Shown one piece after another: positions 1 to 64,000 of a stretch of DNA of 64,000 nucleotides (positions are counted from its first letter, which is position 1; each line of letters starts with the position of its first letter). The DNA lies in assembly GCA_945870025.1 (NCBI GenBank), contig CAMBQN010000011.1, forward strand, positions 1 through 64,000, written 5' to 3'. The notes under the pieces were generated by a model. The model worked only from the letters and a program-made list of their open reading frames with translations. It was not told the DNA's origin and did not search any database. This stretch comes from Akkermansia muciniphila. Its GTDB lineage: Bacteria > Verrucomicrobiota > Kiritimatiellia > RFP12 > JAAYNR01. Both the position numbers and the translations under genes were made by a program.

Positions 1-198
1 CATTATCGGTCATCACCCGCACTCGCGCAACTGGGTGGTCTATACTACATTGACATGTGAGGCACACGTCGACGCAATGACAATAGCTTATGCGCAAAAT
101 TAAGCGAAAAAATATGAATTCTATGCCCGAACTGGCGAACTCGGGTTAGGATTCTTTCTGCGAATCAACTGCCATCCGCCCCCGCTAACCGATTACGA
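1..198. other. Intergenic left edge, no gene recognised
   Basis: No convincing coding sequence is seen. A TATACT hexamer near 41 and a TTGACA hexamer near 51 are present but are not spaced as one promoter. A short stem CCCGA/TCGGG lies near 127-146. The stretch ends where repeat element E1 begins. Confidence 0.4.
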
Positions 199-344
199 GA
201 GGCGCTTGCAGAACCCCTGCAAGCGCCGGTTTCAGGTTTCAGTGTTCAGGTTTCTGGAAGACGCAACATCGTGTGGTTCTTCCTGACACCCGAAACCTGA
301 CACCTGAACACTCCGCTTGCAAAACAGGCTTTTGCAAACGGCTC
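199..344. repeat. Intergenic element E1, copy 1 (MITE-like)
   Basis: This is a roughly 146-bp element with a hairpin at each end: GCGCTTGCAG/CTGCAAGCGC on the left and a CGCTTGCAAAA.../TTTTGCAAACG stem on the right. The interior holds degenerate TTCAGG/TTCAGTG units and the core GGAAGACGCAACATCGTG. A near-identical copy lies in inverted orientation at 51401-51577 and a partial one at 28202-28256. No ORF is inside. It sits directly upstream of the debranching-enzyme gene, so it may carry or displace that gene's promoter (inference). Confidence 0.75.
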
Positions 345-431
345 ACGATTTTTTCTTTTGTTTCTTTCCGCTGACACAGGTAAGATACCCGTGCTTCCCT
401 CGGTATCTGCATTCGTAAAGGTCGCCCAGCC

Positions 432-3400
432 ATGCCGCTTCAACAACATCCGCCGCCCGGCGCCCGCCTGCTCCAGATCGCGGGCGACACGCTGTCTGTC
501 TCGCTCGACCTCCACCGCGCCCGCCACGGCCGCGCCGTCTTCCGCACCAATCTCGGCAACGCCTCCCGCCGCCGCCGCGAAATCATCGCCGCCGCCCAGG
601 CCGGCGAGCCGCCGCTGGCGCGTGATTGGCACGACGTCCCCATGCGCGACCTCGGCCACGGCCGGCATGTCCTCGCCATCCCGCTGACCGAGGTCGGCTG
701 GTTTGCCGGCAAGGCCTGCTTCATTCCCGCAGGCTCGGATGTCCCGGAATGGCCCGACGGCGGCAATCTCGCCATCAAGGTAGCCCCGGCCCACACCGCC
801 TTTGCCAACACCGTCTACACCGCCTTTGTCCGCCAGTTCGGCGCCGCCTGCCAGGCTGGCCCCCACACCTCCCGCAATGCCGAGCTTACCGCTCCCCTCC
901 TCGCCCAGAACTACACGGTCATTCCCCCCTCGGGCACGTTCCGCGATCTGATCGCACGGCTCGATACCATCCTCGGCGTGATGCGCTTTCGCATCATCCA
1001 GCTTCTCCCGATCCATCCCGTCCCCACCACCTTCGCCCGCATGGGGCTTTATGGCTCTCCCTTTGCCGCGCGCGATCTGTTCGATGTCGACCCGGCGCTC
1101 GCCGTGTTCGACACCCGCGCCACCCCGATCGACCAGTTCCGCGAACTGGCCGACGCCGTCCACGCCCGCGGCGCCCGCCTCTTCCTCGACATCCCCGCCA
1201 ATCACACCGGCTGGGCCTCGGTCTTGCTCACCCACCACCCCGACTGGTTCCGCCGCGCGCCCGATGGCGCCTTTCAGTCGCCCGGTGCCTGGGGCGTCAT
1301 CTGGGCCGATCTCGTCGAGCTGGACTTCGCCAACGCTGGCCTCCGCGCCTTCATGGCCGAGGTCTTTCTCTTCTGGTGCCGCCAGGGCGTGGATGGCTTT
1401 CGCTGTGATGCGGGCTACATGATCCCCGCCGAGACCTGGGCCACGGTCACCGCCTGCGTGCGGGAGTCCTTTCCCGAAACGGTCTTTCTCCTCGAGGGTC
1501 TCGGCGGCAAGATCGAGACCACCGACCACCTCCTCACCGCCGCCAACCTCGACTGGGCCTACTCGGAGGCGTTCCAGATGGAGGACCGCGCCGCCTTCGA
1601 GCGCGAGTTCCCGGCCGCCATCGTCCGCTCCGAAACGTGCGGACCGCTGATCCAGTTCGCCGAAACCCACGACAATAACCGCCTCGCCGCCTGCGGCGAA
1701 TCCTGGGCGCGCCTGCGCACCGCGCTCGCCGCGCTCCTTTCCCAACAGGGGGCGTTCGGTATCACCGCAGGCGTCGAATGGTTCGCGTCGGCCAAACTCG
1801 ATGTCCACGGCGCGTCGTCTCTGAATTGGGACGCCCCTCGCAACCAGGTCGCCGCCATCGCCCGCCTCAACACGCTCCTCGCCAGCCACCCGGCCTTCGG
1901 CGCGGGTGCCGCCGTGACCCTGGTCCAGATCGGCTCCAGCAATACCCTCGCCATCCTCCGCACCCCGCCCGCAGGCCGGGGCGCGCCGCTCCTGGCGCTC
2001 GTCAACCTCGACCCCGACCGGCCGCAGCCGGTCGCCTGGCCCGTCGGACGCTTCCCCGCCGCCGCCGGTTCGCCCCTCTGGGATCTTCTCTCCGGCGAGC
2101 CGTGCGCGGACCCGGCCGGCCAGACGCACCTCTCCCCCGGTCAGGTCCGCTGCCTCACCGCCGACCCCGCCGACCTCCCCGCGCTGGACGCCGCCCTGCA
2201 CGCGCCGACCGCCGAGCCGCCCGCTGTCCGCACCCGCCGCCTCAATCTGCTCGCTCTCCGCGTGGCTGGCTGGCTGGAGCAATCACGCGAGGGAGAGAAC
2301 CCCGACACCCTCGGCGCAGCCCTCGCCGCCGATCCCCGCGCCTTCTGCGCCCATGCCCCGGCCCGGCCGCCCCATAATCCATCCGAAGACTCTTCCGATG
2401 ACTCTTCCGATGATCCTTCGCCGCCCCCCGTGTCTCTCTCTCCCTTGACCCTCTGGACGTTCCCCGCCGACACCCGCCGCATCGTCCCGGTTCCCCCGGG
2501 CCATCTTCTCTTTGTCCGCGCGCCCGCGCCGTTCCGAGTGCGCCTCTCCGACGCCGGCACCGTCCTCGCCTCGGAGGATTCCGTCCCCTTTGATGACGGC
2601 TCGCACGGCACGTTCCTTCGGCCACCCGACACCCGGAACGCCACCGCCCATCGCTTCTGCACCCTCGACCTCTCGGTCTTCGACGCCGCTGGCGTCCGCC
2701 ACGCCTCGGCCCGCTTCCTCGCCCTCGCCACGGGCGGCGCCGTCCCGGTCATGACCTGCTTTCAGGACGGGGCGCTCCGCGACCCCGGTCTCTGCGCCCT
2801 CCTCGCCAATGGCCGCGGCGCCATGTCCCAGGTCCGCGCCGCATGGGGCGAAATCGGCAGCCAGTACGACGCGCTTCTGGCCGTCAACCCCGATCCCCGC
2901 GTCCCGTGCGACCGACGCATCTTTTTCACCCGCTGCCGCACGTGGCTGCGCCATTGCGGCTATTCCCACGCGGTGGATACCACCTGCCTCCAGACCTTTA
3001 CGAGCGATCCGGCGCGCAATGACGTGGCGTGGCATTTCCACGTCCCCTGCGGCATGGGACGCTGGACGCCGATCACCGTGACCCTCTCCCTCGAACGCGG
3101 CCGCAACCGCGCCAGCCTCGCCATCGCCCGCGGCCGGGTCCGCGAAACCGAGGCCGACCGGCGCGCCGACACCTTGGCCGACGATGATCCCGTCACGCTG
3201 GTCCTCCGCCCCGATATCGAGTGGCGCTCGTTTCACGACACCACCCGCGCCTTTACCGGACCCGAACAGGACTGGCCCCGCGCTGTCCAATCCGAGGCCT
3301 GCGGTTTCGTCTTCACGCCCGCTTCTAAGGAAACCTGCTCCATCCGCGTCCCCGGCGCCACCTGGAACCCCGCGCCCGAATGGTCCTACTGCGTGGCGCA

Positions 3401-4790
3401 TCCCGAGGATGCCGACCGCGGCCTCGCTCCCCAGGGCGATCTCTTCTCGCCCGGCTGGTTCGGAATCACCCTCCGCGGCGGCGAATCCGCCACCCTCGTC
3501 GCCGAACGCGCCGATCCGCCCGGCACCCGGCCCGCGCCGAAGCGGCAAGCGCAGGCGCACGGCGCGTCCCCGGCGATGCGCGACGCGCTGGCGTCCGCAC
3601 TCGACGCCTACCTCGTCACCCGCGATGACCTGCTCACCGTGATCGCTGGCTACCCGTGGTTCCTCGACTGGGGCCGCGACACCCTGATCGTCCTCCGCGG
3701 CCTCATCGCCGCAGGCCGCACCGCCGAGGTCCGCGCCGTCCTGCGCGAGTTCGGCCGCTTCGAACGCGCGGGCACCCTGCCCAACATGATCCGCGGCAAT
3801 GACGACGCCAATCGCGACACCTCCGACGCGCCGCTCTGGTTCTGCGTCGTCTGTGCCGACCTCATCCGCGTGCTCGGCCCGCGCGCGGTCCTGACGCTCG
3901 ACTGCGGCGGACGCCCCCTCGCTGATGTCGTCGCCTCGATTCTGACACACTACCGCGACGGCACGCCCAACGGCATCCGCACCGATCCCGACAGCGGCTT
4001 GATCTACAGCCCCGCGCATTTCACCTGGATGGACACCAACCACCCCGCCGCCACGCCGCGTCAAGGCTACCCGGTCGAAATCCAGGCCCTCTGGATCGCC
4101 GCCCTCCGCTTTGCCGCGCGCCATCTCGTCCGGCGCGTGCCGTGGGCCGCCGCGCAGGCCGACCGCGCGCAGGCGTCGCTTGACACCTTCTTCTGGCTCC
4201 CCGACCGCGGGATCACCGGCGCTGGCCCGTCGCCGTGGCTCGCCGACTGCCTCCGCGCTGAACCGGGCGCCCCCGCCGCGCAGGCGGTTCCCGAAGACGC
4301 CCTCCGTCCCAACCAGCTCCTCGCCGTGACCCTCGGCGCCCTCGCCGATCCCCGCCGCGCCGAAGCGGTGGTCCGTGCGTGCGAGTGCCTCCTGGTGCCC
4401 GGCGGCATCCGCTCGCTCGCCGACCGCCCCGTCGCCACGCCACTCCCCGTCTGGCGCGACGGCGCGCTTCTCAATGACCCCGCGCATCCCTACTGGGGCG
4501 CCTACCGCGGCGATGAGGACACCCGACGCAAGCCCGCCTATCACAACGGCACCGCGTGGACGTGGCAGTTCCCTCTCTACGCCGAAGCCCTGCTCGCGGT
4601 CTACGGTTCCTCCGCCCGCGACACCGCCCGTGCCCTGCTCGGCTCCGCCTCCGAGCTGCTCAACGCCGGCTGCGCCGGCCAGATTCCCGAGATCCTCGAC
4701 GGCGACGCCCCCCACGCCCAGCGCGGCTGTCCCGCCCAGGCCTGGGGCGTCTCGGAGCTGCTGCGGGTGTGGGCGCTGACCGACGCTTGA
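432..4790 (+). CDS. Bifunctional glycogen-debranching enzyme (GH13 fused to amylo-alpha-1,6-glucosidase)
   Basis: This 1452-residue protein joins two catalytic modules. Residues about 1-170 form a beta-rich N-terminal region. Residues about 170-600 are a GH13 alpha-amylase-like barrel with GFRCDAG (nucleophile Asp near 325), FLLEG (general acid near 353) and ETHDNNR. A Ser/Asp/Pro-rich linker lies near 650-670. A GDE N-terminal-like beta domain follows, and then an (alpha/alpha)6 debranching domain from about 1050 with FLDWGRDTLI and NMIRGND. In the family, the first module transfers maltooligosyl units and the second hydrolyses the alpha-1,6 branch stub, so one polypeptide could debranch glycogen as the eukaryotic enzyme does. 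No signal peptide is seen, so it is probably cytoplasmic. The ATG at 432 is the first in frame that keeps the N-terminal domain; a Shine-Dalgarno is weak or absent. The antisense strand also carries long open frames, which are GC-skew shadows. Confidence 0.9.
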   Translation: MPLQQHPPPGARLLQIAGDTLSVSLDLHRARHGRAVFRTNLGNASRRRREIIAAAQAGEPPLARDWHDVPMRDLGHGRHVLAIPLTEVGWFAGKACFIPAGSDVPEWPDGGNLAIKVAPAHTAFANTVYTAFVRQFGAACQAGPHTSRNAELTAPLLAQNYTVIPPSGTFRDLIARLDTILGVMRFRIIQLLPIHPVPTTFARMGLYGSPFAARDLFDVDPALAVFDTRATPIDQFRELADAVHARGARLFLDIPANHTGWASVLLTHHPDWFRRAPDGAFQSPGAWGVIWADLVELDFANAGLRAFMAEVFLFWCRQGVDGFRCDAGYMIPAETWATVTACVRESFPETVFLLEGLGGKIETTDHLLTAANLDWAYSEAFQMEDRAAFEREFPAAIVRSETCGPLIQFAETHDNNRLAACGESWARLRTALAALLSQQGAFGITAGVEWFASAKLDVHGASSLNWDAPRNQVAAIARLNTLLASHPAFGAGAAVTLVQIGSSNTLAILRTPPAGRGAPLLALVNLDPDRPQPVAWPVGRFPAAAGSPLWDLLSGEPCADPAGQTHLSPGQVRCLTADPADLPALDAALHAPTAEPPAVRTRRLNLLALRVAGWLEQSREGENPDTLGAALAADPRAFCAHAPARPPHNPSEDSSDDSSDDPSPPPVSLSPLTLWTFPADTRRIVPVPPGHLLFVRAPAPFRVRLSDAGTVLASEDSVPFDDGSHGTFLRPPDTRNATAHRFCTLDLSVFDAAGVRHASARFLALATGGAVPVMTCFQDGALRDPGLCALLANGRGAMSQVRAAWGEIGSQYDALLAVNPDPRVPCDRRIFFTRCRTWLRHCGYSHAVDTTCLQTFTSDPARNDVAWHFHVPCGMGRWTPITVTLSLERGRNRASLAIARGRVRETEADRRADTLADDDPVTLVLRPDIEWRSFHDTTRAFTGPEQDWPRAVQSEACGFVFTPASKETCSIRVPGATWNPAPEWSYCVAHPEDADRGLAPQGDLFSPGWFGITLRGGESATLVAERADPPGTRPAPKRQAQAHGASPAMRDALASALDAYLVTRDDLLTVIAGYPWFLDWGRDTLIVLRGLIAAGRTAEVRAVLREFGRFERAGTLPNMIRGNDDANRDTSDAPLWFCVVCADLIRVLGPRAVLTLDCGGRPLADVVASILTHYRDGTPNGIRTDPDSGLIYSPAHFTWMDTNHPAATPRQGYPVEIQALWIAALRFAARHLVRRVPWAAAQADRAQASLDTFFWLPDRGITGAGPSPWLADCLRAEPGAPAAQAVPEDALRPNQLLAVTLGALADPRRAEAVVRACECLLVPGGIRSLADRPVATPLPVWRDGALLNDPAHPYWGAYRGDEDTRRKPAYHNGTAWTWQFPLYAEALLAVYGSSARDTARALLGSASELLNAGCAGQIPEILDGDAPHAQRGCPAQAWGVSELLRVWALTDA

Positions 4791-4794
4791 CAGC

Positions 4795-4928
4795 CATTCT
4801 CAATATGAGCGCACCCGTACGGTCGAAATCGAAATCGCTATCGCTATCGGGATCGAATGCCTTGCATTTTCGTCGATTTCGGTCCCGATCCCGATTTGGA
4901 TTCCGATAGCGGCTACCCTATTGAGAAT
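4795..4928. repeat. Intergenic element E2, copy 1 (imperfect palindrome of GATCG/GATTTCG units)
   Basis: Outer 10-bp inverted repeats ATTCTCAATA (4795-4804) and TATTGAGAAT (4919-4928) bracket a low-complexity palindrome built of six-base GAAATC/GATCCC-type units. The motif CCGTACGGTCGAA at 4815-4827 and the block CGTCGATTTCG near 4872 recur, in inverted orientation, in the element at 45505-45623. The element could fold into a long hairpin and may also serve as a 3' barrier for the debranching-enzyme transcript (inference). Confidence 0.7.
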
Positions 4929-4938
4929 TGCGGAACGC

Positions 4939-4967
4939 TTGACGCACCCCGCGCCATCTGCTATCTT
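4939..4967 (+). promoter_or_regulatory. Sigma70-type promoter for tRNA-Thr and the GspC-like gene
   Basis: TTGACG (4939-4944), a 17-base spacer and TATCTT (4962-4967) make a good housekeeping promoter 25 bases before the tRNA. Transcription would start near 4974 and run through the tRNA into the next gene, since no terminator is seen between them. Confidence 0.65.
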
Positions 4968-4992
4968 TCCCTTGTTCTTTTAGCGCCTTTGG

Positions 4993-5068
4993 GCCAACGT
5001 AGCTCAGTTGGTAGAGCAGCTCATTCGTAATGAGCAGGTCGTCCGTTCGATCCGGATCGTTGGCTCCA
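4993..5068 (+). tRNA. tRNA-Thr (anticodon CGT)
   Basis: The cloverleaf is complete: acceptor GCCAACG/CGTTGGC, D arm GCTC/GAGC, anticodon stem GCTCA/TGAGC with loop TTCGTAA (anticodon CGT), T arm GTCCG-TTCGATC-CGGAT, discriminator T, and an encoded CCA at 5066-5068. The next ORF starts only 8 bases downstream. Confidence 0.95.
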
Positions 5069-5075
5069 TCTCTCC

Positions 5076-5990
5076 ATGAAATACAGCCTATCCATTGTGT
5101 GGGGCATAGGACTTGCCGCAGGGGCAGCAGGCGCCGTCGTTGCGGCGACCACGGGAGAGCAGGCCGCAGGCGCCTCATTCGCGCCCTATCAGGTGATCAT
5201 CGACCGGGCGATCTTCGGCAAGCCACCGCCGGCCAAAGTCGCTCCCGCTGCTGCGCCGGTTCCCGACCTCGCCGAGAAGCAGGCCGAGGCGCTCGCCAAA
5301 AAGATCACCCTGTGCGCCGTCAACCGCACCCCCGCCGACAACACCGCCGTCGGCATCATTGACAACGACGCCAAACCGCCCCGCAATCTCTATCTCAACG
5401 TCGGCGACACCGTCGACGGCTACACCATCCTCGCCGCCGACTGCGACGCCGAAACCGCCACCATCGAAAAAGACGGCGTCGTCATCTCCCTCCAGCTCGG
5501 CAAGGGATTGATCGCCGCTGGAGCGGCTGCGGCGCCCGCGCCGGCCGCGGCGATAGTCGGTCGCGGACGTTCGTTCGCCAAGATCGCACCAAACGGTGAA
5601 GCCGCCGCGCCGTCCGTCCGGACGGGCGTCATCCGCCGTCCCTCCCAGGCAGGCGCCTCCCGCCCGTCCGGCATGCAGGCCCTGCAACGCGAGACCATGG
5701 AGCAGCGGCGGCAGGAGATGACCAAGATCCGCGAAGAAGGCGGTGATGTCGGCTCTTACATGGAGAAGCTGCGCGAGCGCCAGACTCAGGAGCGCGCGGC
5801 CAATGCCGCCGCCGAGGCGGCCGCCCGCCAGAAGATACAGGAACTCGCCCGCCAGATGAGCGAAGAGGAACTGCGCAAGCAGGAGCGTGAGATCAACCTC
5901 ACCCTCATCGAGGGCGGCTCTCACCCGATCTCCGACATCGAGTTGACACCGGAGGAAGAGGCCGCGCTGCAGAAAAAGGGCGTGCTGTAG
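5076..5990 (+). CDS. GspC-like secretion-associated protein, paralogue 1
   Basis: A 304-residue protein with an N-terminal membrane/signal segment (residues 6-24, WGIGLAAGAAGAVVAA). Residues about 60-150 (AVNRTP..AVGIIDND..LYLNVGDTVDGYTILAAD..ATIEKDGVVISLQLG) resemble the GspC N-terminal homology region of type II secretion systems. An Ala/Pro-rich linker and a charged, probably helical C-terminal half with QEL/EEELRKQE follow. It would sit in the inner membrane and face the periplasm (inference). A second, strongly similar copy follows at 6109. The ATG lies 8 bases after the tRNA CCA end and no Shine-Dalgarno is visible, so translation probably depends on tRNA processing or leaderless initiation. 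TAG is its stop codon. The GspC assignment is by pattern only. Confidence 0.6.
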   Translation: MKYSLSIVWGIGLAAGAAGAVVAATTGEQAAGASFAPYQVIIDRAIFGKPPPAKVAPAAAPVPDLAEKQAEALAKKITLCAVNRTPADNTAVGIIDNDAKPPRNLYLNVGDTVDGYTILAADCDAETATIEKDGVVISLQLGKGLIAAGAAAAPAPAAAIVGRGRSFAKIAPNGEAAAPSVRTGVIRRPSQAGASRPSGMQALQRETMEQRRQEMTKIREEGGDVGSYMEKLRERQTQERAANAAAEAAARQKIQELARQMSEEELRKQEREINLTLIEGGSHPISDIELTPEEEAALQKKGVL

Positions 5991-6026
5991 CTGCTCGGCT
6001 GCGTGTTTTCTGGTGTGCGTATTTTT

Positions 6027-6101
6027 TTCGCTTTTTCCGCTTTTCAGTTTTCAGCTTTTCAGCTTTTCAGCTTTCAGCTTTCCCTCCCACCGTGCTATAC
6101 T
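6027..6101 (+). promoter_or_regulatory. TTTTCAGC array merging into a -10 box upstream of GspC-like paralogue 2
   Basis: About four TTTTCAG(C) units (about 6042-6080) run toward the gene. TATACT (6096-6101) ends 7 bases before the ATG at 6109, so the transcript would start at or next to the start codon (leaderless, inference). The only -35-like sequence at the correct distance (TTTCAG/TTCAGC, 6072-6078) is part of the array. Confidence 0.45.
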
Positions 6102-6108
6102 CTCTCTC

Positions 6109-7041
6109 ATGAAACGCGGCCTGTACAGTCCCGCCTGCTGCGCCCTGAGCCTCGCCATCGCGGCGGCGGCTTCCTGTGGCCTCGCGATGGTTACGCCGCC
6201 GAAAGACAACTTCGCGCCCTATCAGGTGATCATTGACCGGGCGATTTTTGGCAAGCCACCGCCGGTCAAAGTCGCTCCCGTGGCAGCGCCGGTTCCCGAC
6301 CCCGCCGAGAAGCAGGCCGAGGCGCTCGCCAAAAAGATCACCCTGAAAGCGGTCAACTGCACCCCCTCCGGCAACACCGCCGTCGGGCTCATTGACAACG
6401 ACGCCAAGCCGCCCCGCATTCTCTACCTCAACGTCGGCGACACCGTCGATGGCTATACCATCCTCGCCGCCGACAGCGACGCCGAAACCGCCACCATCGA
6501 AAAAGACGGCGTCGTCATCTCCCTCCAGCTCGGCGCGGGGCTTGTGGTCGCCGCCACTCCCACAGCGGTGGCGCCCGCCATTGTTGCTTCAGCGGCGGGG
6601 CCGACGCCTGCGGCGACAGTCCTTGCGGCAGTGGCGCCGCAGAAGCCTGCGGCAACAACACCAACTGATCGCCCCGGCGTCATTCACCGCCCCTCCAGCG
6701 CAGGCGTACCTCTCGCTCACAGAATCCCCACCCGACAGCGCAAGGAGATGGAACAGCAGAAACAGGAAATTGCGAAACTCCGCGAATCAGGCGGCGATAT
6801 CCGCTCCTACATGGAGACACTCCGCGAACGACAGGCGCAGGAGCGGGAAGAACAAAACGCAGTCGAGGAGGCCGCCCGCCAGAAGATACAGGAACTCGCC
6901 CGCCAGATGAGCGAAGAGGAACTGCGCAAGAAGGAGCGCGAAATCAACCTCAGCCTCATCGAGGGCGGCTCTCACCCGATATCCGACATCGAGTTGACGC
7001 CGGAGGAAGAGGCCGCGCTGCAGAAAAAGGGCGTGCTGTAA
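6109..7041 (+). CDS. GspC-like secretion-associated protein, paralogue 2
   Basis: A 310-residue paralogue of the gene at 5076. It has an N-terminal signal/membrane segment (CCALSLAIAAAASCGLAMV), the same FAPYQVIIDRAIFGKPPP start of the mature region, the same GspC-like beta module with LYLNVGDTVDGYTILAAD, a longer Ala/Pro-rich linker, and an almost identical C-terminus ending TPEEEAALQKKGVL. The first and last thirds are nearly identical in DNA to paralogue 1 while the linker differs, which suggests recent duplication or gene conversion. The ATG at 6109 is preferred over an upstream in-frame ATG (6013), because the added residues would be the translated TTTTCAGC array. Function is inferred only from resemblance to GspC. 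Confidence 0.6.
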   Translation: MKRGLYSPACCALSLAIAAAASCGLAMVTPPKDNFAPYQVIIDRAIFGKPPPVKVAPVAAPVPDPAEKQAEALAKKITLKAVNCTPSGNTAVGLIDNDAKPPRILYLNVGDTVDGYTILAADSDAETATIEKDGVVISLQLGAGLVVAATPTAVAPAIVASAAGPTPAATVLAAVAPQKPAATTPTDRPGVIHRPSSAGVPLAHRIPTRQRKEMEQQKQEIAKLRESGGDIRSYMETLRERQAQEREEQNAVEEAARQKIQELARQMSEEELRKKEREINLSLIEGGSHPISDIELTPEEEAALQKKGVL

Positions 7042-7087
7042 TGCTAGCGTGGCGCCATTCGTACACCCCCATCCAGGAGTAACCGTC

Positions 7088-7897
7088 ATGACAAACCGCA
7101 CCTTCCTCGCAATCGCCCTCTCGCTGACGCTCGGTCCCGCGCTTTGGGCACAACAGACGCCGAAGGCCGACCCGCCTGCCGCCGCCCCCGCCGCGACAAA
7201 ACCCGACCCCGATGTACGCGCAGCCGTCCAGGCCGCCATGCTCGCCCGAACCGGCGGCATCATTCAATCGCCGGTCACCGGACCCGCCTTGCTCTTTCTG
7301 AACACACAGACGCAGACCCCCGAAAAAACGCTGCGCGCCACGGCTGACACCATCGCGCGTGTGCTGCGTCTGCACGTTGAAGTGGCCACCCGCGAGTCGG
7401 CCGACCCGATCGCCGAGGCGGCCAAAGCCCTGGCGGGCACCACTACCGCCGCGGTCGTCATTATCGCCAACCTCCCCGGCCAGCCCTCGCTCCTGATCGC
7501 CCCCGAAGCCCGCTGGGCCTTGGTCAATTGCGCCCCTCTGGGCGACAAGGGCGTCTCGAACGAGCTGCGCGACGAACGGGTGCAGAAGGAAATCTGGCGG
7601 GCGTTCGGCTACCTGATGGGCGCGGCCAACTCCAATTTCGAAACCTGCGTGCTCAAGAGCGTCGTCACCCCCGCCGATCTCGATGCCCTGAAGGGAAAGA
7701 GTCTCAGTCTAGAGCCGTTCAACAAGATCATGACCCACGCGCAGAAATTGGGCATGAAGCCGGTCAAGGTCACGTCCTACCGCCGCGCCATCGAAGAGGG
7801 CTGGGCCCCCGCGCCGACGAATGATGTCCAGAAGGCCATCTGGAACGAGGTCAAGCAGAAGGCAGAAAAGCAAGGGGAAGCCAAGGCGGCGGAATAG
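7088..7897 (+). CDS. Secreted protein of unknown function
   Basis: A 269-residue protein with a signal peptide (MTNRTFLAIALSLTLGPALWAQ, likely cut after the AQQ region), an Ala/Pro-rich spacer, a middle region with VVIIANLPGQPSLLIAPEARW, and a Lys/Glu-rich tail. The region around residues 80-190 could be an alpha/beta domain, but I do not recognise the family. Start ATG 7088 has AGGAGT 8 bases upstream. It follows the two GspC-like genes by about 45 bases and may be co-transcribed with them. Confidence 0.7.
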   Translation: MTNRTFLAIALSLTLGPALWAQQTPKADPPAAAPAATKPDPDVRAAVQAAMLARTGGIIQSPVTGPALLFLNTQTQTPEKTLRATADTIARVLRLHVEVATRESADPIAEAAKALAGTTTAAVVIIANLPGQPSLLIAPEARWALVNCAPLGDKGVSNELRDERVQKEIWRAFGYLMGAANSNFETCVLKSVVTPADLDALKGKSLSLEPFNKIMTHAQKLGMKPVKVTSYRRAIEEGWAPAPTNDVQKAIWNEVKQKAEKQGEAKAAE

Positions 7898-7925
7898 CCG
7901 GCTGGACGCCGCACCCCTGCCCCGA

Positions 7926-8078
7926 GATGCTTGCCGATAACGGCAAGCCGCTGTAACCACCCTTCTTACCGCGCGGCGGCCTTATTACTGCGCGTGGCCT
8001 TATTACTGCGCCGGGCCTTATTACTGCGCGGCGGCCTTATTACTGCGCCGGGCCTTATTACTGCGCGGTGGCGTTATC
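7926..8078. repeat. Hairpin/GTAATAA repeat block downstream of transposase gene 1
   Basis: The block begins with a GCTTGCCG/CGGCAAGC hairpin (7929-7948) and the tag CGCTGTAACCACCCTT (7949-7964). Five 18-19-base tandem units TTATTACTGCGC(N)GGCC follow (about 7983-8078), and the last one supplies the stop codon of the transposase. The first 47 bases are repeated at 8998-9044 on the other side of that gene. Confidence 0.75.
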
Positions 8079-8981
8079 GCCGCCGATTCGGGCAGCCAGC
8101 CCGTTCATCTCCAGGCACCGCTCGCGCGTGAGCGCCTCCTTGCGCCCGGTCCAGGCATACGGCGACAGGATGAGCACCCGCCCTTGGGCGCACAGGTCGA
8201 AATAGCGCCCATCCGGCTTGTACAGCGGCCGGAAGCCGCCGCTCTTCAGCACGATCACGCGCGCCTGCGGCATCGCGAGCGCCAGATCGACCATCGCCCG
8301 CTCCCCCGGCGAGATGAACGGCGACACCATCACGGCATCCCGCCGGATCTTCGCCGTCACCTCCTCCCGCATCGCCTCCAGCTCCGCCTCCGTGACGCTC
8401 CGCGACACCCGCACCGCCAGCCGCCACGGCGCCTGTAGCAGGAACGGATTGCCGAACCCGGTCCACGTCCGCCCGTCCGGGAGCGGCGGCAGGCTCGGCG
8501 CCTCCAGCGCCTCGATCCGGGTGAACAGATCGGGATGCGCCCGTTTCAGCCGATAGCGCCTGGGGTTGTCGAGGATGTAGTCGTGATAGGCGTGGATGCT
8601 CGCGGGATTGAGCGCGATCAGATCGTGATAGCCGTCGTCCCAGACGCCGAGACCGGCATCGCCCGTGACCCGTCGCAGCTCGGCGGTCACGCCGCTCTTG
8701 AAGCCGCGCACGATCGCGCCGAGCGGCCGCGGCAGCCGCTCCCGCACATACAGGATGCCGTGCAGGTGATCGGGCATGACGCAGAGCGTCGAGGTCTCGA
8801 TCTGCGGCGTGAAGGCCGGGATGCGCCGCCACGCCTCCAGCACGCGCAGCCCCTCGGGCGAAAGCGCCACCCCCGCCTCCTCGACCCGCCCAAAGAGCGG
8901 CCTCCGCGGCGCGGTCGTGAGCGTGATCAGGTAAAAGCCCACGCCGGTGTAATCGTGCCAGAAGGCCCGCTTGCCCTGCAT
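8058..8981 (-). CDS. IS200/RAYT-like Y1 (HUH) transposase with a C-terminal SLOG/DprA-like domain
   Basis: A 307-residue protein. Residues about 1-165 are a Y1 transposase-like domain: FWHDYTGVGFYLITLTTAPR at the start, the HUH motif PDHLHGILYV near residue 73, and a C-terminal helix with a Tyr-containing YHDYILDNPRRYRL that should carry the nucleophile. Residues about 200-300 (VSPFISPGE, VIVLKSGGF, FDLCAQGRVLILSPY) look like a Rossmann-type SLOG/DprA-like domain; that call is by pattern only. The ATG at 8981 is used because the 17 residues before it (from a GTG at 9032) are the translated flanking repeat. The gene is bracketed by a 47-bp direct repeat and several small hairpins, as expected for a REP-associated transposase acting on its own repeats. 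Confidence 0.75.
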   Translation of the reverse strand: MQGKRAFWHDYTGVGFYLITLTTAPRRPLFGRVEEAGVALSPEGLRVLEAWRRIPAFTPQIETSTLCVMPDHLHGILYVRERLPRPLGAIVRGFKSGVTAELRRVTGDAGLGVWDDGYHDLIALNPASIHAYHDYILDNPRRYRLKRAHPDLFTRIEALEAPSLPPLPDGRTWTGFGNPFLLQAPWRLAVRVSRSVTEAELEAMREEVTAKIRRDAVMVSPFISPGERAMVDLALAMPQARVIVLKSGGFRPLYKPDGRYFDLCAQGRVLILSPYAWTGRKEALTRERCLEMNGLAARIGGDNATAQ

Positions 8982-8997
8982 GCCCCCCTCCTCCCCT

Positions 8998-9125
8998 GAT
9001 GCGGGCCGATAACGGCCCGCCGCTGTAACCACCCTTATTACCGTGTCGTTATCGACACGGTCTCCCCTGCGCGGCGTTATTACCGCGCGGGGCCGTTATT
9101 ACTGCGCGGGGCCGTTATCGGCCCC
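8998..9125. repeat. Hairpin/GTTATCG repeat block upstream of transposase gene 1
   Basis: Four small hairpins share a GTTATCG or GTTATTA loop: GCGGGCCGATAACGGCCCGC (9001-9020), CCGTGTCGTTATCGACACGG (9041-9060), GCGCGGCGTTATTACCGCGC (9069-9088) and GGGGCCGTTATCGGCCCC (9108-9125). The tag CGCTGTAACCACCCTT follows the first. The block overlaps the 3' end of the next minus-strand gene. Confidence 0.75.
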
Positions 9126-9964
9126 GTTCCCGCCCCCGTTCCCGCCCCCGTTCCCGCCCCCGTTCCTGCCCCCGTTCCCGGCACTCGCTGGGCCCAATCG
9201 GGATACAGTACCAGCGGTCTCGCTCCGTAAGCACCCAACGTTCGGTTGGCTTCCGCTACAAACGCCTCGGCCCCTTCCAGATCACCCTCTCTCTTCAAAG
9301 CACTGAGCTGACGCTGGAGGTCTAGACGTAATGCCGCGATCTCTTTGAGTTTGGCGCGATACTCGGTCAGGATCGTTTCGGCTGACGCCCCCTCCTCAAC
9401 CATCTGCCGCATCCCCTCCTTCATCCACCCGATGGCGATTTTATGGTCGGCATCCTGTTCGCTGTCGGTCTCGTAGATCACGATCTCGTTGGTCAACGCC
9501 GTTGCGAAGTCCTGCGCGAAGTTCTTGCCCAACGGGATATCCACCACCGGATCGCCGGGACGCGTCTTGAGCAGTTGCGACATCACGCGTTCCGAGGTGG
9601 TCCGCAGGGTCACAAGCGGATTGGGAACATTCGTCGAACCGTTCTGCTGAACGCCGGGAACCAGCACGAGGGGGGCGTTCCGATCCGGACGTCGCACCAA
9701 ACCAGCGTTAACAGGCGCGACAAATTTCGTCGCCGTGTTCGGTTTCTTCGGCTCCTCGACCACCGGCGACACTTCAACACGTGCCACCGGTGTGACAGGC
9801 TGAACGGTGTTCGTATGGCCCATAACCGCCGGTGTCCGCACAGGCGCATGTGGTTTAACCGCAACCGTCACGGGCGGCGCGCGCCGATCTCCAGGCTCGT
9901 TATCCGGCCTTAGTATGACCCAAACCACGGAACACACGAGTGCCGTAACCGCCACAACCGCCAC
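9080..9964 (-). CDS. Membrane-anchored protein, downstream part of an ORF split by TAG
   Basis: A 294-residue open frame starting at GTG 9964. It opens with a membrane segment (VAVVAVTALVCSVVWVIL), then a Pro/Val-rich periplasmic linker, a helical region (residues about 130-250, TNEIVIYETDSEQDADHKIAIGW, ILTEYRAKLKEIAALRLDLQRQL) and a C-terminal GTGA repeat encoded by 12-base tandem repeats. The same frame continues upstream as a GspF-N-like 57-residue ORF and is broken only by TAG at 9980-9982. Six codons lie between that stop and the GTG used here. The two ORFs are probably one ancestral gene. Other genes here use TAG as a normal stop, so recoding is unlikely. Confidence 0.55.
   Translation of the reverse strand: MAVVAVTALVCSVVWVILRPDNEPGDRRAPPVTVAVKPHAPVRTPAVMGHTNTVQPVTPVARVEVSPVVEEPKKPNTATKFVAPVNAGLVRRPDRNAPLVLVPGVQQNGSTNVPNPLVTLRTTSERVMSQLLKTRPGDPVVDIPLGKNFAQDFATALTNEIVIYETDSEQDADHKIAIGWMKEGMRQMVEEGASAETILTEYRAKLKEIAALRLDLQRQLSALKREGDLEGAEAFVAEANRTLGAYGARPLVLYPDWAQRVPGTGAGTGAGTGAGTGAGTGPITAPRSNNGPAR
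9123..9178. repeat. 12-bp tandem repeat inside a coding region
   Basis: About four and a half copies of CCCGTTCCCGCC encode the GTGAGTGAGTG tail of the minus-strand protein at 9080-9964. The array abuts the hairpin block of transposase gene 1 and may be prone to slippage. Confidence 0.8.
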
Positions 9965-9979
9965 ACCGATGAACGCGAT

Positions 9980-10153
9980 CTAGCGCGCCCCGCCCGAACC
10001 GCTCCCGGTGTGGGCGGAGGCTTCCGCAATGGATATAGGCGTATGCCCCTGCTCCTTCAACGCACGAATCACAGCGATGCGATCCTGCGCCCGCATCGTG
10101 CCCGGCCTCTCGACCCCTTGTGCATCCCGGCTCCTGTAGACGAAGTCATTCAT
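9980..10153 (-). CDS. Short GspF N-terminal-like ORF ending at TAG
   Basis: A 57-residue ORF too short for usual ORF lists. It begins MNDFVYRSRDAQGVERPGTM and continues with DRIAVIRALKEQGHTPISI, the signature start of the GspF/PulF family (aromatic-Tyr-x-Ala/Ser-Arg-Asp, then an A/L-x-x-x-G-x-x-P motif). It ends at TAG 9980-9982, in the same frame as the 294-residue ORF downstream. Either this is a nonsense-split gene (domain plus membrane segment plus periplasmic part), or the two pieces are made separately. ATG 10153 lies 6 bases downstream of the stop of the neighbouring gene. Confidence 0.5.
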   Translation of the reverse strand: MNDFVYRSRDAQGVERPGTMRAQDRIAVIRALKEQGHTPISIAEASAHTGSGSGGAR

Positions 10154-10159
10154 TGCCGA

Positions 10160-12178
10160 TTATTGTAACAATTTGCCGCTGGCCTGCAAATCTATTACAC
10201 GATCAACACCCACATCGCCAAGGGTCGCTGTGCCGGGCAATCCCTTCTGTTCCAAGCGCCGGATCTCTTTTTCGATAAACCGGTGGCGCAGGTAGGCGCG
10301 CGTATCGGACAGGCTTTTTTTCCAGTGGCGAACGGCCGCAGCCGTGTCGCCTTCCGCCAAAGCGATCTTGCCCATCAGATAGGAGGCATGCGGCGTGCCC
10401 GGAAACAAACGGTCGAATGTCGCGATGTGCGCTTTGGCGGTCGCCAGATCCCCTTCTTCAAGGCTGATGACTGCGTAAATGAGATAACTCATCCCGTCTG
10501 CCAAGACAGCCCCGCCCTGTAATTCCGTGTCGCGCGGTCTGGGAATACGATCACGGGCCTCCAAATAACGCTGCGCTTCCTCCATGGCCCGCCCGATATC
10601 GCCCGACTCGGCCAACACTTCCATGTAGACAAAATGAAAAGAGTCCAGTTCCTTCGCCCGTTTGTTTGCGAACGCGTAATCCATGCAGGCGCGGGCTTTC
10701 ACCAGGTCGTGATCAAACTCGTAGTAATGGAGACCCAACAGGCCGCGAATAAAGTGGTTGGTCTCGCCGTCGACCTCCAACGTGTGTTCAAACAACGCCC
10801 GCTCGTCTCTCCAGTACCGGGCTTGGCGATCGGCCAGAACCCCGAAGAAAACCACGACGCCGCACATCCCGCCCGTCAGCCACCGAACCCACCCGCCAGA
10901 ACCCGCCCGGGCCAAACCTACCGCCAATAGGACCGAGAACCCGACCGCTGGCAGATAGGTGAACCGATCCGCAAATGCGTGAAGCCCAAAATTCGCGAGC
11001 CCGAGCATCGGCGCGACTGCCATCAAGAACCACGCCAAGCCGACAAAAACAACGAGATAGGGCGCTCCGTCCCGCGCAGGCAGGGCCGACTTGCGGAACG
11101 GCGGAACGGCGATCCCTGCTGGATTCTCCGCAGGGCCGTTCGACTCCGTCGCACCGCGCCGGCATACCAACCCCCACACGCCTGCGCGCCAGCCGCAGCC
11201 AAGCAGCGCCAGCCCGTACCCCGCACAGATTGCCAGCCCCTCCGCCCAGAATCGTGGCAACTCTGGCCACCGGTGGACGCATTGCACCGCGAGATCCGTC
11301 GGCCAAACCGTCTTCCAGCAGTACAGCCCAAACGCCGCCGCTGCGTTCAGCAGCCGCCCGTACATCGGCACGCCCGCCAGCACCTCCGTCGCCCCACCAG
11401 CAACCTGCGTCTGCTGCGAGATGATGCCGATCACGCAGGCGACCCCCACCGGTACGGCGTAATCCCGCCAGCGTACCACCGAACCGCTCGTGAGCCGTTC
11501 CAACAATCCGGCGAGGACGGGGAAGGTCATGGCCGACGGCTTCGCCATGCCTGCCAGCACGAAACACGCCATCGCCGTCCAGCCCAGACGCCTGCCCCGC
11601 AGAGATCCCGCCTCCGTGTCCAGCCGCCTGATCCACACGATCAGCGCCAGCAGTTCGAAGAATAACGAAACCCCGTCTTTCCGGCTCGCCACCCATGCCA
11701 CCGACTCCACGCGCAACGGATGCACCGCCCAGAATAGCGCGGCGGCCGCCGCCGCAAAAATAAGCTGCCCCGGCGTGGTGGACCGCCGCGCCCTTCCAGG
11801 GGCACCGCCAGGGCCATCCGGCGACGCGGGTGTAACGCCACGCGCCACCACGGCCGCCAGCAATAGAAACAGCAGCACGGCGTTCAAGCCATGCAACACC
11901 ACGTTCACCGCATGCATCGCCTGTGGGCGCTCACCCCACACCCGGCAATCCAGCAGATAGGTCAGCCGCGTCACCGGCATCCAGATGGCGTCATCTCGCG
12001 AGGTCAGCAGCCAGGCCACCGCCGCTGGCCAAGGCGCATCCGTCAGTTGCGCGCGGCCAACGGTGTACTGGTAGTCGTCGAGGTTCACCAAACCGTAAGA
12101 CGATGTCCTCAGAAACGGCAGCATAGCCAGGCAGAACACCGCCCCTGCAACCAGCACGACCTGCGTTTTGTTTTTCAT
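10160..12178 (-). CDS. Polytopic membrane protein with C-terminal TPR repeats (TMTC/GT39-like)
   Basis: A 672-residue protein. An N-terminal membrane helix is followed by LVNLDDYQYTVGR, the Asp-Asp loop usual in this family, and then many hydrophobic helices up to about residue 470 (HAVNVVLHGLNAVLLFLLLAAVV, VHPLRVESVAWVASRKDGVS). The last 200 residues hold tetratricopeptide-type repeats (ARACMDYAF, AMEEAQRYLEARD, GDLATAKAHIATF, GKIALAEGDTAAAVRHW). The layout fits TMTC-type, GT-C-fold glycosyltransferase relatives, but no substrate can be named. ATG 12178 (MKNKTQ) starts directly before the first helix; the upstream in-frame codons overlap a terminator hairpin. Confidence 0.7.
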   Translation of the reverse strand: MKNKTQVVLVAGAVFCLAMLPFLRTSSYGLVNLDDYQYTVGRAQLTDAPWPAAVAWLLTSRDDAIWMPVTRLTYLLDCRVWGERPQAMHAVNVVLHGLNAVLLFLLLAAVVARGVTPASPDGPGGAPGRARRSTTPGQLIFAAAAAALFWAVHPLRVESVAWVASRKDGVSLFFELLALIVWIRRLDTEAGSLRGRRLGWTAMACFVLAGMAKPSAMTFPVLAGLLERLTSGSVVRWRDYAVPVGVACVIGIISQQTQVAGGATEVLAGVPMYGRLLNAAAAFGLYCWKTVWPTDLAVQCVHRWPELPRFWAEGLAICAGYGLALLGCGWRAGVWGLVCRRGATESNGPAENPAGIAVPPFRKSALPARDGAPYLVVFVGLAWFLMAVAPMLGLANFGLHAFADRFTYLPAVGFSVLLAVGLARAGSGGWVRWLTGGMCGVVVFFGVLADRQARYWRDERALFEHTLEVDGETNHFIRGLLGLHYYEFDHDLVKARACMDYAFANKRAKELDSFHFVYMEVLAESGDIGRAMEEAQRYLEARDRIPRPRDTELQGGAVLADGMSYLIYAVISLEEGDLATAKAHIATFDRLFPGTPHASYLMGKIALAEGDTAAAVRHWKKSLSDTRAYLRHRFIEKEIRRLEQKGLPGTATLGDVGVDRVIDLQASGKLLQ

Positions 12179-12189
12179 GCTGTAATAAA

Positions 12190-12217
12190 AAACAAACCCC
12201 GGGTCAAGCCCGGGGTC
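12190..12217 (-). terminator. Rho-independent terminator of the PEP-CTERM gene
   Basis: Read on the minus strand, ACCCCGGG-CTTGA-CCCGGGGT is followed by TTGTTTTTTATTA. It lies between the PEP-CTERM gene and the membrane/TPR gene. Confidence 0.8.
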
Positions 12218-12247
12218 TGTTTTACGAATCGCTGCCACTCACAGGTC

Positions 12248-12775
12248 TTAGACCTTGCGAACGCGACGGCGAAGACCAATGGCGGCCGCGCCCAACGCCA
12301 GCAGCGCGAAGCTGGTGGGTTCGGGGACAGCAACCCATCCAGCCGTCCACAACGTGCCACCGCTCACAAAGCCGACACCCGATACGAGATTGAGGACATG
12401 ATTGCCGAGCGTGTTGATCGTTCCGAGTTGACGAATTTCCGATGTCCGCATCCAGTCTCCAGCATCTGCGGTGATGATCATCCGAGCATAATAACCGGAT
12501 GTGGCTCCGCCCGTGAACGCGTCGGTTGTGATACCGGCGTACGCTCCTGATCCTCCCGCAGCCGTATCGTCGCTGATCTGAACACCTGTTCCGGCGTTGA
12601 TCGGCGTGGTCCCACCGGCGTCCGAGAAGAAGTAAATGGTCATCAGGTAAGCCGTCGAACCGGAAAGAGACTCACCCACCGGACCCAACACCGTTCCCGA
12701 GTTCCAACTCACTGCGGCCGCCTGAACAAAACCGGCGACCATCGCGACCGCCATTATCATCATTAGTTTTTTCAT
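12248..12775 (-). CDS. PEP-CTERM sorting-domain secreted protein
   Basis: A 175-residue protein with a signal peptide (MKKLMMIMAVAMVAGFVQAAA), a Gly/Thr-rich beta-like middle, and a C-terminal PEP-CTERM tripartite tail: VPEPTSFALLALGAAAIGL followed by RRRVRKV. In bacteria with an EPS-linked exosortase, this tail is recognised and cut on the outer side of the inner membrane. No exosortase lies in this window. It is followed by its own terminator. The internal domain is not recognised. Confidence 0.85.
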   Translation of the reverse strand: MKKLMMIMAVAMVAGFVQAAAVSWNSGTVLGPVGESLSGSTAYLMTIYFFSDAGGTTPINAGTGVQISDDTAAGGSGAYAGITTDAFTGGATSGYYARMIITADAGDWMRTSEIRQLGTINTLGNHVLNLVSGVGFVSGGTLWTAGWVAVPEPTSFALLALGAAAIGLRRRVRKV

Positions 12776-12834
12776 TATTGTCTTCTTTCTCTTGTGCCCC
12801 GCAGGAACCGTCCTGCAGGAAAGGGTTGTTTCAA

Positions 12835-13620
12835 TCAGGGCATCGGACTCGGGAAGACCATGGTCACCGGATTGCCGCTACCGATGTTGCACAGAATCGC
12901 CGCTCCGGACGGAAGAGCGGTGGTGTTCATCGACGGACCGCCGACACCACCGGGAGCGACCCATCCCTGCCATTCGGGATGCCCATACGAAGCGGCCAAA
13001 GCGGCGTCGCAATACGTCGCAGACGTCGTTACGGTCAAGTTGTGCGGGTCCAGAAATTGAATGATATCCGTATCCGGGTCCATGCCGTTGGCCGTGATGT
13101 CGCCGAGTGTCAGATTCGCAGGAACGGGGTTGGCCACCAAAGGGTACACCAGACCGGTCAGGTTGAGAGAGATGGCCGTCTGGACGACCTCGCCTGCGAA
13201 CTTGATCGTAATCGGGTTGCCGCTGCCAAAATTGGACAGAAAACCCGTTCCCGCCGGAAGAGCGGTGGCGTTCATCGACGGACCGCCGACACCACCGGGA
13301 GCCACCCATCCCTGCCATTCGGGATGCCCATACGAAGCAGCCAAAGCGGCGTCGCAATACGTCGCAGACGTCGTTACGGTCAAGTTGTGCGGATCCAGAA
13401 ATTGGATGATATCCGTATCCGGATCCATGCCGTCTGCGGTGATGTCACCAAGATGCCAGAGGCCATTGGTGTTACCCACCGAGATGAAGGTGGCGCCGTA
13501 GCAGGGGTACGTTCCCGATACGTTTATCGTTTGATATCCCACGATATTCGCACTCGTGACTTCCGCTACCACAGCCGTGGCGAACAGAGCCGCCGCGAGT
13601 GTCATCATTAACTGTTTCAT
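12835..13620 (-). CDS. Secreted protein with a recent internal duplication
   Basis: A 261-residue protein with a signal peptide (MKQLMMTLAAALFATAVVA) and then EVTSANIVGYQTINV, a mature start common to a family of exported proteins in this phylum (recalled). Two copies of a roughly 75-residue block (GDITANGMDPDTDIIQFLD ... SGAAILCNIGSGNP) follow each other. Their DNA (about 12880-13080 and 13255-13440) is nearly identical, so the duplication is recent. No membrane anchor or PEP-CTERM tail is seen. Function unknown. Confidence 0.75.
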   Translation of the reverse strand: MKQLMMTLAAALFATAVVAEVTSANIVGYQTINVSGTYPCYGATFISVGNTNGLWHLGDITADGMDPDTDIIQFLDPHNLTVTTSATYCDAALAASYGHPEWQGWVAPGGVGGPSMNATALPAGTGFLSNFGSGNPITIKFAGEVVQTAISLNLTGLVYPLVANPVPANLTLGDITANGMDPDTDIIQFLDPHNLTVTTSATYCDAALAASYGHPEWQGWVAPGGVGGPSMNTTALPSGAAILCNIGSGNPVTMVFPSPMP

Positions 13621-13857
13621 GAGTCTTCTCCTTTAGAGATTATCCCGATCACAGCGACACCTTTTCGAAGATGTCATGATGAGGATACTCCCATTCGGTC
13701 TAACCTGTCAACACTTGCTTTTACTTGGATTCAACCTACCCAGACCGAACCCAACTTTTTTTCGATGCAAGTAGATTACACCCGCAGGAACAAAGTTGGC
13801 AAGTGGAAAATGAAAATTATTGAAATATTTTTTGCCCCTGTTTTTGGGAGGACGGGG
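13621..13857. other. Upstream region of the duplicated secreted-protein gene
   Basis: This is an AT-richer stretch than the flanking genes, with no ORF that stands out. It must hold the promoter of the minus-strand gene starting at 13620, but I cannot point to a convincing -35/-10 pair. Confidence 0.3.
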
Positions 13858-14130
13858 GGGTTGCTGAAATGCTGAAAAACTGAAATGCTGAAAAGCTGAA
13901 AGGCGCCGAAGAGAAAAGCTGAAATGCTGAAAAACTGAAAAGCTGAAAAGCTGAAAACTGAAAGGCGCCGAAGAGAAAAGCTGAAAAGCTGAAAACTGAA
14001 AGGCTGAAAGGCGCTGAAGAGAAAAGCTGAAAAGCTGAAAACTGAAAGCTGAAAGGCGCTTCGCGCTGACACCATTTGCTATATTCCATTGGCCTTCGGC
14101 GCGGCGGGACGCTGAAGAGAAAAGCTGAAA
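13858..14130. repeat. AAAAGCTG array and truncated REP, left side of repeat island 1
   Basis: The plus strand reads degenerate AAAAGCTG / AAATGCTG / AAAACTG units with GGCGCCGAAGAG punctuation from about 13863 to 14058, then CGCGCTGACACCATTTGC and a truncated REP (GGCGCGGCGGGACGC) that runs straight into GAAGAGAAAAGCTG at 14118. Open frames here encode FQLFSFSAFQ-type peptides and are not genes. Confidence 0.85.
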
Positions 14131-14400
14131 AGCACTTCGCGCTGACACCATTTGCTTTATTCCATTGGCCTGCGGCGCGGCGGGGACGCCGTCGCCCTAC
14201 CCGCTTCGCGCTTTCCCGCATGCACTCACACACTCACGCACTCGCTTCGCGCTTTCCCTTGGGCATTCGCCTTTCTCCTTCGGCGCGGCGGGGACGCCGT
14301 CGCCCTACCTCGCTTCGCGCTTTTCCGGAGCCCTTGCGCGCAGCACCTTTCAGTTTTCAGCTTTTCAGCATTTCAGCTTTTCTCTTCAGCTTTTCGCCTT
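14131..14400. repeat. Two REP copies plus TTTTCAGC array, right side of repeat island 1
   Basis: Two REPs in minus orientation end in CGCCCTAC: 14173-14200 and 14281-14308. Each is followed by CGCTTCGCGCTTTCCC-type sequence. CACACACTCACGCACTC units lie between them. From 14347 a TTTTCAGC array runs toward hicB. Confidence 0.85.
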
Positions 14401-14407
14401 TTTTGAT

Positions 14408-14437
14408 TTACATCACATATCCGCTGCCGCATACTAT
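14408..14437 (+). promoter_or_regulatory. Putative hicBA promoter
   Basis: TTACAT (14408-14413), an 18-base spacer and TACTAT (14432-14437) lie 28 bases before the hicB ATG. The TTTTCAGC array ends just upstream. HicB proteins often repress their own promoter, but no operator is recognised. Confidence 0.45.
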
Positions 14438-14465
14438 TGCGCTGTCATCAAAAAGCGGGGGCGTC

Positions 14466-14669
14466 ATGACCTACACGGCTGTGATCTGCAAAGAGGACGA
14501 GTGGTATGTGGCCGAGTGTCCCGAGACGGGCACCGTCAGCCAGGGGCATACCATTGAAGAGGCGATTGCTAATCTGCGAGAGGCCACAGAGCTTTACGTC
14601 GAGGAGTTCGCCCCACCCGTGAGGCAACCGCCTTTTCTGACGACGTTCGAGGTTCCCGCATATGCCTGA
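14466..14669 (+). CDS. hicB: HicB-family antitoxin
   Basis: A 67-residue protein with the partial RNase H-like HicB fold: TAVICKEDEWYVAECPETG, GHTIEEAIANLREATELYVEE. It is the short type without an added DNA-binding helix-turn-helix that I can see. It should bind and inhibit the HicA toxin encoded directly downstream, whose start overlaps this gene by 8 bases. ATG 14466 is the natural start; longer in-frame starts run back into the repeat array. The pair lies between two REP-rich islands. Confidence 0.85.
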   Translation: MTYTAVICKEDEWYVAECPETGTVSQGHTIEEAIANLREATELYVEEFAPPVRQPPFLTTFEVPAYA

Positions 14670-14886
14670 GCTTCCGCGAATATCGGGAAGCGAGGCGGTT
14701 CGGGTCTTCAAGCGCCTCGGCTTCAGACAGGTTCGCCAGCGTGGAAGTCATGTCGTCTTGCGACGCGGCGCCACAGGATGCACGATTCCTTTGCACAGTT
14801 CGTTGGCCGTGGGCACCTTGCGCGGCGCGTTGCGTCAGGCCGCTGTTTCACCCGAGACGTTTGTTGGGGCATACCTCGAAAAGTGA
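14662..14886 (+). CDS. hicA: HicA-family mRNA interferase toxin
   Basis: A 74-residue protein with a dsRBD-like fold: ISGSEAVRVFKRLGFRQVRQ, then RGSHVVLRR carrying the catalytic His of the GSH motif, then TIPLHSSLAVGTLRGALRQA. It is full length for the family. It overlaps hicB by 8 bases, giving the antitoxin-first order. The toxin would cleave mRNA on ribosomes or free when not bound by HicB. Confidence 0.85.
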   Translation: MPELPRISGSEAVRVFKRLGFRQVRQRGSHVVLRRGATGCTIPLHSSLAVGTLRGALRQAAVSPETFVGAYLEK

Positions 14887-14914
14887 ACGCCGCCGCAGGC
14901 CAATGGGTCAGCGC

Positions 14915-15181
14915 GTTATTGGGTAGGGCGACGGCGTCCCCGCTGAAGAGAAAAGCTGAAATGCTGAAAACTGAAAAGCTGAAAGGCACTGACGCAAGGG
15001 ATCAGGAAAAGCGCGTCAGCGGGTAGGGCGACGGCGTCCCGCCGCGCCGCAGGCCAGCGGAAAAAGGCAAATGGTGTCGGCGCGCAGCGGGTTGTCGTGC
15101 TTCCGCGCTTTCCCTTGGGCATTCGCCATTCTCCTTCGGCGCGGCGGGGACGCCGCCGCCCTACCTCGCTTCGCGCATTCC
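14915..15181. repeat. REP copies and AAAAGCTG array, left part of repeat island 2
   Basis: A plus-orientation half REP at 14923 (GTAGGGCGACGGCGTCCC) breaks in the loop and runs into GCTGAAGAGAAAAGCTG. After a short array comes a full REP at 15023 with its flank GCAGGCCAGCGGAAAA and GCAAATGGTGTCGGCGCG. A minus-orientation REP spans 15137-15163. Confidence 0.85.
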
Positions 15182-15705
15182 CTTTCTCCTTCGGCGCGGC
15201 GGGGACGCCGAAGAGAAAAGCTGAAATGCTGAAAACTGAAAAGCTGAAAGGCGCTGCGCGCTTTTACCCACACACCCACACACGCATTCCCTCACACACC
15301 CGCTTCGCGCATTCCCTGTTTCTTTCGGCGCGGCGGGACGCCGCCGCCCTACCTCGCTTCGCGCATTTCCTGTTCCATCAGGGCGAAGCAATCGGGATAG
15401 CGGCGCGAGCCTCTCGTCCTCGTCGTCGTCCTCGTCCTCGTCCTCGAATCGTGAAATCGAGAACGAGGACGAGCGCGAAGCGAGGTAGGGCGACGGCGTC
15501 CCCGCCGCGCCGCAGGCCAGCGGAAAAGCAAATGGGTCGGCGCGAAGCGGGTTGTCGGGCTTTCGCGCATTCCCTTGGGCATTCGTCATTCTCCTTCGGC
15601 GCGGCGGGGACGCCGTCGCCCTACCCGCTCCGCGCGTTCCTTTTTTCTTTCGGCGCGGCGACTTTCAGCTTTTCAGCTTTTCAGCATTTCAGCTTTTCTC
15701 TTCAG
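15182..15705. repeat. 0.52-kb direct repeat, copy A (left flank of RAYT 2)
   Basis: This block is near-identical to 16526-17045. In order it holds a truncated REP joined to an AAAAGCTG array, ACACACCC/GCATTCCC units, a minus REP (15327-15352), a CTCGTCCTCG palindrome (about 15415-15472), a plus REP (15485), a minus REP (15599-15624), a truncated REP (15650) and a TTTTCAGC array. It lies 57 bases upstream of the RAYT gene. Confidence 0.85.
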
Positions 15706-15727
15706 CTTTTCTCTTCAGCTTTCCGCC

Positions 15728-15756
15728 TTGCGCAAACGTTTCAAACACAGTACTGT
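15728..15756 (+). promoter_or_regulatory. Putative promoter of RAYT 2
   Basis: TTGCGC (15728-15733), a 17-base spacer and TACTGT (15751-15756) end 6 bases before the ATG. Transcription would start at about the A of ATG, giving a leaderless mRNA (inference). The TTTTCAGC array ends immediately upstream of the -35 box. Confidence 0.5.
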
Positions 15757-15762
15757 TTTCTC

Positions 15763-16209
15763 ATGAACGCATTGCCCTTCGCGCAGCGAAAAATGCTGCC
15801 GCATCAGGTTCCGTCATGGGTCGGACAAGGCGCCCGGCATTTCGTGACGATCAACGCGCGTGATCGCGCCGCCGAGCCCTTCGCCGCGCCTGCGGTTGCC
15901 GGCGTCCTGTTGGAAAATCTGCGGGCCTATGAGACGCTGGGCAAATGGCACATCTGGGTCGCGGTTATCATGCCGGATCATCTGCATTTCATCGCCACGT
16001 TCAATCTGGACGATGCGATTCACCAGACGGTCACCGCCTGGAAGCGGTATCAGACCCGGACGCTCACGATTCAGTTTCAACGCGACTATTTTGAGCATCG
16101 CTTGCGGAACGAGGATGAGTTTGTGGAAAAGATGACCTACATCCGGGAAAACCCCGTACGCAAGCAGCTTGTGAAATCGTCCGCCGACTATCCGTACATC
16201 ATCGGGTAG
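15763..16209 (+). CDS. REP-associated tyrosine transposase (RAYT, Y1/HUH family)
   Basis: A 148-residue protein, full length for a compact RAYT. It shows the N-terminal beta strand GARHFVTINARDR, the HUH motif MPDHLHFIATF (near residue 72), and the C-terminal helix MTYIRENPVRKQLV with the expected catalytic Tyr. In the family it nicks and joins single-stranded REP hairpins next to a GTAG tetranucleotide. Here it is embedded in dozens of GTAG-hairpin copies and lies between two 0.52-kb direct repeats. Only one ATG (15763) gives a sensible start; the upstream frame is translated repeat. Confidence 0.88.
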   Translation: MNALPFAQRKMLPHQVPSWVGQGARHFVTINARDRAAEPFAAPAVAGVLLENLRAYETLGKWHIWVAVIMPDHLHFIATFNLDDAIHQTVTAWKRYQTRTLTIQFQRDYFEHRLRNEDEFVEKMTYIRENPVRKQLVKSSADYPYIIG

Positions 16210-16244
16210 ACGGCCACTGATAAAAGGCAACCGGTGTCAGCGCG

Positions 16245-16525
16245 TTATTGGGTAGGGCGACGGCGTCCCCGCCGAAGAGAAAAGCTGAAAGCTGAAAGGC
16301 GAAAAGCTGAAAGGCGCTGACGCAAGGGATCAGGAAAAGCGCGTCAGCGGGTAGGGCGACGGCGTCCCCGCCGCGCCGCAGGCCAGCGGAAAAAAGCAAT
16401 CGGTGTCGGCGCGTCAGCGGGTAGGGCGACGGCGTCCCCGCCGCGCCGCAGGCCAGCGGAAAAAGGCAATCGGTGTCAGCGCGCAGCACGAGGTAGGGCT
16501 TCCGCGCTTTCCCTTGCGCATTCGT
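16245..16525. repeat. Tandem REP units, left part of repeat island 3
   Basis: A half REP at 16252 is joined to GAAGAGAAAAGCTG. Full REPs follow at 16351 and 16421, exactly 70 bases apart, with a decayed third unit at 16492 (GTAGGGCTTCCGCGC). The 70-base unit is REP hairpin, GCAGGCCAGCGGAAAA, and GCAATCGGTGTC(A/G)GCGCG. Confidence 0.88.
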
Positions 16526-17045
16526 CTTTCTCCTTCGGCGCGGCGGGGACGCCGAAGAGAAAAGCTGAAATGCTGAAAACTGAAAAGCTGAAAGGCGCTT
16601 CGCGCTTTTCCTCACACACCCACACACGCATTCCCTCACACACCCGCTTCGCGCATTCCCTGTTTCTTTCGGCGCGGCGGGACGCCGCCGCCCTACCTCG
16701 CTTCGCGCATTTTTTGTTCCATCAGGGCGAAGCAATCGGGATAGCGGCGCGAGCCTCTCGTCCTCGTCGTCGTCCTCGTCCTCGAATCGTGAAATCGAGA
16801 ACGAGGACGAGCGCGAAGCGAGGTAGGGCGACGGCGTCCCCGCCGCGCCGCAGGCCAGCGGAAAAGCAAATGGTGTCGGCGCGTCAGCGGGTTGTCGGGC
16901 TTTCGCGCATTCCCTTGGGCATTCGTCATTCTCCTTCGGCGCGGCGGGGACGCCGTCGCCCTACCCGCTCCGCGCATTCCTTTTTTCTTTCGGCGCGGCG
17001 ACTTTCAGCTTTTCAGCTTTTCAGCATTTCAGCTTTTCTCTTCAG
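16526..17045. repeat. 0.52-kb direct repeat, copy B (right flank of RAYT 2)
   Basis: Same order of parts as 15182-15705: truncated REP plus array, ACACACCC units, minus REP (16671-16695), CTCGTCCTCG palindrome (about 16757-16815, six bases shorter than in copy A), plus REP (16823), minus REP (16939-16964), truncated REP (16994) and TTTTCAGC array. A further array follows to 17095. Confidence 0.85.
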
Positions 17046-17132
17046 AGCACTTTTCAGCTTTTCAGCATTTCAGCATTTCAGCTTTTCTCTTCAGCCCCCT
17101 TTCTCCCTCCGGCTTCTTTCCGAAAAAAACCC

Positions 17133-17162
17133 TTGCGCACGGGCGTACCAAAAGCATACCAT
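17133..17162 (+). promoter_or_regulatory. Putative promoter of the large secreted-protein gene
   Basis: TTGCGC (17133-17138), an 18-base spacer and TACCAT (17157-17162). As at RAYT 2, a TTGCGC box lies shortly after the end of a TTTTCAGC array, here 38 bases downstream. The leader to ATG 17234 would be about 65 bases. Confidence 0.35.
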
Positions 17163-17233
17163 TTTCACAAACAAGTGCGGCTCGGGCCCCGCGCGGCGTG
17201 CGTGGAGGCCGTTCACACGAGCGGAGGTGCGAC

Positions 17234-19423
17234 ATGACGGTGAAACGTTTATGTTCGGCGACGGCTTGGGTGCTGGCGGCGCTGACCGTGCTGCCGCCGC
17301 TGACGGCACAGGCGCAGACCATCTCCTGGAACTTCGGCACCAATGCCGCCCCGAGCGCCTCCCCTTCCTCCCTTTCGGCCACACACGTCACCGCCGGATG
17401 CCTCACCAATGGCAATGCCGGCTCGTCCGTGCTTCTGACCAACTCATCCGCTTCCAGCGGTTACTCCGGCGCGTCGGGGAGCTACAACGCCTGCGCCACC
17501 GCCAAAACCGGCGCGCTGTCTGTCGCCAACAGCTCCTATTTCACCTTCACCCTCACGCCCGATGCCACCAACACCCTGCGCGTGACGGGCCTCTCCTTCG
17601 GCAGCCGCAGCACCGCGACCGGCCCGCTGGCGTTTTGCGTGCGCTCCAGCCTCGACGATTACGCCGCCGATCTGGCGGCCGGGACGCTCGTAAACAACGA
17701 GAAATGGGCGCTGAAACGTGTCACGTTCGCCGCGTTCTCGCAGACGCCAGCCACGTCGATGACCCTGCGCATCTATGGGTATCATGGCACCGGTACTGCG
17801 GGCACCGGCAACTGGCGGATTGATGATCTGGCCGTGGCGGTGTCTGCCGCCGGGACGAACACGCCGCCGGTGGTCCTGCCCATCGGATCCCAGACCGGGC
17901 GGGTCGATTCGGTGTTGAGCTTTCCCCTGATCATCGGCGCGACCGACGGTGATCCAGTGACCGCGACCAATGTCACGGCTTCGGCAGGCGTCGTCGGCGC
18001 GTTCGGTCTGACCAACGGCGTTTTCACTTACACGCCCGTCGAAGCGGATCTGGGCGAGCGGACCTTCACCTTTACTGCGGCAGACACGAATGGCACGAGC
18101 GAATCGATGGAGGTGCACGTGTTTGTGCAGCAGACGCAGACGCTGGCGGTGGAGATGACAAGCGTGACGGGCACTCATACCCAAAACTTCAACACGCTGG
18201 CCTCCTCCAGCACGCTCGGATGGACGAATGCCGTCGCGCCGCTTCCATCGTGGTATGCGTATGCCGGCACCACGGCCGTGACGAACTACCGGACCGCCTC
18301 CTCGACAACCGGCGGCCTCTATTCCTACGGCACGAACGCCGAAGATCGGTCTCTGGGATCACTCGCATCGGATGACAAGACCTACCGCTTCGGCATCGCC
18401 TTCACCAACACCACGGGGCAGACCGTGACCCATCTGACGATCAACTTCACGGCGGAGCAGTGGTGGGTGGGGAAAAGCGCGGCGACCAACACCCTCTCCT
18501 TTCACTATTGCATCACCAACGGCGTGCTGCCGCTGAGCGACACGGCGGAATGGCGTCCGGTTGCGGCGCTGGACACCGACTCGCCGCTGACGACCAACAC
18601 GCAAGACGACGGTGCCTGCTACGTATCGGCGGCGCGGAGCGCTGCAATCACCCGATATCCGATCCTGCCCGGAGAGGTGCTTCTGCTCCGCTGGAGCGAT
18701 CCCAACGATCCGGGCGGTGATCACGGCTTAGGCATCGACGATCTAACGGTGGGATGGGCGGCGGGCGATTTGCAAGATTCGGTTGCCGTGGGGCGGACGG
18801 GGGCGTCGGAAGATTTTAACGAGATGGGGCGCGCCGCGCCGGCGACACTCGTCTGGGCGTGGCGGACGGAGACGAACGGCCCGTATGCGTCGGCGGGCAC
18901 GCGCGCGCTGCGGGCCAATACGACGACGAATGTGACGCAAGCCGGAACGTACGTTTTCACGGGGCAAGGGCTGGGCGATCAGGCGATTGGCGGGCTGCCG
19001 TGCAGCAATGCCGCCGCGACCGTGACGGTGTACGGAAAATTCCGCAACACGACGGGAGAACCGATCCGGCGCTGGCGGGTCCGATACGCCGTCGAGAAAT
19101 ACCGCAACGGCACGGCGTCCACGGCGGTTCAGTTGCGGGTGTCGGCCGATGACAAGTCTTGGCGCACGGCTGGCGATCCGGTCGTGTTTGCGGCCGATGG
19201 CGACACGGCGGGGGCCGCGGCGGGGGCGGGTCCGCTGGCGACGAACCGAGTGGACCGCGAAGCGGCATTGGATGCGGCGATCCCGGAGTGCGGCCTCTTT
19301 TATCTGGCTTGGCAGATCGCGGTCACGGAGGGTCAGAGTGTGATCGGGGCGCAGGCGCTGGGGATAGACGAGGTTCGGATTGAGCCGATGTATTCAACTG
19401 GAACGGTGCTGATGGTGAGGTGA
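17234..19423 (+). CDS. Large secreted beta-rich protein with a cadherin-like repeat
   Basis: A 729-residue protein with a signal peptide (MTVKRLCSATAWVLAALTVL ... AQAQ). Residues about 25-210 look like a lectin/jelly-roll-like domain ending RIDDLAVAVSA. Residues about 215-300 form an Ig/cadherin-like repeat (NTPPVVLPIGSQTG ... TFTFTAADTNGTSESMEVHVF). Two similar beta domains follow, each ending in a GIDDL/GIDEVRIEP motif. There is no PEP-CTERM tail or clear anchor, so the protein is probably released or T9/T2-type exported (inference). Both flanks are repeat islands. Start chosen by the signal peptide; AGGTG lies upstream. Confidence 0.75.
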   Translation: MTVKRLCSATAWVLAALTVLPPLTAQAQTISWNFGTNAAPSASPSSLSATHVTAGCLTNGNAGSSVLLTNSSASSGYSGASGSYNACATAKTGALSVANSSYFTFTLTPDATNTLRVTGLSFGSRSTATGPLAFCVRSSLDDYAADLAAGTLVNNEKWALKRVTFAAFSQTPATSMTLRIYGYHGTGTAGTGNWRIDDLAVAVSAAGTNTPPVVLPIGSQTGRVDSVLSFPLIIGATDGDPVTATNVTASAGVVGAFGLTNGVFTYTPVEADLGERTFTFTAADTNGTSESMEVHVFVQQTQTLAVEMTSVTGTHTQNFNTLASSSTLGWTNAVAPLPSWYAYAGTTAVTNYRTASSTTGGLYSYGTNAEDRSLGSLASDDKTYRFGIAFTNTTGQTVTHLTINFTAEQWWVGKSAATNTLSFHYCITNGVLPLSDTAEWRPVAALDTDSPLTTNTQDDGACYVSAARSAAITRYPILPGEVLLLRWSDPNDPGGDHGLGIDDLTVGWAAGDLQDSVAVGRTGASEDFNEMGRAAPATLVWAWRTETNGPYASAGTRALRANTTTNVTQAGTYVFTGQGLGDQAIGGLPCSNAAATVTVYGKFRNTTGEPIRRWRVRYAVEKYRNGTASTAVQLRVSADDKSWRTAGDPVVFAADGDTAGAAAGAGPLATNRVDREAALDAAIPECGLFYLAWQIAVTEGQSVIGAQALGIDEVRIEPMYSTGTVLMVR

Positions 19424-19427
19424 TCGG

Positions 19428-20098
19428 TGGAGAAAAGCTGAAGAGAAATGCTGAAGAGAAAAGCTGAAATGCTGAAAACTGAAAAGCTGAAGAGAAATGC
19501 TGAAAAGCTGAAATGCTGAAATGCTGAAAGGCGCTTCGCGCTTTTCCTCACACACCCACACACGCATTCCCTCACACACTCACTCCGCGCTTTCCCTTTC
19601 TCCTTCGGCGCGGCGGGGACGCCGTCGCCCTCGCTCCGCGCTTTTTCCGCACACACCCACGCACCCACACACTCGCTTTCGCGCTTTCCCTTGGGCATTC
19701 GCCTTTCTCCTGCGGCGCGGCGGGGACGCCGCCGCCCTACCTCGCTTCGCGCTTTCACAGCACACACGCCCACACACACCCACACACTCGCTTCGCGCTT
19801 TCCCTTGGGCATTCGCCTTTCTCCTGCGGCGCGGCGGGACGCCGCCGCCCTACCCGCTTCGCGCTTTTCCTGATCCCTTGCGCGCAGCGCCTTTCAGTTT
19901 TCAGCATTTCAGTTTTCAGCATTTCAGCTTTTCAGCTTTTCTCTTCAGCGGGGACGCCGCCGCCCTACCTCGCTTCGCGCTTTCCCTTATCCCTTGCGTC
20001 AGCACTTTTCAGTTTTCAGCTTTTCTCTTCGGCCTTTCAGCTTTTCAGTTTTCAGCATTTCAGCTTTTCTCTTCTGCTTTTCTCTTCTGCGCATTCCC
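19428..20098. repeat. Repeat island 4: inverted arrays enclosing minus-orientation REPs
   Basis: It begins with an AAAAGCTG array (19433-19530), then ACACACCC units, and minus-orientation REPs at about 19607-19630 (lacking the terminal CTAC), 19713-19740 and 19827-19853, plus a REP cut at 19949. It ends with TTTTCAGC arrays up to 20090. Long open frames on both strands are translated repeat, not genes. Confidence 0.85.
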
Positions 20099-20110
20099 TT
20101 CTCCTGAAAA

Positions 20111-20145
20111 ACAACACCCCCCGCAGTGGAAGCTGCGAGGGGTGT
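20111..20145 (-). terminator. Rho-independent terminator of the 494-residue secreted-protein gene
   Basis: On the minus strand, ACACCCCTCGCAG-CTTCCA-CTGCGGGGGGTGT is followed by TGTTTTTC, 27 bases after the stop codon. Confidence 0.85.
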
Positions 20146-20171
20146 TTGTCGGTTCGATTGCGCCGTCCGGC

Positions 20172-21656
20172 TTACTTCGGGACAATCCGGGTGCGGAAGA
20201 ACTGCCCGCTCGACGTTTCGAACGTGATGTTTGTCTCGCCCAGCACATTGAGGTATTTCAGCTCATTCGTGATTCCGGCGGCGTCCGGCCAGACATTCGT
20301 CAGGCTCATCTTGGAGTCGATCAGAATGTTCAGCGTCAGATCGCTTGCCGAGGCGTAGGCGACGCCGTTCGTGGTGACCTTGACGACGATCGTCGAGTTC
20401 GGCGTGCCCACCGTGAGGCTGGTGATCACGTTCGTCACGGCCTCGTTCAAGTACGGATTCAGCTTCATCGCCTGTTCGAACGCCAGATTATTGGCATCCG
20501 AGTCGAGCGTGTCGTCGGGCGTCAACCCGAATGTGCGGATCCACGCGATATCGTTCGAGCTCATGCCGGCGAACTGACCGGGAAGCTCTCCAGCCGTCAA
20601 GGCCTGATCCAGCAGCATCTTCAAGACGTTCGTGGGGTTCTCGCTTCCGGTAGGCACAGGCGCGGTGACCGTCCTGTTATCCGCACCCAGCTCAAACATC
20701 CCGGCTGTGCCGGTGTCCAGCTTGTTCGTGTACCACGCGCTTCTAGCCGCTGCGTATGTGTTTGTCCATCCAGCGGGAGCGGTGACGGTGGAGTATGCCA
20801 CAAACACGCCATTCGTGTGCTCCTCGATCACGTAGAAAAAGCCAAACCCGGTCGCGAAGAAGGTCGGAACGTCCCGCGTCACGACCACGTCATCGATAAA
20901 GCCGGTGCCCGTGAAGGAGACGGCCTTGTACTCAGGTGTATCCGGATCCAGGCAAGAGAAGAACCACGTGTTGCTGTAAGCATTGACGCTGGTGAGAGTC
21001 ACGCCGTTCAATTGAACTACAGCAAACGTCAAGGGGAAAGTAGGGTCACCGAATGGATCGGGGTTCGGGACCTCCTCTTTCTTCAACCTGATTGTCAGAC
21101 GGTACCACGCTTCCGGGGAAATGATCTTATTGGTGATTACTGAATTTGTGATCGCCACATAAACCAAGTTAGTGTTATACCATCCATGCCGGATCACCAA
21201 ATTGCTCGAGCTGTTGGCAAAAATGGCGATCTTGGTATCGTTCGTGATGCTTGACCCTGTCGGATTATCCTCGCTGGGGACAAACTTGACCATTGCGTCC
21301 ACGTAGAGAGCATTGTCGATGAGGGTTAACGACTCCCCGTTCGTAAACGACAACATACCGCCTTGGGTGGCGAGTTGTGCCACGTTAGTGTGCGATATGA
21401 CGCTGTTGGTCAGCGGCAGCGTTGTTACCGTATAGGTATTGGTGTAATCCATATTGGTGATGACCGACAGGTCAGCCCCCGTGCTCGTCCACGCCGACGT
21501 CGGCAGGTTGGTCACCAAGGTCCCGTTCGCAAATCCCACCCCATTCGTTCCCTCGAACGACTCCGCAATGATCGGATCCGCCGCGAGCGCCTGACTCCCG
21601 ATCGCCACAGCCAAAGCGGCCACGCCGAACCGGAGTATTCGTTTTGAGATGTTCAT
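20172..21656 (-). CDS. Secreted protein of unknown function with a C-terminal beta domain
   Basis: A 494-residue protein with a signal peptide (RFGVAALAVAIGSQALA). It is rich in Thr/Asn/Ser. The first half (ESFEGTNGVGFANG ... FIDDVVVTRDVP) looks like a concanavalin-type jelly roll, in which FIDDVVV is the usual last strand. The C-terminal end ETSSGQFFRTRIVPK resembles the short terminal strand seen in many exported proteins of this group. No enzymatic motif is seen. ATG 21656 has GAGGAGG 7 bases upstream. The gene has its own promoter, a leader hairpin and a terminator. Confidence 0.75.
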   Translation of the reverse strand: MNISKRILRFGVAALAVAIGSQALAADPIIAESFEGTNGVGFANGTLVTNLPTSAWTSTGADLSVITNMDYTNTYTVTTLPLTNSVISHTNVAQLATQGGMLSFTNGESLTLIDNALYVDAMVKFVPSEDNPTGSSITNDTKIAIFANSSSNLVIRHGWYNTNLVYVAITNSVITNKIISPEAWYRLTIRLKKEEVPNPDPFGDPTFPLTFAVVQLNGVTLTSVNAYSNTWFFSCLDPDTPEYKAVSFTGTGFIDDVVVTRDVPTFFATGFGFFYVIEEHTNGVFVAYSTVTAPAGWTNTYAAARSAWYTNKLDTGTAGMFELGADNRTVTAPVPTGSENPTNVLKMLLDQALTAGELPGQFAGMSSNDIAWIRTFGLTPDDTLDSDANNLAFEQAMKLNPYLNEAVTNVITSLTVGTPNSTIVVKVTTNGVAYASASDLTLNILIDSKMSLTNVWPDAAGITNELKYLNVLGETNITFETSSGQFFRTRIVPK

Positions 21657-21687
21657 GTGTGCCTCCTCATCATGAATTTTAATACCT

Positions 21688-21711
21688 AAAAAACTCTCCT
21701 CTTCGGAGAGT
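21688..21711 (-). terminator. Terminator-like hairpin in the 5' leader of the 494-residue gene
   Basis: On the minus strand, ACTCTCC-GAAGA-GGAGAGT followed directly by five to six T residues lies between the promoter (21734-21762) and the Shine-Dalgarno. It would act as an attenuator of this gene. Confidence 0.7.
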
Positions 21712-21733
21712 GTTATTACCAAGTGTCGGGACC

Positions 21734-21762
21734 AGTGTACGCCACTGGGTGTTTACCGTCAA
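21734..21762 (-). promoter_or_regulatory. Sigma70-type promoter of the 494-residue secreted-protein gene
   Basis: On the minus strand: TTGACG (21762-21757), a 17-base spacer and TACACT (21739-21734). It fires away from the divergent hydrolase gene. Confidence 0.65.
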
Positions 21763-21823
21763 TGAGAATATGGTGAGTTTTAAATTTTTTTTGCGCCCGC
21801 CGCGTGAGCAAAAAGAGTATACT

Positions 21824-22648
21824 ATGTCGGCTTTGAACGGGAGGTCTGGTGTGGAAATCTGTGTGTTGGCGAGCGGCAGTTCGGGAAACTGCGTGTACGT
21901 GGAGGCCGGGGGGACTCGGATTCTGGTCGATTTCGGCCTGAGCCTCCGGGAGACGGAGACGCGGCTGAAAGGGATTGGACGATCCTTTTCGGAGATCACC
22001 GCCGTGTTGTGCACCCACGATCACACCGACCACTGCCGCGGTCTGGCCTCCGCCGCCCGCCGCCACCCGTTCCGCCTAGTCGCCAATGAGGGAACCGCCC
22101 GCGCGGTCGAACAGACGGCCCGCGCCGCCAAGGCGTCGTTTTCCGCCCCTCCAGGTCGGTGGGACATCTTTGAAAGCGGCGCGGCTTTTTCCGTGGGCGC
22201 CTTGACCGTCGAGAGCTTTGGCGTCCCCCACGATGCGGCCGACACCGTCGGGTATGTCCTGAGCGACGGCCGGATCCGCCTGGGGCTGTGCACCGATCTG
22301 GGGATGGCCACCGCCGTGATTCGTCGGCGCCTCGCCGGCTGCGACGCCCTGATTCTGGAGTTCAACCATGATGTCGAGATGGTCCGGCAGTCCGACCGCC
22401 CCTGGTCGCTCAAGCAGCGGATTCTCAGCCGGATCGGCCACCTGAGCAACGAAGATGCATGCGACCTGCTTGCCGAGCTGGCCTCGGAGCGGCTTCAGGT
22501 CGTCTTTCCCGCGCATCTGAGCGAGGCATGCAATACCGCAGCCCTCGCCGAACGGGCGGCCCTCGCCGCCCTCAAACGGGCGGGGCGGCCTGCCACGCGG
22601 GTGGTCATGACCCACCATCACCAGACCACGGAAGTGGTGGTGCTGTAA
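21824..22648 (+). CDS. Metallo-beta-lactamase-fold hydrolase (YycJ/WalJ-like)
   Basis: A 274-residue protein with the beta-lactamase-fold start VCVLASGSSGNCVYVEAGG-type (here EICVLASGSSGNCVYVE), ILVDFGLS, the metal-binding motif THDHTDHCRG, later VPHDAADTVGYVLSDG, and LILEFNHD. YycJ-type proteins are two-metal hydrolases, some with 5'-exonuclease activity on DNA. ATG 21824 is the nearest start before the first strand; a GTG at 21850 is possible. nadE starts 23 bases downstream, so the two may be co-transcribed. Confidence 0.8.
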   Translation: MSALNGRSGVEICVLASGSSGNCVYVEAGGTRILVDFGLSLRETETRLKGIGRSFSEITAVLCTHDHTDHCRGLASAARRHPFRLVANEGTARAVEQTARAAKASFSAPPGRWDIFESGAAFSVGALTVESFGVPHDAADTVGYVLSDGRIRLGLCTDLGMATAVIRRRLAGCDALILEFNHDVEMVRQSDRPWSLKQRILSRIGHLSNEDACDLLAELASERLQVVFPAHLSEACNTAALAERAALAALKRAGRPATRVVMTHHHQTTEVVVL

Positions 22649-22671
22649 GGCGGGATGGAGGAGCGAGACAC

Positions 22672-24570
22672 ATGCAGACACATACGCAAGAGGGCGCGGT
22701 GAACGTGCGGCTGGTGCAACTGGAGGTCCTGCCGGGTCGGCCCGAGGCCAACACGCGCCGGATGCTCGATGCGGTGGCGCAGGCGCGCGCCGACGGCGTG
22801 GCGCTGGTGGCCTTCCCCGAGCTGGCCGTTCCGGGGTATCTGCTGGGCGACATGTGGGACCGTCCCGCGTTCCTGCGGGCGTGCGAGGCGTGCGGGGAAC
22901 GGCTGCGCGAGGCGTCGCAGGGGATCATCGTTGTGTTCGGCAATGTGGCGGTCGACTGGAATAAGCGCGGCGAGGACGGCCGGGTGCGCCGCTACAACGC
23001 CCTGTTCTTCGCCGAAAATGGCCGGTTTTGCGTCTCCGCCGTGACCCGCCTGCCGTTTGTCTCCAAGACGCTGCTGCCCAACTACCGCTGTTTTGATGAC
23101 GCGCGCCACTTTTTCGATACCCGCCGCCTGGCGCTGGAGCATGGCACCACGCCCGACCGGATGATCGAGCCGATGCAGACCTCGCTCGGCCTGATCGGCG
23201 GGTTGCTGTGCGAGGATGCGTGGGACACCGACTACGCCTTCTCACCCGCGAAGATCCTGGCGCACAAGGGGTCCCGCTTTCTGATCAATGCGAGCTGTTC
23301 GCCGTTCACCGGCGACAAGAACCACAAGCGGAACCGGGTGTTCAACCAGCTCGCGTGCGACACCGGGCTGCCGCTCCTCTATGTCAATACCGTCGGCGTG
23401 CAGGACATCGGCAAGACGGTCTACATGTTCGACGGGGCGAGCTGCGTCTACGACGGCCACGGCCACGCGGTGCAGGCCGGACCGCCATTTGAGGAGGCTG
23501 TCGCCACGGTGGTCCTGCCCGCCAACGGCGCGGCCTTCGGCGAGCCCGTGGCGCCGCGGCGCGACAGCACGGCGGCCTTGGCGCAGGCACTGGAATGCGG
23601 CGTGCGCGGCCTGATGCGGCGACTGGGCATCCGCCGGGTGGTGGTGGGCATCTCGGGCGGCATCGACTCGGCCCTCACGGCCGCCCTCTACAGCCGCATC
23701 GTCGCGCCCGAGGATTTGCTGCTGCTGAACCTGCCCGGCCCGTTCTCCTCGCAGACCACGCGGGGGCTGGCGCGGCGGCTCGCCGAGGCGCTCGGCGGGC
23801 GCTACGCCGAGGTGCCGATCACGGCGGCCGTGGAGCTGACGCGGGGGCAGATCGACCATCTGCCGCTCATCGGGCCGGGCGGCACGCCGGCCGGCACGCT
23901 CACACTCGGCCCTCTCGACCTGGAAAACATCCAGGCGCGCGACCGGGGCGGACGGGTGCTCGCGGCGGCGGCGGCGGCCTTCGGCGGGGTCTTCACCTGC
24001 AACGCCAACAAGGCCGAAATCACCGTGGGTTACGGCACCCTCTATGGCGACATCTGCGGCTGGCTTGCGGCGCTGGGCGACTTGTGGAAAGAGCAGGTGT
24101 ACGCCGTTGCCCGCCATCTCAATGCGGAAGGCTTCAAGCGGCCGGTGATCCCCGAGGGCATTTTCACGGTCACGCCCTCCGCCGAACTCAGCGCCGCGCA
24201 GGCGGTGGACGAAGGCAAGGGCGATCCGCTGATCTATCCCTATCACGATAAGCTCTTCCGCGCCTGGGTCGAGCGCTGGGAACGGGCGACGCCCGAAGAT
24301 ATCCTAGAGTGGTACGCCGCCGGCGAACTGGAGGGGCGCATCGGGTACGAGGGGAAGGTCGCGGCGCTGTTCCCGGACGCGCGGACGTTTGTGGCCGATC
24401 TGGAGCGGTGGTGGAATCTCTATCAGGGACTCGGCGTGGCCAAGCGGATACAGGCACCCCCCGTGCTGGCCGTGAGCCGGCGCGCCTTCGGCTTTGACCA
24501 CCGCGAAGCCCAGCTCGGCCCCTGGCTCTCGGACCGCTATCAGGATCTGCGAGCGCTCGTGACCGCGTAA
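22672..24570 (+). CDS. nadE: Glutamine-dependent NAD+ synthetase
   Basis: A 632-residue two-domain enzyme. The N-terminal glutaminase (nitrilase-type, residues about 10-290) shows FPELAVPGY (catalytic Glu), a Lys in the VSKTLLPNY region and GLLCEDAW (nucleophile Cys). The C-terminal synthetase (residues about 320-630) shows the ATP pyrophosphatase loop VVGISGGIDSALTAALY and NKAEITVGYGTLYGD. It converts nicotinic acid adenine dinucleotide plus glutamine and ATP to NAD+ in the cytoplasm. A GGAGGAG ribosome-binding site precedes ATG 22672. Confidence 0.92.
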   Translation: MQTHTQEGAVNVRLVQLEVLPGRPEANTRRMLDAVAQARADGVALVAFPELAVPGYLLGDMWDRPAFLRACEACGERLREASQGIIVVFGNVAVDWNKRGEDGRVRRYNALFFAENGRFCVSAVTRLPFVSKTLLPNYRCFDDARHFFDTRRLALEHGTTPDRMIEPMQTSLGLIGGLLCEDAWDTDYAFSPAKILAHKGSRFLINASCSPFTGDKNHKRNRVFNQLACDTGLPLLYVNTVGVQDIGKTVYMFDGASCVYDGHGHAVQAGPPFEEAVATVVLPANGAAFGEPVAPRRDSTAALAQALECGVRGLMRRLGIRRVVVGISGGIDSALTAALYSRIVAPEDLLLLNLPGPFSSQTTRGLARRLAEALGGRYAEVPITAAVELTRGQIDHLPLIGPGGTPAGTLTLGPLDLENIQARDRGGRVLAAAAAAFGGVFTCNANKAEITVGYGTLYGDICGWLAALGDLWKEQVYAVARHLNAEGFKRPVIPEGIFTVTPSAELSAAQAVDEGKGDPLIYPYHDKLFRAWVERWERATPEDILEWYAAGELEGRIGYEGKVAALFPDARTFVADLERWWNLYQGLGVAKRIQAPPVLAVSRRAFGFDHREAQLGPWLSDRYQDLRALVTA

Positions 24571-24618
24571 GCGGAGGGTTGAGGAGAAAACGGCGTCCAT
24601 TTCACAACCGAGGATTTC

Positions 24619-25785
24619 ATGTCTCCTGTCCTATTCCGTCGCCTGATCTGCCTGTTGCTGGTCCAGTGGCCGCTCGCCGGCCGGGTCGGCCGTGCCGGGG
24701 AACGCGTGGCGGCCACGGGCGCATCCTGGCCGATTGCGCGGGGCGATGCGGCGTTGACCGGCACCACGCCCGCGCGGCCGCCCGTCCAACCGGCGCTGCG
24801 CTGGAGCTTTGACGCGAAGGCGAAGCTTCTGGCTGCGCCGGTGATCGAGGACGGAACCGTATACGCGGCGGCGGCCGACGGCACGGTGCAGGCCTTGCGG
24901 CTGGCCGATGGCGGGCCGCTCTGGACGTTCAAGGCCGACGCCGGGATCGAGGCCTCGCCGCTGATTGCCGAAGGCGTCCTCTATGTCGGCGATCTCGCCG
25001 GCACGCTTTACGCGCTGGACGCGGCGTCGGGCCGCCGCGCGTGGGTCTATGCCACGGAGGGCCAGATCATGGGCGGGGCGAATCGCGCCCCGGGCGATCC
25101 GTCGCTCATTCTGGTCGGCAGTTACGACCACCGTCTGCATGCCGTGGATGCCCGCACCGGGCAGCGGGTCTGGATATACGAGACCGAGAATTACATCAAC
25201 GGCATCCCGGCGGTCGGCAACGGAATCGCGTTGGTGGGCGGTTGCGACGAGCGGGTGCATGCGGTTCGCCTCAAGGACGGCGTCGCCGTCACCAACCTCT
25301 CGTCGGGATCCTATGTCGCCGCCTCGCCTGCCGTGCGGGACGGCCTGGCGTATGTCGGCCATTACCAGGGCGAGGTGCTCGCCCTGGATCTGGCGAAGGG
25401 GCTGATCCGCTGGCGCTTTGCGGCGGAAGGGGCGCCCGCGTTCTTCGCGTCCGTCGCGGTGACCTCCACGCGCGTTTTAGCCGCGAGCCGCGCGGGTGTC
25501 GTGTACTGCCTCTCCCGCGACACGGGCCGGGAGATCTGGCGATTCCAGGCCCAGGACGAGATTGACAGTTCGCCGGTGGTCGCACGGGACCGGGTGCTTT
25601 TCGGATCACGCGACGGACGCCTCACCATGCTTCGGTACGACACGGGGGAGCTGTTGTGGTCGTATCTGGTGGGAAGCCCGATCACCGCCGCCGTGGCCGT
25701 CGTGGACGGCTGGATCGTGGTGGGCGCGGCCGATGGCGTTCTCTATGCATTCGGAGAAGAGAAGAAAAAAGGAGGAACGAAATGA
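24619..25785 (+). CDS. Secreted PQQ-type beta-propeller repeat protein
   Basis: A 388-residue protein with an N-terminal signal segment (RLICLLLVQWPLAG) and about seven blades of the form APVIEDGTVYAAAADGTVQALRL, PLIAEGVLYVGDLAGTLYALDAASG, SPVVARDRVLFGSRDGRLTML. The fold is that of BamB/PQQ-like propellers, without residues that would prove PQQ binding. It overlaps the next gene (ABC ATPase) by 4 bases (ATGA), so the two are translationally coupled and may act together at the envelope (inference). Confidence 0.85.
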   Translation: MSPVLFRRLICLLLVQWPLAGRVGRAGERVAATGASWPIARGDAALTGTTPARPPVQPALRWSFDAKAKLLAAPVIEDGTVYAAAADGTVQALRLADGGPLWTFKADAGIEASPLIAEGVLYVGDLAGTLYALDAASGRRAWVYATEGQIMGGANRAPGDPSLILVGSYDHRLHAVDARTGQRVWIYETENYINGIPAVGNGIALVGGCDERVHAVRLKDGVAVTNLSSGSYVAASPAVRDGLAYVGHYQGEVLALDLAKGLIRWRFAAEGAPAFFASVAVTSTRVLAASRAGVVYCLSRDTGREIWRFQAQDEIDSSPVVARDRVLFGSRDGRLTMLRYDTGELLWSYLVGSPITAAVAVVDGWIVVGAADGVLYAFGEEKKKGGTK

Positions 25786-26498
25786 CGCCCGTGCTCGAAT
25801 TGACGGCCATCTGCAAGCAGTATGGCGCGCCGGATTCACCCGCCGCGCTCCGCGTGCTGGACGGCATCAGCCTGCGCGTGGAGGCCGGAGCATCGCTCGC
25901 GGTGGTCGGGCCGTCCGGATGCGGCAAAAGCACGCTGCTCAACATCATCGGCGGCCTCGACCGGCCGACCTCGGGGGCGGTGACGCTGGACGGCCGGGAC
26001 CTGGGGCTGCTGTCCGAGGATGCGCTGGCCGGCCTGCGCAACGGCCTGATCGGATTCGTGTTCCAGCAGCATCATCTGCTGCCGCAATGCACCGTGCTGG
26101 AAAATGTGCTGCTGCCGACTCTGGCCACCCGCCGGTCGCGCGCCCAGCGGCAGGCGGATACCGGGCGGGCGGAGGCGCTGCTGGAGCGCGTCGGACTCGC
26201 CGACCGGCGCAACCATCGTCCGGGGCTGCTTTCCGGCGGCGAGTCGCAGCGTGCCGCCGTCGTGCGCGCGCTGATCAACCGCCCCCGGCTGCTGCTGGCC
26301 GATGAGCCCACCGGCTCGCTGGACCATGCGTCGGCCCGCGCGCTCGGCGACCTCCTCGTCGAGCTGAATCGCGCCGAGGGGATCGCGCTCGTCGTCGTGA
26401 CCCACAGCCCGGAACTGGCCGGGCGCATGGGCGCCGGGTACGCACTTGCCGACGGACGGCTGACGCGGGGACCGGCGCCCCGAATGGCGCTAAGTTAA
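25782..26498 (+). CDS. ABC transporter ATPase of the LolD/MacB class
   Basis: A 238-residue ATPase with Walker A GPSGCGKST, Q-loop FVFQQHHLLP, signature LLSGGESQR, Walker B LLLADEPTG and switch VVTHS. LolD-class ATPases power lipoprotein release or peptide export with FtsX-like permeases, but no permease gene is next to it. Its start overlaps the propeller gene. The last codons and stop (ATG GCG CTA AGT TAA) lie inside the left terminal inverted repeat of the MITE at 26481, so the C-terminus was probably rewritten by that insertion. Confidence 0.88.
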   Translation: MTPVLELTAICKQYGAPDSPAALRVLDGISLRVEAGASLAVVGPSGCGKSTLLNIIGGLDRPTSGAVTLDGRDLGLLSEDALAGLRNGLIGFVFQQHHLLPQCTVLENVLLPTLATRRSRAQRQADTGRAEALLERVGLADRRNHRPGLLSGGESQRAAVVRALINRPRLLLADEPTGSLDHASARALGDLLVELNRAEGIALVVVTHSPELAGRMGAGYALADGRLTRGPAPRMALS

Positions 26499-26621
26499 GG
26501 GGCTATTGCCATCTTAATCGTAATCCTAATCTTAATCTTAATCTCCTGGTGTAGAACGGATTACGATTACGATTATGATTACGATTATGATCGGAAGAAT
26601 CGCTTAACTTAGCGCCATTCG
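26481..26621. mobile_element. MITE-like element with perfect 19-bp terminal inverted repeats
   Basis: CGAATGGCGCTAAGTTAAG (26481-26499) is perfectly inverted at 26603-26621. Between them lies an AT-rich palindrome of six-base units, CGTAATCCTAATCTTAAT... on one arm and GATTACGATTATGATTACG on the other. There is no ORF. The left repeat supplies the last codons of the ABC ATPase gene. Just to the right, CCACGAAGGCCACGAAG repeats follow. Confidence 0.75.
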
Positions 26622-26737
26622 CTGGCGTCCCTTTGAACCTAGATCCGGCAGTTGGATTCACCACGAAGGCCACGAAGTGCACGAAGCGATAAGAAGAATG
26701 AGGGGATAAATCCCGGAAAAGGTAAGAACGTTTAGTT

Positions 26738-28195
26738 ATGACCGACGCCCTGCGAGCCAAATTGGCAGATCTGCCCGACAAGCCCGGTTGCTATCTGTAC
26801 CGCGACCGGGCGGGGCGGATCATCTATGTCGGCAAGGCGGTGTCATTGCGCAAACGGGTGCAATCGTATTTTCGCGCCTCGACCCTCCGGTCCGCGCCGC
26901 CAAAAGTGTGCAGCCTGATCCACTCCGTGGCCGATCTGGACGTGGTGGTCGTCCGCAACGAGGCCGAGGCGCTGCTCACTGAAGGGAGCCTGATCAAGCA
27001 GTACCGGCCGCGCTACAACATCGTGCTGCGTGACGATAAGCGCTATCTGGCCATCCGCGTCGACCCGCGCGAGCCGTTTCCGCGACTCACGACCTGCCGC
27101 ATCATCCGGGACGACGGCGCCCGCTATTTCGGCCCGTTCCCCTCCTCTCCCGTGGTGCGCGCGACCCTCGACTTTGCCGAAAAGCGGTACGGCCTGCGAA
27201 AGTGTCCGCCCATCACGCCGGGGGCGGACGACTACACGCACTGCATCAACGACATCGTCCGCTTCTGTTCGGCCCCCTGCGTGGGGCGCATCTCCGCCGC
27301 CGACTACGGTGCCCGGTTCGAGGAGGCCTGCGCCTTCCTTCGCGGCGAGCGCCTGGGGGTGATCGAGGAGGTCAAGGCGCAGATGGGGGCGGCCGCGGCC
27401 GCGCATGACTTTGAGAAGGCGGCGGTCTTGCGCGACACCTTCATCGCCCTGCGCGAGGTGGTGCGGCAGCGCGCCCGCGTGGTAGCTACGCCCGAACTGC
27501 GCGCGGCGGACGCCCGTGCCGGACTGGACGAGCTGCAGCGGCTCATCGGGCTTCCCGCCGCGCCGACGCGCATCGAAGGGTTTGACATCTCCAACCTGTT
27601 CGGCACCCACTCGGTCGCCAGCCTGGTCGCGGCCACCGACGGCCACCCCGATCGCCGCCTGTACCGCCGGTTCCGAATCCGCACGGTCGCGGGCGCCGAC
27701 GACCCGCGCGCGATGGCCGAGGTGGTCGGCCGGCGCTACGCCCGGCTGCGCGACGAGGGAAAACCCCTGCCCGGCTTGGTGCTCATCGACGGCGGCGTCC
27801 CCCAGCTCCGCGCCGCGCGCGCCGCGCTGGCCGCGCTCGGACTGGAGCGCGTGCCGGTCGTCGGGCTGGCCAAGCGGCAGGAGGAGATTGTGCTCGACGA
27901 CGGGCGTCCGACGCTGCTTCTGCCGCGCGACTCGGTCGCGCTGCAGGTGCTGACCCGTCTGCGCGATGAAGCGCACCGCTTCGCGCTCGACTATCACCGC
28001 CGTCTCCGCCAGCGCACCATCCGCGAATCGGCCCTCGATGAGATACCCGGCATCGGCCCCGCCCGGAAGAACGCCCTGCTCACCCATTTCGGCTCGGTCT
28101 ACCGGCTCGCCCGCGCCGACGCCGCCGCGATTGCCGCCGTCTCCGGCATCGGCGCCGAACGGGCGGCGGCCATCCAGCGGGCGCTGGGAGCCTAA
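26738..28195 (+). CDS. uvrC: Excinuclease ABC subunit C
   Basis: A 485-residue protein. The N-terminal GIY-YIG domain (GCYLYRDRAGRIIYVGKA, residues 17-34) makes the 3' incision. A short Cys-containing region (CPPI ... CSAPCVG) and the UVR helix (DFEKAAVLRDTFIAL) follow. Next is the RNase H-like 5'-incision domain (GFDISNLFGT, LVLIDGG), and a C-terminal double helix-hairpin-helix (IPGIGPARKNALL, VSGIGAERAAAIQ). It is about 100 residues shorter than most UvrC proteins, but every expected domain is present. It works with UvrA/UvrB in nucleotide excision repair. Confidence 0.93.
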   Translation: MTDALRAKLADLPDKPGCYLYRDRAGRIIYVGKAVSLRKRVQSYFRASTLRSAPPKVCSLIHSVADLDVVVVRNEAEALLTEGSLIKQYRPRYNIVLRDDKRYLAIRVDPREPFPRLTTCRIIRDDGARYFGPFPSSPVVRATLDFAEKRYGLRKCPPITPGADDYTHCINDIVRFCSAPCVGRISAADYGARFEEACAFLRGERLGVIEEVKAQMGAAAAAHDFEKAAVLRDTFIALREVVRQRARVVATPELRAADARAGLDELQRLIGLPAAPTRIEGFDISNLFGTHSVASLVAATDGHPDRRLYRRFRIRTVAGADDPRAMAEVVGRRYARLRDEGKPLPGLVLIDGGVPQLRAARAALAALGLERVPVVGLAKRQEEIVLDDGRPTLLLPRDSVALQVLTRLRDEAHRFALDYHRRLRQRTIRESALDEIPGIGPARKNALLTHFGSVYRLARADAAAIAAVSGIGAERAAAIQRALGA

Positions 28196-28201
28196 TCCCA
28201 G

Positions 28202-28256
28202 AAGGCGCTTGCAAAACCTTCGGTTTGTGCAAGCGGAGGGTTCAGGGTTCAGGAGT
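28202..28256. repeat. Partial copy of element E1
   Basis: GGCGCTTGCAAAACC-TTCGG-TTTGTGCAAGCGG forms the terminal hairpin of E1, followed by GGGTTCAGGGTTCAGGA. The rest of the element is missing. It lies directly after uvrC and may work as its terminator. Confidence 0.7.
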
Positions 28257-28406
28257 CGTTGTCCGGCCTTAGCCCGGATTCCAGGCGTTTTCAAGGCGTG
28301 AATAGGACTCACAAGGAGTCGCGAAGAGAAAGAAGCAGATGCTGGAGATAGAAGACACAATCTCTGAGATTGATGATTGGGGCCAGAAAGCATACAATCC
28401 AAAGTA

Positions 28407-28625
28407 ATGACTACAGCAATCCAGATTGAACGAATGTCCCGTGTTGAAAAACTCCGGACCATGGAGGCTATCTGGGAGGATTTGTCGCATGCCGAGCCCG
28501 AGGTAGAATCCCCTGCATGGCATGAGGCCGTTCTCAAGGAAACCGAGGCCAGAGTCGCCGCCGGTCAGGAACGGATCGCAGACTGGGAAATAGCCAAACA
28601 AGAACTCAGGATGCGCTTTGAATGA
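28407..28625 (+). CDS. Addiction-module antitoxin-like protein
   Basis: A 72-residue protein: MSRVEKLRTMEAIWEDLSHAE ... PAWHEAVLKETEARVAAGQE. This is the pattern of the short helical antitoxins (addiction module component) that accompany RelE/ParE toxins. The next ORF overlaps by 4 bases and starts like such a toxin but is truncated, so the pair is broken or the antitoxin is orphan. Confidence 0.75.
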   Translation: MTTAIQIERMSRVEKLRTMEAIWEDLSHAEPEVESPAWHEAVLKETEARVAAGQERIADWEIAKQELRMRFE

Positions 28626-28786
28626 GATTCAAGATCCTCGCTTCGGCCGTGGCTGATCTGCACTCGGCCCGTCTGTTTTATGAACAGCAGGGGGCGGGAC
28701 TTGGCGTGTATTTCTTCTCAAGGCAGGCGGCCCAAGAACTGACAACGCCTATCTCAGACTGCGAACCAAGCGATGCACCTGCATAG
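28622..28786 (+). pseudogene. Truncated RelE/ParE-family toxin
   Basis: A 54-residue ORF reading MRFKILASAVADLHSARLFY then EQQGAGLGVYFF, the normal first third of a ParE/RelE toxin. After residue about 33 the sequence changes to an unrelated tail (SRQAAQELTTPISDCEPSD), so the catalytic half is missing. It overlaps the antitoxin stop by 4 bases. Confidence 0.65.
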
Positions 28787-29071
28787 ATGAAAAGAACAAT
28801 CACAAGCATTGTTGGCATTGGGTCCGTTCACTGGATTCTGACAGTAGGAATCTCGCTCTTAGCTTGGCAAAGACAAGAAGGAGGACTAGCTGTCACTGCG
28901 AGCCAGGCGTTACTCAACTCCACTGCAATTTCACTGGCACATGCATTAAACTTCCCCCTTCCATTTCTTCTTCACGACAATTCCTTGCTCATCACGGCTT
29001 GCAATAGCACGCTTTTTGCAATCACACTAGTTCTCTTGTGGGTCGGTGTTCTAAGACTGAGAAACGTTTAG
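28787..29071 (+). CDS. Small membrane protein of unknown function
   Basis: A 94-residue protein with a first membrane helix (VGIGSVHWILTVGISLLAW) and a second near the C-terminus (LFAITLVLLWVGVLRL), with the region between likely outside the membrane. Its base composition is clearly more AT-rich than the neighbours, which suggests transfer. No Shine-Dalgarno is seen; the ATG directly follows the stop of the broken toxin. Confidence 0.5.
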   Translation: MKRTITSIVGIGSVHWILTVGISLLAWQRQEGGLAVTASQALLNSTAISLAHALNFPLPFLLHDNSLLITACNSTLFAITLVLLWVGVLRLRNV

Positions 29072-29119
29072 ATTTTTTAAGGGCCGCCAAGGGACGAGCC
29101 TGAATGGCGCGCAGGAGGC

Positions 29120-29407
29120 ATGCTGAAGGGAACGGGCATCGAGACGGAGGAGATCATCCCCGAAGATTGGGGTTGGTGCATCCCGATCAAGAATGACGGA
29201 TTTCGGTTGGCGATCTGTTGCGGGCACCAGAACGGCGATGACGACGAGTTTCTATGCTTTACCGATCCCGACAAACCGATCGTTAAGAAGTTCTTCACGA
29301 AGATCGACGCAACGGAACAACTCGGTCGCCTTGTGGCGGCCATGGCGAAGATTCTTGCGGCAGACCCGGACATCCGGGATGTGGAATGGTCGGACGGGAG
29401 CAAATGA
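29120..29407 (+). CDS. Small acidic protein of unknown function
   Basis: A 95-residue soluble protein: EDWGWCIPIKNDGFRLAICC, FLCFTDPDKPIVKKFFTKID, AMAKILAADPDIRDVEWSDG. I believe I have seen this pattern in small hypothetical proteins of accessory regions, but I cannot name a family. An AGGAGG site lies upstream. A stem-loop follows the stop codon. Confidence 0.6.
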   Translation: MLKGTGIETEEIIPEDWGWCIPIKNDGFRLAICCGHQNGDDDEFLCFTDPDKPIVKKFFTKIDATEQLGRLVAAMAKILAADPDIRDVEWSDGSK

Positions 29408-29496
29408 CACACAACAAGCAAATGGTCGGTACGGCTTCGCCGCCCGACATTTGCGATGTCGGCGTTGGTTCAGAACCCAGGAAGCGCCGCGGCGCG

Positions 29497-30129
29497 CTAC
29501 TGCAGCCCCGCCAGCTTGTGGGTCTGCATCGACAGCAGCCAGTGGCCGCTGCGGCGGCCGCGGTTCAGGGCGCCCAGCAGGCGAATGGTCGCCTCCACGT
29601 TGCAGACGCCGCCGCATTCACAGGGCGAGAGAAAGTAGTGCGCGGCGCGAATCCGGCGGCGCATGTCGCGGCAGAAATCGCCCACGTCGCCATCGACCAC
29701 GATGCGCACCTCGTCGGCGCGCCTCATCATGCGCGTGTCGGCGTACCGTGCCGCGTAACACGCCTTGGGCGAGACCGCCACATGGTCAATCTGCCGCACC
29801 CACGCCGCTGGCGGACGGCGCAACCCGTTGGTTTCGACGCCGATCCAATAGCCGAGAGCCGTAAACCGGGTCAGGAGAAAGTCCAGACGCTTCTGGATGA
29901 ACGGCTCGCCGCCCGTCAGGATCACCGCCTGCGGCGTGAAGGCCGCGACCTGAGCCAGAATCGCCTCGGCGTCTAGCATCTGGAACTGTCGGAAGTCGGT
30001 GTCGCACCACGGGCACGCCAGGTTGCAGCGGCCGAAGCGAACGAACACGACGGGCTTGCCGGTGTGAATCCCCTCGCCCTGCACCGACTCGAAGATCTCG
30101 ACCACCGGGTAGCGCGGCGCGGCGCTCAT
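29497..30129 (-). CDS. queE: 7-carboxy-7-deazaguanine synthase
   Basis: A 210-residue radical SAM enzyme with FESVQGEGIHTGKPVVFVR, the cluster motif CNLACPWC (CX3CX2C), ILTGGEPF and VETNG. It rearranges 6-carboxy-tetrahydropterin to 7-carboxy-7-deazaguanine, the step after QueD and before QueC. It is the last gene of the queF-R-M-queC-queD-queE transcript. ATG 30129 overlaps the queD stop by 4 bases and is preferred over an in-frame start at 30159. Confidence 0.93.
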   Translation of the reverse strand: MSAAPRYPVVEIFESVQGEGIHTGKPVVFVRFGRCNLACPWCDTDFRQFQMLDAEAILAQVAAFTPQAVILTGGEPFIQKRLDFLLTRFTALGYWIGVETNGLRRPPAAWVRQIDHVAVSPKACYAARYADTRMMRRADEVRIVVDGDVGDFCRDMRRRIRAAHYFLSPCECGGVCNVEATIRLLGALNRGRRSGHWLLSMQTHKLAGLQ

Positions 30130-30548
30130 CGGGCGGGGTCCTCGCGGTACTCTGCGCACGAGTCGTCCGTTTCGTAAACGGTGACCGACACCACGTTGAT
30201 GCGCCCCGCCAGCTCGCGAAAGAAATGGCGGGCCAGATTCTCCGCGGTGGTGCGAAAGGGAAGTCCCACCGCTTTCATGCCTTGCTTGATGAGGACAGCG
30301 GCAATCTCGCGCTCGCCAGCGCCGCCCTCGTCATAGAGGAAAGCATGGTCGAAGCGCGCGACAACCACCTCGCGCAGAACGGCCAGGAGGTCGTGGAAAT
30401 CGATGACCATGTCGGCGGTGTCGCCCTGCGCCTGCGCCACTTCGGCCAGCACCCGGTAGGTGTGCCCATGCAGGTTCTTGCAGGCTCCCGCGTGGTTGGA
30501 CAGAACATGGGCGGCGTGAAAATGGCAGGCTTTACGAACGGTCAGCAT
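30126..30548 (-). CDS. queD: 6-carboxy-5,6,7,8-tetrahydropterin synthase
   Basis: A 140-residue T-fold enzyme. Zinc ligands lie in CHFHAAHVL and LHGHTY; the catalytic Cys is in GACKNLHGH; VIDFHDL and VTVYET are family marks. It makes 6-carboxy-tetrahydropterin from dihydroneopterin triphosphate. It overlaps queC by 7 bases and queE by 4. Confidence 0.93.
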   Translation of the reverse strand: MLTVRKACHFHAAHVLSNHAGACKNLHGHTYRVLAEVAQAQGDTADMVIDFHDLLAVLREVVVARFDHAFLYDEGGAGEREIAAVLIKQGMKAVGLPFRTTAENLARHFFRELAGRINVVSVTVYETDDSCAEYREDPAR

Positions 30549-31255
30549 CGTCCCTCCTTGTCCGCGAGATAGGCGGCATACCCGCGTTGCCGCAGCACGC
30601 AGCTCGGACACGTCCCGCAGCCGCGGCCGATGATGCCATTGTAGCAGGTCAGCGTATTTTCGGCCACATACGCCAGCACGCCCAGCCGATCCGCCAGTGC
30701 CCACGTCTGCGCCTTGGTCAGATCCATCAGCGGCGTGATCACGCGGAAGTCGGCGTCCATGGCCAGATTGAGCGTCACGTTGCACGACTTGATGAACACG
30801 TCGCGACAATCGGGATAGCCGCTGCAATCGGCCTGGCACACCCCGGTGATAAGCGTGCGGACGCCCCGCCCCTTGGCGAAGATCGCGGCGATCAGCAGGA
30901 AGAGCATGTTGCGGCCATCCACCACGGTGTTGGGACAGGTCGTGGCGGGATTCTGGACCATGGCCGCAGAAGGGTCCAGGAGCGCGCTCGAGGTGATCTG
31001 GCCGTACCACGCGAGATCTACGATCCGATGCTGATGCGCGGCCACGCCGAAATCGGCGGCGATCTTTTGCGCGACCGCCACCTCCTGCCCGTGCCGCTGT
31101 CCGTAGCTGAACGTGATGCAGGCCACCCGGCCCCGGCCGTAGTCACGCACCGCCTGCGCCAGGCAGGTCGTGCTGTCCTGCCCGCCGGAGAAGACCACTA
31201 CACAATCCTCATGTCCGAGGCGGCCGGTATCACCGTTTCCTGGAACCACATCCAC
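30542..31255 (-). CDS. queC: 7-cyano-7-deazaguanine (preQ0) synthase
   Basis: A 237-residue enzyme with the ATP pyrophosphatase loop VVVFSGGQDSTTCL, FSYGQRHGQE, VDGRNMLFLLIAA and the zinc Cys cluster CYNGIIGRGCGTCPSC. It converts 7-carboxy-7-deazaguanine to preQ0 with ammonia and ATP. The start is uncertain: QueC normally begins a few residues before VVVFSGG, but here no ATG is near. GTG 31255, with AAGGA upstream, is chosen; ATG 31318 is possible. The 5' end overlaps the methyltransferase gene, which marks the junction of the inserted R-M cassette. Confidence 0.9.
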   Translation of the reverse strand: MDVVPGNGDTGRLGHEDCVVVFSGGQDSTTCLAQAVRDYGRGRVACITFSYGQRHGQEVAVAQKIAADFGVAAHQHRIVDLAWYGQITSSALLDPSAAMVQNPATTCPNTVVDGRNMLFLLIAAIFAKGRGVRTLITGVCQADCSGYPDCRDVFIKSCNVTLNLAMDADFRVITPLMDLTKAQTWALADRLGVLAYVAENTLTCYNGIIGRGCGTCPSCVLRQRGYAAYLADKEGRC

Positions 31256-32369
31256 GCGCCACCGTCCTTTTTTTCGCCGAGTATTTTTTCTGAGACTCGA
31301 AAAGCATGAGGTTGCCATCGGTACCTGTTCGATACGACTGTGGCTGATTCAGACTTCCATCTGTGTCGTGTGCCTTATCCGATGCAGACAACAAACGAAA
31401 CATGCTACGCCCCATTGCTTCGGCAAGCTTGACCGGGACCGCGTTCCCGATCTGCCTCATAGCCTCGCCCCAGGTACCGGTGATGGCATATGAGGCGGGA
31501 AAAGATTGTATTAGTTTCGCCTCATACACAGTCATGTATCGTAGTGACTCGTCTTTGAAGCGGATCATGTTTTCTCCACCCGGCACGCCGTGCGCACCCG
31601 CCTTGAGGGTCTTGCTCGGCTTGTCGACCTCACTTCCCGTATGCCCTGGATAGGCACGCGCGCCAGCGACGAACACATGATCTTTAAGCCCATGTGACGT
31701 CTGCGGATCGGGCACCTTGCGCAACGCATCCTGAATTGTCCGCCATGATTTATTGTTCACCGTTGGAGCCGGCCAGGACCATTCCTCCTTAATATCCGAA
31801 CGCACTCCAATGATGAACACGCGCTCGCGAATCTGTGGAACGCCGTAGTCTGCCGCGTTAACAAGCTTGTGTTGAACCCGATATTTCAATCCCGCGTATC
31901 GAGGATAAGACACTGCTCTTAACCGTTCCAAATGATCGCGCCAAGACTCGCTCGTGCGAAGCGCGAAATCGGGAAACGTGAGTCGCAAGACAACATAGTC
32001 AAAATAATCGGCGAAGCTTTTTCGAAGCAACCCTTTCACATTCTCAAAAACAAATCCCTTGGGTGCCAATTCACCAATGGCCCGGATCGCCTGTGGGAAC
32101 AGGTCTCGATGGTCGTCGTGTGCCTTGGCCAAACCTCCGAGTGAAAAAGGCTGACAAGGCGGCCCGCCTGCGATCAGATCAACTTCGCCCATGGATGAGA
32201 AATCGAAATCCCGCACATCCATTTCATGGACGATCCCGGGGTCAAAATTACGGCGCAACGTTTCGCAAGCAAAACGATTGATCTCGATGAAGGCGAGATG
32301 ATTGAACCCTGCGTTCTCCATCCCCTTTGCCAACCCGCCACATCCGCTAAACAGTTCGATCATCTGCAT
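31230..32369 (-). CDS. DNA (cytosine-5) methyltransferase, Eco29kI-like
   Basis: A 379-residue C5 methyltransferase with motif I ELFSGCGGLAKGMENAGF, motif IV GGPPCQPFS (nucleophile Cys), motif VI ENV, motif VIII QIRERVFIIG and motif X GNAVPVKLAEAM. Its start overlaps the endonuclease gene by 10 bases. With an Eco29kI-type GIY-YIG partner, the likely target is CCGCGG (inference from that family, untested). The last residues, after FESQKK, are basic and are encoded across the AT-rich to GC-rich boundary into the queC start region. Confidence 0.9.
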   Translation of the reverse strand: MQMIELFSGCGGLAKGMENAGFNHLAFIEINRFACETLRRNFDPGIVHEMDVRDFDFSSMGEVDLIAGGPPCQPFSLGGLAKAHDDHRDLFPQAIRAIGELAPKGFVFENVKGLLRKSFADYFDYVVLRLTFPDFALRTSESWRDHLERLRAVSYPRYAGLKYRVQHKLVNAADYGVPQIRERVFIIGVRSDIKEEWSWPAPTVNNKSWRTIQDALRKVPDPQTSHGLKDHVFVAGARAYPGHTGSEVDKPSKTLKAGAHGVPGGENMIRFKDESLRYMTVYEAKLIQSFPASYAITGTWGEAMRQIGNAVPVKLAEAMGRSMFRLLSASDKAHDTDGSLNQPQSYRTGTDGNLMLFESQKKYSAKKRTVARGCGSRKR

Positions 32370-33001
32370 CGTAATCCCACCAGATAATCGGTTACGCGAC
32401 GTTTTAACTCGGCCGACTTCGGTATTTCACCCTCAATTCGGCTCGCCCATGAACGCCCAGAATGCAGGGCATCCCAGGCGGACAGACGCCCTGTTTTCCT
32501 TTTCACTCCAGGATCGTGATTACCGAAACCATCGATTACGCTATTCCATAACGGCGTATGAAGGGCGATCACGGCGGCCTCCACAGCAGGAATCATGCTT
32601 TCGACGTCTCCCTCAAAAATCATAAACCGGCAGGCAAACTCATGTGATCTTAAATTTCTGACTTCATTCAAGCCGCGTGCATGCTGCACAAGACGATTGA
32701 ATAAACTTCTTGCCTGAGGGCGGTCTCCCGACGCTCGGCTTTGCCGCCAACCCGGGGGCACGGCTTTTCCCACATAGATCGGTACAGAATATGAAGTCCG
32801 ATTGATCTCTTTTCCAAATTTACTATACAGCCCCTTACATCCGATATAGTACAGCGCATAAACGCCGGATCCGGAGAATGATTCAGGCGGTGGAATCCCA
32901 AAAACCGGTGTGCCGTGGAAAAAACGCACAGCGTCTTTTAACATTTCTGAAAAATCATCGTTGTGATAGACGTGTTTATTTCGATCAAATACATTTTCCA
33001 T
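32360..33001 (-). CDS. Type II restriction endonuclease, Eco29kI-like GIY-YIG family
   Basis: A 213-residue protein with the GIY-YIG variant GVYALYYIG (near residue 47), IYVGKAVPPGWRQSR carrying the conserved Arg, RLVQHARGL, a Glu-containing region, and the late PLWNSVIDGFGNHDPG with the conserved Asn. Length and motif order match R.Eco29kI as I recall it. It should cut double-stranded DNA that lacks the partner's methylation. ATG 33001 has GAGGAAAC upstream. The gene starts 28 bases after queF in the same direction and has lower GC than the que genes. Confidence 0.85.
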   Translation of the reverse strand: MENVFDRNKHVYHNDDFSEMLKDAVRFFHGTPVFGIPPPESFSGSGVYALYYIGCKGLYSKFGKEINRTSYSVPIYVGKAVPPGWRQSRASGDRPQARSLFNRLVQHARGLNEVRNLRSHEFACRFMIFEGDVESMIPAVEAAVIALHTPLWNSVIDGFGNHDPGVKRKTGRLSAWDALHSGRSWASRIEGEIPKSAELKRRVTDYLVGLRCR

Positions 33002-33028
33002 TGTTTCCTCGCTCAAGCAGAAAAGCTT

Positions 33029-33505
33029 TTACATCAACATGTTGTGATTGCGGAAGCGCGACTCGGCCAGATCGGCGTATTTCGTCCCCGGGCGGCCGTA
33101 ATTGCAGTACGGATCGATCGTGATGCCCCCGCGCGGCCGGAAGCGCCCCGTCACCTCGATGTACGGGGGGGCCATCGCGGTTACGAGATCGTTCAAGATC
33201 ACGTTCACGCAATCCTCGTGGAACCCGCCGTGGTTGCGGAAGCCGAAGAGATAGAGTTTGAGCGACTTGCTCTCGACTAGCCGATCGCCCGGCACGTATT
33301 GGATCGTGATCGTTCCGAAATCGGGCTGGCCGGTCATGGGGCAGAGCGTGGTGAATTCGGGGCAGGTGAAGGTCACCCAATAGTCGCGATCCGGATGCTT
33401 GTTGGCAAAGGTTTCCAGCAGCCCCGGATCGTAACGGCCGGGATAGACCGTTTCGCCGCTGCCTAATTGCGTGACGCCTTTCAATTCTTCTTGGGTTCGA
33501 CTCAT
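33029..33505 (-). CDS. queF: NADPH-dependent 7-cyano-7-deazaguanine (preQ0) reductase
   Basis: A 158-residue T-fold enzyme of the short type. It shows [20 protein letters not shown] with the nucleophile Cys, and [21 protein letters not shown], the QueF signature with NADPH-binding and catalytic Asp region. It reduces preQ0 to preQ1 for insertion into tRNA. AAGGAG lies before ATG 33505. It heads the operon; no preQ1 riboswitch is recognised upstream. Confidence 0.93.
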
Positions 33506-33604
33506 AACCGGACTCCTTCTCTCCCTATCGCTTCGTTGCCGCGCTCCCTCGCCAGCCCCGCGGGCGGGGGCACACGCGCAGCGCCGAAGGCAACGGACTC
33601 ACCA

Positions 33605-34978
33605 CTACTGCACGGACGTGAGGCAGAAACGGAAACCGACGTCTGCAGACGCATACGAGGGTACATTCTTGAAGCGGAATGCGCAACGAAGAAAGCCGGG
33701 CACACTGCTGAACGATCCCCCGCGAAGCACGCGCAGGTTTGCGTCCTGCGTCCAGATCTCAGCATGAGCCCCCGTGGGATCGTAGCTGTCCTCGCACCAT
33801 TCCCAGACGTTCCCGATCATGTCGGAAAGCCCGTATCCATTCCTGCCTTTCAGTCCGAACGATCCGCAGGGCGCGGTATAGAAATATCCGTCCGACCAGG
33901 AATACCGCTGAAGATACCGTTTCCGGTTGGGGGCCCGCTCGGAACCCGCTCCGTTCATCCGCCTGTTGCCGTCGGTCAGTTGATCGCCCCACCAGAACCG
34001 CGTCCCCTCACGCCCTCCGCGGCAGGCGTAGGCCCACTCGGCCTCGCCGGGAAGGCGGTAGCCGGTACCCTTCGGCAACCGTCCGGCTGCTCGTTCTTTC
34101 TCCGTCAGCCAGTCGCAAAAGGCCTTGGCGTCGTTCCACGACACGCACACGACGGGATGCGCCTGAGTCTGAGCAAACCCCGGATCCTGCCAATTCCGCT
34201 CGATCATGTGCCGCCATATTCCATCCCGATTCAGGTCATGTGCCCACGCCAGGCCCTTCTTCTCAGCGTCCGTCCGATAATTCGCGTCCTTGATGAATTG
34301 CCCCCACTGATCGAGCGTCACCTCGGTCTGCCCGAGCCAGAAGCCATCCTGTAGGGTGGCCGGCATCGGCACGCCATCGTTGATAAACCGCACGACTTCG
34401 AACGCCTCCTGTGACGCGGCCCCGTACTGCTCGTTGCGCACGGCCCCCTGCCCCTCTGGCCCCAACGCCCACGCATGTTCCTCGCGCGTGCTGCCCAGCA
34501 TCGTCGTCCCGGGCGGAATCCAGACCAACGCTGCGGACACGCCGCCACCCAGATCGACCACCCACTCCTGCCCCGCCACCGGTCCGGGCTGCCGTGTCAG
34601 CGCCACCCGCCGCATGCGAGGCCCCATCCAGTCGACCTCACCCGACAGCATTGCGGGCACATAACCCAGATCCGACACCTCGGGTGTGTAGGAAACCGTC
34701 ACGTCGTACTTCTGGCCCGTCTGGAGGGTGAACGTGCAGGGCGTCTGATAGGTCTTCTTGCCGTACGCCACAAGCGCATCGACGGGCTGCCCGTCCACCT
34801 CAGCCGTGACCGTCAGGGTCGGCGTCAGTTCCGGCACGACCCCGATCCCGGTCGCGCCTTCCCGGGGCACGTCAGCCGCCCTGAGCGAGATCACGGCCAG
34901 TCCGAAAACGACGAGCACGACCGGGATCAGGAAACCCCGGAGCCCGCCCCACAGCCTGTTTCGTTCGCACTCGCCCAT
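33605..34978 (-). CDS. Membrane-anchored formylglycine-generating-enzyme (SUMF1) family protein
   Basis: A 457-residue protein. A membrane/signal helix (FLIPVVLVVFGLAVISL) is followed by a PEGA-like domain (residues about 50-125: VTAEVDGQPVDALVAYGKKT ... KYDVTVSY), then the SUMF1 domain (residues about 150-455). That domain shows FWLGQTEVTLDQWGQF, HPVVCVSWNDAKAFCDWLTEK, YRLPGEAEWAYACRGG, GLSDMIGNVWEWCEDSYD, RVLRGGSF and VGFRFCL. Most bacterial members of this class are not proven sulfatase activators. ATG 34978 has AGGAG upstream and is preferred to ATG 34993. It follows a second family member. Confidence 0.82.
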   Translation of the reverse strand: MGECERNRLWGGLRGFLIPVVLVVFGLAVISLRAADVPREGATGIGVVPELTPTLTVTAEVDGQPVDALVAYGKKTYQTPCTFTLQTGQKYDVTVSYTPEVSDLGYVPAMLSGEVDWMGPRMRRVALTRQPGPVAGQEWVVDLGGGVSAALVWIPPGTTMLGSTREEHAWALGPEGQGAVRNEQYGAASQEAFEVVRFINDGVPMPATLQDGFWLGQTEVTLDQWGQFIKDANYRTDAEKKGLAWAHDLNRDGIWRHMIERNWQDPGFAQTQAHPVVCVSWNDAKAFCDWLTEKERAAGRLPKGTGYRLPGEAEWAYACRGGREGTRFWWGDQLTDGNRRMNGAGSERAPNRKRYLQRYSWSDGYFYTAPCGSFGLKGRNGYGLSDMIGNVWEWCEDSYDPTGAHAEIWTQDANLRVLRGGSFSSVPGFLRCAFRFKNVPSYASADVGFRFCLTSVQ

Positions 34979-34989
34979 TTCCGCTCCTG

Positions 34990-35997
34990 TCATTTGTAGG
35001 CCCAGCGGCGGACCGTCCGGAATCCGATATTGCCGTTTCGGACGTCGGGCCAGTCAAAGTTGCGGCCGGCAACACGCGCGTAACGCGCAGGGTGTATCCA
35101 GCCGCCGCCGCGGACCACCCGGTACCCGCCCTGGACCGTCGGCGCTGAGGCCCCCCGGGGATCCGTTACGCGATCCGACGCATAGGGGCCGAACCTGTCC
35201 CAGCACCACTCCCAGACGTTGCCGCTCATGTCGTGCAGGCCGTATCCATTGGCCGGAAAGGCTCCGACCGGACTGGTGTAAGGCCAGTCAGTGGCATACG
35301 TCGGGTGGCACTCCCGCGTCGGACTCACGTCGTAACGCACATCCGGGGAACTCACGTAGTTCGCCTGACTGTGTTGAATCGTGTCGCCCCCGGGGAAGCG
35401 CTGACACGCACAGCCTCCCCGTGCCGCCTTTTCCCACTCCGCTTCGGTCGGCAGACGGTAGCCGTCGGCCATCCATTCGCAGAGAATATCCGCCTGCTCT
35501 CCCGTCTGGTACACCGCGCCATCGCGGGTTCTATAACAGGGGGTGAGACCTTCCCTCTGACTGCGCGCATTGCACCACTTGACCGAGTCATACCAGTTGA
35601 CCGAATACACGGGATGGTTTTCCGCCTTGCCGCGCCCGACGTCTGAAAGATCGTAGCCCTGTGACGCGCCCCAGTTGCACACGTCCTGCCACAGACGCCA
35701 CGTCACCTCGGTCTTATCCATACAGAAGGCGCCGACATATACCGTGTGGACGGGCAACTCCGCGTCCCACCCGTCGCCTGATGCGTCTCCCATCTGGAAG
35801 CTCCCGGCGTCGATGCCCTCCATGGAGGTGGAACAGGGAGGCCGATCCGCCGACACCACCGTCCCAGTTTCCGTTGTCGCTGAAGCCGTCTTGCGTGTCT
35901 CGGGCGCCGCTGCAGCCGTCTTGCGTGTGCCGGGCGCCAAGCACCCGGCACAGAGAGCGGTCAGCGCCAGACCCATGATTCGCATTGCCGTCTTCAT
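34990..35997 (-). CDS. Lipoprotein of the formylglycine-generating-enzyme (SUMF1) family
   Basis: A 335-residue protein with a lipoprotein signal (MGLALTALCAGC, Cys near residue 19), a short Ala/Thr linker with a duplicated TRKTA motif, and a full SUMF1 domain: MEGIDAGSFQMGDASGDGWD, AFCMDKTEVTWRLW, NHPVYSVNWYDSVKWCNARS, YRLPTEAEWEKAARGG, GLHDMSGNVWEWCWD, RVVRGGGW and IGFRTVRR. It lies in tandem with the other SUMF1 protein, 11 bases apart. The DNA upstream of ATG 35997 belongs to the preceding gene. Confidence 0.82.
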   Translation of the reverse strand: MKTAMRIMGLALTALCAGCLAPGTRKTAAAAPETRKTASATTETGTVVSADRPPCSTSMEGIDAGSFQMGDASGDGWDAELPVHTVYVGAFCMDKTEVTWRLWQDVCNWGASQGYDLSDVGRGKAENHPVYSVNWYDSVKWCNARSQREGLTPCYRTRDGAVYQTGEQADILCEWMADGYRLPTEAEWEKAARGGCACQRFPGGDTIQHSQANYVSSPDVRYDVSPTRECHPTYATDWPYTSPVGAFPANGYGLHDMSGNVWEWCWDRFGPYASDRVTDPRGASAPTVQGGYRVVRGGGWIHPARYARVAGRNFDWPDVRNGNIGFRTVRRWAYK

Positions 35998-36025
35998 CAC
36001 CCGTTCCTTGCCTTTCGTTTCCGCG

Positions 36026-36790
36026 CTAGCGCACATCCGCCTCACGCAGGTCGTCGTGCCAGAAATCGATTCCGACGATTCCCAGGATGAAATCAAATAC
36101 CTGAGAGGTATCCACCCCGAACCGGAGGGCAATCCCCAGATGACTATCAATGGGGGTGTAGGGAATGCCAATGGGAAGGGCCAGATCAAAACCCGTATAG
36201 GCGTAATTATGCCATCCGCGTGGATGATCCTCCCACGTATGGCCCCGGTCGCCGTCGCCCGAGTGCACGACAAGATGGGCCGATTCACCTGAGAACCCCT
36301 CCTCGTTGTACATGCGCGCCATCCAGCGACGGCTTCGTTCCGGGTCCTTGTAGAAATTGACCGCGCCCGGCGACTGCCGGACGTCCCAGTTCTTCCAAGG
36401 CCCGAACCCGCTGATTTTCCGGATTTCTGAATAGGCGCCAAACCCGCGTCCTTCCCATTCGGCGACTGCGCCGCCAAACAGCACGTAGCCGAGATGGCCG
36501 TAGTCGGTGACCTGCAAGTGGGCGCCGAAACTCGGGGTAAGCGGTCCCGTGACCGGATTTTCATGCGTCACTCCCACCCCCAAATGAAAGATGTCGCAGA
36601 AGTCGGCCATGCGGTTGCTGAACCAATGGAATCGCGGCGTCCAAGGCGTTCCACCCGTCGTATTGTTTGTATAAACGGCCACCTGCGCGTCGCCGGTTAA
36701 AAGGGGATTCCGGTCCCCGTAGCCATAGGCCTGCCCCGACGCAACGCACGCGCTTAAAACAACGGCAGCGCATACCCATACTTTATTCAT
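36026..36790 (-). CDS. Secreted protein of unknown function
   Basis: A 254-residue protein with a signal peptide (MNKVWVCAAVVLSACVASGQA). It is aromatic- and Gly-rich (FHWFSNRMADFCDIFHLGVG, GYVLFGGAVAEWEGRGFGAY, RGWHNYAYTGFDLALPIGIP), a pattern that could be an outer-membrane beta-barrel or a beta-sandwich. It lies upstream of the two SUMF1-type genes in the same direction and may be co-transcribed with them. Family not recognised. Confidence 0.65.
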   Translation of the reverse strand: MNKVWVCAAVVLSACVASGQAYGYGDRNPLLTGDAQVAVYTNNTTGGTPWTPRFHWFSNRMADFCDIFHLGVGVTHENPVTGPLTPSFGAHLQVTDYGHLGYVLFGGAVAEWEGRGFGAYSEIRKISGFGPWKNWDVRQSPGAVNFYKDPERSRRWMARMYNEEGFSGESAHLVVHSGDGDRGHTWEDHPRGWHNYAYTGFDLALPIGIPYTPIDSHLGIALRFGVDTSQVFDFILGIVGIDFWHDDLREADVR

Positions 36791-36873
36791 GGCTTTCTCC
36801 CTCGTACGCATCCCTCGCCACGGGGCAACCGGATGCGATCCCCGGTTTACCCGCATTCCTCGCGGGCGAGTTA

Positions 36874-36916
36874 ACACCCTCCACAACGAGCCGTTCCGGC
36901 TCGTTGTGGAGGGTGT
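36874..36916. repeat. Perfect 19-bp stem-loop
   Basis: ACACCCTCCACAACGAGCC (36874-36892), loop GTTCC, and the exact inverse (36898-36916). No T-run follows on either strand. It lies 34 bases beyond the stop of the prenyltransferase gene (minus strand), so it may be a 3' stabiliser or a weak terminator. Confidence 0.85.
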
Positions 36917-36950
36917 GGACGTCTTTCAACCGATATCACGCGTTCCGCCA

Positions 36951-37886
36951 TCACACGCCGTCCTTGGCCAGGTGAAACACCGTCAACGCCGTCAGCCCGT
37001 ACAACAGGATGGTCACGATCAGCACGCGGTCGGTAAGCAACACCCGCTCCGGACGTTCCCCGCCGCCCTTCCGGTAGACCAGATCGAGGTAGCGCAGGAT
37101 ACCGAACAGGACGAAGGGAATGGTCAGCCCAAGGCGGTTGGTGTCGAAGCGCTTGACCGTCTCCTCGGAAAGGGTATAGAGCGCATAGCAGACGACCGTC
37201 GCCGCGCTGACGACCGCGATCGCCTGGTCGAGCACCCGGGCATCATAGCCATCGAGTGCCTCCCGCGTCAAGGCCTCGTCTGATTCGGAGCGCACCTTCT
37301 CATGCCGCCGCTTGCACAGTGCGAGGAACAGCGCCAGCAGAAAGGCGCAGAGCAGCAGCCACGGCGAGATCCGCACGTCGATCGCCAGCGCCCCGGCCAC
37401 GGCCCGGATCACAAAACCGATCGCGATGATGAACGCATCGACCAGCGCCACCTGCCGCAACCCGTAGGTGTAGAGTGCCTGCAGGCCCAGGTAGGCAAGA
37501 ATTGTTTCGCCGAGGCCGGCATTGATGGCAAAACCCGCCGCCACGCCGGCTGCCGCGAGCACGGCTGCGGCGAGGACCGCCGGTGCCACGGCCAGCGTGC
37601 CAGAAGCCAGCGGACGGAAGCGTTTCTGGGGGTGCGCGCGATCGGCCTCCCGGTCGTGGATATCGTTGATCAGATAGACCGCGCTCGATGCGGCGCAGAA
37701 GGCGGCGACCGCCGCCAGCACCGAGACCAGCGCGCCCCACCCCGCCGCGTTTCCCTGCTGGCTCGGATCCCAGCGGGCGAAGAAATAGGCGGCCAGAACC
37801 ACGCCGTTTTTGGTCCACTGGCTGGGCCGCATCGCCCGCACCAGCGCGAGCGGGCACCACCCCCGTTGTGCAATAAGACCGCCCAT
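36951..37886 (-). CDS. UbiA-family decaprenyl-phosphate phosphoribosyltransferase-like protein
   Basis: A 311-residue polytopic membrane protein with about eight helices. It shows MRPSQWTKNGVVLAAYFFA, the Asp-rich motif NDIHDREADRAHPQKRFRPLASG, and YTYGLRQVALVDAFIIAIGF with the second Asp region. The pattern is that of the phosphoribosyltransferase group that makes prenyl-phosphoryl-5-phosphoribose for D-arabinose donors. ATG 37886 overlaps the preceding stop (TGATG), so it is translated together with the GT2 gene. Confidence 0.8.
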   Translation of the reverse strand: MGGLIAQRGWCPLALVRAMRPSQWTKNGVVLAAYFFARWDPSQQGNAAGWGALVSVLAAVAAFCAASSAVYLINDIHDREADRAHPQKRFRPLASGTLAVAPAVLAAAVLAAAGVAAGFAINAGLGETILAYLGLQALYTYGLRQVALVDAFIIAIGFVIRAVAGALAIDVRISPWLLLCAFLLALFLALCKRRHEKVRSESDEALTREALDGYDARVLDQAIAVVSAATVVCYALYTLSEETVKRFDTNRLGLTIPFVLFGILRYLDLVYRKGGGERPERVLLTDRVLIVTILLYGLTALTVFHLAKDGV

Positions 37887-38620
37887 CACGCGACCCGTCT
37901 TTTGGGCCAACGGCGGAAGCCGCTCCGCCAAGCCAGCTTCAACACCATCAGGAAGGCCTCGCCGGCGATGCCCGTATTCATCTTGGAATAGCCGGCCCGG
38001 CGATCTTCAAACACGATCGGTATCTCCTGGATCCGAAATCCGCCCATCCACGCACCATGGTTCAGCTCGATCTGGAACGAATAGCCGTTGGAGGTGACCC
38101 GGTCGAGGTCGAGCGTCTCCAGCACGCGCCGGCGGAAGCATTTGAAGCCGCCGGTCGGATCGCAGACGGGTAGCCCCGTGACGAAGCGCACGTAATAGCC
38201 CGCGAAGGTGCTGAGCAGCAGCCGGCTCAGCGGCCAGTTCATCACGCGGATGCCGCCGATGTAACGCGAGCCGATCACTAGGTCGGCATCGTCTGCGGCG
38301 GCAACCAAGTGCGGCAGGGCGGCCGGATCGTGCGAGAAATCGGCGTCCATCTCGACAATCTTATCAAACCCATTCGCCAGCGCCCACGTGAAACCGGCGA
38401 CGTAGGCGCGCCCGAGTCCCTGCTTACCCGGCCGGTGCAGGACATGCACGCGCGCGTCGGCGGCGACGAGCGCGTCAATCAGCGCGCCCGTGCCGTCCGG
38501 AGAATTATCGTCCACAAACAACACGTGGGCGTCGGGAAGGGCGCCGAAGACCGCCTGCGAGATCGGGCCGACATTATCCTTCTCGTCATACGTGGGAATG
38601 ATGACTAGCGTCTTTTCCAT
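37886..38620 (-). CDS. Polyprenol-phosphate mannosyltransferase-like GT2 enzyme
   Basis: A 244-residue soluble or membrane-associated glycosyltransferase with IIPTYDEKDNVGPI, FVDDNSPDGTGALID, GLGRAYVAGFTWAL, the metal site MDADFSHDP, LVIGSRYIGG and DPTGGFKCFRR. The family moves a hexose from a nucleotide sugar to polyprenyl phosphate. It is coupled to the phosphoribosyltransferase gene, so both may feed lipid-linked sugars into glycan or glycoprotein synthesis. ATG 38620 is preferred to an upstream TTG. Confidence 0.85.
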   Translation of the reverse strand: MEKTLVIIPTYDEKDNVGPISQAVFGALPDAHVLFVDDNSPDGTGALIDALVAADARVHVLHRPGKQGLGRAYVAGFTWALANGFDKIVEMDADFSHDPAALPHLVAAADDADLVIGSRYIGGIRVMNWPLSRLLLSTFAGYYVRFVTGLPVCDPTGGFKCFRRRVLETLDLDRVTSNGYSFQIELNHGAWMGGFRIQEIPIVFEDRRAGYSKMNTGIAGEAFLMVLKLAWRSGFRRWPKRRVA

Positions 38621-38696
38621 GCGCAAATTGTAGGCGAATCACCCCCTCCGGCGCAAGCGGCGATTGCGGAGGGGCTGAAAAGGGGGGAAATGGGCG

Positions 38697-38724
38697 TTGA
38701 CGATGCGCCGGTTGATATGATAAT
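38697..38724 (+). promoter_or_regulatory. Sigma70-type promoter of the SpoU methyltransferase gene
   Basis: TTGACG (38697-38702), a 16-base spacer and GATAAT (38719-38724), 33 bases before ATG 38758. GGGAGGG precedes the start codon. Confidence 0.6.
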
Positions 38725-38757
38725 TCTGCTGCGTCCATCACCACCCCGGGAGGGCGC

Positions 38758-39600
38758 ATGATCCCCAACCATCTCCACGTCACCAGTCTGGCCAACCCCA
38801 AGATCAAGACGGTCGTCAAACTCCGTCAGCGCTCGCATCGCGACGGGCTGGGGTTGATGCTGACCGAAAGCTACCGTGACATCACACGGGCGTTGGACGC
38901 GGGTTATGTTCCGACGCAGCTCTTCTTCTGCGAGGAGCTTTTTCTGAAAAACGAGAACGAGCCGGCGCTGATCGATCGCTGTCGCGGTGGCGCGTGCGAG
39001 ATCGTCTCCTGCACGGCACCGGTATTCGAGAAGATCGCCTACCGCGAACGGCCGGACGGCCTGCTGGCCGTCGGGCCGCAAATCCGGCGCGCCCTCGCCG
39101 ACCTGGTCCTTCCGGAAAACGCCCTGGTGGTGGTGGCCGAGGCGATCGAGAAGCCGGGGAATCTGGGCACCATCCTGCGCACGGCCGATGCGGCGGGGGT
39201 GAGCGCGGTGATCGTCTGTGATCGCTGCACCGACATTTACAATCCGAACGTGGTTCGCGCCTCGACCGGCATCATCTTCTCGATGCCGCTGATCGAGACG
39301 GGCAGCGCCGAGACGCTCGCTTTTCTCCGCCGCAACGGCTTTTCCATCCTCGCCGCGACGCCGCACACCGACACGCTGCACATGAACGCCGATCTCACCG
39401 GCCGAGTCGCCGTCGTCGTCGGCGCGGAGCAGTACGGGCTTTCCCGGCTGTGGCTCGACGCCGCCGACCTGCGCGTGCGCATCCCCATGCTCGGCCGGGC
39501 CGACTCCCTCAACGTCGCCGCCGCGACCACGATTCTCCTCTTCGAGGCGGTGCGCCAGCGCATCGCCGCCGGTCTCGCCGTTCCCGCCGCGATGGCGTGA
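38758..39600 (+). CDS. TrmH/SpoU-family RNA 2'-O-methyltransferase
   Basis: A 280-residue protein with a substrate-binding N-terminal domain (LANPKIKTVVKLRQRSHRDG, TESYRDITRALDAGY) and the SPOUT trefoil-knot domain: AIEKPGNLGTILRTADAAGV (motif 1), VVVGAEQYGLSRLWLD (motif 2) and IPMLGRADSLNVAAATTILLFEA (motif 3). It should methylate a ribose in rRNA or tRNA; the target cannot be read from sequence. Confidence 0.88.
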   Translation: MIPNHLHVTSLANPKIKTVVKLRQRSHRDGLGLMLTESYRDITRALDAGYVPTQLFFCEELFLKNENEPALIDRCRGGACEIVSCTAPVFEKIAYRERPDGLLAVGPQIRRALADLVLPENALVVVAEAIEKPGNLGTILRTADAAGVSAVIVCDRCTDIYNPNVVRASTGIIFSMPLIETGSAETLAFLRRNGFSILAATPHTDTLHMNADLTGRVAVVVGAEQYGLSRLWLDAADLRVRIPMLGRADSLNVAAATTILLFEAVRQRIAAGLAVPAAMA

Positions 39601-39680
39601 CGGGCTCGGCGGCCGCCCCGTGCGACACGGCTTCGGGGGAGGGGCGAGGCAAGGCCGGACCGCAACCGGGAGAGTTTCAG

Positions 39681-40163
39681 GTGACAGACGTCTTCAGCAA
39701 GCAGAAACGCAGCGAGGTGATGGCGGCGATCCGCTCGAAGAACACCGGTCCCGAGCGAGCCGTCCGTTCAATGCTGCACAGGCTTGGGCTGCGGTTTCGC
39801 ATCCATGACAGGAGCCTGCCTGGCACGCCCGACGTGGTGCTGGCGAAGCACAGGACAATCGTCGAGGTGCGGGGGTGCTATTGGCATCGTCATGCCCGTT
39901 GCATGCTGGCGTCCGATCCCTTGTCGCACAGGCGTTTCTGGCAAGCCAAGTTTGAGCGGAACATGGCGAGGGACAAGACGAACCTCAGGGCCTTGCGGAA
40001 GATGAACTGGCGGACGGTGGTCGTCTGGGAATGCGAGCTGCGAAAGCCAGGGCGGCTGGAAAAGCGGCTGCGCAAGGCCTTCGGACTGCGGGACCGCGGA
40101 CGTGCCGTCAGACAGGACATCGGGGGCGGAAGACCCCTAAGACCCGGCGCACGCCTTCCCTGA
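39681..40163 (+). CDS. vsr: Very-short-patch-repair endonuclease (Vsr)
   Basis: A 160-residue protein with DVFSKQKRSEVMAAIRSKNT, GLRFRIHDRSLPGTPDVVLAK (catalytic Asp), IVEVRGCYWHRHARCMLASDP (zinc/His-Cys region) and FERNMARDKTNLRALRKMNW followed by VVVWECEL. Vsr nicks next to T:G mismatches made by deamination of 5-methylcytosine. The start is GTG 39681 with GGGAGAG upstream. The nearest C5 methyltransferase is 7 kb away; the neighbours are two restriction-associated proteins on the opposite strand. Confidence 0.9.
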   Translation: MTDVFSKQKRSEVMAAIRSKNTGPERAVRSMLHRLGLRFRIHDRSLPGTPDVVLAKHRTIVEVRGCYWHRHARCMLASDPLSHRRFWQAKFERNMARDKTNLRALRKMNWRTVVVWECELRKPGRLEKRLRKAFGLRDRGRAVRQDIGGGRPLRPGARLP

Positions 40164-40180
40164 AAGGTGCGCCAGGCCGG

Positions 40181-41116
40181 TCAAGCTTCCCGGATCAGGA
40201 TTCCCGGGTTGTTCTCGCATGCGGCAAGTCGATTGTATCGCGCGATAAGGTCGGCCACCGTGGCCTTGCGCGAAGCGGCCTTGAATTTCGACAGCTCCAG
40301 AATGTTGGACGCGACGAACTGTTCAACGTCAAAGACCTCGACCCGGCCAGCCAGGCCGGCGTTCTCCGCCAACGCGTCCGCGACCGGCACATTCCTGAAG
40401 GTGGTGATGACCAGCGGCCGCAGTCCGTTCTCCAGATTGTCCGCGCATTTGCGCAGCAGCCCCTCGCCCGGGCTGGTCGTAACATGAATGACCACATCTT
40501 CGACGCGGTAATCTCCCGGCCGGTCGGTCACGCTGTCGGCCACAAACGCCCCGTGCGCCTTGATTTCCCGCCCAAGCACCAGTTCCAGTTTCGCCCCGAC
40601 GAGGTGCTGAAGCACCGCTTGAAAAAGACAGGATCGAGGCGTCTTGCGTGTGTTGATATTCTTGGCTTGTTCAAGCAAATTGCTGACGCTCTCACGCAGC
40701 GACGCTTTCGGATCAATAGAGAACGTCAGGCGCCGTTGGAACGGCGACGTTCTTCCAGCAGTTGCCGCCCACCATTGTTCTATTTGCGGGAGATCATTGG
40801 CTGATGCATGTTCATTCAACCACGCAACATACGCCCGCATGTTGCGGATGCTTCCTCGACTCGTTCTGCCGCCTGCAACCGCCAATAATCGAGTCACGCC
40901 ATGCTCCGCAAGAATCGACTGCACCGTCCGTCTACCCAGATTGAGTATTTGGCCTCCACGGCCTGTCAGCAATGACTCTGCGTCCAACGGAACTCCTATT
41001 CGTGTCGCATGTCGCGTCACAACCAAAGCCACGCAAATCGCTCCCGGACTCAACATCCGGTGCTCTCCAGCCCACTCCGAAAGGGATGCGCGCAAATCTG
41101 TAGTTTGGGGCGTCAT
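40181..41116 (-). CDS. DUF4928-like restriction-associated protein
   Basis: A 311-residue soluble protein with RGGQILNLGRRTVQSILAEHG, RNMRAYVAWLNEHA, QHLVGAKLELVLG, DRPGDYRVEDVVIHVTTSPGEGL and FDVEQFVASNILELSKF. The pattern matches, as I recall it, DUF4928 proteins, which occur next to C5 methyltransferases and are thought to be type II endonucleases; ED...VIHV may be part of a PD-(D/E)XK core. It lies 4 bases after the DUF3883-like gene and converges with vsr. Lower GC than its surroundings. Confidence 0.6.
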   Translation of the reverse strand: MTPQTTDLRASLSEWAGEHRMLSPGAICVALVVTRHATRIGVPLDAESLLTGRGGQILNLGRRTVQSILAEHGVTRLLAVAGGRTSRGSIRNMRAYVAWLNEHASANDLPQIEQWWAATAGRTSPFQRRLTFSIDPKASLRESVSNLLEQAKNINTRKTPRSCLFQAVLQHLVGAKLELVLGREIKAHGAFVADSVTDRPGDYRVEDVVIHVTTSPGEGLLRKCADNLENGLRPLVITTFRNVPVADALAENAGLAGRVEVFDVEQFVASNILELSKFKAASRKATVADLIARYNRLAACENNPGILIREA

Positions 41117-41120
41117 AGCA

Positions 41121-41894
41121 TTATAGGCTTGCCTGCCACAAGACACGTGTTTCCGTGCGTTCTATCCTCAGGAACGGCAAGTCATGGCTCAGCGGGTTCT
41201 TAAACACGCTGTGAAACGGCTTTTCTTCGAAATTTCTCACGACAAACAAGTAAAACCTATCTGTCAGCACCTCCGCCATCGCGTGTTCCAGTTCGGTCAA
41301 CTGAATTTGACCGGATCTTCTATTCATCCCCTTTACTTCGACTGCCGAAAATCCATCATCGTCGGCCGTCGCCATCTTAAAATCGAAACCACACCCCCAT
41401 TGTGTTGTGTCCGTGACAGCCATTCCCGTAAAATCCGGCACGCTTTCGTAGTGATGCAGAAAGTATTCTTCTGCCGCCCGTCCGGTCATCAATCGTCTTG
41501 CGAAAGTGGAATCGGGACCTTCAAATGTCCTTAAGACTTTGCCTACATGCTGCTCGCTTTGCAAGACTGATTGCGGGAGCAGCAATCGTTTAACCAGACG
41601 CCCCATGTCTTCCAAACCCATATCCTGATAGTCTTCAAGCATGCGCATGCAATGGCTGCGAATCGGTCGCTGGTGCCACCCCTTGCGTTTGACGGAAAGG
41701 TAAGGGTCCATCTCATCCCGATAATTCTTTATGGATGCCGGCTGCGCTCCCAATCCGTAGCCCAATGTGTTGAAGGCTTCCACGAAACTATTGAACCCGA
41801 GAAATCTAAGCCCCTCCCTGTCATACTTGGACAGGAATAAGCCGCAGAGTATCTGTTTCTCACGCTTTCCAAGGCTTTTTTCGGCAGCTTTCAT
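41121..41894 (-). CDS. DUF3883-domain restriction-like protein
   Basis: A 257-residue protein. The first half is helical and unrecognised. The second half (residues about 140-240) looks like the DUF3883/NOV C-terminal nuclease-like fold: GRAAEEYFLHHYESVPDF, GCGFDFKMATADDDGFSAVEVKG and LTELEHAMAEVLTDRFYLFVV. GFDF ... VEVKG has the D-(x)n-ExK form of PD-(D/E)XK nucleases. It is the first gene of a two-gene operon with the DUF4928-like gene. No methyltransferase is adjacent. Confidence 0.65.
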   Translation of the reverse strand: MKAAEKSLGKREKQILCGLFLSKYDREGLRFLGFNSFVEAFNTLGYGLGAQPASIKNYRDEMDPYLSVKRKGWHQRPIRSHCMRMLEDYQDMGLEDMGRLVKRLLLPQSVLQSEQHVGKVLRTFEGPDSTFARRLMTGRAAEEYFLHHYESVPDFTGMAVTDTTQWGCGFDFKMATADDDGFSAVEVKGMNRRSGQIQLTELEHAMAEVLTDRFYLFVVRNFEEKPFHSVFKNPLSHDLPFLRIERTETRVLWQASL

Positions 41895-41981
41895 AATTAG
41901 CTCTCTCGGTGACTCGTCCGCTTCCGGGCAAAAAACTCGGTCACGGGGAAGAGGCCCGCCGCTTCACGAACGCGGCCCGGC

Positions 41982-43274
41982 TCAGGTCTTTTCCAGCGCC
42001 TGGGCGATGTCGGCGATGATGTCTTCCACGTCTTCCAGCCCGATGGAGAGGCGGATATAGTCGGCGGTGACGCCCGTGGCCTGCTGCTGTTCCGGCGTGA
42101 GCTGCTGGTGGGTGGTCGAGGCGGGGTGGATCACCAGCGTCTTGGCGTCGCCGATGTTGGCGACGTGCGAGAGGAGTTTGACCGAGTCGATGAAGGCCCG
42201 GCCCGCCGCGACACCGCCCGTGATGCCGAAGCCCACCAGGCCGCCGAACCCGTGCTTCAGGTACCGGGCGGCGACGGCGTGGCCGGCCGCATCCGGCAGG
42301 CCGGGATAGGTCACCCAGCTCACGCGCGGGTGCCGCTGGAGCCAGCGGGCCACGGCGAGGGCGTTGGCCGAATGGCGCTGCTGCCGCAGGGGGAGCGTCT
42401 CCAGGCCCAGCAGGAACTCGTGCGCGTTGAACGGACTGAGCGCGGCGCCCATGTCGCGCAGCAGCGTGACGCGGATCTTGGTGATGAACGCGATGTTGCC
42501 CGCCCCCGGCACGTCGCCCAGGGCGTCCCAGTAAACCAGGCCGTGATAACTCGGGTCCGGTTCGGTGAACTCGGGGAACTTGCCGTTGTTCCAGCGGAAC
42601 GTGCCGCCGTCCACGATCACTCCGCCGAGCGAGGTGCCGTGGCCGCCGATGTACTTGGTGGCGGAGCACACCACGATGTCGGCGCCATGCGCGAAGGGGC
42701 GCACGAGTCCGATGCCGACGGTGTTGTCCACGATCAGGGGCACTCCGGCTTCGCGGGCGATGGCGGCGATCGCATCGAAATCGGGAACGTCGAGCTTGGG
42801 ATTGCCGATGGTCTCGATGTAGATCGCGCGCGTTCTGGCGGTGACCGCCCGGCGGAACGCCTCCGGCTCGCGCGAATTGACAAAGCGCACCGTCCGGCAC
42901 AGGACCCGCGGGAAGGTGTGGTTGAAGAGCTGATAGGTTCCGCCGTAGAGGTTGTTGCCCGCGATGATCTCATCGCCCGGCCGCGTCACCGCCAGCAGCG
43001 CGAAGAGGATGGCCGACTGGCCCGAGGCCACGGCCAGCGCGCCCGTGCCGCCCTCGATGGCGGCGACCCGCCGCTCGAAAACATCGTTGGTCGGGTTCAT
43101 CAGCCGCGTGTAGATGTTGCCGGATTCCTTCAGCGCGAAAAGATTCGCCGCATGTTCCGAGCTTTTGAACACATACGAGGTGGTCTGATAGATCGGAACC
43201 GCGCGCGATCCCGTCGTCGGATCCGCCTGTTGTCCCGCATGCAGCGCCAGCGTGTGTAATCCCTGTTCCGCCAT
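41982..43274 (-). CDS. O-acetylhomoserine aminocarboxypropyltransferase/cysteine synthase-like enzyme
   Basis: A 430-residue Cys/Met-metabolism PLP enzyme of MetY length. It shows [23 protein letters not shown]-type start, [37 protein letters not shown], the PLP-lysine motif [11 protein letters not shown], and [15 protein letters not shown]. It would make homocysteine from O-acetylhomoserine and sulfide in the cytoplasm. A MetZ- or MetB-like role cannot be excluded. Confidence 0.88.
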
Positions 43275-43358
43275 GGTTGGACTCCTTCCGGTTCGGTGCT
43301 TTTTGAAATGGGTAACCAGTATGACAGGTTCGGCCGATTTTGTCTTGTCCGAAAACCC

Positions 43359-43387
43359 TTGCCTTTTTCGGCCGTGTTCGTTATCCT
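43359..43387 (+). promoter_or_regulatory. Promoter of tRNA-Gln
   Basis: TTGCCT (43359-43364), a 17-base spacer and TATCCT (43382-43387), 33 bases before the tRNA. Confidence 0.6.
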
Positions 43388-43420
43388 AGCAGCCGTTTTT
43401 CCATCCGGAAAAGTCTTTCT

Positions 43421-43494
43421 TGCCTCATGGTGTAACGGTAGCACAGCAGATTCTGAATCTGCTTGTCTAGGTTCAAATCCTAGTGAGGCAACCA
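43421..43494 (+). tRNA. tRNA-Gln (anticodon CTG)
   Basis: Acceptor TGCCTCA/TGAGGCA with the U1-A72 pair usual for tRNA-Gln, anticodon stem GCAGA/TCTGC with loop TTCTGAA (anticodon CTG), T arm CTAGG-TTCAAAT-CCTAG, discriminator A and encoded CCA. Confidence 0.95.
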
Positions 43495-43530
43495 GTTTGC
43501 GGGCCCGAAGCGGAACAATCACCGCATCTC

Positions 43531-44979
43531 TCAGTTTCGCCGGCGGCGCAGGTGAGACGGTGAAATCTTGAGGAAGATGCGGTATTTGGCGACGGTGCGG
43601 CGCGCGATCTGGATACCCGTCTTTTGCAAGGCCACCTGAATCGCCTGATCGGAGAGCGGATCGGCCAGATCTTCGGCGGCGACGAGTTGGGAAATCTTAT
43701 CCTGAACGGTTCGGTTGGAGATGTTCGGCCCGGCGTCGGTCTTCAGCCCCGGCGTGAAGAAATACTTCAATTCAAAGAGGCCGACCGGGGTCCGCATGTA
43801 TTTGTTGGCGACTGTGCGCGAAACCGTTGTCTCGTGGACGCCGACGACGGCGGCGACGGCGGCCATGGTCATCGGGCGGAGATGCCCCACGCCCTTGTCG
43901 AGAAACTCTTGCTGTGCGGCGACAATCTCCGAGGCGATGCGGTGGATGGTCCGCTGCCGCTGGTGGATGCTCTTGATCAGAAAGACGCCGGCGCGGATCC
44001 GTTCGCGAATGTAGGACTTGACCTCGGCCGTGACCTCGGGATTTTCCAGCAGACGGCGGTAATGGGCGCTGATGCGGATGTGCGGAATCCGGTCGTCGTC
44101 GACGACAACCACGAAACGGCCGGCGACCTTGCGGATCACCACCTCGGGTTCGACATATTCGGTGATCTCCGTGGAAAAGGCGCAGCCCGGACGGGGATCG
44201 AGCGAGCGGATCAGGGTCACGGCCCGCTCGAATGCATCCGAATCGGTGTGGAGGGTTTTGATGAGCGCCTTGCGGTGGTTGGCCGCCAGTTCCTCCAGAT
44301 GGACGTCGACAATGGCGCGTGCCAGCAGGTGGTCGGGCGTGGCTGGCTGGGCCCGCAACTGCAGCAGCAGACACTCCCGGAGGGTGCGCGCACCGATGCC
44401 GATTGGATGAAAGTTCTGGACGGCCTCCAGGGCCGCTTGCAGTTTTTCGATGGTGGCTCCCGCCTGAAAGGCGAGCGACGGGAGATCCGACTTGAAATAA
44501 CCGTCCTCTTCGATATGTCCGATGATCAGCTCGGCCAGGCGGACCCCGTCGTCGTCCAGATCGGCGAGGGGGATCTGGTCGAGGAGGTGGTCTTGCAGGG
44601 AGACCGGCTGCCGGATCGAATCGAGCATGTATTGGCGCCGCTCCTCCGCATCCTCGGAGGCGGGAGCGTTTTCCATCCCCTGCAGAAAATAGTCGCGCCA
44701 GTTGTCGTCCAACTTGGTCAGCGCGTCGAACTCCGCGTCAAAATCCAGAGGCGCGTCCGCAGCGTCAACCTTTTCCGGCTGCGGCTGTTCGGCTTCAATG
44801 GAGACTTCGGACGGGTCGCGCACGTCCTCGATCGTCGGATTCTGCTCCATCTCCTTCTGGATCACGGCCCGCAACTCGAGCAGGGGCAATTGCAGCATCT
44901 CCAGAGACTGACGCAACTGCGGCGCCAGAATCATCATCTGGCGTTGTTGCTGACTAAGACTAATGGAGAGTGCGGCCAT
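43531..44979 (-). CDS. rpoN: RNA polymerase sigma-54 factor
   Basis: A 482-residue protein. Region I is Gln/Leu-rich (SISLSQQQRQMMILAPQLRQ). Region II is acidic (residues about 55-105). The core-binding domain includes LDPRPGCAFS. Region III has a helix-turn-helix (TMAAVAAVVGVHETTVSRTVANKYM) and the RpoN box ARRTVAKYR near the end. It directs transcription from -24/-12 promoters with activator ATPases. Full length for the family. Confidence 0.95.
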   Translation of the reverse strand: MAALSISLSQQQRQMMILAPQLRQSLEMLQLPLLELRAVIQKEMEQNPTIEDVRDPSEVSIEAEQPQPEKVDAADAPLDFDAEFDALTKLDDNWRDYFLQGMENAPASEDAEERRQYMLDSIRQPVSLQDHLLDQIPLADLDDDGVRLAELIIGHIEEDGYFKSDLPSLAFQAGATIEKLQAALEAVQNFHPIGIGARTLRECLLLQLRAQPATPDHLLARAIVDVHLEELAANHRKALIKTLHTDSDAFERAVTLIRSLDPRPGCAFSTEITEYVEPEVVIRKVAGRFVVVVDDDRIPHIRISAHYRRLLENPEVTAEVKSYIRERIRAGVFLIKSIHQRQRTIHRIASEIVAAQQEFLDKGVGHLRPMTMAAVAAVVGVHETTVSRTVANKYMRTPVGLFELKYFFTPGLKTDAGPNISNRTVQDKISQLVAAEDLADPLSDQAIQVALQKTGIQIARRTVAKYRIFLKISPSHLRRRRN

Positions 44980-45100
44980 GGAGTTCGTCCCCTACAATCG
45001 TTCTCCATGGTATGCGATGTTCGGCGGCGATGCAAGCACAAGAATCGCTTCTTGGCGTGAAAAATGCTAGGGCCGAAAAACGTGACGGAATGCGCGGGCA

Positions 45101-45143
45101 CAAAAAAAGAAGAACCCAAGAATGATTAATTCCGGGGTTCTTC
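45101..45143 (-). terminator. Rho-independent terminator of the small lipoprotein gene
   Basis: On the minus strand, GAAGAACCCC ... GGGTTCTTC (arms 45134-45143 and 45109-45118) is followed by TTTTTTTG. It lies between the lipoprotein gene and rpoN. Confidence 0.8.
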
Positions 45144-45161
45144 ATTTTAAGATTCAGTGTC

Positions 45162-45365
45162 TTACTTGGGGATTTCGACCTTGGGGACTTCAACCTTGGG
45201 GGCCACAACCTTCGGGGCTTCGACCTTCGGGGCTTCGACCTTCGGGGCCACAACCTTCGGGGCTTCAACCTTCGGGGCCACAACCTTCGGGGCCGCCGCC
45301 TTGGGGGCGCTCGAACAACCAACAGCCACCGCACACACAACCAGCAGACTCAACAATGACTTCAT
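45162..45365 (-). CDS. Small Lys/Pro/Val-repeat lipoprotein
   Basis: A 67-residue lipoprotein. The signal is MKSLLSLLVVCAVAVGC with lipobox AVGC; acylation would be at Cys17. The mature part is SSAPKAAAPKVVAPKVEAPK and onwards: about nine APKVx pentapeptides ending VPKVEIPK. This proline-rich, positively charged chain is likely extended in the periplasm, and might bind peptidoglycan or DNA (inference). It has its own promoter and terminator. ATG 45365 is preferred to GTG 45374. Confidence 0.75.
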   Translation of the reverse strand: MKSLLSLLVVCAVAVGCSSAPKAAAPKVVAPKVEAPKVVAPKVEAPKVEAPKVVAPKVEVPKVEIPK

Positions 45366-45468
45366 CGCAACCACCCTTCATGTTACTTGTTTGTTCGCCT
45401 CTGACACCTGTCAGCGGCAATCCGTATGCGCCCAAGTTGAAGACCAAGTGCGATAAGGATGGTGCCAC

Positions 45469-45496
45469 TGTATATCTCCCTCCCCTTCCGTGTCAA
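45469..45496 (-). promoter_or_regulatory. Strong sigma70-type promoter of the small lipoprotein gene
   Basis: On the minus strand: TTGACA (45496-45491), a 16-base spacer and TATACA (45474-45469). The leader to the ATG would be about 95 bases. Confidence 0.65.
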
Positions 45497-45504
45497 GAAC
45501 GATT

Positions 45505-45623
45505 CAGCAATTCTACTTATGGCAGCCGCAATCGGGATCCCAATCGGGATCGCGATCGAAATCGACGAGGAAGCAAGGAATTCGACCGTACGGATGAACT
45601 CATAATTAGAATTAGAATTGCTG
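45505..45623. repeat. Intergenic element E2, copy 2
   Basis: CAGCAATTCTACTTATG (45505-45521) is inverted, with one extra ATTAGA unit, at 45601-45623. Inside are GATCGCGATCG-type palindromic units and CCGTACGG with TTCGACCGTACGG. Read in reverse complement it aligns with the element at 4795-4928, including CCGTACGGTCGAA, CGTCGATTTCG and GCGGCT(N)CC. Confidence 0.7.
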
Positions 45624-45791
45624 CGCTTATCCGGCGTTGTGCTTGACACCCCCCGCGTGTTCTGGCAACCTGTCTGCCCATGAAATGGCAGCTTTCAACC
45701 GGTGTCGGCGGATGTGTGAGTGTCTCGCTTGAAAAGCGATTCCGGATTCTTTTCCCGCCGGCACGAAGCCCGATCCAGGGGGTCCGAACCG

Positions 45792-48700
45792 GTGCGCGAT
45801 AGCCTCACGAGAGCCACCGGTTTCTGCCTGGGCGCGTCCACCGTCAGCTTCGTGGACGTGGAACGCAACGGGAGCACGGTCCGGATTGCACGGGCGGATA
45901 CGCGTCCCCATTCCGGGAACGCGCGGCTGCTTTTCGAAACCCTTTTGGCCGAGCAGTACCCGGATGCCGCCGCGCTCGCCACCGCGCGCCTCGCGGTCAC
46001 CGGCCGCAAGTTCCGCGACCGGGTCCGGCTCTCCTCCCTGCCGGAGCCTGAGGCCGTCGAGCGCGCCTACCTCCACGTGAAGGATGAGACCGGGCCGGTC
46101 GATTGCATCGTCTCGGCTGGCGGCGAGACCTTCATGGCCTACGAGCTCGACGCCCGCGGCATGATCGTCAATGTCCTGACCGGCAACAAGTGCGCCTCCG
46201 GAACCGGGGAGTTCTTCCTGCAGCAGATCAAGCGGATGAATCTCTCCGTGGAGGAGGCGCTGGCCCAGGCGGAACCGGACCATCCGCACCCGCTGGCCGG
46301 CCGCTGCTCGGTGTTCTGCAAGAGCGACTGTACGCACGCGCTCAACAAGGGTGAGGTCAAGGGCCGGGTCGTGGCGGGCCTCTGCCGGATGATGGCACTC
46401 AAGATCTTGGAACTGCTGATCCCGTGCAAGGGACGCCGTATTCTCCTCACCGGCGGCACCTCGCGCAACGCCCTGATGGTCCGCTATGTCCGCGAGGCGC
46501 TGGCGACGCGGGGCATCGAGGTGACGGTGCCCACGATCGCTACCGGATTCGAGGCGCTCGGCGCCGCCCTTTGGGCGCTTGATCACCCGACGCGGCCGCC
46601 GGCGGCGATCGCGCAGCTCTTCGACGACGGAATAAGCTCGTTCGCCGTCCTGCCGGCGCTGGGCGACCAGGCCGACCGCGTGGCCTTCAAGACGATGGAG
46701 CGGGGCCGCGCCCGCGTGGGCGACCGCTGCATCATCGGCCTCGACGTGGGTTCGACTACGACCAAGGCCGTCGTCATGCGGACCGGCGACCACGCGCTGC
46801 TGGCCTCGGTCTACCTGCGGACCAACGGCGACCCCGTCCGCGCATCGCGCGAATGCTATGCGGATCTCGCCGGGCAGATGGACCAGCCGATCCGCCTCGT
46901 CGGCCTGGGCGTCACCGGCTCCGGCCGCCAGATCGCCGGGCTGCACGGGCTGACCGACGGCGTGATCAATGAGATCGTCGCCCATGCCACCGCAGCCGTC
47001 CATTTCGACCCGGAGGTGGACACGATCTTCGAGATCGGCGGGCAGGACGCCAAATACACGCACCTCACCCAGGGCGTCGCCTCCGACTACGCAATGAACG
47101 AGGCCTGCTCGGCTGGCACGGGATCGTTCCTGGAGGAGTCGGCCCACGAATCGATGGGCATCGCCACCGAGGCGATTGGGGACCTCGCCCTGCTCGGCCG
47201 CGCGCCGCCCAACTTCAACGACCAATGCGCCGCGTTCATCGGCAGCGACATCAAGACCGCCATCCAGGAGGGAATTGGGCCGGAGGACATCGTTGCGGGG
47301 CTGGTCTACTCGATCTGCCTGAACTACGTCAACCGGGTCAAGGGCAACCGCGCGGTCGGGCATAAGGTGTTCATGCAGGGCGGCGTTTGCTACAACCGCG
47401 CGGTGCCCATCGCCATGGCGGCGCTGATCGGGCGGCCGATCGTGGTGCCGCCGGAGCCGGGGCTGATGGGCGCCTACGGGGTGGCGCTGGCGATCGAGCA
47501 CAAGCTCGGGATGGGGCTGCTGGCCGAGGGCGACTACGACCTAGCCGCGCTCGCGCGGCGCGAGGTGACCTACGGCAAGTCGTTCGTCTGCCACGGCGGA
47601 AAGGAGCACTGCGACCGCCGTTGCCGGATCAGCTCCATCGAGATCGAGGGCGGCAAATACCCCTTCGGTGGCGCCTGCAACCGCTTTGTGAACCTGCGCC
47701 GGAATCTGGAGGTCGACGTCGGGGCGCTGGATCTCGTGACTCGGCGCGAACGGCTGGTCTTCGCCGCCAGCACGCCTGCCCGCGCGGACCGTCCGACCGT
47801 CGGCATCCACCGCTCGCTGCTGGTCCAGAGTCTGTACCCGCTCTACCGGACGTTCTTCCAGGCGCTCGACTTCGAGGTGGTCGACGGCGTTGAGATCGAC
47901 GCCGAGGCAATCGGCCGCAAGGGCGCCGCCTTCTGCTACCCGGTGGAGCTTGCCCATGGCCTGCTCGGCGCGCTGCTGCGGAAGAATCCCGACTGGTTTT
48001 TTCTGCCGCAGGTGTGCGGCCTGCCCGTGGCCGGCGGCATCGAGGCGAGCGTCACCTGTCCGCTGGTGCAGGGGGAGCCCTACTACCTGCAGTCGGCGTT
48101 CAAGGAATTGCGCGGGCGCAACGTGCTCAGCCCCATCCTAGACTTCTCGAAGGGCTTCGAGCAGGCGGAGGAGGCGTTTATCACGATCGGCCGAACGCTG
48201 GGCTGCAGCCGCGCAGCGGGCAGGCGGGCCTTCCGGCTGGCCGTCACGGCGCAACGAGCCTGCCTCGCCGAGATGCAGGAACTGGGTCGGCGCGCGCTGC
48301 TGGATCTGGAGGCGGATCCCTCCCGCATCGGAATCGTTCTCTTCGGCCGGCCCTACAGCGCGTTCGCGTCGAACGCGAACATGGGTATCCCGCACAAGTT
48401 CGCCTCCCGCGGCCAATTGATCCTGCCTCTGGATTTTCTCCCCTACGGCGACGAGGCGCCCGAGCCCAAGATGTACTGGTCCACCGGCCAGATGATCCTC
48501 AAGGCGGCCCGCTTCGTCGCGCGCCACCCCCAGTTGTTTCCCGTCTACATTTCCAACTTCAGTTGCGGGCCGGACAGTTTCCTCCTCGGCTTCTTCCGCC
48601 GAACCCTCGGACGCAAGCCCTCGCTGACGCTGGAGCTGGACAGCCACACCGCCGACGCCGCCGTCGAGACCCGCATCGAGGCGTTTCTCGACGTCGTCGC

Positions 48701-50111
48701 CAGTCACATCGAGCTGCGCAAGCGCGCGGGGCCTGCGGTTCCGGCCGACGCTCCGTTCCGGCCGGCGGCGATCACGGCGGGCGGCCGCTCCCTGCGCGTC
48801 GTCGATTCGCAGGGCCGCAAGCACGCGCTCACCGATCCGCGGGTGCATCTGCTGATCCCTTCCATGGGCGACACCCTCTCGCGCGGCATCGCCGCCGTCT
48901 TCCGCGGCGCGGGCATCCGCGCCACCGCCGTGCCGCCGCCCGACGAGGCCGAGTTGAAGCTGGGGCGCATGAACGTCTCCTGCAAGGAATGCCTGCCCCT
49001 AGTCCTGACGCTGGGATCACTGCTCGGCTACCTCGAGAAACGGACGTCGCGCGACGAGTTGCTGGTGTACTTCATGCCCGAGTCCTCCGGCCCCTGCCGG
49101 TTCGGGCAGTACAACGTGCTGATCGCCAACCTGCTCGAGAAGAACCGCGTCGAGGACGTCGCGCTGCTGTCGCTGACCGACGATAACGGCTACGCCGGGC
49201 TGGGAGCCCGGCTGCAACTGCGCCTGTGGCAGTCGGTCGTCATTTCCGACGCGCTCGACGACATCCACAGCGCGCTGCGGGTGCTTGCGCGCAACCCGGA
49301 GGCGGCGTTTCGGACCTACGAGGCGGGCGTGCACCGGATCGAGCAGGCGCTGGAGCGCGAGAATTGGGACGGCATCCAGCGCACGCTGCGGGAGGTCGCG
49401 GCCACGCTGGCCGCCGTGCCGCGGAAGGGCGACATCCACGAGGTCACCCAGGTCGGGCTGATCGGCGAGACCTACGTGCGCCGCGACCCGTTCTCCCTGC
49501 GCAACCTCGTCGCCAAGCTCGCGGAGCAAGACATCGTGGTGAAGAAGGCCCCGATCGCCGAGTGGATCTACTACTGCGATTTTCTGTTCAAGAAGGGTCT
49601 CTACCTCAAGCAGCCGAACGCCCGGGAGCGACTGGGGTTGCTGGTCGAGGGCTATTTCAAGAACTCGGTGGAGCGGACGGTCAAGCGGATCTTCGCGCGG
49701 TCCGGTTTCTATGAGTACCGGATGATCGATGTCGCCCGCCTGATCGAGAACGTGAGCCACCTCGTGCCCGCGCGGCTGGTTAGCGGCGACGCCGTGCTGA
49801 CCGTGGGGGCCGCGCTCGCCGAGATCATCGACGAGGTCTCCGGCGTGATCGCCATCGGTCCGTTCGGCTGCCTACCCAGCCGCATCGCGGAGGCGATCCT
49901 CACGCACACGCTCAACGACGAGAAGTGCAACGTCACCGACGATGTGCGAATGGCGGGCAAGGTCATGGCCGAACACCCCTCGCTGCCGTTTCTGGCGATC
50001 GAGAGCGACGGCAACGTCTTTCCACAGGTCATCCAGGCCCGGCTCGAGGCGTTCTGCCTCCAGGTCGTCCGCGTCCACCGCACCATCCGCGAGGCGAAGA
50101 AGAGCGGATAA
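45792..50111 (+). CDS. Giant acyl-CoA dehydratase activase-family protein (BadF/BadG/BcrA/HgdC type)
   Basis: About 1439 residues. Two ASKHA ATPase modules come first: residues about 1-290 (GFCLGASTVSFVD, GNKCASGTGEFFLQQ, FCKSDCTHALNKGE, LLTGGTSRNALMV), and residues about 315-590 (IIGLDVGSTTTKAVV, EIGGQDAKYTHL, ACSAGTGSFLEESAHESMG, MQGGVCYNRAVP). Next is a DUF2229 region from about 670 (VGIHRSLLVQSLYPLYRTFF), and a C-terminal HgdB-like dehydratase-related region (SCKECLPLVLTLGSLL, IAIGPFGCLPSRI). The Cys-rich motifs suggest a 4Fe-4S cluster. Small relatives activate 2-hydroxyacyl-CoA dehydratases or benzoyl-CoA reductases; the role of these giant fused forms is unknown. GTG 45792 has GGGGG upstream and is chosen over GTG 45720. 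Confidence 0.85.
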   Translation: MRDSLTRATGFCLGASTVSFVDVERNGSTVRIARADTRPHSGNARLLFETLLAEQYPDAAALATARLAVTGRKFRDRVRLSSLPEPEAVERAYLHVKDETGPVDCIVSAGGETFMAYELDARGMIVNVLTGNKCASGTGEFFLQQIKRMNLSVEEALAQAEPDHPHPLAGRCSVFCKSDCTHALNKGEVKGRVVAGLCRMMALKILELLIPCKGRRILLTGGTSRNALMVRYVREALATRGIEVTVPTIATGFEALGAALWALDHPTRPPAAIAQLFDDGISSFAVLPALGDQADRVAFKTMERGRARVGDRCIIGLDVGSTTTKAVVMRTGDHALLASVYLRTNGDPVRASRECYADLAGQMDQPIRLVGLGVTGSGRQIAGLHGLTDGVINEIVAHATAAVHFDPEVDTIFEIGGQDAKYTHLTQGVASDYAMNEACSAGTGSFLEESAHESMGIATEAIGDLALLGRAPPNFNDQCAAFIGSDIKTAIQEGIGPEDIVAGLVYSICLNYVNRVKGNRAVGHKVFMQGGVCYNRAVPIAMAALIGRPIVVPPEPGLMGAYGVALAIEHKLGMGLLAEGDYDLAALARREVTYGKSFVCHGGKEHCDRRCRISSIEIEGGKYPFGGACNRFVNLRRNLEVDVGALDLVTRRERLVFAASTPARADRPTVGIHRSLLVQSLYPLYRTFFQALDFEVVDGVEIDAEAIGRKGAAFCYPVELAHGLLGALLRKNPDWFFLPQVCGLPVAGGIEASVTCPLVQGEPYYLQSAFKELRGRNVLSPILDFSKGFEQAEEAFITIGRTLGCSRAAGRRAFRLAVTAQRACLAEMQELGRRALLDLEADPSRIGIVLFGRPYSAFASNANMGIPHKFASRGQLILPLDFLPYGDEAPEPKMYWSTGQMILKAARFVARHPQLFPVYISNFSCGPDSFLLGFFRRTLGRKPSLTLELDSHTADAAVETRIEAFLDVVASHIELRKRAGPAVPADAPFRPAAITAGGRSLRVVDSQGRKHALTDPRVHLLIPSMGDTLSRGIAAVFRGAGIRATAVPPPDEAELKLGRMNVSCKECLPLVLTLGSLLGYLEKRTSRDELLVYFMPESSGPCRFGQYNVLIANLLEKNRVEDVALLSLTDDNGYAGLGARLQLRLWQSVVISDALDDIHSALRVLARNPEAAFRTYEAGVHRIEQALERENWDGIQRTLREVAATLAAVPRKGDIHEVTQVGLIGETYVRRDPFSLRNLVAKLAEQDIVVKKAPIAEWIYYCDFLFKKGLYLKQPNARERLGLLVEGYFKNSVERTVKRIFARSGFYEYRMIDVARLIENVSHLVPARLVSGDAVLTVGAALAEIIDEVSGVIAIGPFGCLPSRIAEAILTHTLNDEKCNVTDDVRMAGKVMAEHPSLPFLAIESDGNVFPQVIQARLEAFCLQVVRVHRTIREAKKSG

Positions 50112-50241
50112 GACAAGCGGGTAAGTGTAAGCGAGTAAGTGTAGGGAGAGCGCAACGCACACCCTAGTCTTAACTTAACACCTATGCGGGGGCATGAGGT
50201 TCAACGGTATAGGTTATTTATTAACAGCGCCTAAGGTCCGC
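50112..50241. other. Short intergenic stretch after the activase gene
   Basis: It holds GTAAGTGTAAGCGAGTAAGTG repeats just after the stop (about 50119-50139) and CTTAACTTAACACC near 50170, which recalls the end of the MITE repeat at 26481. No terminator with a T-run is seen. Confidence 0.35.
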
Positions 50242-50469
50242 CTAGCCCCATGGCGAGCTGAGCGGTTCGCCGGTGCCGCGCTGCTCACGGTATAGTCGGC
50301 GGGCGCCTGCCGGTGAACACTGGAGCCACAGTGCGAAGCACGTCTCCAGCATGCGCACCAGCCGGTAGCGATGCGTGAGATGATCCCGCAGCAGCGCGCG
50401 GGCATCGGGCGCGCCGGTGTGCGAATAGATGCGCAACAACTGTCCTTTGAGGCTCGGCGGCGCTTCCAT
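50242..50469 (-). CDS. Possible small protein, low confidence
   Basis: A 75-residue open frame (MEAPPSLKGQLLRIYSHTGA, LLRDHLTHRYRLVRMLETCF, ALWLQCSPAGARRLYREQRG). It looks protein-like rather than a GC shadow, and follows the TPR-like gene by 26 bases in the same direction, but no Shine-Dalgarno or known family supports it. Confidence 0.35.
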   Translation of the reverse strand: MEAPPSLKGQLLRIYSHTGAPDARALLRDHLTHRYRLVRMLETCFALWLQCSPAGARRLYREQRGTGEPLSSPWG

Positions 50470-50495
50470 TTAAGGTACGAACATCTGCCGACCGG

Positions 50496-51284
50496 TTATT
50501 TTTCCGGCGCGACTGCGGGTTCGGAGGCGGGGGCCTTGATGGCGGGAGTGACAACAGCGTTGGTGGCCATGCCGGGAAGGAGGGCGCTGGCCTGGTCGAA
50601 GAACGAGACGGGCGCCCTTTTTTCGTAGCGTGCGAGGATGGACTTCAGCTCTTCCGCCCGTGCCTCCCAGGGCGTGCCGGCCTGGGTGGCGATCAGGAGG
50701 TCGAGCAGCCCCGCCGCAGCCTTCTTGTCACCGCCGATGGCGAGGCAGCGGGCCTCGCCCAAGAAAGCCTGCGGGGTCAGGTAATGGCTGGGGTTCTTCT
50801 GGCGGAACGCGGCGAAAGCGGCTCGCGCGGTGTCGATCTCGCCCTTGGCCTCCAGCGCATGGGCCTGGCCCAGCACGGCGATATCGACGAAGCGGGCGGA
50901 GGGTTTCCGTTTCAGGAACGCCGCGTAGCTGGTCAGGGCGTCGTCATAACGCCCGGCGTCATAATGATTTTTGGCCAGCAAGAGCTGGGAAAGGACGCCG
51001 GCTCCGGTGCGGCCGTACTGGGTGCTCAACGCTTCCAGCTCTTCGGTCGATTGGGCCGACAGTATCTGTTCGGCCGCCTGGAGGATCTTGGTCTTCCGGC
51101 TCTGATTGAGAGCCAGGCCCGCGCCGACGAGAGCCAGAACCAGAACGGCCAGATAAACGGCCTGCTTGCCCTGAGCGTGCCACCAGTCGTAGACGGGCAG
51201 CAGTTCCTCGGGAAGATTTTGGGGGATGGGCCGATCCGATTTTGAGGCCGCTGCGGTGTTTGCGGTTTTTTGAATGTCGCTCAT
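50496..51284 (-). CDS. Membrane-anchored TPR-like protein (YfgM/BamD-like layout)
   Basis: A 262-residue protein. A cytoplasmic N-tail (MSDIQKTANTAAASKSDRPI) and a Glu/Leu/Trp region precede one membrane helix (AVYLAVLVLALVGAGLAL). About 150 residues of TPR-like helix pairs follow (LAKNHYDAGRYDDALTSYAAFLKRKP, GQAHALEAKGEIDTARAAFAAF). The tail is Ala/Pro/Glu-rich. This resembles YfgM-type proteins of the periplasmic chaperone network. ATG 51284 is preferred to an upstream in-frame start. Confidence 0.75.
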   Translation of the reverse strand: MSDIQKTANTAAASKSDRPIPQNLPEELLPVYDWWHAQGKQAVYLAVLVLALVGAGLALNQSRKTKILQAAEQILSAQSTEELEALSTQYGRTGAGVLSQLLLAKNHYDAGRYDDALTSYAAFLKRKPSARFVDIAVLGQAHALEAKGEIDTARAAFAAFRQKNPSHYLTPQAFLGEARCLAIGGDKKAAAGLLDLLIATQAGTPWEARAEELKSILARYEKRAPVSFFDQASALLPGMATNAVVTPAIKAPASEPAVAPEK

Positions 51285-51400
51285 GGTTGCCGTTCCTTGG
51301 GTTCGTCTCTGGATGACGGGCTGTATGTTACGGGGAACGCCCCCCAAAAAGCAAACATAATCGAAGTGTTTACCTAGGCGGGCCGCTACCGCTATACTAA

Positions 51401-51577
51401 GAGGCGTTTGCAAAACCTCCGGTTTGTGCAAGCGGAGGGTTCAGGTTTCAGGGTTCAGTGTTCAGTGTTCAGGTGTCAGGTTTCGGGTGTCAGGAAGGAC
51501 CACACGATGTTGCGTCTTCCTGAAACCTGAACACTGAAACCCGAAACCGGCGCTTGCAGGGGTTTTGCAAGCGCCTC
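51401..51577. repeat. Intergenic element E1, copy 2 (full length)
   Basis: The reverse complement matches 199-344 almost base for base across the core (GGAAGACGCAACATCGTG and GACACCCGAAACCTGACACC). It is longer by extra TTCAGTG/TTCAGGG units and has a complete right hairpin. Terminal hairpins are GGCGTTTGCAAAACC...GGTTTGTGCAAGC and GGCGCTTGCAG...TTTTGCAAGCGCC. It lies 24 bases upstream of the ABC ATPase gene. Confidence 0.8.
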
Positions 51578-51601
51578 GAAGTGTAGGCGCGGAGTATAGT
51601 T

Positions 51602-52708
51602 ATGGCTGTTCCGATTCGCATTCATAACGTGGTCAAACGGTTCGGTTCCGTCCGGGCGTTGGACGGCGTGTCGCTGGAGGTGGAGGCGGGCGAGCTATTC
51701 TTCCTCCTCGGACCGAGCGGGTGCGGCAAGACAACGCTGCTGCGGTGCCTCGCCGGCTTCTGCATCCCCGAGACGGGATCGGTTGCCATTGGCGAACGTG
51801 ACGTGACGAACCTTCCGCCGCATGTGCGCGACACGGGGATGGTGTTCCAGAGTTATGCATTGTGGCCGCACTTGACCCTGTTTGAGAACGTGGCCTTTGG
51901 ACTGGAGATGCGCAAGATCGGCCCGGCGGAGGTGCGGCGGCGAACGCTGGACGCTCTGGACCGGGTGCATCTGCTCGACCGCGCACAGGCCCGCCCCAAC
52001 CAGCTTTCGGGCGGTCAGCAGCAGCGGGTGGCGCTCGCCCGCGCGCTGGTCGTGGAACCGCAGTGCCTGCTGCTCGACGAGCCGCTCTCCAACCTCGACG
52101 CGAAACTGCGGCTGGAGATGCGGACGGATATCCGGCGCATCTGCAAGCAGGCCGGACTGACGGCTGTGTATGTGACGCATGACCAGAAGGAGGCGCTTTC
52201 AATCGCCGACCGGCTGGCCGTGATGCGCGACGGGCGGATCGAACAGACCGGCACCCCGGCCGAGGTCTACCGGCATCCGGTCAACGCCTTTGTCGCGGGC
52301 TTCATCGGCGATGGAAACTTCATGGATGGCACCGTGCTGCGCGACGAGGGGACCATCCTGCGCATTCGCACGCCAGCGGGACTGCTGGCCGCCGCAGCGA
52401 CGGCCGACGCGCCCCGGCCGGGCGCGTCGGTCCGCCTCTGCATCCGGCCCGAGGCGTTTCGCTTCGACCACCCGCCACCCGGTTGTCCCAACAGGCTGAG
52501 CGGCCGGCTGCTGCGCACGGTCTATCAGGGCGAGATCGCCCAGCATGAACTGGCCCTGGCGACCGATGCCGGCGCGTGGGAGGTTCGGGCGTTCGAGCTG
52601 AATCCGCGTCAGCCTGTCGCGGCGGACGAAACAGCCGTCTGGGTCGATCCCGAACAGGTGATCGTGCTGCCCGGCGCGGCTGCCGGAGAGGAGGCGCCGC
52701 GCGCATGA
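51602..52708 (+). CDS. ABC importer ATPase (FbpC/PotA class)
   Basis: A 368-residue ATPase with Walker A GPSGCGKTT, MVFQSYALWPHL, signature LSGGQQQR, Walker B LLLDEPLSNLDAK and switch YVTHDQKEALSIADRL. A C-terminal TOBE-type regulatory domain (residues about 245-360) follows. The class takes up Fe(III), polyamines, sugars or phosphonates. It overlaps the solute-binding gene by 4 bases (ATGA). No permease gene is adjacent. Confidence 0.9.
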   Translation: MAVPIRIHNVVKRFGSVRALDGVSLEVEAGELFFLLGPSGCGKTTLLRCLAGFCIPETGSVAIGERDVTNLPPHVRDTGMVFQSYALWPHLTLFENVAFGLEMRKIGPAEVRRRTLDALDRVHLLDRAQARPNQLSGGQQQRVALARALVVEPQCLLLDEPLSNLDAKLRLEMRTDIRRICKQAGLTAVYVTHDQKEALSIADRLAVMRDGRIEQTGTPAEVYRHPVNAFVAGFIGDGNFMDGTVLRDEGTILRIRTPAGLLAAAATADAPRPGASVRLCIRPEAFRFDHPPPGCPNRLSGRLLRTVYQGEIAQHELALATDAGAWEVRAFELNPRQPVAADETAVWVDPEQVIVLPGAAAGEEAPRA

Positions 52709-54306
52709 AGAACCTGTTGGTTGTTCTGGCGGCGGTGATCGTCGTGGCGCTGCCATTCATCTTCAGCCGTCAGTCCGAACGCTCGGCGTGGCGGCCCGGC
52801 CACCCGGTGCTGGTGGCGATCTCGCCGCACAACGAGGCGATCCGGCAGGAGTTTGGCGCGGGCTTCAGCGCGTGGCATCAGGCGCATTACGGCGTCCCGG
52901 TCAAGGTGGACTGGCGGGTGATCGGCGGGACGACCGAGATCATGCGCTATCTGGTCTCGCAATACGCTGGCAGCACGCAAGCCAGCAGTGGGATCGACGT
53001 GTTTTTCGGCGGCGGGACATTCGACCACGGCCGTGCGGCGGCGCAAGGGATCACCGTGCCGTTGTGGAAGCCGGGCGGTCCCGACGCCGATGCGGGCGAA
53101 GCGGCGATCCTCTACGCGCTGCTGAAGGACATCCCGCAGGAAGCGGGCGGCGAGACGTGGTGGACCGATGTCTACCTAGGCACGGTGCTGAGCACGTTTG
53201 GCATCTGCTACAATCCGGATCGGCTGCGCGATCTGGGCGTCGCATCGCCGCCCCGGGTGTGGCGCGATCTCGCCGACCCGCGCTATTTCGGTCAAATCGG
53301 CGTGACCGACCCGACCAAGAGCGGCAGCGTGGCCAAGGCGTTTGAGATGATCATCCAGGAGCAATGCAGCCAGGCGGTGGCGTCGGCCGGCTTCGATGCG
53401 GAGAAGGTGCGCGCGTTCGAGCGGCAGATCGCGGCGGCAGGCCTTCCGCCGGGGGTGATGCCCGAGGGGGTGCCAGCGGCCTATCAGATGGCGGTGGCGC
53501 ACGGCTGGATCCGCGGCGTGAACCTCGTGCGACTCATCGGCGCAAATGCTCGTTACTTCACCGATGGCGCGGGCAAGGTGCCGATCGACGTGGGCGATGG
53601 CATCGCCGCGGCGGGGATTGCGATCGACTTCTACGGGCGTTTCCAGGCCGAGTCGGCCAAAGCCCCCGACGGCACGGCGCGGCTGGTCTATGTGACGCCG
53701 CGCGGCGGATCGAGCGTCAGCGCCGACCCGATCAGCATCCTGCGCGGAGCGCCGCATCCCGATCTGGCGCTCCGGTTCCTGATTTACGCGATGAGCCCCG
53801 ACGGCCAGAAGCTGTGGAACTACCGCCCCGGCACGCCCGGCGGGCCCCGACGGTTTGCATTGTGCCGGCTGCCGATTGGACGGACGTTCTATCCGTCAAG
53901 CGACCCTGCGGGGCAGGCCGCCTGTGAGGCGCACCGGGCGTACACCACCGACGATCTGACCGATCCCGACGTCGACGCCTATGCGCTGGCTGCGCGGTTT
54001 GCCTACCAGCCGCGCTGGACGGGCCGGCATTTCGGCATGCAGCGCGATCTGGTCCGGGCGATGTGCCTCGATTCCGGCGATGAATTGCGGGCGGCGTGGC
54101 GCGCGATTGGCGATGCGGGCGGCCCGGAGGCCGCGCCGGAGGCGATGGCCCTGCTCCTGCGGCTACCCGACAGGCCTGAACCGCTCACTTGGGCGTCTGC
54201 CATCGGCACCACCGGCAAACTCCGCCGCGAGGAGGTGCTGCGGCTGTGGACCGCGTTCTTCCGCCAGAGCTACCGCGAGGCCGAAGCCCGCGCGCGGAAG
54301 CGATGA
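52705..54306 (+). CDS. ABC importer solute-binding protein with an extended C-terminus
   Basis: A 533-residue protein. One N-terminal membrane/signal segment (LLVVLAAVIVVALPFIFS) is not followed by a clear cleavage site. A two-lobed periplasmic binding domain (residues about 35-420: PVLVAISPHNEAIRQEFGAG, GIDVFFGGGTFDHGRAAAQG, GICYNPDRLRDLGVASPPRV, GDGIAAAGIAIDFYGRF, RGGSSVSADPISILRGAPHP) is of the Fe(III)/spermidine type. An extra helical region lies at 420-530. The start overlaps the ATPase gene by 4 bases. The permease must be elsewhere. Confidence 0.82.
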   Translation: MKNLLVVLAAVIVVALPFIFSRQSERSAWRPGHPVLVAISPHNEAIRQEFGAGFSAWHQAHYGVPVKVDWRVIGGTTEIMRYLVSQYAGSTQASSGIDVFFGGGTFDHGRAAAQGITVPLWKPGGPDADAGEAAILYALLKDIPQEAGGETWWTDVYLGTVLSTFGICYNPDRLRDLGVASPPRVWRDLADPRYFGQIGVTDPTKSGSVAKAFEMIIQEQCSQAVASAGFDAEKVRAFERQIAAAGLPPGVMPEGVPAAYQMAVAHGWIRGVNLVRLIGANARYFTDGAGKVPIDVGDGIAAAGIAIDFYGRFQAESAKAPDGTARLVYVTPRGGSSVSADPISILRGAPHPDLALRFLIYAMSPDGQKLWNYRPGTPGGPRRFALCRLPIGRTFYPSSDPAGQAACEAHRAYTTDDLTDPDVDAYALAARFAYQPRWTGRHFGMQRDLVRAMCLDSGDELRAAWRAIGDAGGPEAAPEAMALLLRLPDRPEPLTWASAIGTTGKLRREEVLRLWTAFFRQSYREAEARARKR

Positions 54307-54352
54307 CCCTGCACCTGTAAGAATCTTTGTTCTTGCAGGCGCCTCTCAAAAA

Positions 54353-54707
54353 TGGTGGAGGCGGGGGGAGTTGAACCCCCGTCCGAAACGGCTTCCTCCA
54401 AGCATCTACGCGTGTGTCCCGAGATTTAATCTTACGACAGGGAACGTCCCCGGGCAAACTGCCCCTGCCGCCAGCGGCCACGAAGTTACAAGCGTGACGC
54501 CCCGGCCACCCGGACGCCCACAGGGCCTGCTATATTACGCAGACATCCCTTAGCAGACTTCAGGGTGTCCACGTCGCGGCAACTTAGGCCGCGAGAGCCA
54601 AGTCTTGGTTGGCTGTTGTGTTGTTTCCCGCGTATTTAACGAGGCCAAGCAGGATTCCTCGACGCGCAGCTTGGGTTGCAACCATCCCGTCGAAACCGGT
54701 CGCCCCC
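54353..54707 (-). ncRNA. ssrA: tmRNA (transfer-messenger RNA)
   Basis: The 5' end GGGGGCGACCGGTTTCGACG (54707 downward) and the 3' end CCCCCGCCTCCACCA with GTTCAAC pair as a tRNA-Ala-like acceptor of 7 bp; CCA is encoded. The tag frame at about 54587-54631 reads AGNNTTANQDLALAA followed by TAA. Pseudoknot-rich sequence follows. It rescues stalled ribosomes with SmpB. Confidence 0.95.
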
Positions 54708-54720
54708 AGTAATCGATGGA

Positions 54721-54749
54721 ACTGTAGCATGCGGCACCGCCGAATGCAA
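54721..54749 (-). promoter_or_regulatory. Promoter of ssrA
   Basis: On the minus strand: TTGCAT (54749-54744), a 17-base spacer and TACAGT (54726-54721), 13 bases before the mature 5' end. Confidence 0.7.
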
Positions 54750-54764
54750 GCGTTCTGTCGGAGA

Positions 54765-54803
54765 GAGGGAGTGTGGGAGTGTGTGGGTGTGTGTGGGTGG
54801 GTT
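54765..54803. repeat. GT-rich simple repeat
   Basis: GAGTGTGGGAGTGTGTGGGT continuing to GGGTGGG, the complement of the ACACACCC units found in the REP islands at 15270-15300, 16611-16645 and 19548-19580. Confidence 0.7.
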
Positions 54804-54810
54804 ATCTGGA

Positions 54811-57150
54811 CTACACAACCGGCAGTTCGGTCTTCGTGGCGGCATGCAACTGCATCGTGCGAAGGGCGCCGTCTGGCAGGCGCACGCGATACGAGCCGGA
54901 ACGGTCCGCCGTCAGCGTGGCCGCTGTGAGCCGTCCGTCCTGCCAGCACAGATCAATCGTCACGCCGCCGCGCGCGCGCAAACCGGTCACCGCCCCGCGG
55001 CTCCAGGCTGGCGGCAGCGCCGGCAGCAGGTCGATGAGGCCGTCATGGCTTTGCAGCAGCAGTTCCGCCATGCCGGCGGTCGCTCCGAAATTGCCGTCGA
55101 TCTGGAACGGCGGATGATCGTCAAAAAGATTGGTGAGCGTCTTTTCCCGCAACAGACCCAGAATGTGCGCGTGGGCTGCCGCGCCATCGCCCAGGCGCGC
55201 CAGGAAGTTGATGAGCCACGCCTTGCTCCAGCCCGTATGTCCGCCACCATGTGCCAGGCGTCGGGTGATCGTGGCGCGAGCTGCGGCAAAAAGCTCCGGC
55301 GTCCGTCCGCGGGTGATCTGCGTCAGGGGATGCAGGCCGATGAGCGACGAAATGTGGCGATGCCCCGGCTCGCATTCCTCGTAATCTTCGATCCATTCCT
55401 GCACGTTGCCCAGACGCGGACTGACCTTGACCGGCGCCAGCCGCTCCCGGACGGTGCGCAACCGCGCCGCCAAGGCGGGATCGTCGAGGTCCAGCAGTTT
55501 CATGGCCTCCAGACAGTCTTCGATGAGTTGCGCAATCAACGAGAGATCCATGGTCGCGCCGTAGGTGAACATGCTGTGCGTACCGTCGGCCGCGACAAAA
55601 ACGTTTTCCGGCGAATGGCTGGGGCTGGTCACCAGTTTCCCCGCGCAAGGCGTGCCCGCTGGCGCTTCAACCAGGAAATCGCAGGCAAAGGTCACGGCGC
55701 CGCGCATCAGCGGCCACAGCCGGTCGGCCAGCAGTTTCCGGTCGCCGCTGAAGCGGTAATGTTCCATGCAATGCGTCGCGAGCCAGATCGATCCCATCGG
55801 CCAGATGCCGCAGGCACCGTCCATGGGCTCCACGCAGCCATGGACATCGCAGACGTGGTGCGCCACCCAGCCGTTGCAGTCGTACAGCTTGCGGGCGGCC
55901 TCGCGGCCAGCCGGTTCGATCAAGCTCATCCAGTAGAACAGCGGCTCCTGGCATTCGATCAGGTTGGTCGGTCCGGTGAGCCAGTAGTTCATCTGCATGT
56001 TGATGTTGGTGTGATAGTCGCTGTCCCACGGCGGCGACATCTGATGCGCCCAAACCCCCTGCAGATTCGCCGGCAGCGAACCCGGTCGGCTGCAGCTCAT
56101 GATCAGATAGCGTCCGTAGTGGAAATAGAGCGCCTCGAGACCCGGATCTTCTTCGCCCTTCTTCACGCGCGCCAGCCGTTCGTCGGTCGGCAAAGCATCG
56201 CCGGGCGAGGCGGGCAATTCCAGGCGAACCCGATCGAACAGCCGGCGATGCGCCGCCACGTGGTCCGCCCGCAGTCGGTCCCAATCCTTGCCGGCCGCGG
56301 CCATCATCGCCGCGCGACAGCGGCCCACGGCATCGGCCGAGACGTCGCCCGGCGCCACGTAGGAGGTGGCGGCAGCCAGCCGCAGTTCCACGGCGTCGGC
56401 GCCCCGCACGCGCAGGCAATCCTCGTCGGCGATGAGCTTTCCGCCGATCGCCCGGGCGTGCAGCAGCAGCGCAAAGCGCATGCCGCCGCGGGTCAGACGG
56501 CCGGTCAGCAGCAGGTGGCCGTCGGGGGTCGCGACGCGCGACTGCACGTCCTGCTCGCGCTGGAGGTTCAAGTCCAGATTGCACTTGCCGGGTTCGAAGA
56601 CGATCCGTGTGCAGACGAGTTGGTCGGGCTGGGAACAGAAGTGCTCCCGCTGCTGCCGGACGCCCCGGGCGGTAACCCGCGTGGTGGCGATCCCAGTCGC
56701 CAGGTCCAGATCGCGCTCGTAGTCATAGCACGCATAGACGACCTCCCACCACGGGCCACCGGGCTTCGGGTTGAAGAATCCCGCATCGTGGGTCGGACGG
56801 AAGCCGCCCCCGACCCAATCAATCACCAGCTCACCGGCGCTCTGGTAGGAATCAATGTTCCGCTCCGGCGAGAGCAGGGCCGCCTCGGCCAGATCGTAGG
56901 CCTCGCTGTTCCGCCCCGCAAACAGGAGCTTCCGGATCTTCGGCAATTCCTTCGGCGCGCGCGGGTTGGCCCGGTCCAGGCGCGTGCCCTCCCACAGTGA
57001 CTCCTCGTTGATTTGGAGGCGCTCACGCATCACGCGGCCGTAGATCATGGCGCCGAGACGACCGTTGCCCAGCGGCAGCGCGTGATACCAATCCCAAGCA
57101 TGCTGGCGATACCACAGGCGAACCGGCGAAGAGAGGCTGGATGTTGCCAT
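54811..57150 (-). CDS. Glycoside hydrolase family 95 (alpha-L-fucosidase-like)
   Basis: A 779-residue protein. N-terminal beta domain: RLWYRQHAWDWYHALPLGNG, RLGAMIYGRVMRERLQINEE, SLWEG. A helical (alpha/alpha)6 barrel follows, with YLIMSCSRPGSLPANLQGVW, NINMQMNYWLTGPTNL, GRTPELFAAARATITRR, HTGWSKAWLINFLARLGDG and DGNFGATAGMAELLLQS. GH95 enzymes cut alpha-1,2-fucosyl or L-galactosyl links with inversion. No signal peptide is seen, so it may act on imported oligosaccharides. It stands alone; no fucose operon is visible. Confidence 0.92.
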   Translation of the reverse strand: MATSSLSSPVRLWYRQHAWDWYHALPLGNGRLGAMIYGRVMRERLQINEESLWEGTRLDRANPRAPKELPKIRKLLFAGRNSEAYDLAEAALLSPERNIDSYQSAGELVIDWVGGGFRPTHDAGFFNPKPGGPWWEVVYACYDYERDLDLATGIATTRVTARGVRQQREHFCSQPDQLVCTRIVFEPGKCNLDLNLQREQDVQSRVATPDGHLLLTGRLTRGGMRFALLLHARAIGGKLIADEDCLRVRGADAVELRLAAATSYVAPGDVSADAVGRCRAAMMAAAGKDWDRLRADHVAAHRRLFDRVRLELPASPGDALPTDERLARVKKGEEDPGLEALYFHYGRYLIMSCSRPGSLPANLQGVWAHQMSPPWDSDYHTNINMQMNYWLTGPTNLIECQEPLFYWMSLIEPAGREAARKLYDCNGWVAHHVCDVHGCVEPMDGACGIWPMGSIWLATHCMEHYRFSGDRKLLADRLWPLMRGAVTFACDFLVEAPAGTPCAGKLVTSPSHSPENVFVAADGTHSMFTYGATMDLSLIAQLIEDCLEAMKLLDLDDPALAARLRTVRERLAPVKVSPRLGNVQEWIEDYEECEPGHRHISSLIGLHPLTQITRGRTPELFAAARATITRRLAHGGGHTGWSKAWLINFLARLGDGAAAHAHILGLLREKTLTNLFDDHPPFQIDGNFGATAGMAELLLQSHDGLIDLLPALPPAWSRGAVTGLRARGGVTIDLCWQDGRLTAATLTADRSGSYRVRLPDGALRTMQLHAATKTELPVV

Positions 57151-57497
57151 AGTTCAGTGTCTCCAAAGTTCCCACAAAAAGGCCGCAATGTTACCCGAAT
57201 TCCGGTGCAGATGCAAAGACATTCAAAAGGCAGAAAACCTGTCAGCAAACCCCAGGGCGAACGCATCTAAATTTATGCCACTGCTACGTCATTCAGCGGT
57301 TTCACCGGTATGCCGTCCGTGTATCCACGGATGAGGCATCCGAGTGAAACCGCAAAGTGGCGGTTTTTGCGAAAAAATAAGATGCATTTGCCCCGCAGAA
57401 AACCCTTGTGCGGCTTACGGCGGTGTAGTACTGTCTGGAACGAATTCGGCGCGGGTTGCGGGGACGCGCGTCTCGTCACTTCGGAGGGTGTCTGGAT
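57151..57497. other. Intergenic stretch upstream of the ThyX-like gene
   Basis: No supported gene. It holds an AT-rich leader of the GH95 gene (about 57160-57260) and a stem-loop AACCGC-AAAGTG-GCGGTT followed by TTTGCG (57350-57370), which looks like a weak plus-strand terminator or attenuator. CGGAGGG (57482-57488) lies 9 bases before the next ATG. Confidence 0.4.
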
Positions 57498-58079
57498 ATG
57501 GTGGATCAACCGGTCAGGGTTAGCTCGTTCAAAGCCCGTTTCAACTGGCGTGATGTCGCTGACGCGGCGCGCACAACCGTGCGGCTGGAAGAGGGCGTGA
57601 AGGAACCCGGTCGCGGATGGAAACGGCGAATTCTCCTTTCCGAGCATTCACCCATCCGGCAGATCGTGTTCAAGTGGAAGTGGGACCATCTGCCCTATTG
57701 GGTCAGCGTTCACTTCGTGCGACACAAGATCGGGATCGAGCACTTCGTCAGCACGCAGCGCACGGATCGTACCGGCCTCAATCGCGAGGCGATTCCCCAA
57801 TCGGCTTGCGTGATGCATGAATGCCTGGCCAACGCCCAGGCGCTCATCTTCATTTCCCGCAAACGGCTCTGCCGCCAAGCCTCGCCAGAAACGACCGCGG
57901 CGTGGCAATTGGTGCTCGACGAGATTCAAAAAAGCGAACCCGAATTGCACGGGGTCTGTGTCCCGGAATGCGTCTACCGCGGGTTCTGCCCGGAATTCAA
58001 AAGTTGCGGCTATGCCAGCACGCCGGCCTTCCGGCAGGCGCTCGCCGCCTATCGGGGAGACGTGCCATCGGATGGCTGA
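57498..58079 (+). CDS. ThyX-related protein of the phage type
   Basis: A 193-residue protein with LSEHSPIRQIVFKWKW, VSVHFVRHKIGIEHFVSTQR, DRTGLNREAIPQSACVM, NAQALIFISRKRLCRQASPE and VPECVYRGFCPEFKSCGY. The RH(x)n-ST-R order recalls the ThyX motif RHRxxSxNExSxRY, but the exact motif is absent and extra Cys residues are present. I recall such proteins mostly from phages and gut bacteria; enzymatic thymidylate synthesis is not shown. ATG 57498 has GGAGGG upstream. No phage structural genes are near. Confidence 0.6.
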   Translation: MVDQPVRVSSFKARFNWRDVADAARTTVRLEEGVKEPGRGWKRRILLSEHSPIRQIVFKWKWDHLPYWVSVHFVRHKIGIEHFVSTQRTDRTGLNREAIPQSACVMHECLANAQALIFISRKRLCRQASPETTAAWQLVLDEIQKSEPELHGVCVPECVYRGFCPEFKSCGYASTPAFRQALAAYRGDVPSDG

Positions 58080-58085
58080 GGCGGG

Positions 58086-59564
58086 TTACCGTGGCAGGGG
58101 CTCGAGCGCCGGGTCGGCGAAGGTGACGGTGCCGCCGGTTTCGCCTTCGATGGCCAAGCGGATGAAACGGGTTGCGGGACGCAGGCTGTTCGTCGTTTTG
58201 CGATCCATGGAGGTCCAGCCGTCGCGATCCCGTTTGATTTTCGGCGGGTCCTGGATCTCTTTCACCACGAGGGGATCGTCGCCAGCATCGGATTCCCCGA
58301 GTTGTTCGATGACGAAGACCGCATAGCCAGCAAAGTCGGGGGCCTTGAGAAAGCGGGCTTTGATCTGGAAATTTCCCGTGCTGGCGCGGTTGATCCGCAC
58401 CGGCGGCGATTCGATGCGAAAACGGGCCGGGCCGTTGGTGACCGTGACGGCGATGCCATCCCGCACGGCGGCGAGAGTGGTCGTCTGGGGATTGTCGAGC
58501 CGAACGCGCCAGCCGACGAGCGAGGCGCCGTCTGTCGAGACGGGAAACGGCGGCAGGAGGTTTTTGGCCGAAGCGGGCGCGACTGCCAGCAGCTCGCTCA
58601 CGGGCAGGATGAGCGGGCCGCCGTCAGCGGCCGGTGGCCGCAGCCGGACGATGCCGAGGCCGGCGGCCGCAGCGAAGAGGGCCGTGACGGCCGTCGCGAG
58701 GGCGATGCGCTTCCAGCGACGTGCGGCCCGGCTGAGGCGGGTGAGCTCGCTGACCGGCGTGACGCCGCGGGCAAGCTGGTCCGGCGTGCGGGCGGGGGAG
58801 AAGGAGATCGCTTCGCGGACGGCGAGAAGGTGCCGGCGGGGGTCGCGTTCGAGAAAGGGTGTATCCGTTTCGGCGAAACCGGCGGCGAGCAGGGAGGCGC
58901 GGTAAGCGTCGAGATCGAACGGCACCGTGCGCCAGACGACCGAACCGGCATCGTCGTCAAAGATGCAGTACGAGGCGAGCGCCTCGTCCGCGCGGGGGTT
59001 GCCGGCCGATCCGGGGTTGACGAGGTAGCGCTTGCCGGGTTCGATCACGAAATCCTGGGGCGGCAGGTGGTGGGTGACGCCACTGGCGCCGATGACGAAG
59101 AGGGCGGGCAGGTGGGTGTGTCCGGTAAAGAGGAGCGGCTCCGGCGCGGCGGCCCAGGAGCGGGAGGCGTCCTCATGGTCCTCGATGTAGTTGAAGGCGG
59201 CAGGCTCTGTGAAATCGCCGTGGACACATCGAAAACCGGGGCCCGCGAGCGTGAGGGGCTGGGAGGCGAGGAAGCGCGCGGCCTTGTCGGAGAGGCGGGT
59301 GCGGGTCCAGTCGAGCAGACGCCGGGCTCGTTCGTTGAAGAGGCTGGGATCGAGCTTGTCGCAGACCGCCGCGTCGTGGTTGCCCATGCAGAAGGCATCG
59401 ACGTGGCGATAGACCGATTCCAGAACCTCGGAGGGGTTGGGCCCGTAGCCGACGCTGTCCCCGAGGCAGAGGATGCGCCCGACGCGTTGCGCGGCGATAT
59501 CGGTCAGCACGGCGTTCCAGGCTTGCAGATTGGCGTGGATGTCGGAGACGATGGCGTAGCGCAC
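58086..59564 (-). CDS. Metallophosphoesterase with a membrane anchor and an exported domain
   Basis: A 492-residue protein. Residues 1-240 form a calcineurin-like phosphoesterase of the YfcE/MJ0936 type: IVSDIHANLQAW, CLGDSVGYGPNP, GNHD, HGD and FTGHTHLP. After a linker comes one membrane helix (IALATAVTALFAAAAGLGIV, near residue 295) and a 190-residue beta-rich region that would lie outside the cytoplasm. The enzyme domain thus stays inside and an unknown domain outside, which is unusual. It converges with the ThyX-like gene, 6 bases apart. Confidence 0.8.
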   Translation of the reverse strand: MRYAIVSDIHANLQAWNAVLTDIAAQRVGRILCLGDSVGYGPNPSEVLESVYRHVDAFCMGNHDAAVCDKLDPSLFNERARRLLDWTRTRLSDKAARFLASQPLTLAGPGFRCVHGDFTEPAAFNYIEDHEDASRSWAAAPEPLLFTGHTHLPALFVIGASGVTHHLPPQDFVIEPGKRYLVNPGSAGNPRADEALASYCIFDDDAGSVVWRTVPFDLDAYRASLLAAGFAETDTPFLERDPRRHLLAVREAISFSPARTPDQLARGVTPVSELTRLSRAARRWKRIALATAVTALFAAAAGLGIVRLRPPAADGGPLILPVSELLAVAPASAKNLLPPFPVSTDGASLVGWRVRLDNPQTTTLAAVRDGIAVTVTNGPARFRIESPPVRINRASTGNFQIKARFLKAPDFAGYAVFVIEQLGESDAGDDPLVVKEIQDPPKIKRDRDGWTSMDRKTTNSLRPATRFIRLAIEGETGGTVTFADPALEPLPR

Positions 59565-59733
59565 GGGAGTGCCTTTCGGGTTTCAGATCACGGAAACAGT
59601 GTAAAACGGAACGGTAAAAACTAGCAATCCCCTTTTTTCGGTATTCAGGCTTGACGCCCAATCCCCGCCGAATCATAATCGCGACGGATATGAATCATCC
59701 TAGCTCTGACAATTGAACTCACTACGAAGGTAC

Positions 59734-60597
59734 ATGATGAATATGCCCGCTGATCTGGTCTGTGTGCTCGCCTGTTTCTCGGCTGTACTGGGTGCGTGCA
59801 TCGGCAGTTTCCTGAACGTCTGCATCTGGCGCATTCCGCGGGACGAGTCGGTGGTGGCCCCCCGTTCGCACTGTCCGGCGTGCAACCGGCTGATCCCTTG
59901 GTACTTGAACATCCCTGTCTTGAGCTGGTTGCTGCTGCGCGGCCGCTGCCGCTGGTGCCGACAGCCGATCTCCGCGCGCTACATCGGCGTCGAGCTGCTG
60001 ACGGCCGCGCTCTTCTGCATCGTGTTCCTGCAGTATGCGTTTGAGCGTCCGATGCTGGGCATGGTCCCGCTCGTCGACGCCGCGCTGATCCCGGTCTACT
60101 GGATCTTTCTGGCGGCGCTGGTGTGCGGAACGTTCGTGGATCTGGACCACATGATCCTGCCCGACAGCGTGACCATCGGCGGCATGATTGCGGGGCCGAT
60201 TTTCAGCGCGCTGGTTCCGACGATGCACCACGGCGCGACCGTGTGGTATCGCGGTTTGCTGGGATCCGGAATCGGCGAGATGGCCGGCTTCGGGCTTCTC
60301 TTTTTGGTGGCGGCGCTGGGTGAAAAGGTCTTCAAAAAAGAGGCGATGGGCTTTGGCGACGTCAAGCTCATGGGCGCGGTGGGAGCGTTTCTCGGCTGGC
60401 AAGCGGTGTTGTTTGTCTTGATCGCGGGATCGCTGGCCGGCAGCGTGGTTGGCGTCACGCTCATCCTGCTCAAGAAGACGGAGCTTCAGGGGCGGATTCC
60501 CTTTGGCCCCTATCTTTCACTCGGCGCGGTGATCTGGGTCTTCTGGGGGCAGCGCATTCTCGACGCCTACATCGATATCTTCCTGCCGGTGATGTAA
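59734..60597 (+). CDS. Prepilin peptidase / N-methyltransferase (PilD/GspO type)
   Basis: A 287-residue polytopic enzyme with LGACIGSFLNVCIWRIPRDE, the zinc motif CPACNRLIPWY...CRWC, and the aspartyl protease sites VDLDHMILPDS and GFGDVKLMGAVGAFLGW. It cleaves and methylates type IV prepilins and type II pseudopilins. It fits with the GspC-like and GspF-N-like genes elsewhere in the window. Start ATG 59734 has GAAGG upstream; ATG 59743 is possible. Confidence 0.93.
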   Translation: MMNMPADLVCVLACFSAVLGACIGSFLNVCIWRIPRDESVVAPRSHCPACNRLIPWYLNIPVLSWLLLRGRCRWCRQPISARYIGVELLTAALFCIVFLQYAFERPMLGMVPLVDAALIPVYWIFLAALVCGTFVDLDHMILPDSVTIGGMIAGPIFSALVPTMHHGATVWYRGLLGSGIGEMAGFGLLFLVAALGEKVFKKEAMGFGDVKLMGAVGAFLGWQAVLFVLIAGSLAGSVVGVTLILLKKTELQGRIPFGPYLSLGAVIWVFWGQRILDAYIDIFLPVM

Positions 60598-60633
60598 GGG
60601 TCAATGGAAGAGACAAAGACTCTGAATTCCAGG

Positions 60634-60663
60634 TTGACAAGCGGTGTTCGAATTCGGTAGTCT
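60634..60663 (+). promoter_or_regulatory. Promoter of the zinc-ribbon gene and possibly rnpB
   Basis: TTGACA (60634-60639), an 18-base spacer and TAGTCT (60658-60663). Confidence 0.6.
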
Positions 60664-60728
60664 CTTTCCCTTGCTCATTTTACCGTCTTTTGTTCTTTTG
60701 AGTCCGTGTTAGGGAAGGATGTGGAGTC

Positions 60729-61433
60729 GTGACCGTCATGGAGCCATTGCTGGCATTGCAGGAGATTGATGGACGCATTCGGGCTTTGCAGCAGGAGATT
60801 CAAGACCTGCCCGATCGCAAAGAGCAGGAGAAGTCCCGGCTGAAGGGAGCGCTGGGCGTCCTCGCGGCTGCCCAGTCCAATCTGAAGATTACGCAGCTCA
60901 ACCTGAACGCCGCTGAGGGCGAGGTGGCCAACCGCAAGGAGCGGATGGAGAAGCTGCGACAGCAGCAGCAGGCGCTGAAGACCAACCGGGACTTTCAGGC
61001 CATGACCCACGAGATCACGCGGGCCACCGACGAGATTGAGCAGTGTGAGGCCCGGCAGATCGCGCTGATGGACGAAGTCACGCCGGCCGCAGCCCGTGTG
61101 GCGGAGGCCCAGGCGAAGCTCAGCGCCGATACGGAGATCGTGAACCGCTATCTGAAGGAGTTGGACCGTCGCATGGCCGATGGGCAGGCGGAGTTGACCC
61201 AGTGTCTGACCGAGCGAACCGGTGCATTGAAGGCAGTGACCTCGCAGCAGGCGCTGCTGGCCTATACCCGCCTGTTGCCCAAGCGCTGGCCGGTGATCGT
61301 CCCGCTTGAAGGCGGCACAGTCTGCGGCGGTTGCCATCTGACGCAGCCCCCGCAAATGGCGCATCTGGTGCGGCGCAACGCGGGCATTGTTTCCTGCCAG
61401 ACGTGCGGGAGGATTTTGTATTCGGCCGATTGA
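60729..61433 (+). CDS. Coiled-coil protein with a C4-type zinc ribbon
   Basis: A 234-residue protein. Residues about 5-165 are a long antiparallel coiled coil (LLALQEIDGRIRALQQEIQD, ERMEKLRQQQQALKTNRDFQ). The C-terminus carries GGTVCGGCHLTQPP ... IVSCQTCGRILYS, a C4 zinc ribbon. Members of this family are conserved near rnpB in many bacteria and may bind nucleic acid; precise function unknown. GTG 60729 has AAGGA upstream; ATG 60738 is possible. Confidence 0.85.
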   Translation: MTVMEPLLALQEIDGRIRALQQEIQDLPDRKEQEKSRLKGALGVLAAAQSNLKITQLNLNAAEGEVANRKERMEKLRQQQQALKTNRDFQAMTHEITRATDEIEQCEARQIALMDEVTPAAARVAEAQAKLSADTEIVNRYLKELDRRMADGQAELTQCLTERTGALKAVTSQQALLAYTRLLPKRWPVIVPLEGGTVCGGCHLTQPPQMAHLVRRNAGIVSCQTCGRILYSAD

Positions 61434-61438
61434 TTCTG

Positions 61439-61829
61439 ACAGGTTCGCGGGAGGTGACCGACCGCCCGCGCGCGGGAGACCGCTGCGCGGGAGGAAAGTC
61501 CGGACTCCATAGGGCGGGATGCCCCGTGGTTAACGCGGGGAAGGCGCTGCCATATCGGCGCCGATGGAAAGTGCCACAGAGACATACCGCCGGCGGCTTC
61601 GGCCATCGGTAAGGGTGAAAAGGCGGTGTAAGAGACCACCGGGCGGTTGCGCAAGCGCCGTCGCTAGGCAAACCCCATCCGGAGCAAGACCAAATAGGGA
61701 GTTCCAGGCGCTGCCCGCGCCGCCCGGCTTCGGCCGGAAGACTCCGGGTTGGTCGCATAGTCGAATGGTCGGGCGGACACCGCAAGGTGCCCAGACAGAA
61801 TCCGGCTTATGACCCTCCTGCGGGCCTGT
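61439..61829 (+). ncRNA. rnpB: RNase P RNA, bacterial class A
   Basis: P1 pairs ACAGGTTCGCGGGAGG (5') with CCTCCTGCGGGCCTGT (3'). Signature parts are present: GAGGAAAGTCCGGACTCC, CACAGAGACATACCGCC, GGTAAGGGTGAAAAGGCGGT, AAGAGACCACCG and ACAGAATCCGGCTTAT. It processes tRNA 5' ends. It starts 6 bases after the zinc-ribbon gene. Confidence 0.95.
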
Positions 61830-61833
61830 CACT

Positions 61834-63072
61834 TTAGCGCACGGTGATCGTGCTGTCGCACCGTTCACCGGGGCGGCGGGTGGTGAGGGTGAGGAGCAGC
61901 CGGATGTTGATCGCGTCGGCGGGGACCGTGATGAGCGTGCCAGGCAGGCGACTCTGGACCCAGACGATCCGCCGCGAGTCGGTCGCGGCATCATGAACGA
62001 TCTGTAGGGTCATGTCGCGGTACAGAATGGGCCACGTGAACACCTGCGGGCTCGTCTTGTCGTATTGAATGATGAGCTGCACCGCGGGGCCGCCGTCTTT
62101 GTTGGGTGCCAGCGCCTTTGACGTGATCTGAAACGTCGCATCCAACTGTTTGGCCGATGGGACCGTCCAGCGGATCGCCTTGCCCAACCACGCACGATCA
62201 CGCATATCAATGGACGTCTGGGCGACTACGCGTATGCCATCGACTCGGATCTGGCCGTTTTCCTTGTCAAACGTGAACGACAGTTCGTCGGGCAGATCGG
62301 GATGGTCGAAAAGCGATCCCTCTTGGGTGTAGCCGGCGATTTTGGCGAGCTTCCACGTGCGCCAAGGGGCTTCTGCAGAAGACTCAGTCCGTCCGCCGGA
62401 TGGTGTCGCAGGCGGGTCAACTTTCGTCGGCGGCATCCGTCCTGATCGCTCCAGCATGCGGCCTTCGATCACGCCGAACATCTGACTATCGGCTATCATC
62501 TTGCGCCAGTAGTCGCCTTCCTTCTTGACGAGCACCGCCTCGGCGATGCGGTTGCGGATCGTCAGATCTCTCGTGATTGCGTCGAGCCGTCCGATGAGTC
62601 GTCCGGCGAGATCGGTAAATTGCTTGTTACGAAGTTCGGCTTGATCGCTTTTGTTCTTCAAATAGGAGTCTTGTAACTGACGGAGCGTCGCAGGCGTTTT
62701 GACGAGGGCGGATTCGGGCATTTCGGGAACCAGTTCAAACGGATCGGCATCACCCCTGATGGCCGTGATGAACCGTTCCGATTCCTGCATGACGGCCAGA
62801 ACGCCGTCCAGATCACCGGCATCCTGCAACTTGCGCCGGATCCCCATGAGTTGGTTCGTGTAAACACGCGGCGAACCGGCCACCGTTTCCTCGTGCTGGC
62901 TTTGGATCTTGGCACACTCGGCGTCAAACACCGCCAGCGCCTGCGCGACTTCGGGAGGCGTTGCGTTTTGAGCGGAGGCGGGCACAGCCAACGCAAGCGC
63001 GAACGCCACAAACAGCACCCCGCATCCACTCCAAGCCGTGCGAATGAAAGTACGAACAATCATAAAGGGCAT
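61834..63072 (-). CDS. Secreted protein of unknown function
   Basis: A 412-residue protein with a signal peptide (SGCGVLFVAFALALAVPASA, likely cut at ASAQN). Residues about 36-220 are helical (VAQALAVFDAECAKIQSQHE, LMGIRRKLQDAGDLDGVLAV, RIAEAVLVKKEGDYWRKM). A Pro/Ser linker then leads to a beta-rich C-terminal domain. Exported proteins with this N-terminal helical layout are common in Kiritimatiellota and Lentisphaerota (recalled). No enzyme motif. Its stop lies just past the end of rnpB, convergently. Confidence 0.7.
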   Translation of the reverse strand: MPFMIVRTFIRTAWSGCGVLFVAFALALAVPASAQNATPPEVAQALAVFDAECAKIQSQHEETVAGSPRVYTNQLMGIRRKLQDAGDLDGVLAVMQESERFITAIRGDADPFELVPEMPESALVKTPATLRQLQDSYLKNKSDQAELRNKQFTDLAGRLIGRLDAITRDLTIRNRIAEAVLVKKEGDYWRKMIADSQMFGVIEGRMLERSGRMPPTKVDPPATPSGGRTESSAEAPWRTWKLAKIAGYTQEGSLFDHPDLPDELSFTFDKENGQIRVDGIRVVAQTSIDMRDRAWLGKAIRWTVPSAKQLDATFQITSKALAPNKDGGPAVQLIIQYDKTSPQVFTWPILYRDMTLQIVHDAATDSRRIVWVQSRLPGTLITVPADAINIRLLLTLTTRRPGERCDSTITVR

Positions 63073-63195
63073 AATCTCGTGAAATTGGGGAGGAGCTTAC
63101 CATAAACGGCTTGCTGATTCAACCTAAAACAGGACACCTAAGAAAGGGCATTGTTTTCACCACCCAAAAATTTCTCAAAAAGAAGCGCTTGTCCG

Positions 63196-64000
63196 TCAGC
63201 GCCGAATGACATGGCCAGGGCCGGTGGCAACGGAGCGACCGATGGCGCGGATGCGGGCCTCGATGCAGCCGCGGCATTTGCGGGCGTTGTCGTCGAGGCA
63301 AATCTTGCCGGGATAGAGTGCGTAGAGCGCCCGACGGTCGGTGGGCGTGACTGCGGGCATCACCACGTTGGCACCAGCCTGGAGCGCTTTTTCGCGTCCT
63401 AATGGATCGAGCGAGGCCATAGCCGTGGTGGCGGGGATGTGCGCATAGGGGAACGCGAGGCGGAGCACGGCGACGAGCCGCAAGGCCTGGTCAAACGTGC
63501 CGCCTGCGGCATCGGCCAGGGGTGTCTCGGGATGCGGAATGAAAGGCCCGACGCCGAGCATCTCGGCGCCGAGATCCAGAAGCCAGAGAACGTCGCGCGC
63601 CAGCGCGGCGGGGGTCTGACCGGGCAGTCCGACCATGACACCCGATCCGAGCTGGTAGCCGAGGCGTTTCAGAGTGAGCAGGCAGGCTTTACGCCCCTCC
63701 AGATCGTCGTCGGGATGTATCCTCCGGAACAGCTCCGGATCGGTGGTCTCGATGCGCAGCAGGTAGCGGTCGGCGCCCGCTTCCCGCCAGAGGCGATAGT
63801 CGGCCTCGTCGCGCTCCCCGACGCTGAGGGTGATGGCCAGAGACGTTTTTCCTTTGATGGCTCGGATGATCTCGGCCAGGCGCGGGCCGGTGAACCAGAG
63901 ATCTTCGCCGGACTGCATGACGAGCGAGGGGAAGCCGAGCTTTTCGGCTTCGCAGGCGGTGGCGATGATCTCGTCGGGGGTGAGGCGGTAGCGTTCGACT
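63196..64000 (-). CDS. hydE: [FeFe]-hydrogenase H-cluster maturase HydE (radical SAM), 5' end outside window
   Basis: The last 268 residues of a radical SAM protein: YRLTPDEIIATACEAEKLGF at the edge, VMQSGEDLWFTGPRLAEII, AITLSVGERDEADYRLWREAG, ADRYLLRIETTDPELFRRIHPD, GVMVGLPGQTPAALARDVLW, GVGPFIPHPETPLADAAGG, IPATTAMASLDPLGREKAL and GANVVMPAVTP. These are the HydE signature blocks; the N-terminal CX3CX2C is beyond position 64000. HydE makes part of the dithiolate/organometallic cofactor of [FeFe] hydrogenase, which points to an H2-metabolising anaerobe. Confidence 0.9.
   Translation of the reverse strand, partial: VERYRLTPDEIIATACEAEKLGFPSLVMQSGEDLWFTGPRLAEIIRAIKGKTSLAITLSVGERDEADYRLWREAGADRYLLRIETTDPELFRRIHPDDDLEGRKACLLTLKRLGYQLGSGVMVGLPGQTPAALARDVLWLLDLGAEMLGVGPFIPHPETPLADAAGGTFDQALRLVAVLRLAFPYAHIPATTAMASLDPLGREKALQAGANVVMPAVTPTDRRALYALYPGKICLDDNARKCRGCIEARIRAIGRSVATGPGHVIRR

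Follow-up and report, generated by a model that had tools for sequence, protein, structure and literature searches.

A RAYT gene amid GTAG-tagged hairpin repeats in a Kiritimatiellia genome, and the hairpins of its relatives

How RAYTs recognize REPs, and where new REP families come from, are open questions in the field, and detailed studies of REP recognition cover three gammaproteobacterial systems (PMC8266576). One of the closest described systems is TnpAREP/REP of E. coli (Bertels group 2, subclass 2.2; PDB 4er8; PMC8266576), which has the same fold and active site as the RAYT analyzed here and shares with our locus the GTAG tag, an irregular stem zone and REPs flanking the gene. Compared with the E. 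coli REP, the repeat reported here is shorter, with a hairpin of 22-23 nt, and in place of mid-stem AA/GC mismatches it carries one bulged purine located 3-4 bp above the foot; the tyrosine motif is YIRENP instead of YI-NP (YIYINP). The group 3 TnpAREP (subclass 2.5; Stenotrophomonas, Pseudomonas, Marinomonas) likewise have short REPs, and a further likeness lies in the DHLH and WQ motifs of the relatives of our RAYT. As a rule, the REPs of group 3 are perfectly palindromic, whereas the stem at our locus is bulged and those of its relatives contain tandem G-A or single mismatches. Because the REP is short as in group 3 and its stem irregular as in group 2, the system was filed under neither (PMC8266576), and no one subclass in Table 1 of PMC6006769 has the motif combination DHLH / [WF]Q / YIRxNP. 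In all tested features other than the group label, it belongs to the RAYT/REP systems.

PVC bacteria were known to have GTAG REPs from a survey of 2013 (PMC3733652). The REPtrons of Opitutus terrae and Rhodopirellula baltica belong to the same superphylum as ours and have GTAG repeats in several families per genome, in genera and with REP sequences other than those described here. The survey names no Kiritimatiellae or Lentisphaerae, and in the part consulted REP classes were not placed on a RAYT tree; a literature search for REPs in Kiritimatiellae retrieved no paper. The original prediction, that such a system is little described in the phylum, is thus half right in view of these two species and of that search. 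What is new here is the lineage, the bulged short form of the REP, and the lineage-by-lineage pairing of RAYT and hairpin. REPINs (PMC3116915) are inverted REP pairs with GTAG at the outer ends, an arrangement seen in both REPs of this genome, the one of our locus (hereafter, REP1; about 142 bp) and a second one (REP2; about 61 bp); unlike in that work, the genome has many single REPs and few doublets.

The RAYT gene and the hairpins around it

The window, the whole analyzed stretch of 64,000 nucleotides, encodes a RAYT of 148 aa that scored 87.2 bits against NF047646, a curated family model for REP-associated tyrosine transposases with a cut-off of 80. The protein has an HuH pair (H73/H75) within a DHLH motif (72-75), and its candidate catalytic tyrosine is Y126 in YIRENP (126-131), a Y---N signature; both motifs are invariant or nearly so among 45 RAYT relatives. 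A profile of these 45 retrieved E. coli TnpAREP (4er8) at 5e-18, and the structure model (pLDDT 89.5) had the E. coli TnpAREP-REP complex 4er8 as its top Foldseek match (E 2.1e-9, TM 0.73, rmsd 2.1 A). Q106, E111, H112 and R115 align with E. coli Q95, E100, H101 and R104, residues of the GTAG-contact region (PMC6006769), and the position of E. coli W94 is F105 in this protein and W in nearly all relatives. Family model, fold and active-site residues together bear out the predicted RAYT inside the repeat cluster.

The gene is single copy in the genome (G000). In a sister species of the same genus (G001), the ortholog is 89% identical and occupies the same position, and REPs lie on both sides of the gene in both genomes. 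The dN/dS between the two orthologs was 0.159, against 0.56 for the comparable part of the next gene; judged from these sequences, the RAYT is under purifying selection and vertically kept. No relative of it was found in the viral contigs searched. The features of the locus are as follows.

15763..16209, plus strand: RAYT gene, 148 aa, single copy (NF047646; 4er8 profile and fold; G001 ortholog)
14171..14202, minus strand: complete REP1
14279..14310, minus strand: complete REP1
14923..14942, plus strand: REP1 5' half fused to octamer array
15021..15051, plus strand: complete REP1, left half of doublet
15135..15166, minus strand: complete REP1, right half of doublet
15324..15354, minus strand: complete REP1
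15483..15514, plus strand: complete REP1, left half of doublet
15595..15626, minus strand: complete REP1, right half of doublet
16252..16273, plus strand: REP1 5' half fused to octamer array
16349..16380, plus strand: complete REP1
16419..16450, plus strand: complete REP1, 70 bp downstream of the copy at 16349..16380
16668..16698, minus strand: complete REP1
16821..16852, plus strand: complete REP1, left half of doublet
16935..16966, minus strand: complete REP1, right half of doublet
19711..19742, minus strand: complete REP1
19825..19855, minus strand: complete REP1
19948..19968, minus strand: REP1 5' half fused to octamer array
15023..15164 (span 142), 15485-15624 (140), 16823-16964 (142): REPIN-like doublets
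14907..15729, plus strand: direct repeat, left copy (89% identical to 16236-17077)
16236..17077, plus strand: direct repeat, right copy (partner of 14907-15729)

The REP1 unit consists of GTAG and, immediately 3' of it as in other GTAG REPs, a hairpin that reads GGC, then GA, GG or AG, then CGGCG, a TCC(C) loop and CGCCGCGCC. Whichever of the three spellings follows GTAGGGC, a single purine stays unpaired; its position differs by one base between GA and AG. Folded as single-stranded DNA, the unit reaches -12 kcal/mol and bulges the A, and the AG variant is equally stable, its bulge lying one base lower. The repeat sequence and its GTAG-bulged hairpin had been predicted almost letter for letter; the TCCC loop given for it occurs in part of the copies, and others have TCC. 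Matches to Rfam were limited to sub-threshold miRNA and snoRNA models and were taken as chance.

In total, the window contains 14 complete and 3 half copies plus further fragments, and the 18-mer GGTAGGGCGACGGCGTCC (≤3 mismatches) has 18 matches there, compared with a mean of 0.19 and a maximum of 2 in shuffled sequences. The predicted plus copies (15023, 15485, 16351, 16421, 16823) are all present, as are those in minus orientation, whose ends lie at 14200, 14308, 15164, 15352, 15624, 16696, 16964, 19740 and 19853. Among the sites listed as truncated or decayed, those at 14923, 16252 and, on the minus strand, 19952-19968 keep the 5' half, and the others are remnants only (about 14091, 15186, 15654, 16493, 16530, 16993 and 19600). 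The half copies are fused at a fixed point to octamer arrays of the CTGAAAAG type, and the one half copy folded as single-stranded DNA gave no hairpin. In three doublets, opposed REP1 copies span 140-142 bp with GTAG at both outer ends, as in REPINs.

The REP1 block is pieced together from longer duplications as well, a point absent from the original prediction: among them, a direct repeat of 851 alignment columns (14907-15729 versus 16236-17077) is 89% identical, with the RAYT gene between its two copies.

Copies elsewhere in the genome and in the sister species

The REP1 core GTAGGGCRRCGGCG occurs 42 times in G000 and 57 times in G001, and 0-4 times in each of 93 other genomes of the order, the same as a reversed control. 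A covariance model, the search proposed along with the prediction, gave 34 matches in G000 and 48 in G001. The exact REP is thus found beyond this locus and also in the sister that carries the RAYT; copies in genomes lacking the RAYT, named beforehand as evidence against the pairing, numbered 0 by this model in the 93 genomes. As the two positive genomes belong to one genus, they represent one independent lineage only, and the exact REP1 is known from this single genus. Its copy number per genome is modest for a REP family.

Outside the RAYT cluster lie 25 of the 42 cores in G000, one of them a chance match (G000:C3:2211, rejected as REP1 and conserved within alignable sequence in G001). Flank identity of complete dispersed copies drops to near background no more than about 20 bp away on either side, which makes the shared unit roughly REP-sized. 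Some dispersed sites share longer mosaic flanks, and larger mosaic units may therefore account for part of the spread. At G000:C16:40128, a REP-bearing gap of 276 bp lies between flanks that are 85% and 92% identical to G001, versus a REP-less gap of 71 bp in the latter; as judged from this alignment, the difference is a lineage-specific gain or loss.

Hairpins beside related RAYT genes

A scan of named genomes with the RAYT alignment yielded at least 534 relatives, of which 80, nearly all from Verrucomicrobia, Kiritimatiellae or Lentisphaerae by their titles, were kept for flank analysis. In a tag-free scan of the flanks, GTAG was by far the most frequent tetramer 5' of a hairpin. A hairpin of -8 kcal/mol or better followed 28% of the GTAGs in RAYT flanks, compared with 0.9% of other tetramers and with 2.5% of the GTAGs 1-1.9 kb from the RAYT (7.8% at the loosest cut-off). 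The fixed layout of GTAG, 9 nt, a loop of 3-4 nt and 9 nt had 288 matches at 73 of the 80 RAYT loci, and decoy tetramers in the same layout had 9-28. Over 38 different hairpins, 93% of the stem cells were paired, a value that is partly by construction since the sequences were chosen as hairpins; the variety of pair types is not, and stem covariation reached 0.688 versus 0.158 when shuffled and at most 0.125 with the partners slid. Unpaired stem cells were confined to pairs 4, 5 and 7.

When the hairpins were classed as perfect, single mismatch, tandem G-A or bulge, their distribution on the RAYT tree, which is built from few columns and leaves many forks open, needed 10 changes, compared with 28.6 +/- 1.6 for shuffled labels. 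RAYT and REP distances were correlated (rho 0.31), with 0 of 2000 permutations as high. The window RAYT lies within a supported clade of 15 rows, in which the other REPs read GTAG-GGC-GA-NNNN-TCC(C)-NNNN-GA-GCC, the one exception having a single mismatch. The window form GGC-GAC-GGCG-TCCC-CGCC-GC-GCC appears to derive from this pattern, the tandem G-A having turned into a bulge. An initial scan of the flanks at a strict energy cut-off made the nearest relatives (L101-L108) appear REP-less, a reading rejected because their tandem G-A internal loops fall below that cut-off.

The tandem G-A class is also abundant in several genomes in which the window RAYT subfamily was not detected, G006 for example having 37 copies (93% complete) and no detected RAYT of this subfamily, and across 95 genomes no co-occurrence of the class with the subfamily was seen by eye. 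Either these REPs outlive or separate from their RAYT, or the RAYT was lost in fragmented assemblies.

We tentatively propose, at somewhat less than even odds, that the RAYTs of Verrucomicrobiota/Kiritimatiellae share one substrate frame (GTAG, 9-nt arm, 3-4-nt loop, 9-nt arm) and that specificity would reside in the stem letters and in the position of the irregularity (none, 7th pair, G-A/G-A at the 4th-5th pair, or bulge), co-evolving with the enzyme. If true, the clade is a natural mutational series for reading out the recognition code. The roughly 75 natural RAYT-REP pairs, uniform in layout but varying in stem and irregularity in step with the enzyme tree, also provide ready cognate and non-cognate sets for cleavage assays. 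These pairs further suggest that the published division, with long bulged REPs in group 2 and short perfect ones in group 3, does not extend to this phylum.

How the hairpins may have spread

The locus is best explained as a REPtron (probability about 0.88), i.e., a domesticated single-copy HuH/Y1 nuclease gene amid its cognate GTAG REP hairpins, some in REPIN-like doublets, whose product would bind and cut REPs and help to spread them. The predicted REP/RAYT pairing is supported by the family assignment, the fold, the catalytic and GTAG-contact residues, the dispersed copies and the co-occurrence in two species, and by the fact that 73 of 80 related RAYT genes show a like arrangement. On single-stranded DNA, the RAYT most likely binds GTAG and the folded hairpin on one strand; it would read the unpaired purine 3-4 bp above the hairpin foot, cut beside the REP via Y126, and help copies to spread or rearrange. 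We infer that the enzyme binds and cuts REP1, in keeping with the predicted working system, and that it spreads the copies in place of recombination between larger mosaic units.

The REPs could instead be fossils, now spread and rearranged mainly by homologous recombination, slippage and mosaic intergenic duplication, with the RAYT kept for another domesticated function. The direct repeat at 89% identity and the many smaller repeats of the cluster, the half copies fused to octamer arrays, the longer flanks common to some sites and the tandem G-A REPs of genomes without a detected RAYT are all consistent with this explanation. We nevertheless regard it as unlikely, given that the dispersed copies have little in common beyond the REP, that the C16:40128 site differs between the two species and that hairpin class tracks the RAYT tree. 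Enterobacterial REPs have host uses such as terminators, mRNA ends, and gyrase or IHF sites, and intergenic GC-rich hairpins can serve in this way; selection mainly for such RNA or DNA structures, with RAYT proximity incidental, is very unlikely in view of the strict GTAG tag, the strand asymmetry and the clustering at 73/80 RAYT loci versus 2.5% (7.8% at the loosest) of GTAGs 1-1.9 kb away. An ordinary IS200/IS605 transposase with the hairpins as its subterminal ends would agree with a distant Y1_Tnp match below the cut-off and with distant matches to IS200/IS605 structures. The Y---N motif (YIRENP) in place of Y---Q and the single gene copy led us to reject this membership, which is almost certainly wrong considering also that the hairpins are numerous and often lie at a distance from any transposase.

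Carriage of REP1 as a passenger of a larger transposable element would parallel REP2, most dispersed copies of which appear to travel in this way. For REP1 this possibility is largely refuted and highly improbable: past about 20 bp the flanks of dispersed copies show background identity, so most of them are without REP2-like terminal repeats. No repeated GTAG hairpin was found near the distant RAYT-like genes of the genome (C1, C2, C11:8547, C25, C47). REP2 has 42 copies in the genome and forms REPIN-like pairs; away from its own RAYT, nearly all of the copies examined lie between 26-bp terminal inverted repeats, GGGCGCATCCCCGTTTCACTGACCTG, and the copy number was not taken as a sign of activity of the second RAYT, as most of the dispersed copies lie inside this element.

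Octamer arrays and other features of the repeat cluster

REP1, the GTAG-tagged bulged hairpin repeat clustered around the RAYT gene of the window, is joined on either strand to octamer arrays built of CTGAAAAG, CTGAAATG and relatives, both here and in the same-genus sister species (G001). Within the hairpin, the point where the arrays start is fixed and follows the loop-proximal CGCC. The 17-mer GAAGAGAAAAGCTGAAA occurs 33 times in the source genome, versus 0 times for its reverse.

Octamer arrays in the window
13858-14060, 14345-14395, 14941-14985, 15207-15250
15662-15725, 16274-16320, 16551-16596, 17003-17095
19430-19535, 19890-19950, 20014-20090

Other features of the window
8058-9032: RAYT-like protein (324 aa), longer and more distant; match to the RAYT family model NF047646 at 1e-11, below the cut-off
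14466-14889: HicB-like/HicA toxin-antitoxin pair within the repeat cluster (HicA: PF07927, E 9e-14)
15418-15485 and 16756-16823: longer inverted repeat adjoining REPs, CTCGTCCTCGTC... / ...GAACGAGGACGAG around AATCGTGAAATCGA

No GTAG hairpin family was found near the RAYT-like gene at 8058-9032.

A second RAYT and the spread of REP2

The source genome carries a second RAYT (L317:3794-4695; contig 9, about 85,790-86,690), which matches NF047646 below the cut-off. It is flanked by nine copies of a second family, REP2 (GT[AG]G plus a CGGGACGTATCGGACCG core), paired as REPINs of about 61 bp with ends GTAG and GTGG, and this arrangement is kept in the sister species (L298:12253-13249). Most dispersed REP2 copies of the source genome are housed in a small element bounded by 26-bp terminal inverted repeats, GGGCGCATCCCCGTTTCACTGACCTG. 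One of these sites, L194:1034, is empty in the sister species. REP2 appears to have been carried along as a passenger of a MITE.

Sites of the REP2-bearing small element
L194:925-1240
L328:5150-5355
also L327, L329, L330 and L181-L185

A third hairpin and reading frames entering REPs

A third GTAG hairpin, GTAG-ACGCGACG-TCCC-CGTCGCGT (REP3; eight copies in the source genome), lies at L319:5000-5080 (contig 16, 40005-40075), where a dispersed REP1 adjoins it; there also appears to be a REP1/REP3 hybrid alongside. Some RAYT reading frames extend into REPs, as in the genes L044 (genome G054) and L047 (genome G029), and the REPs read through in this way encode repeated peptide tails, e.g. GETALP...GRDGSPSRP.
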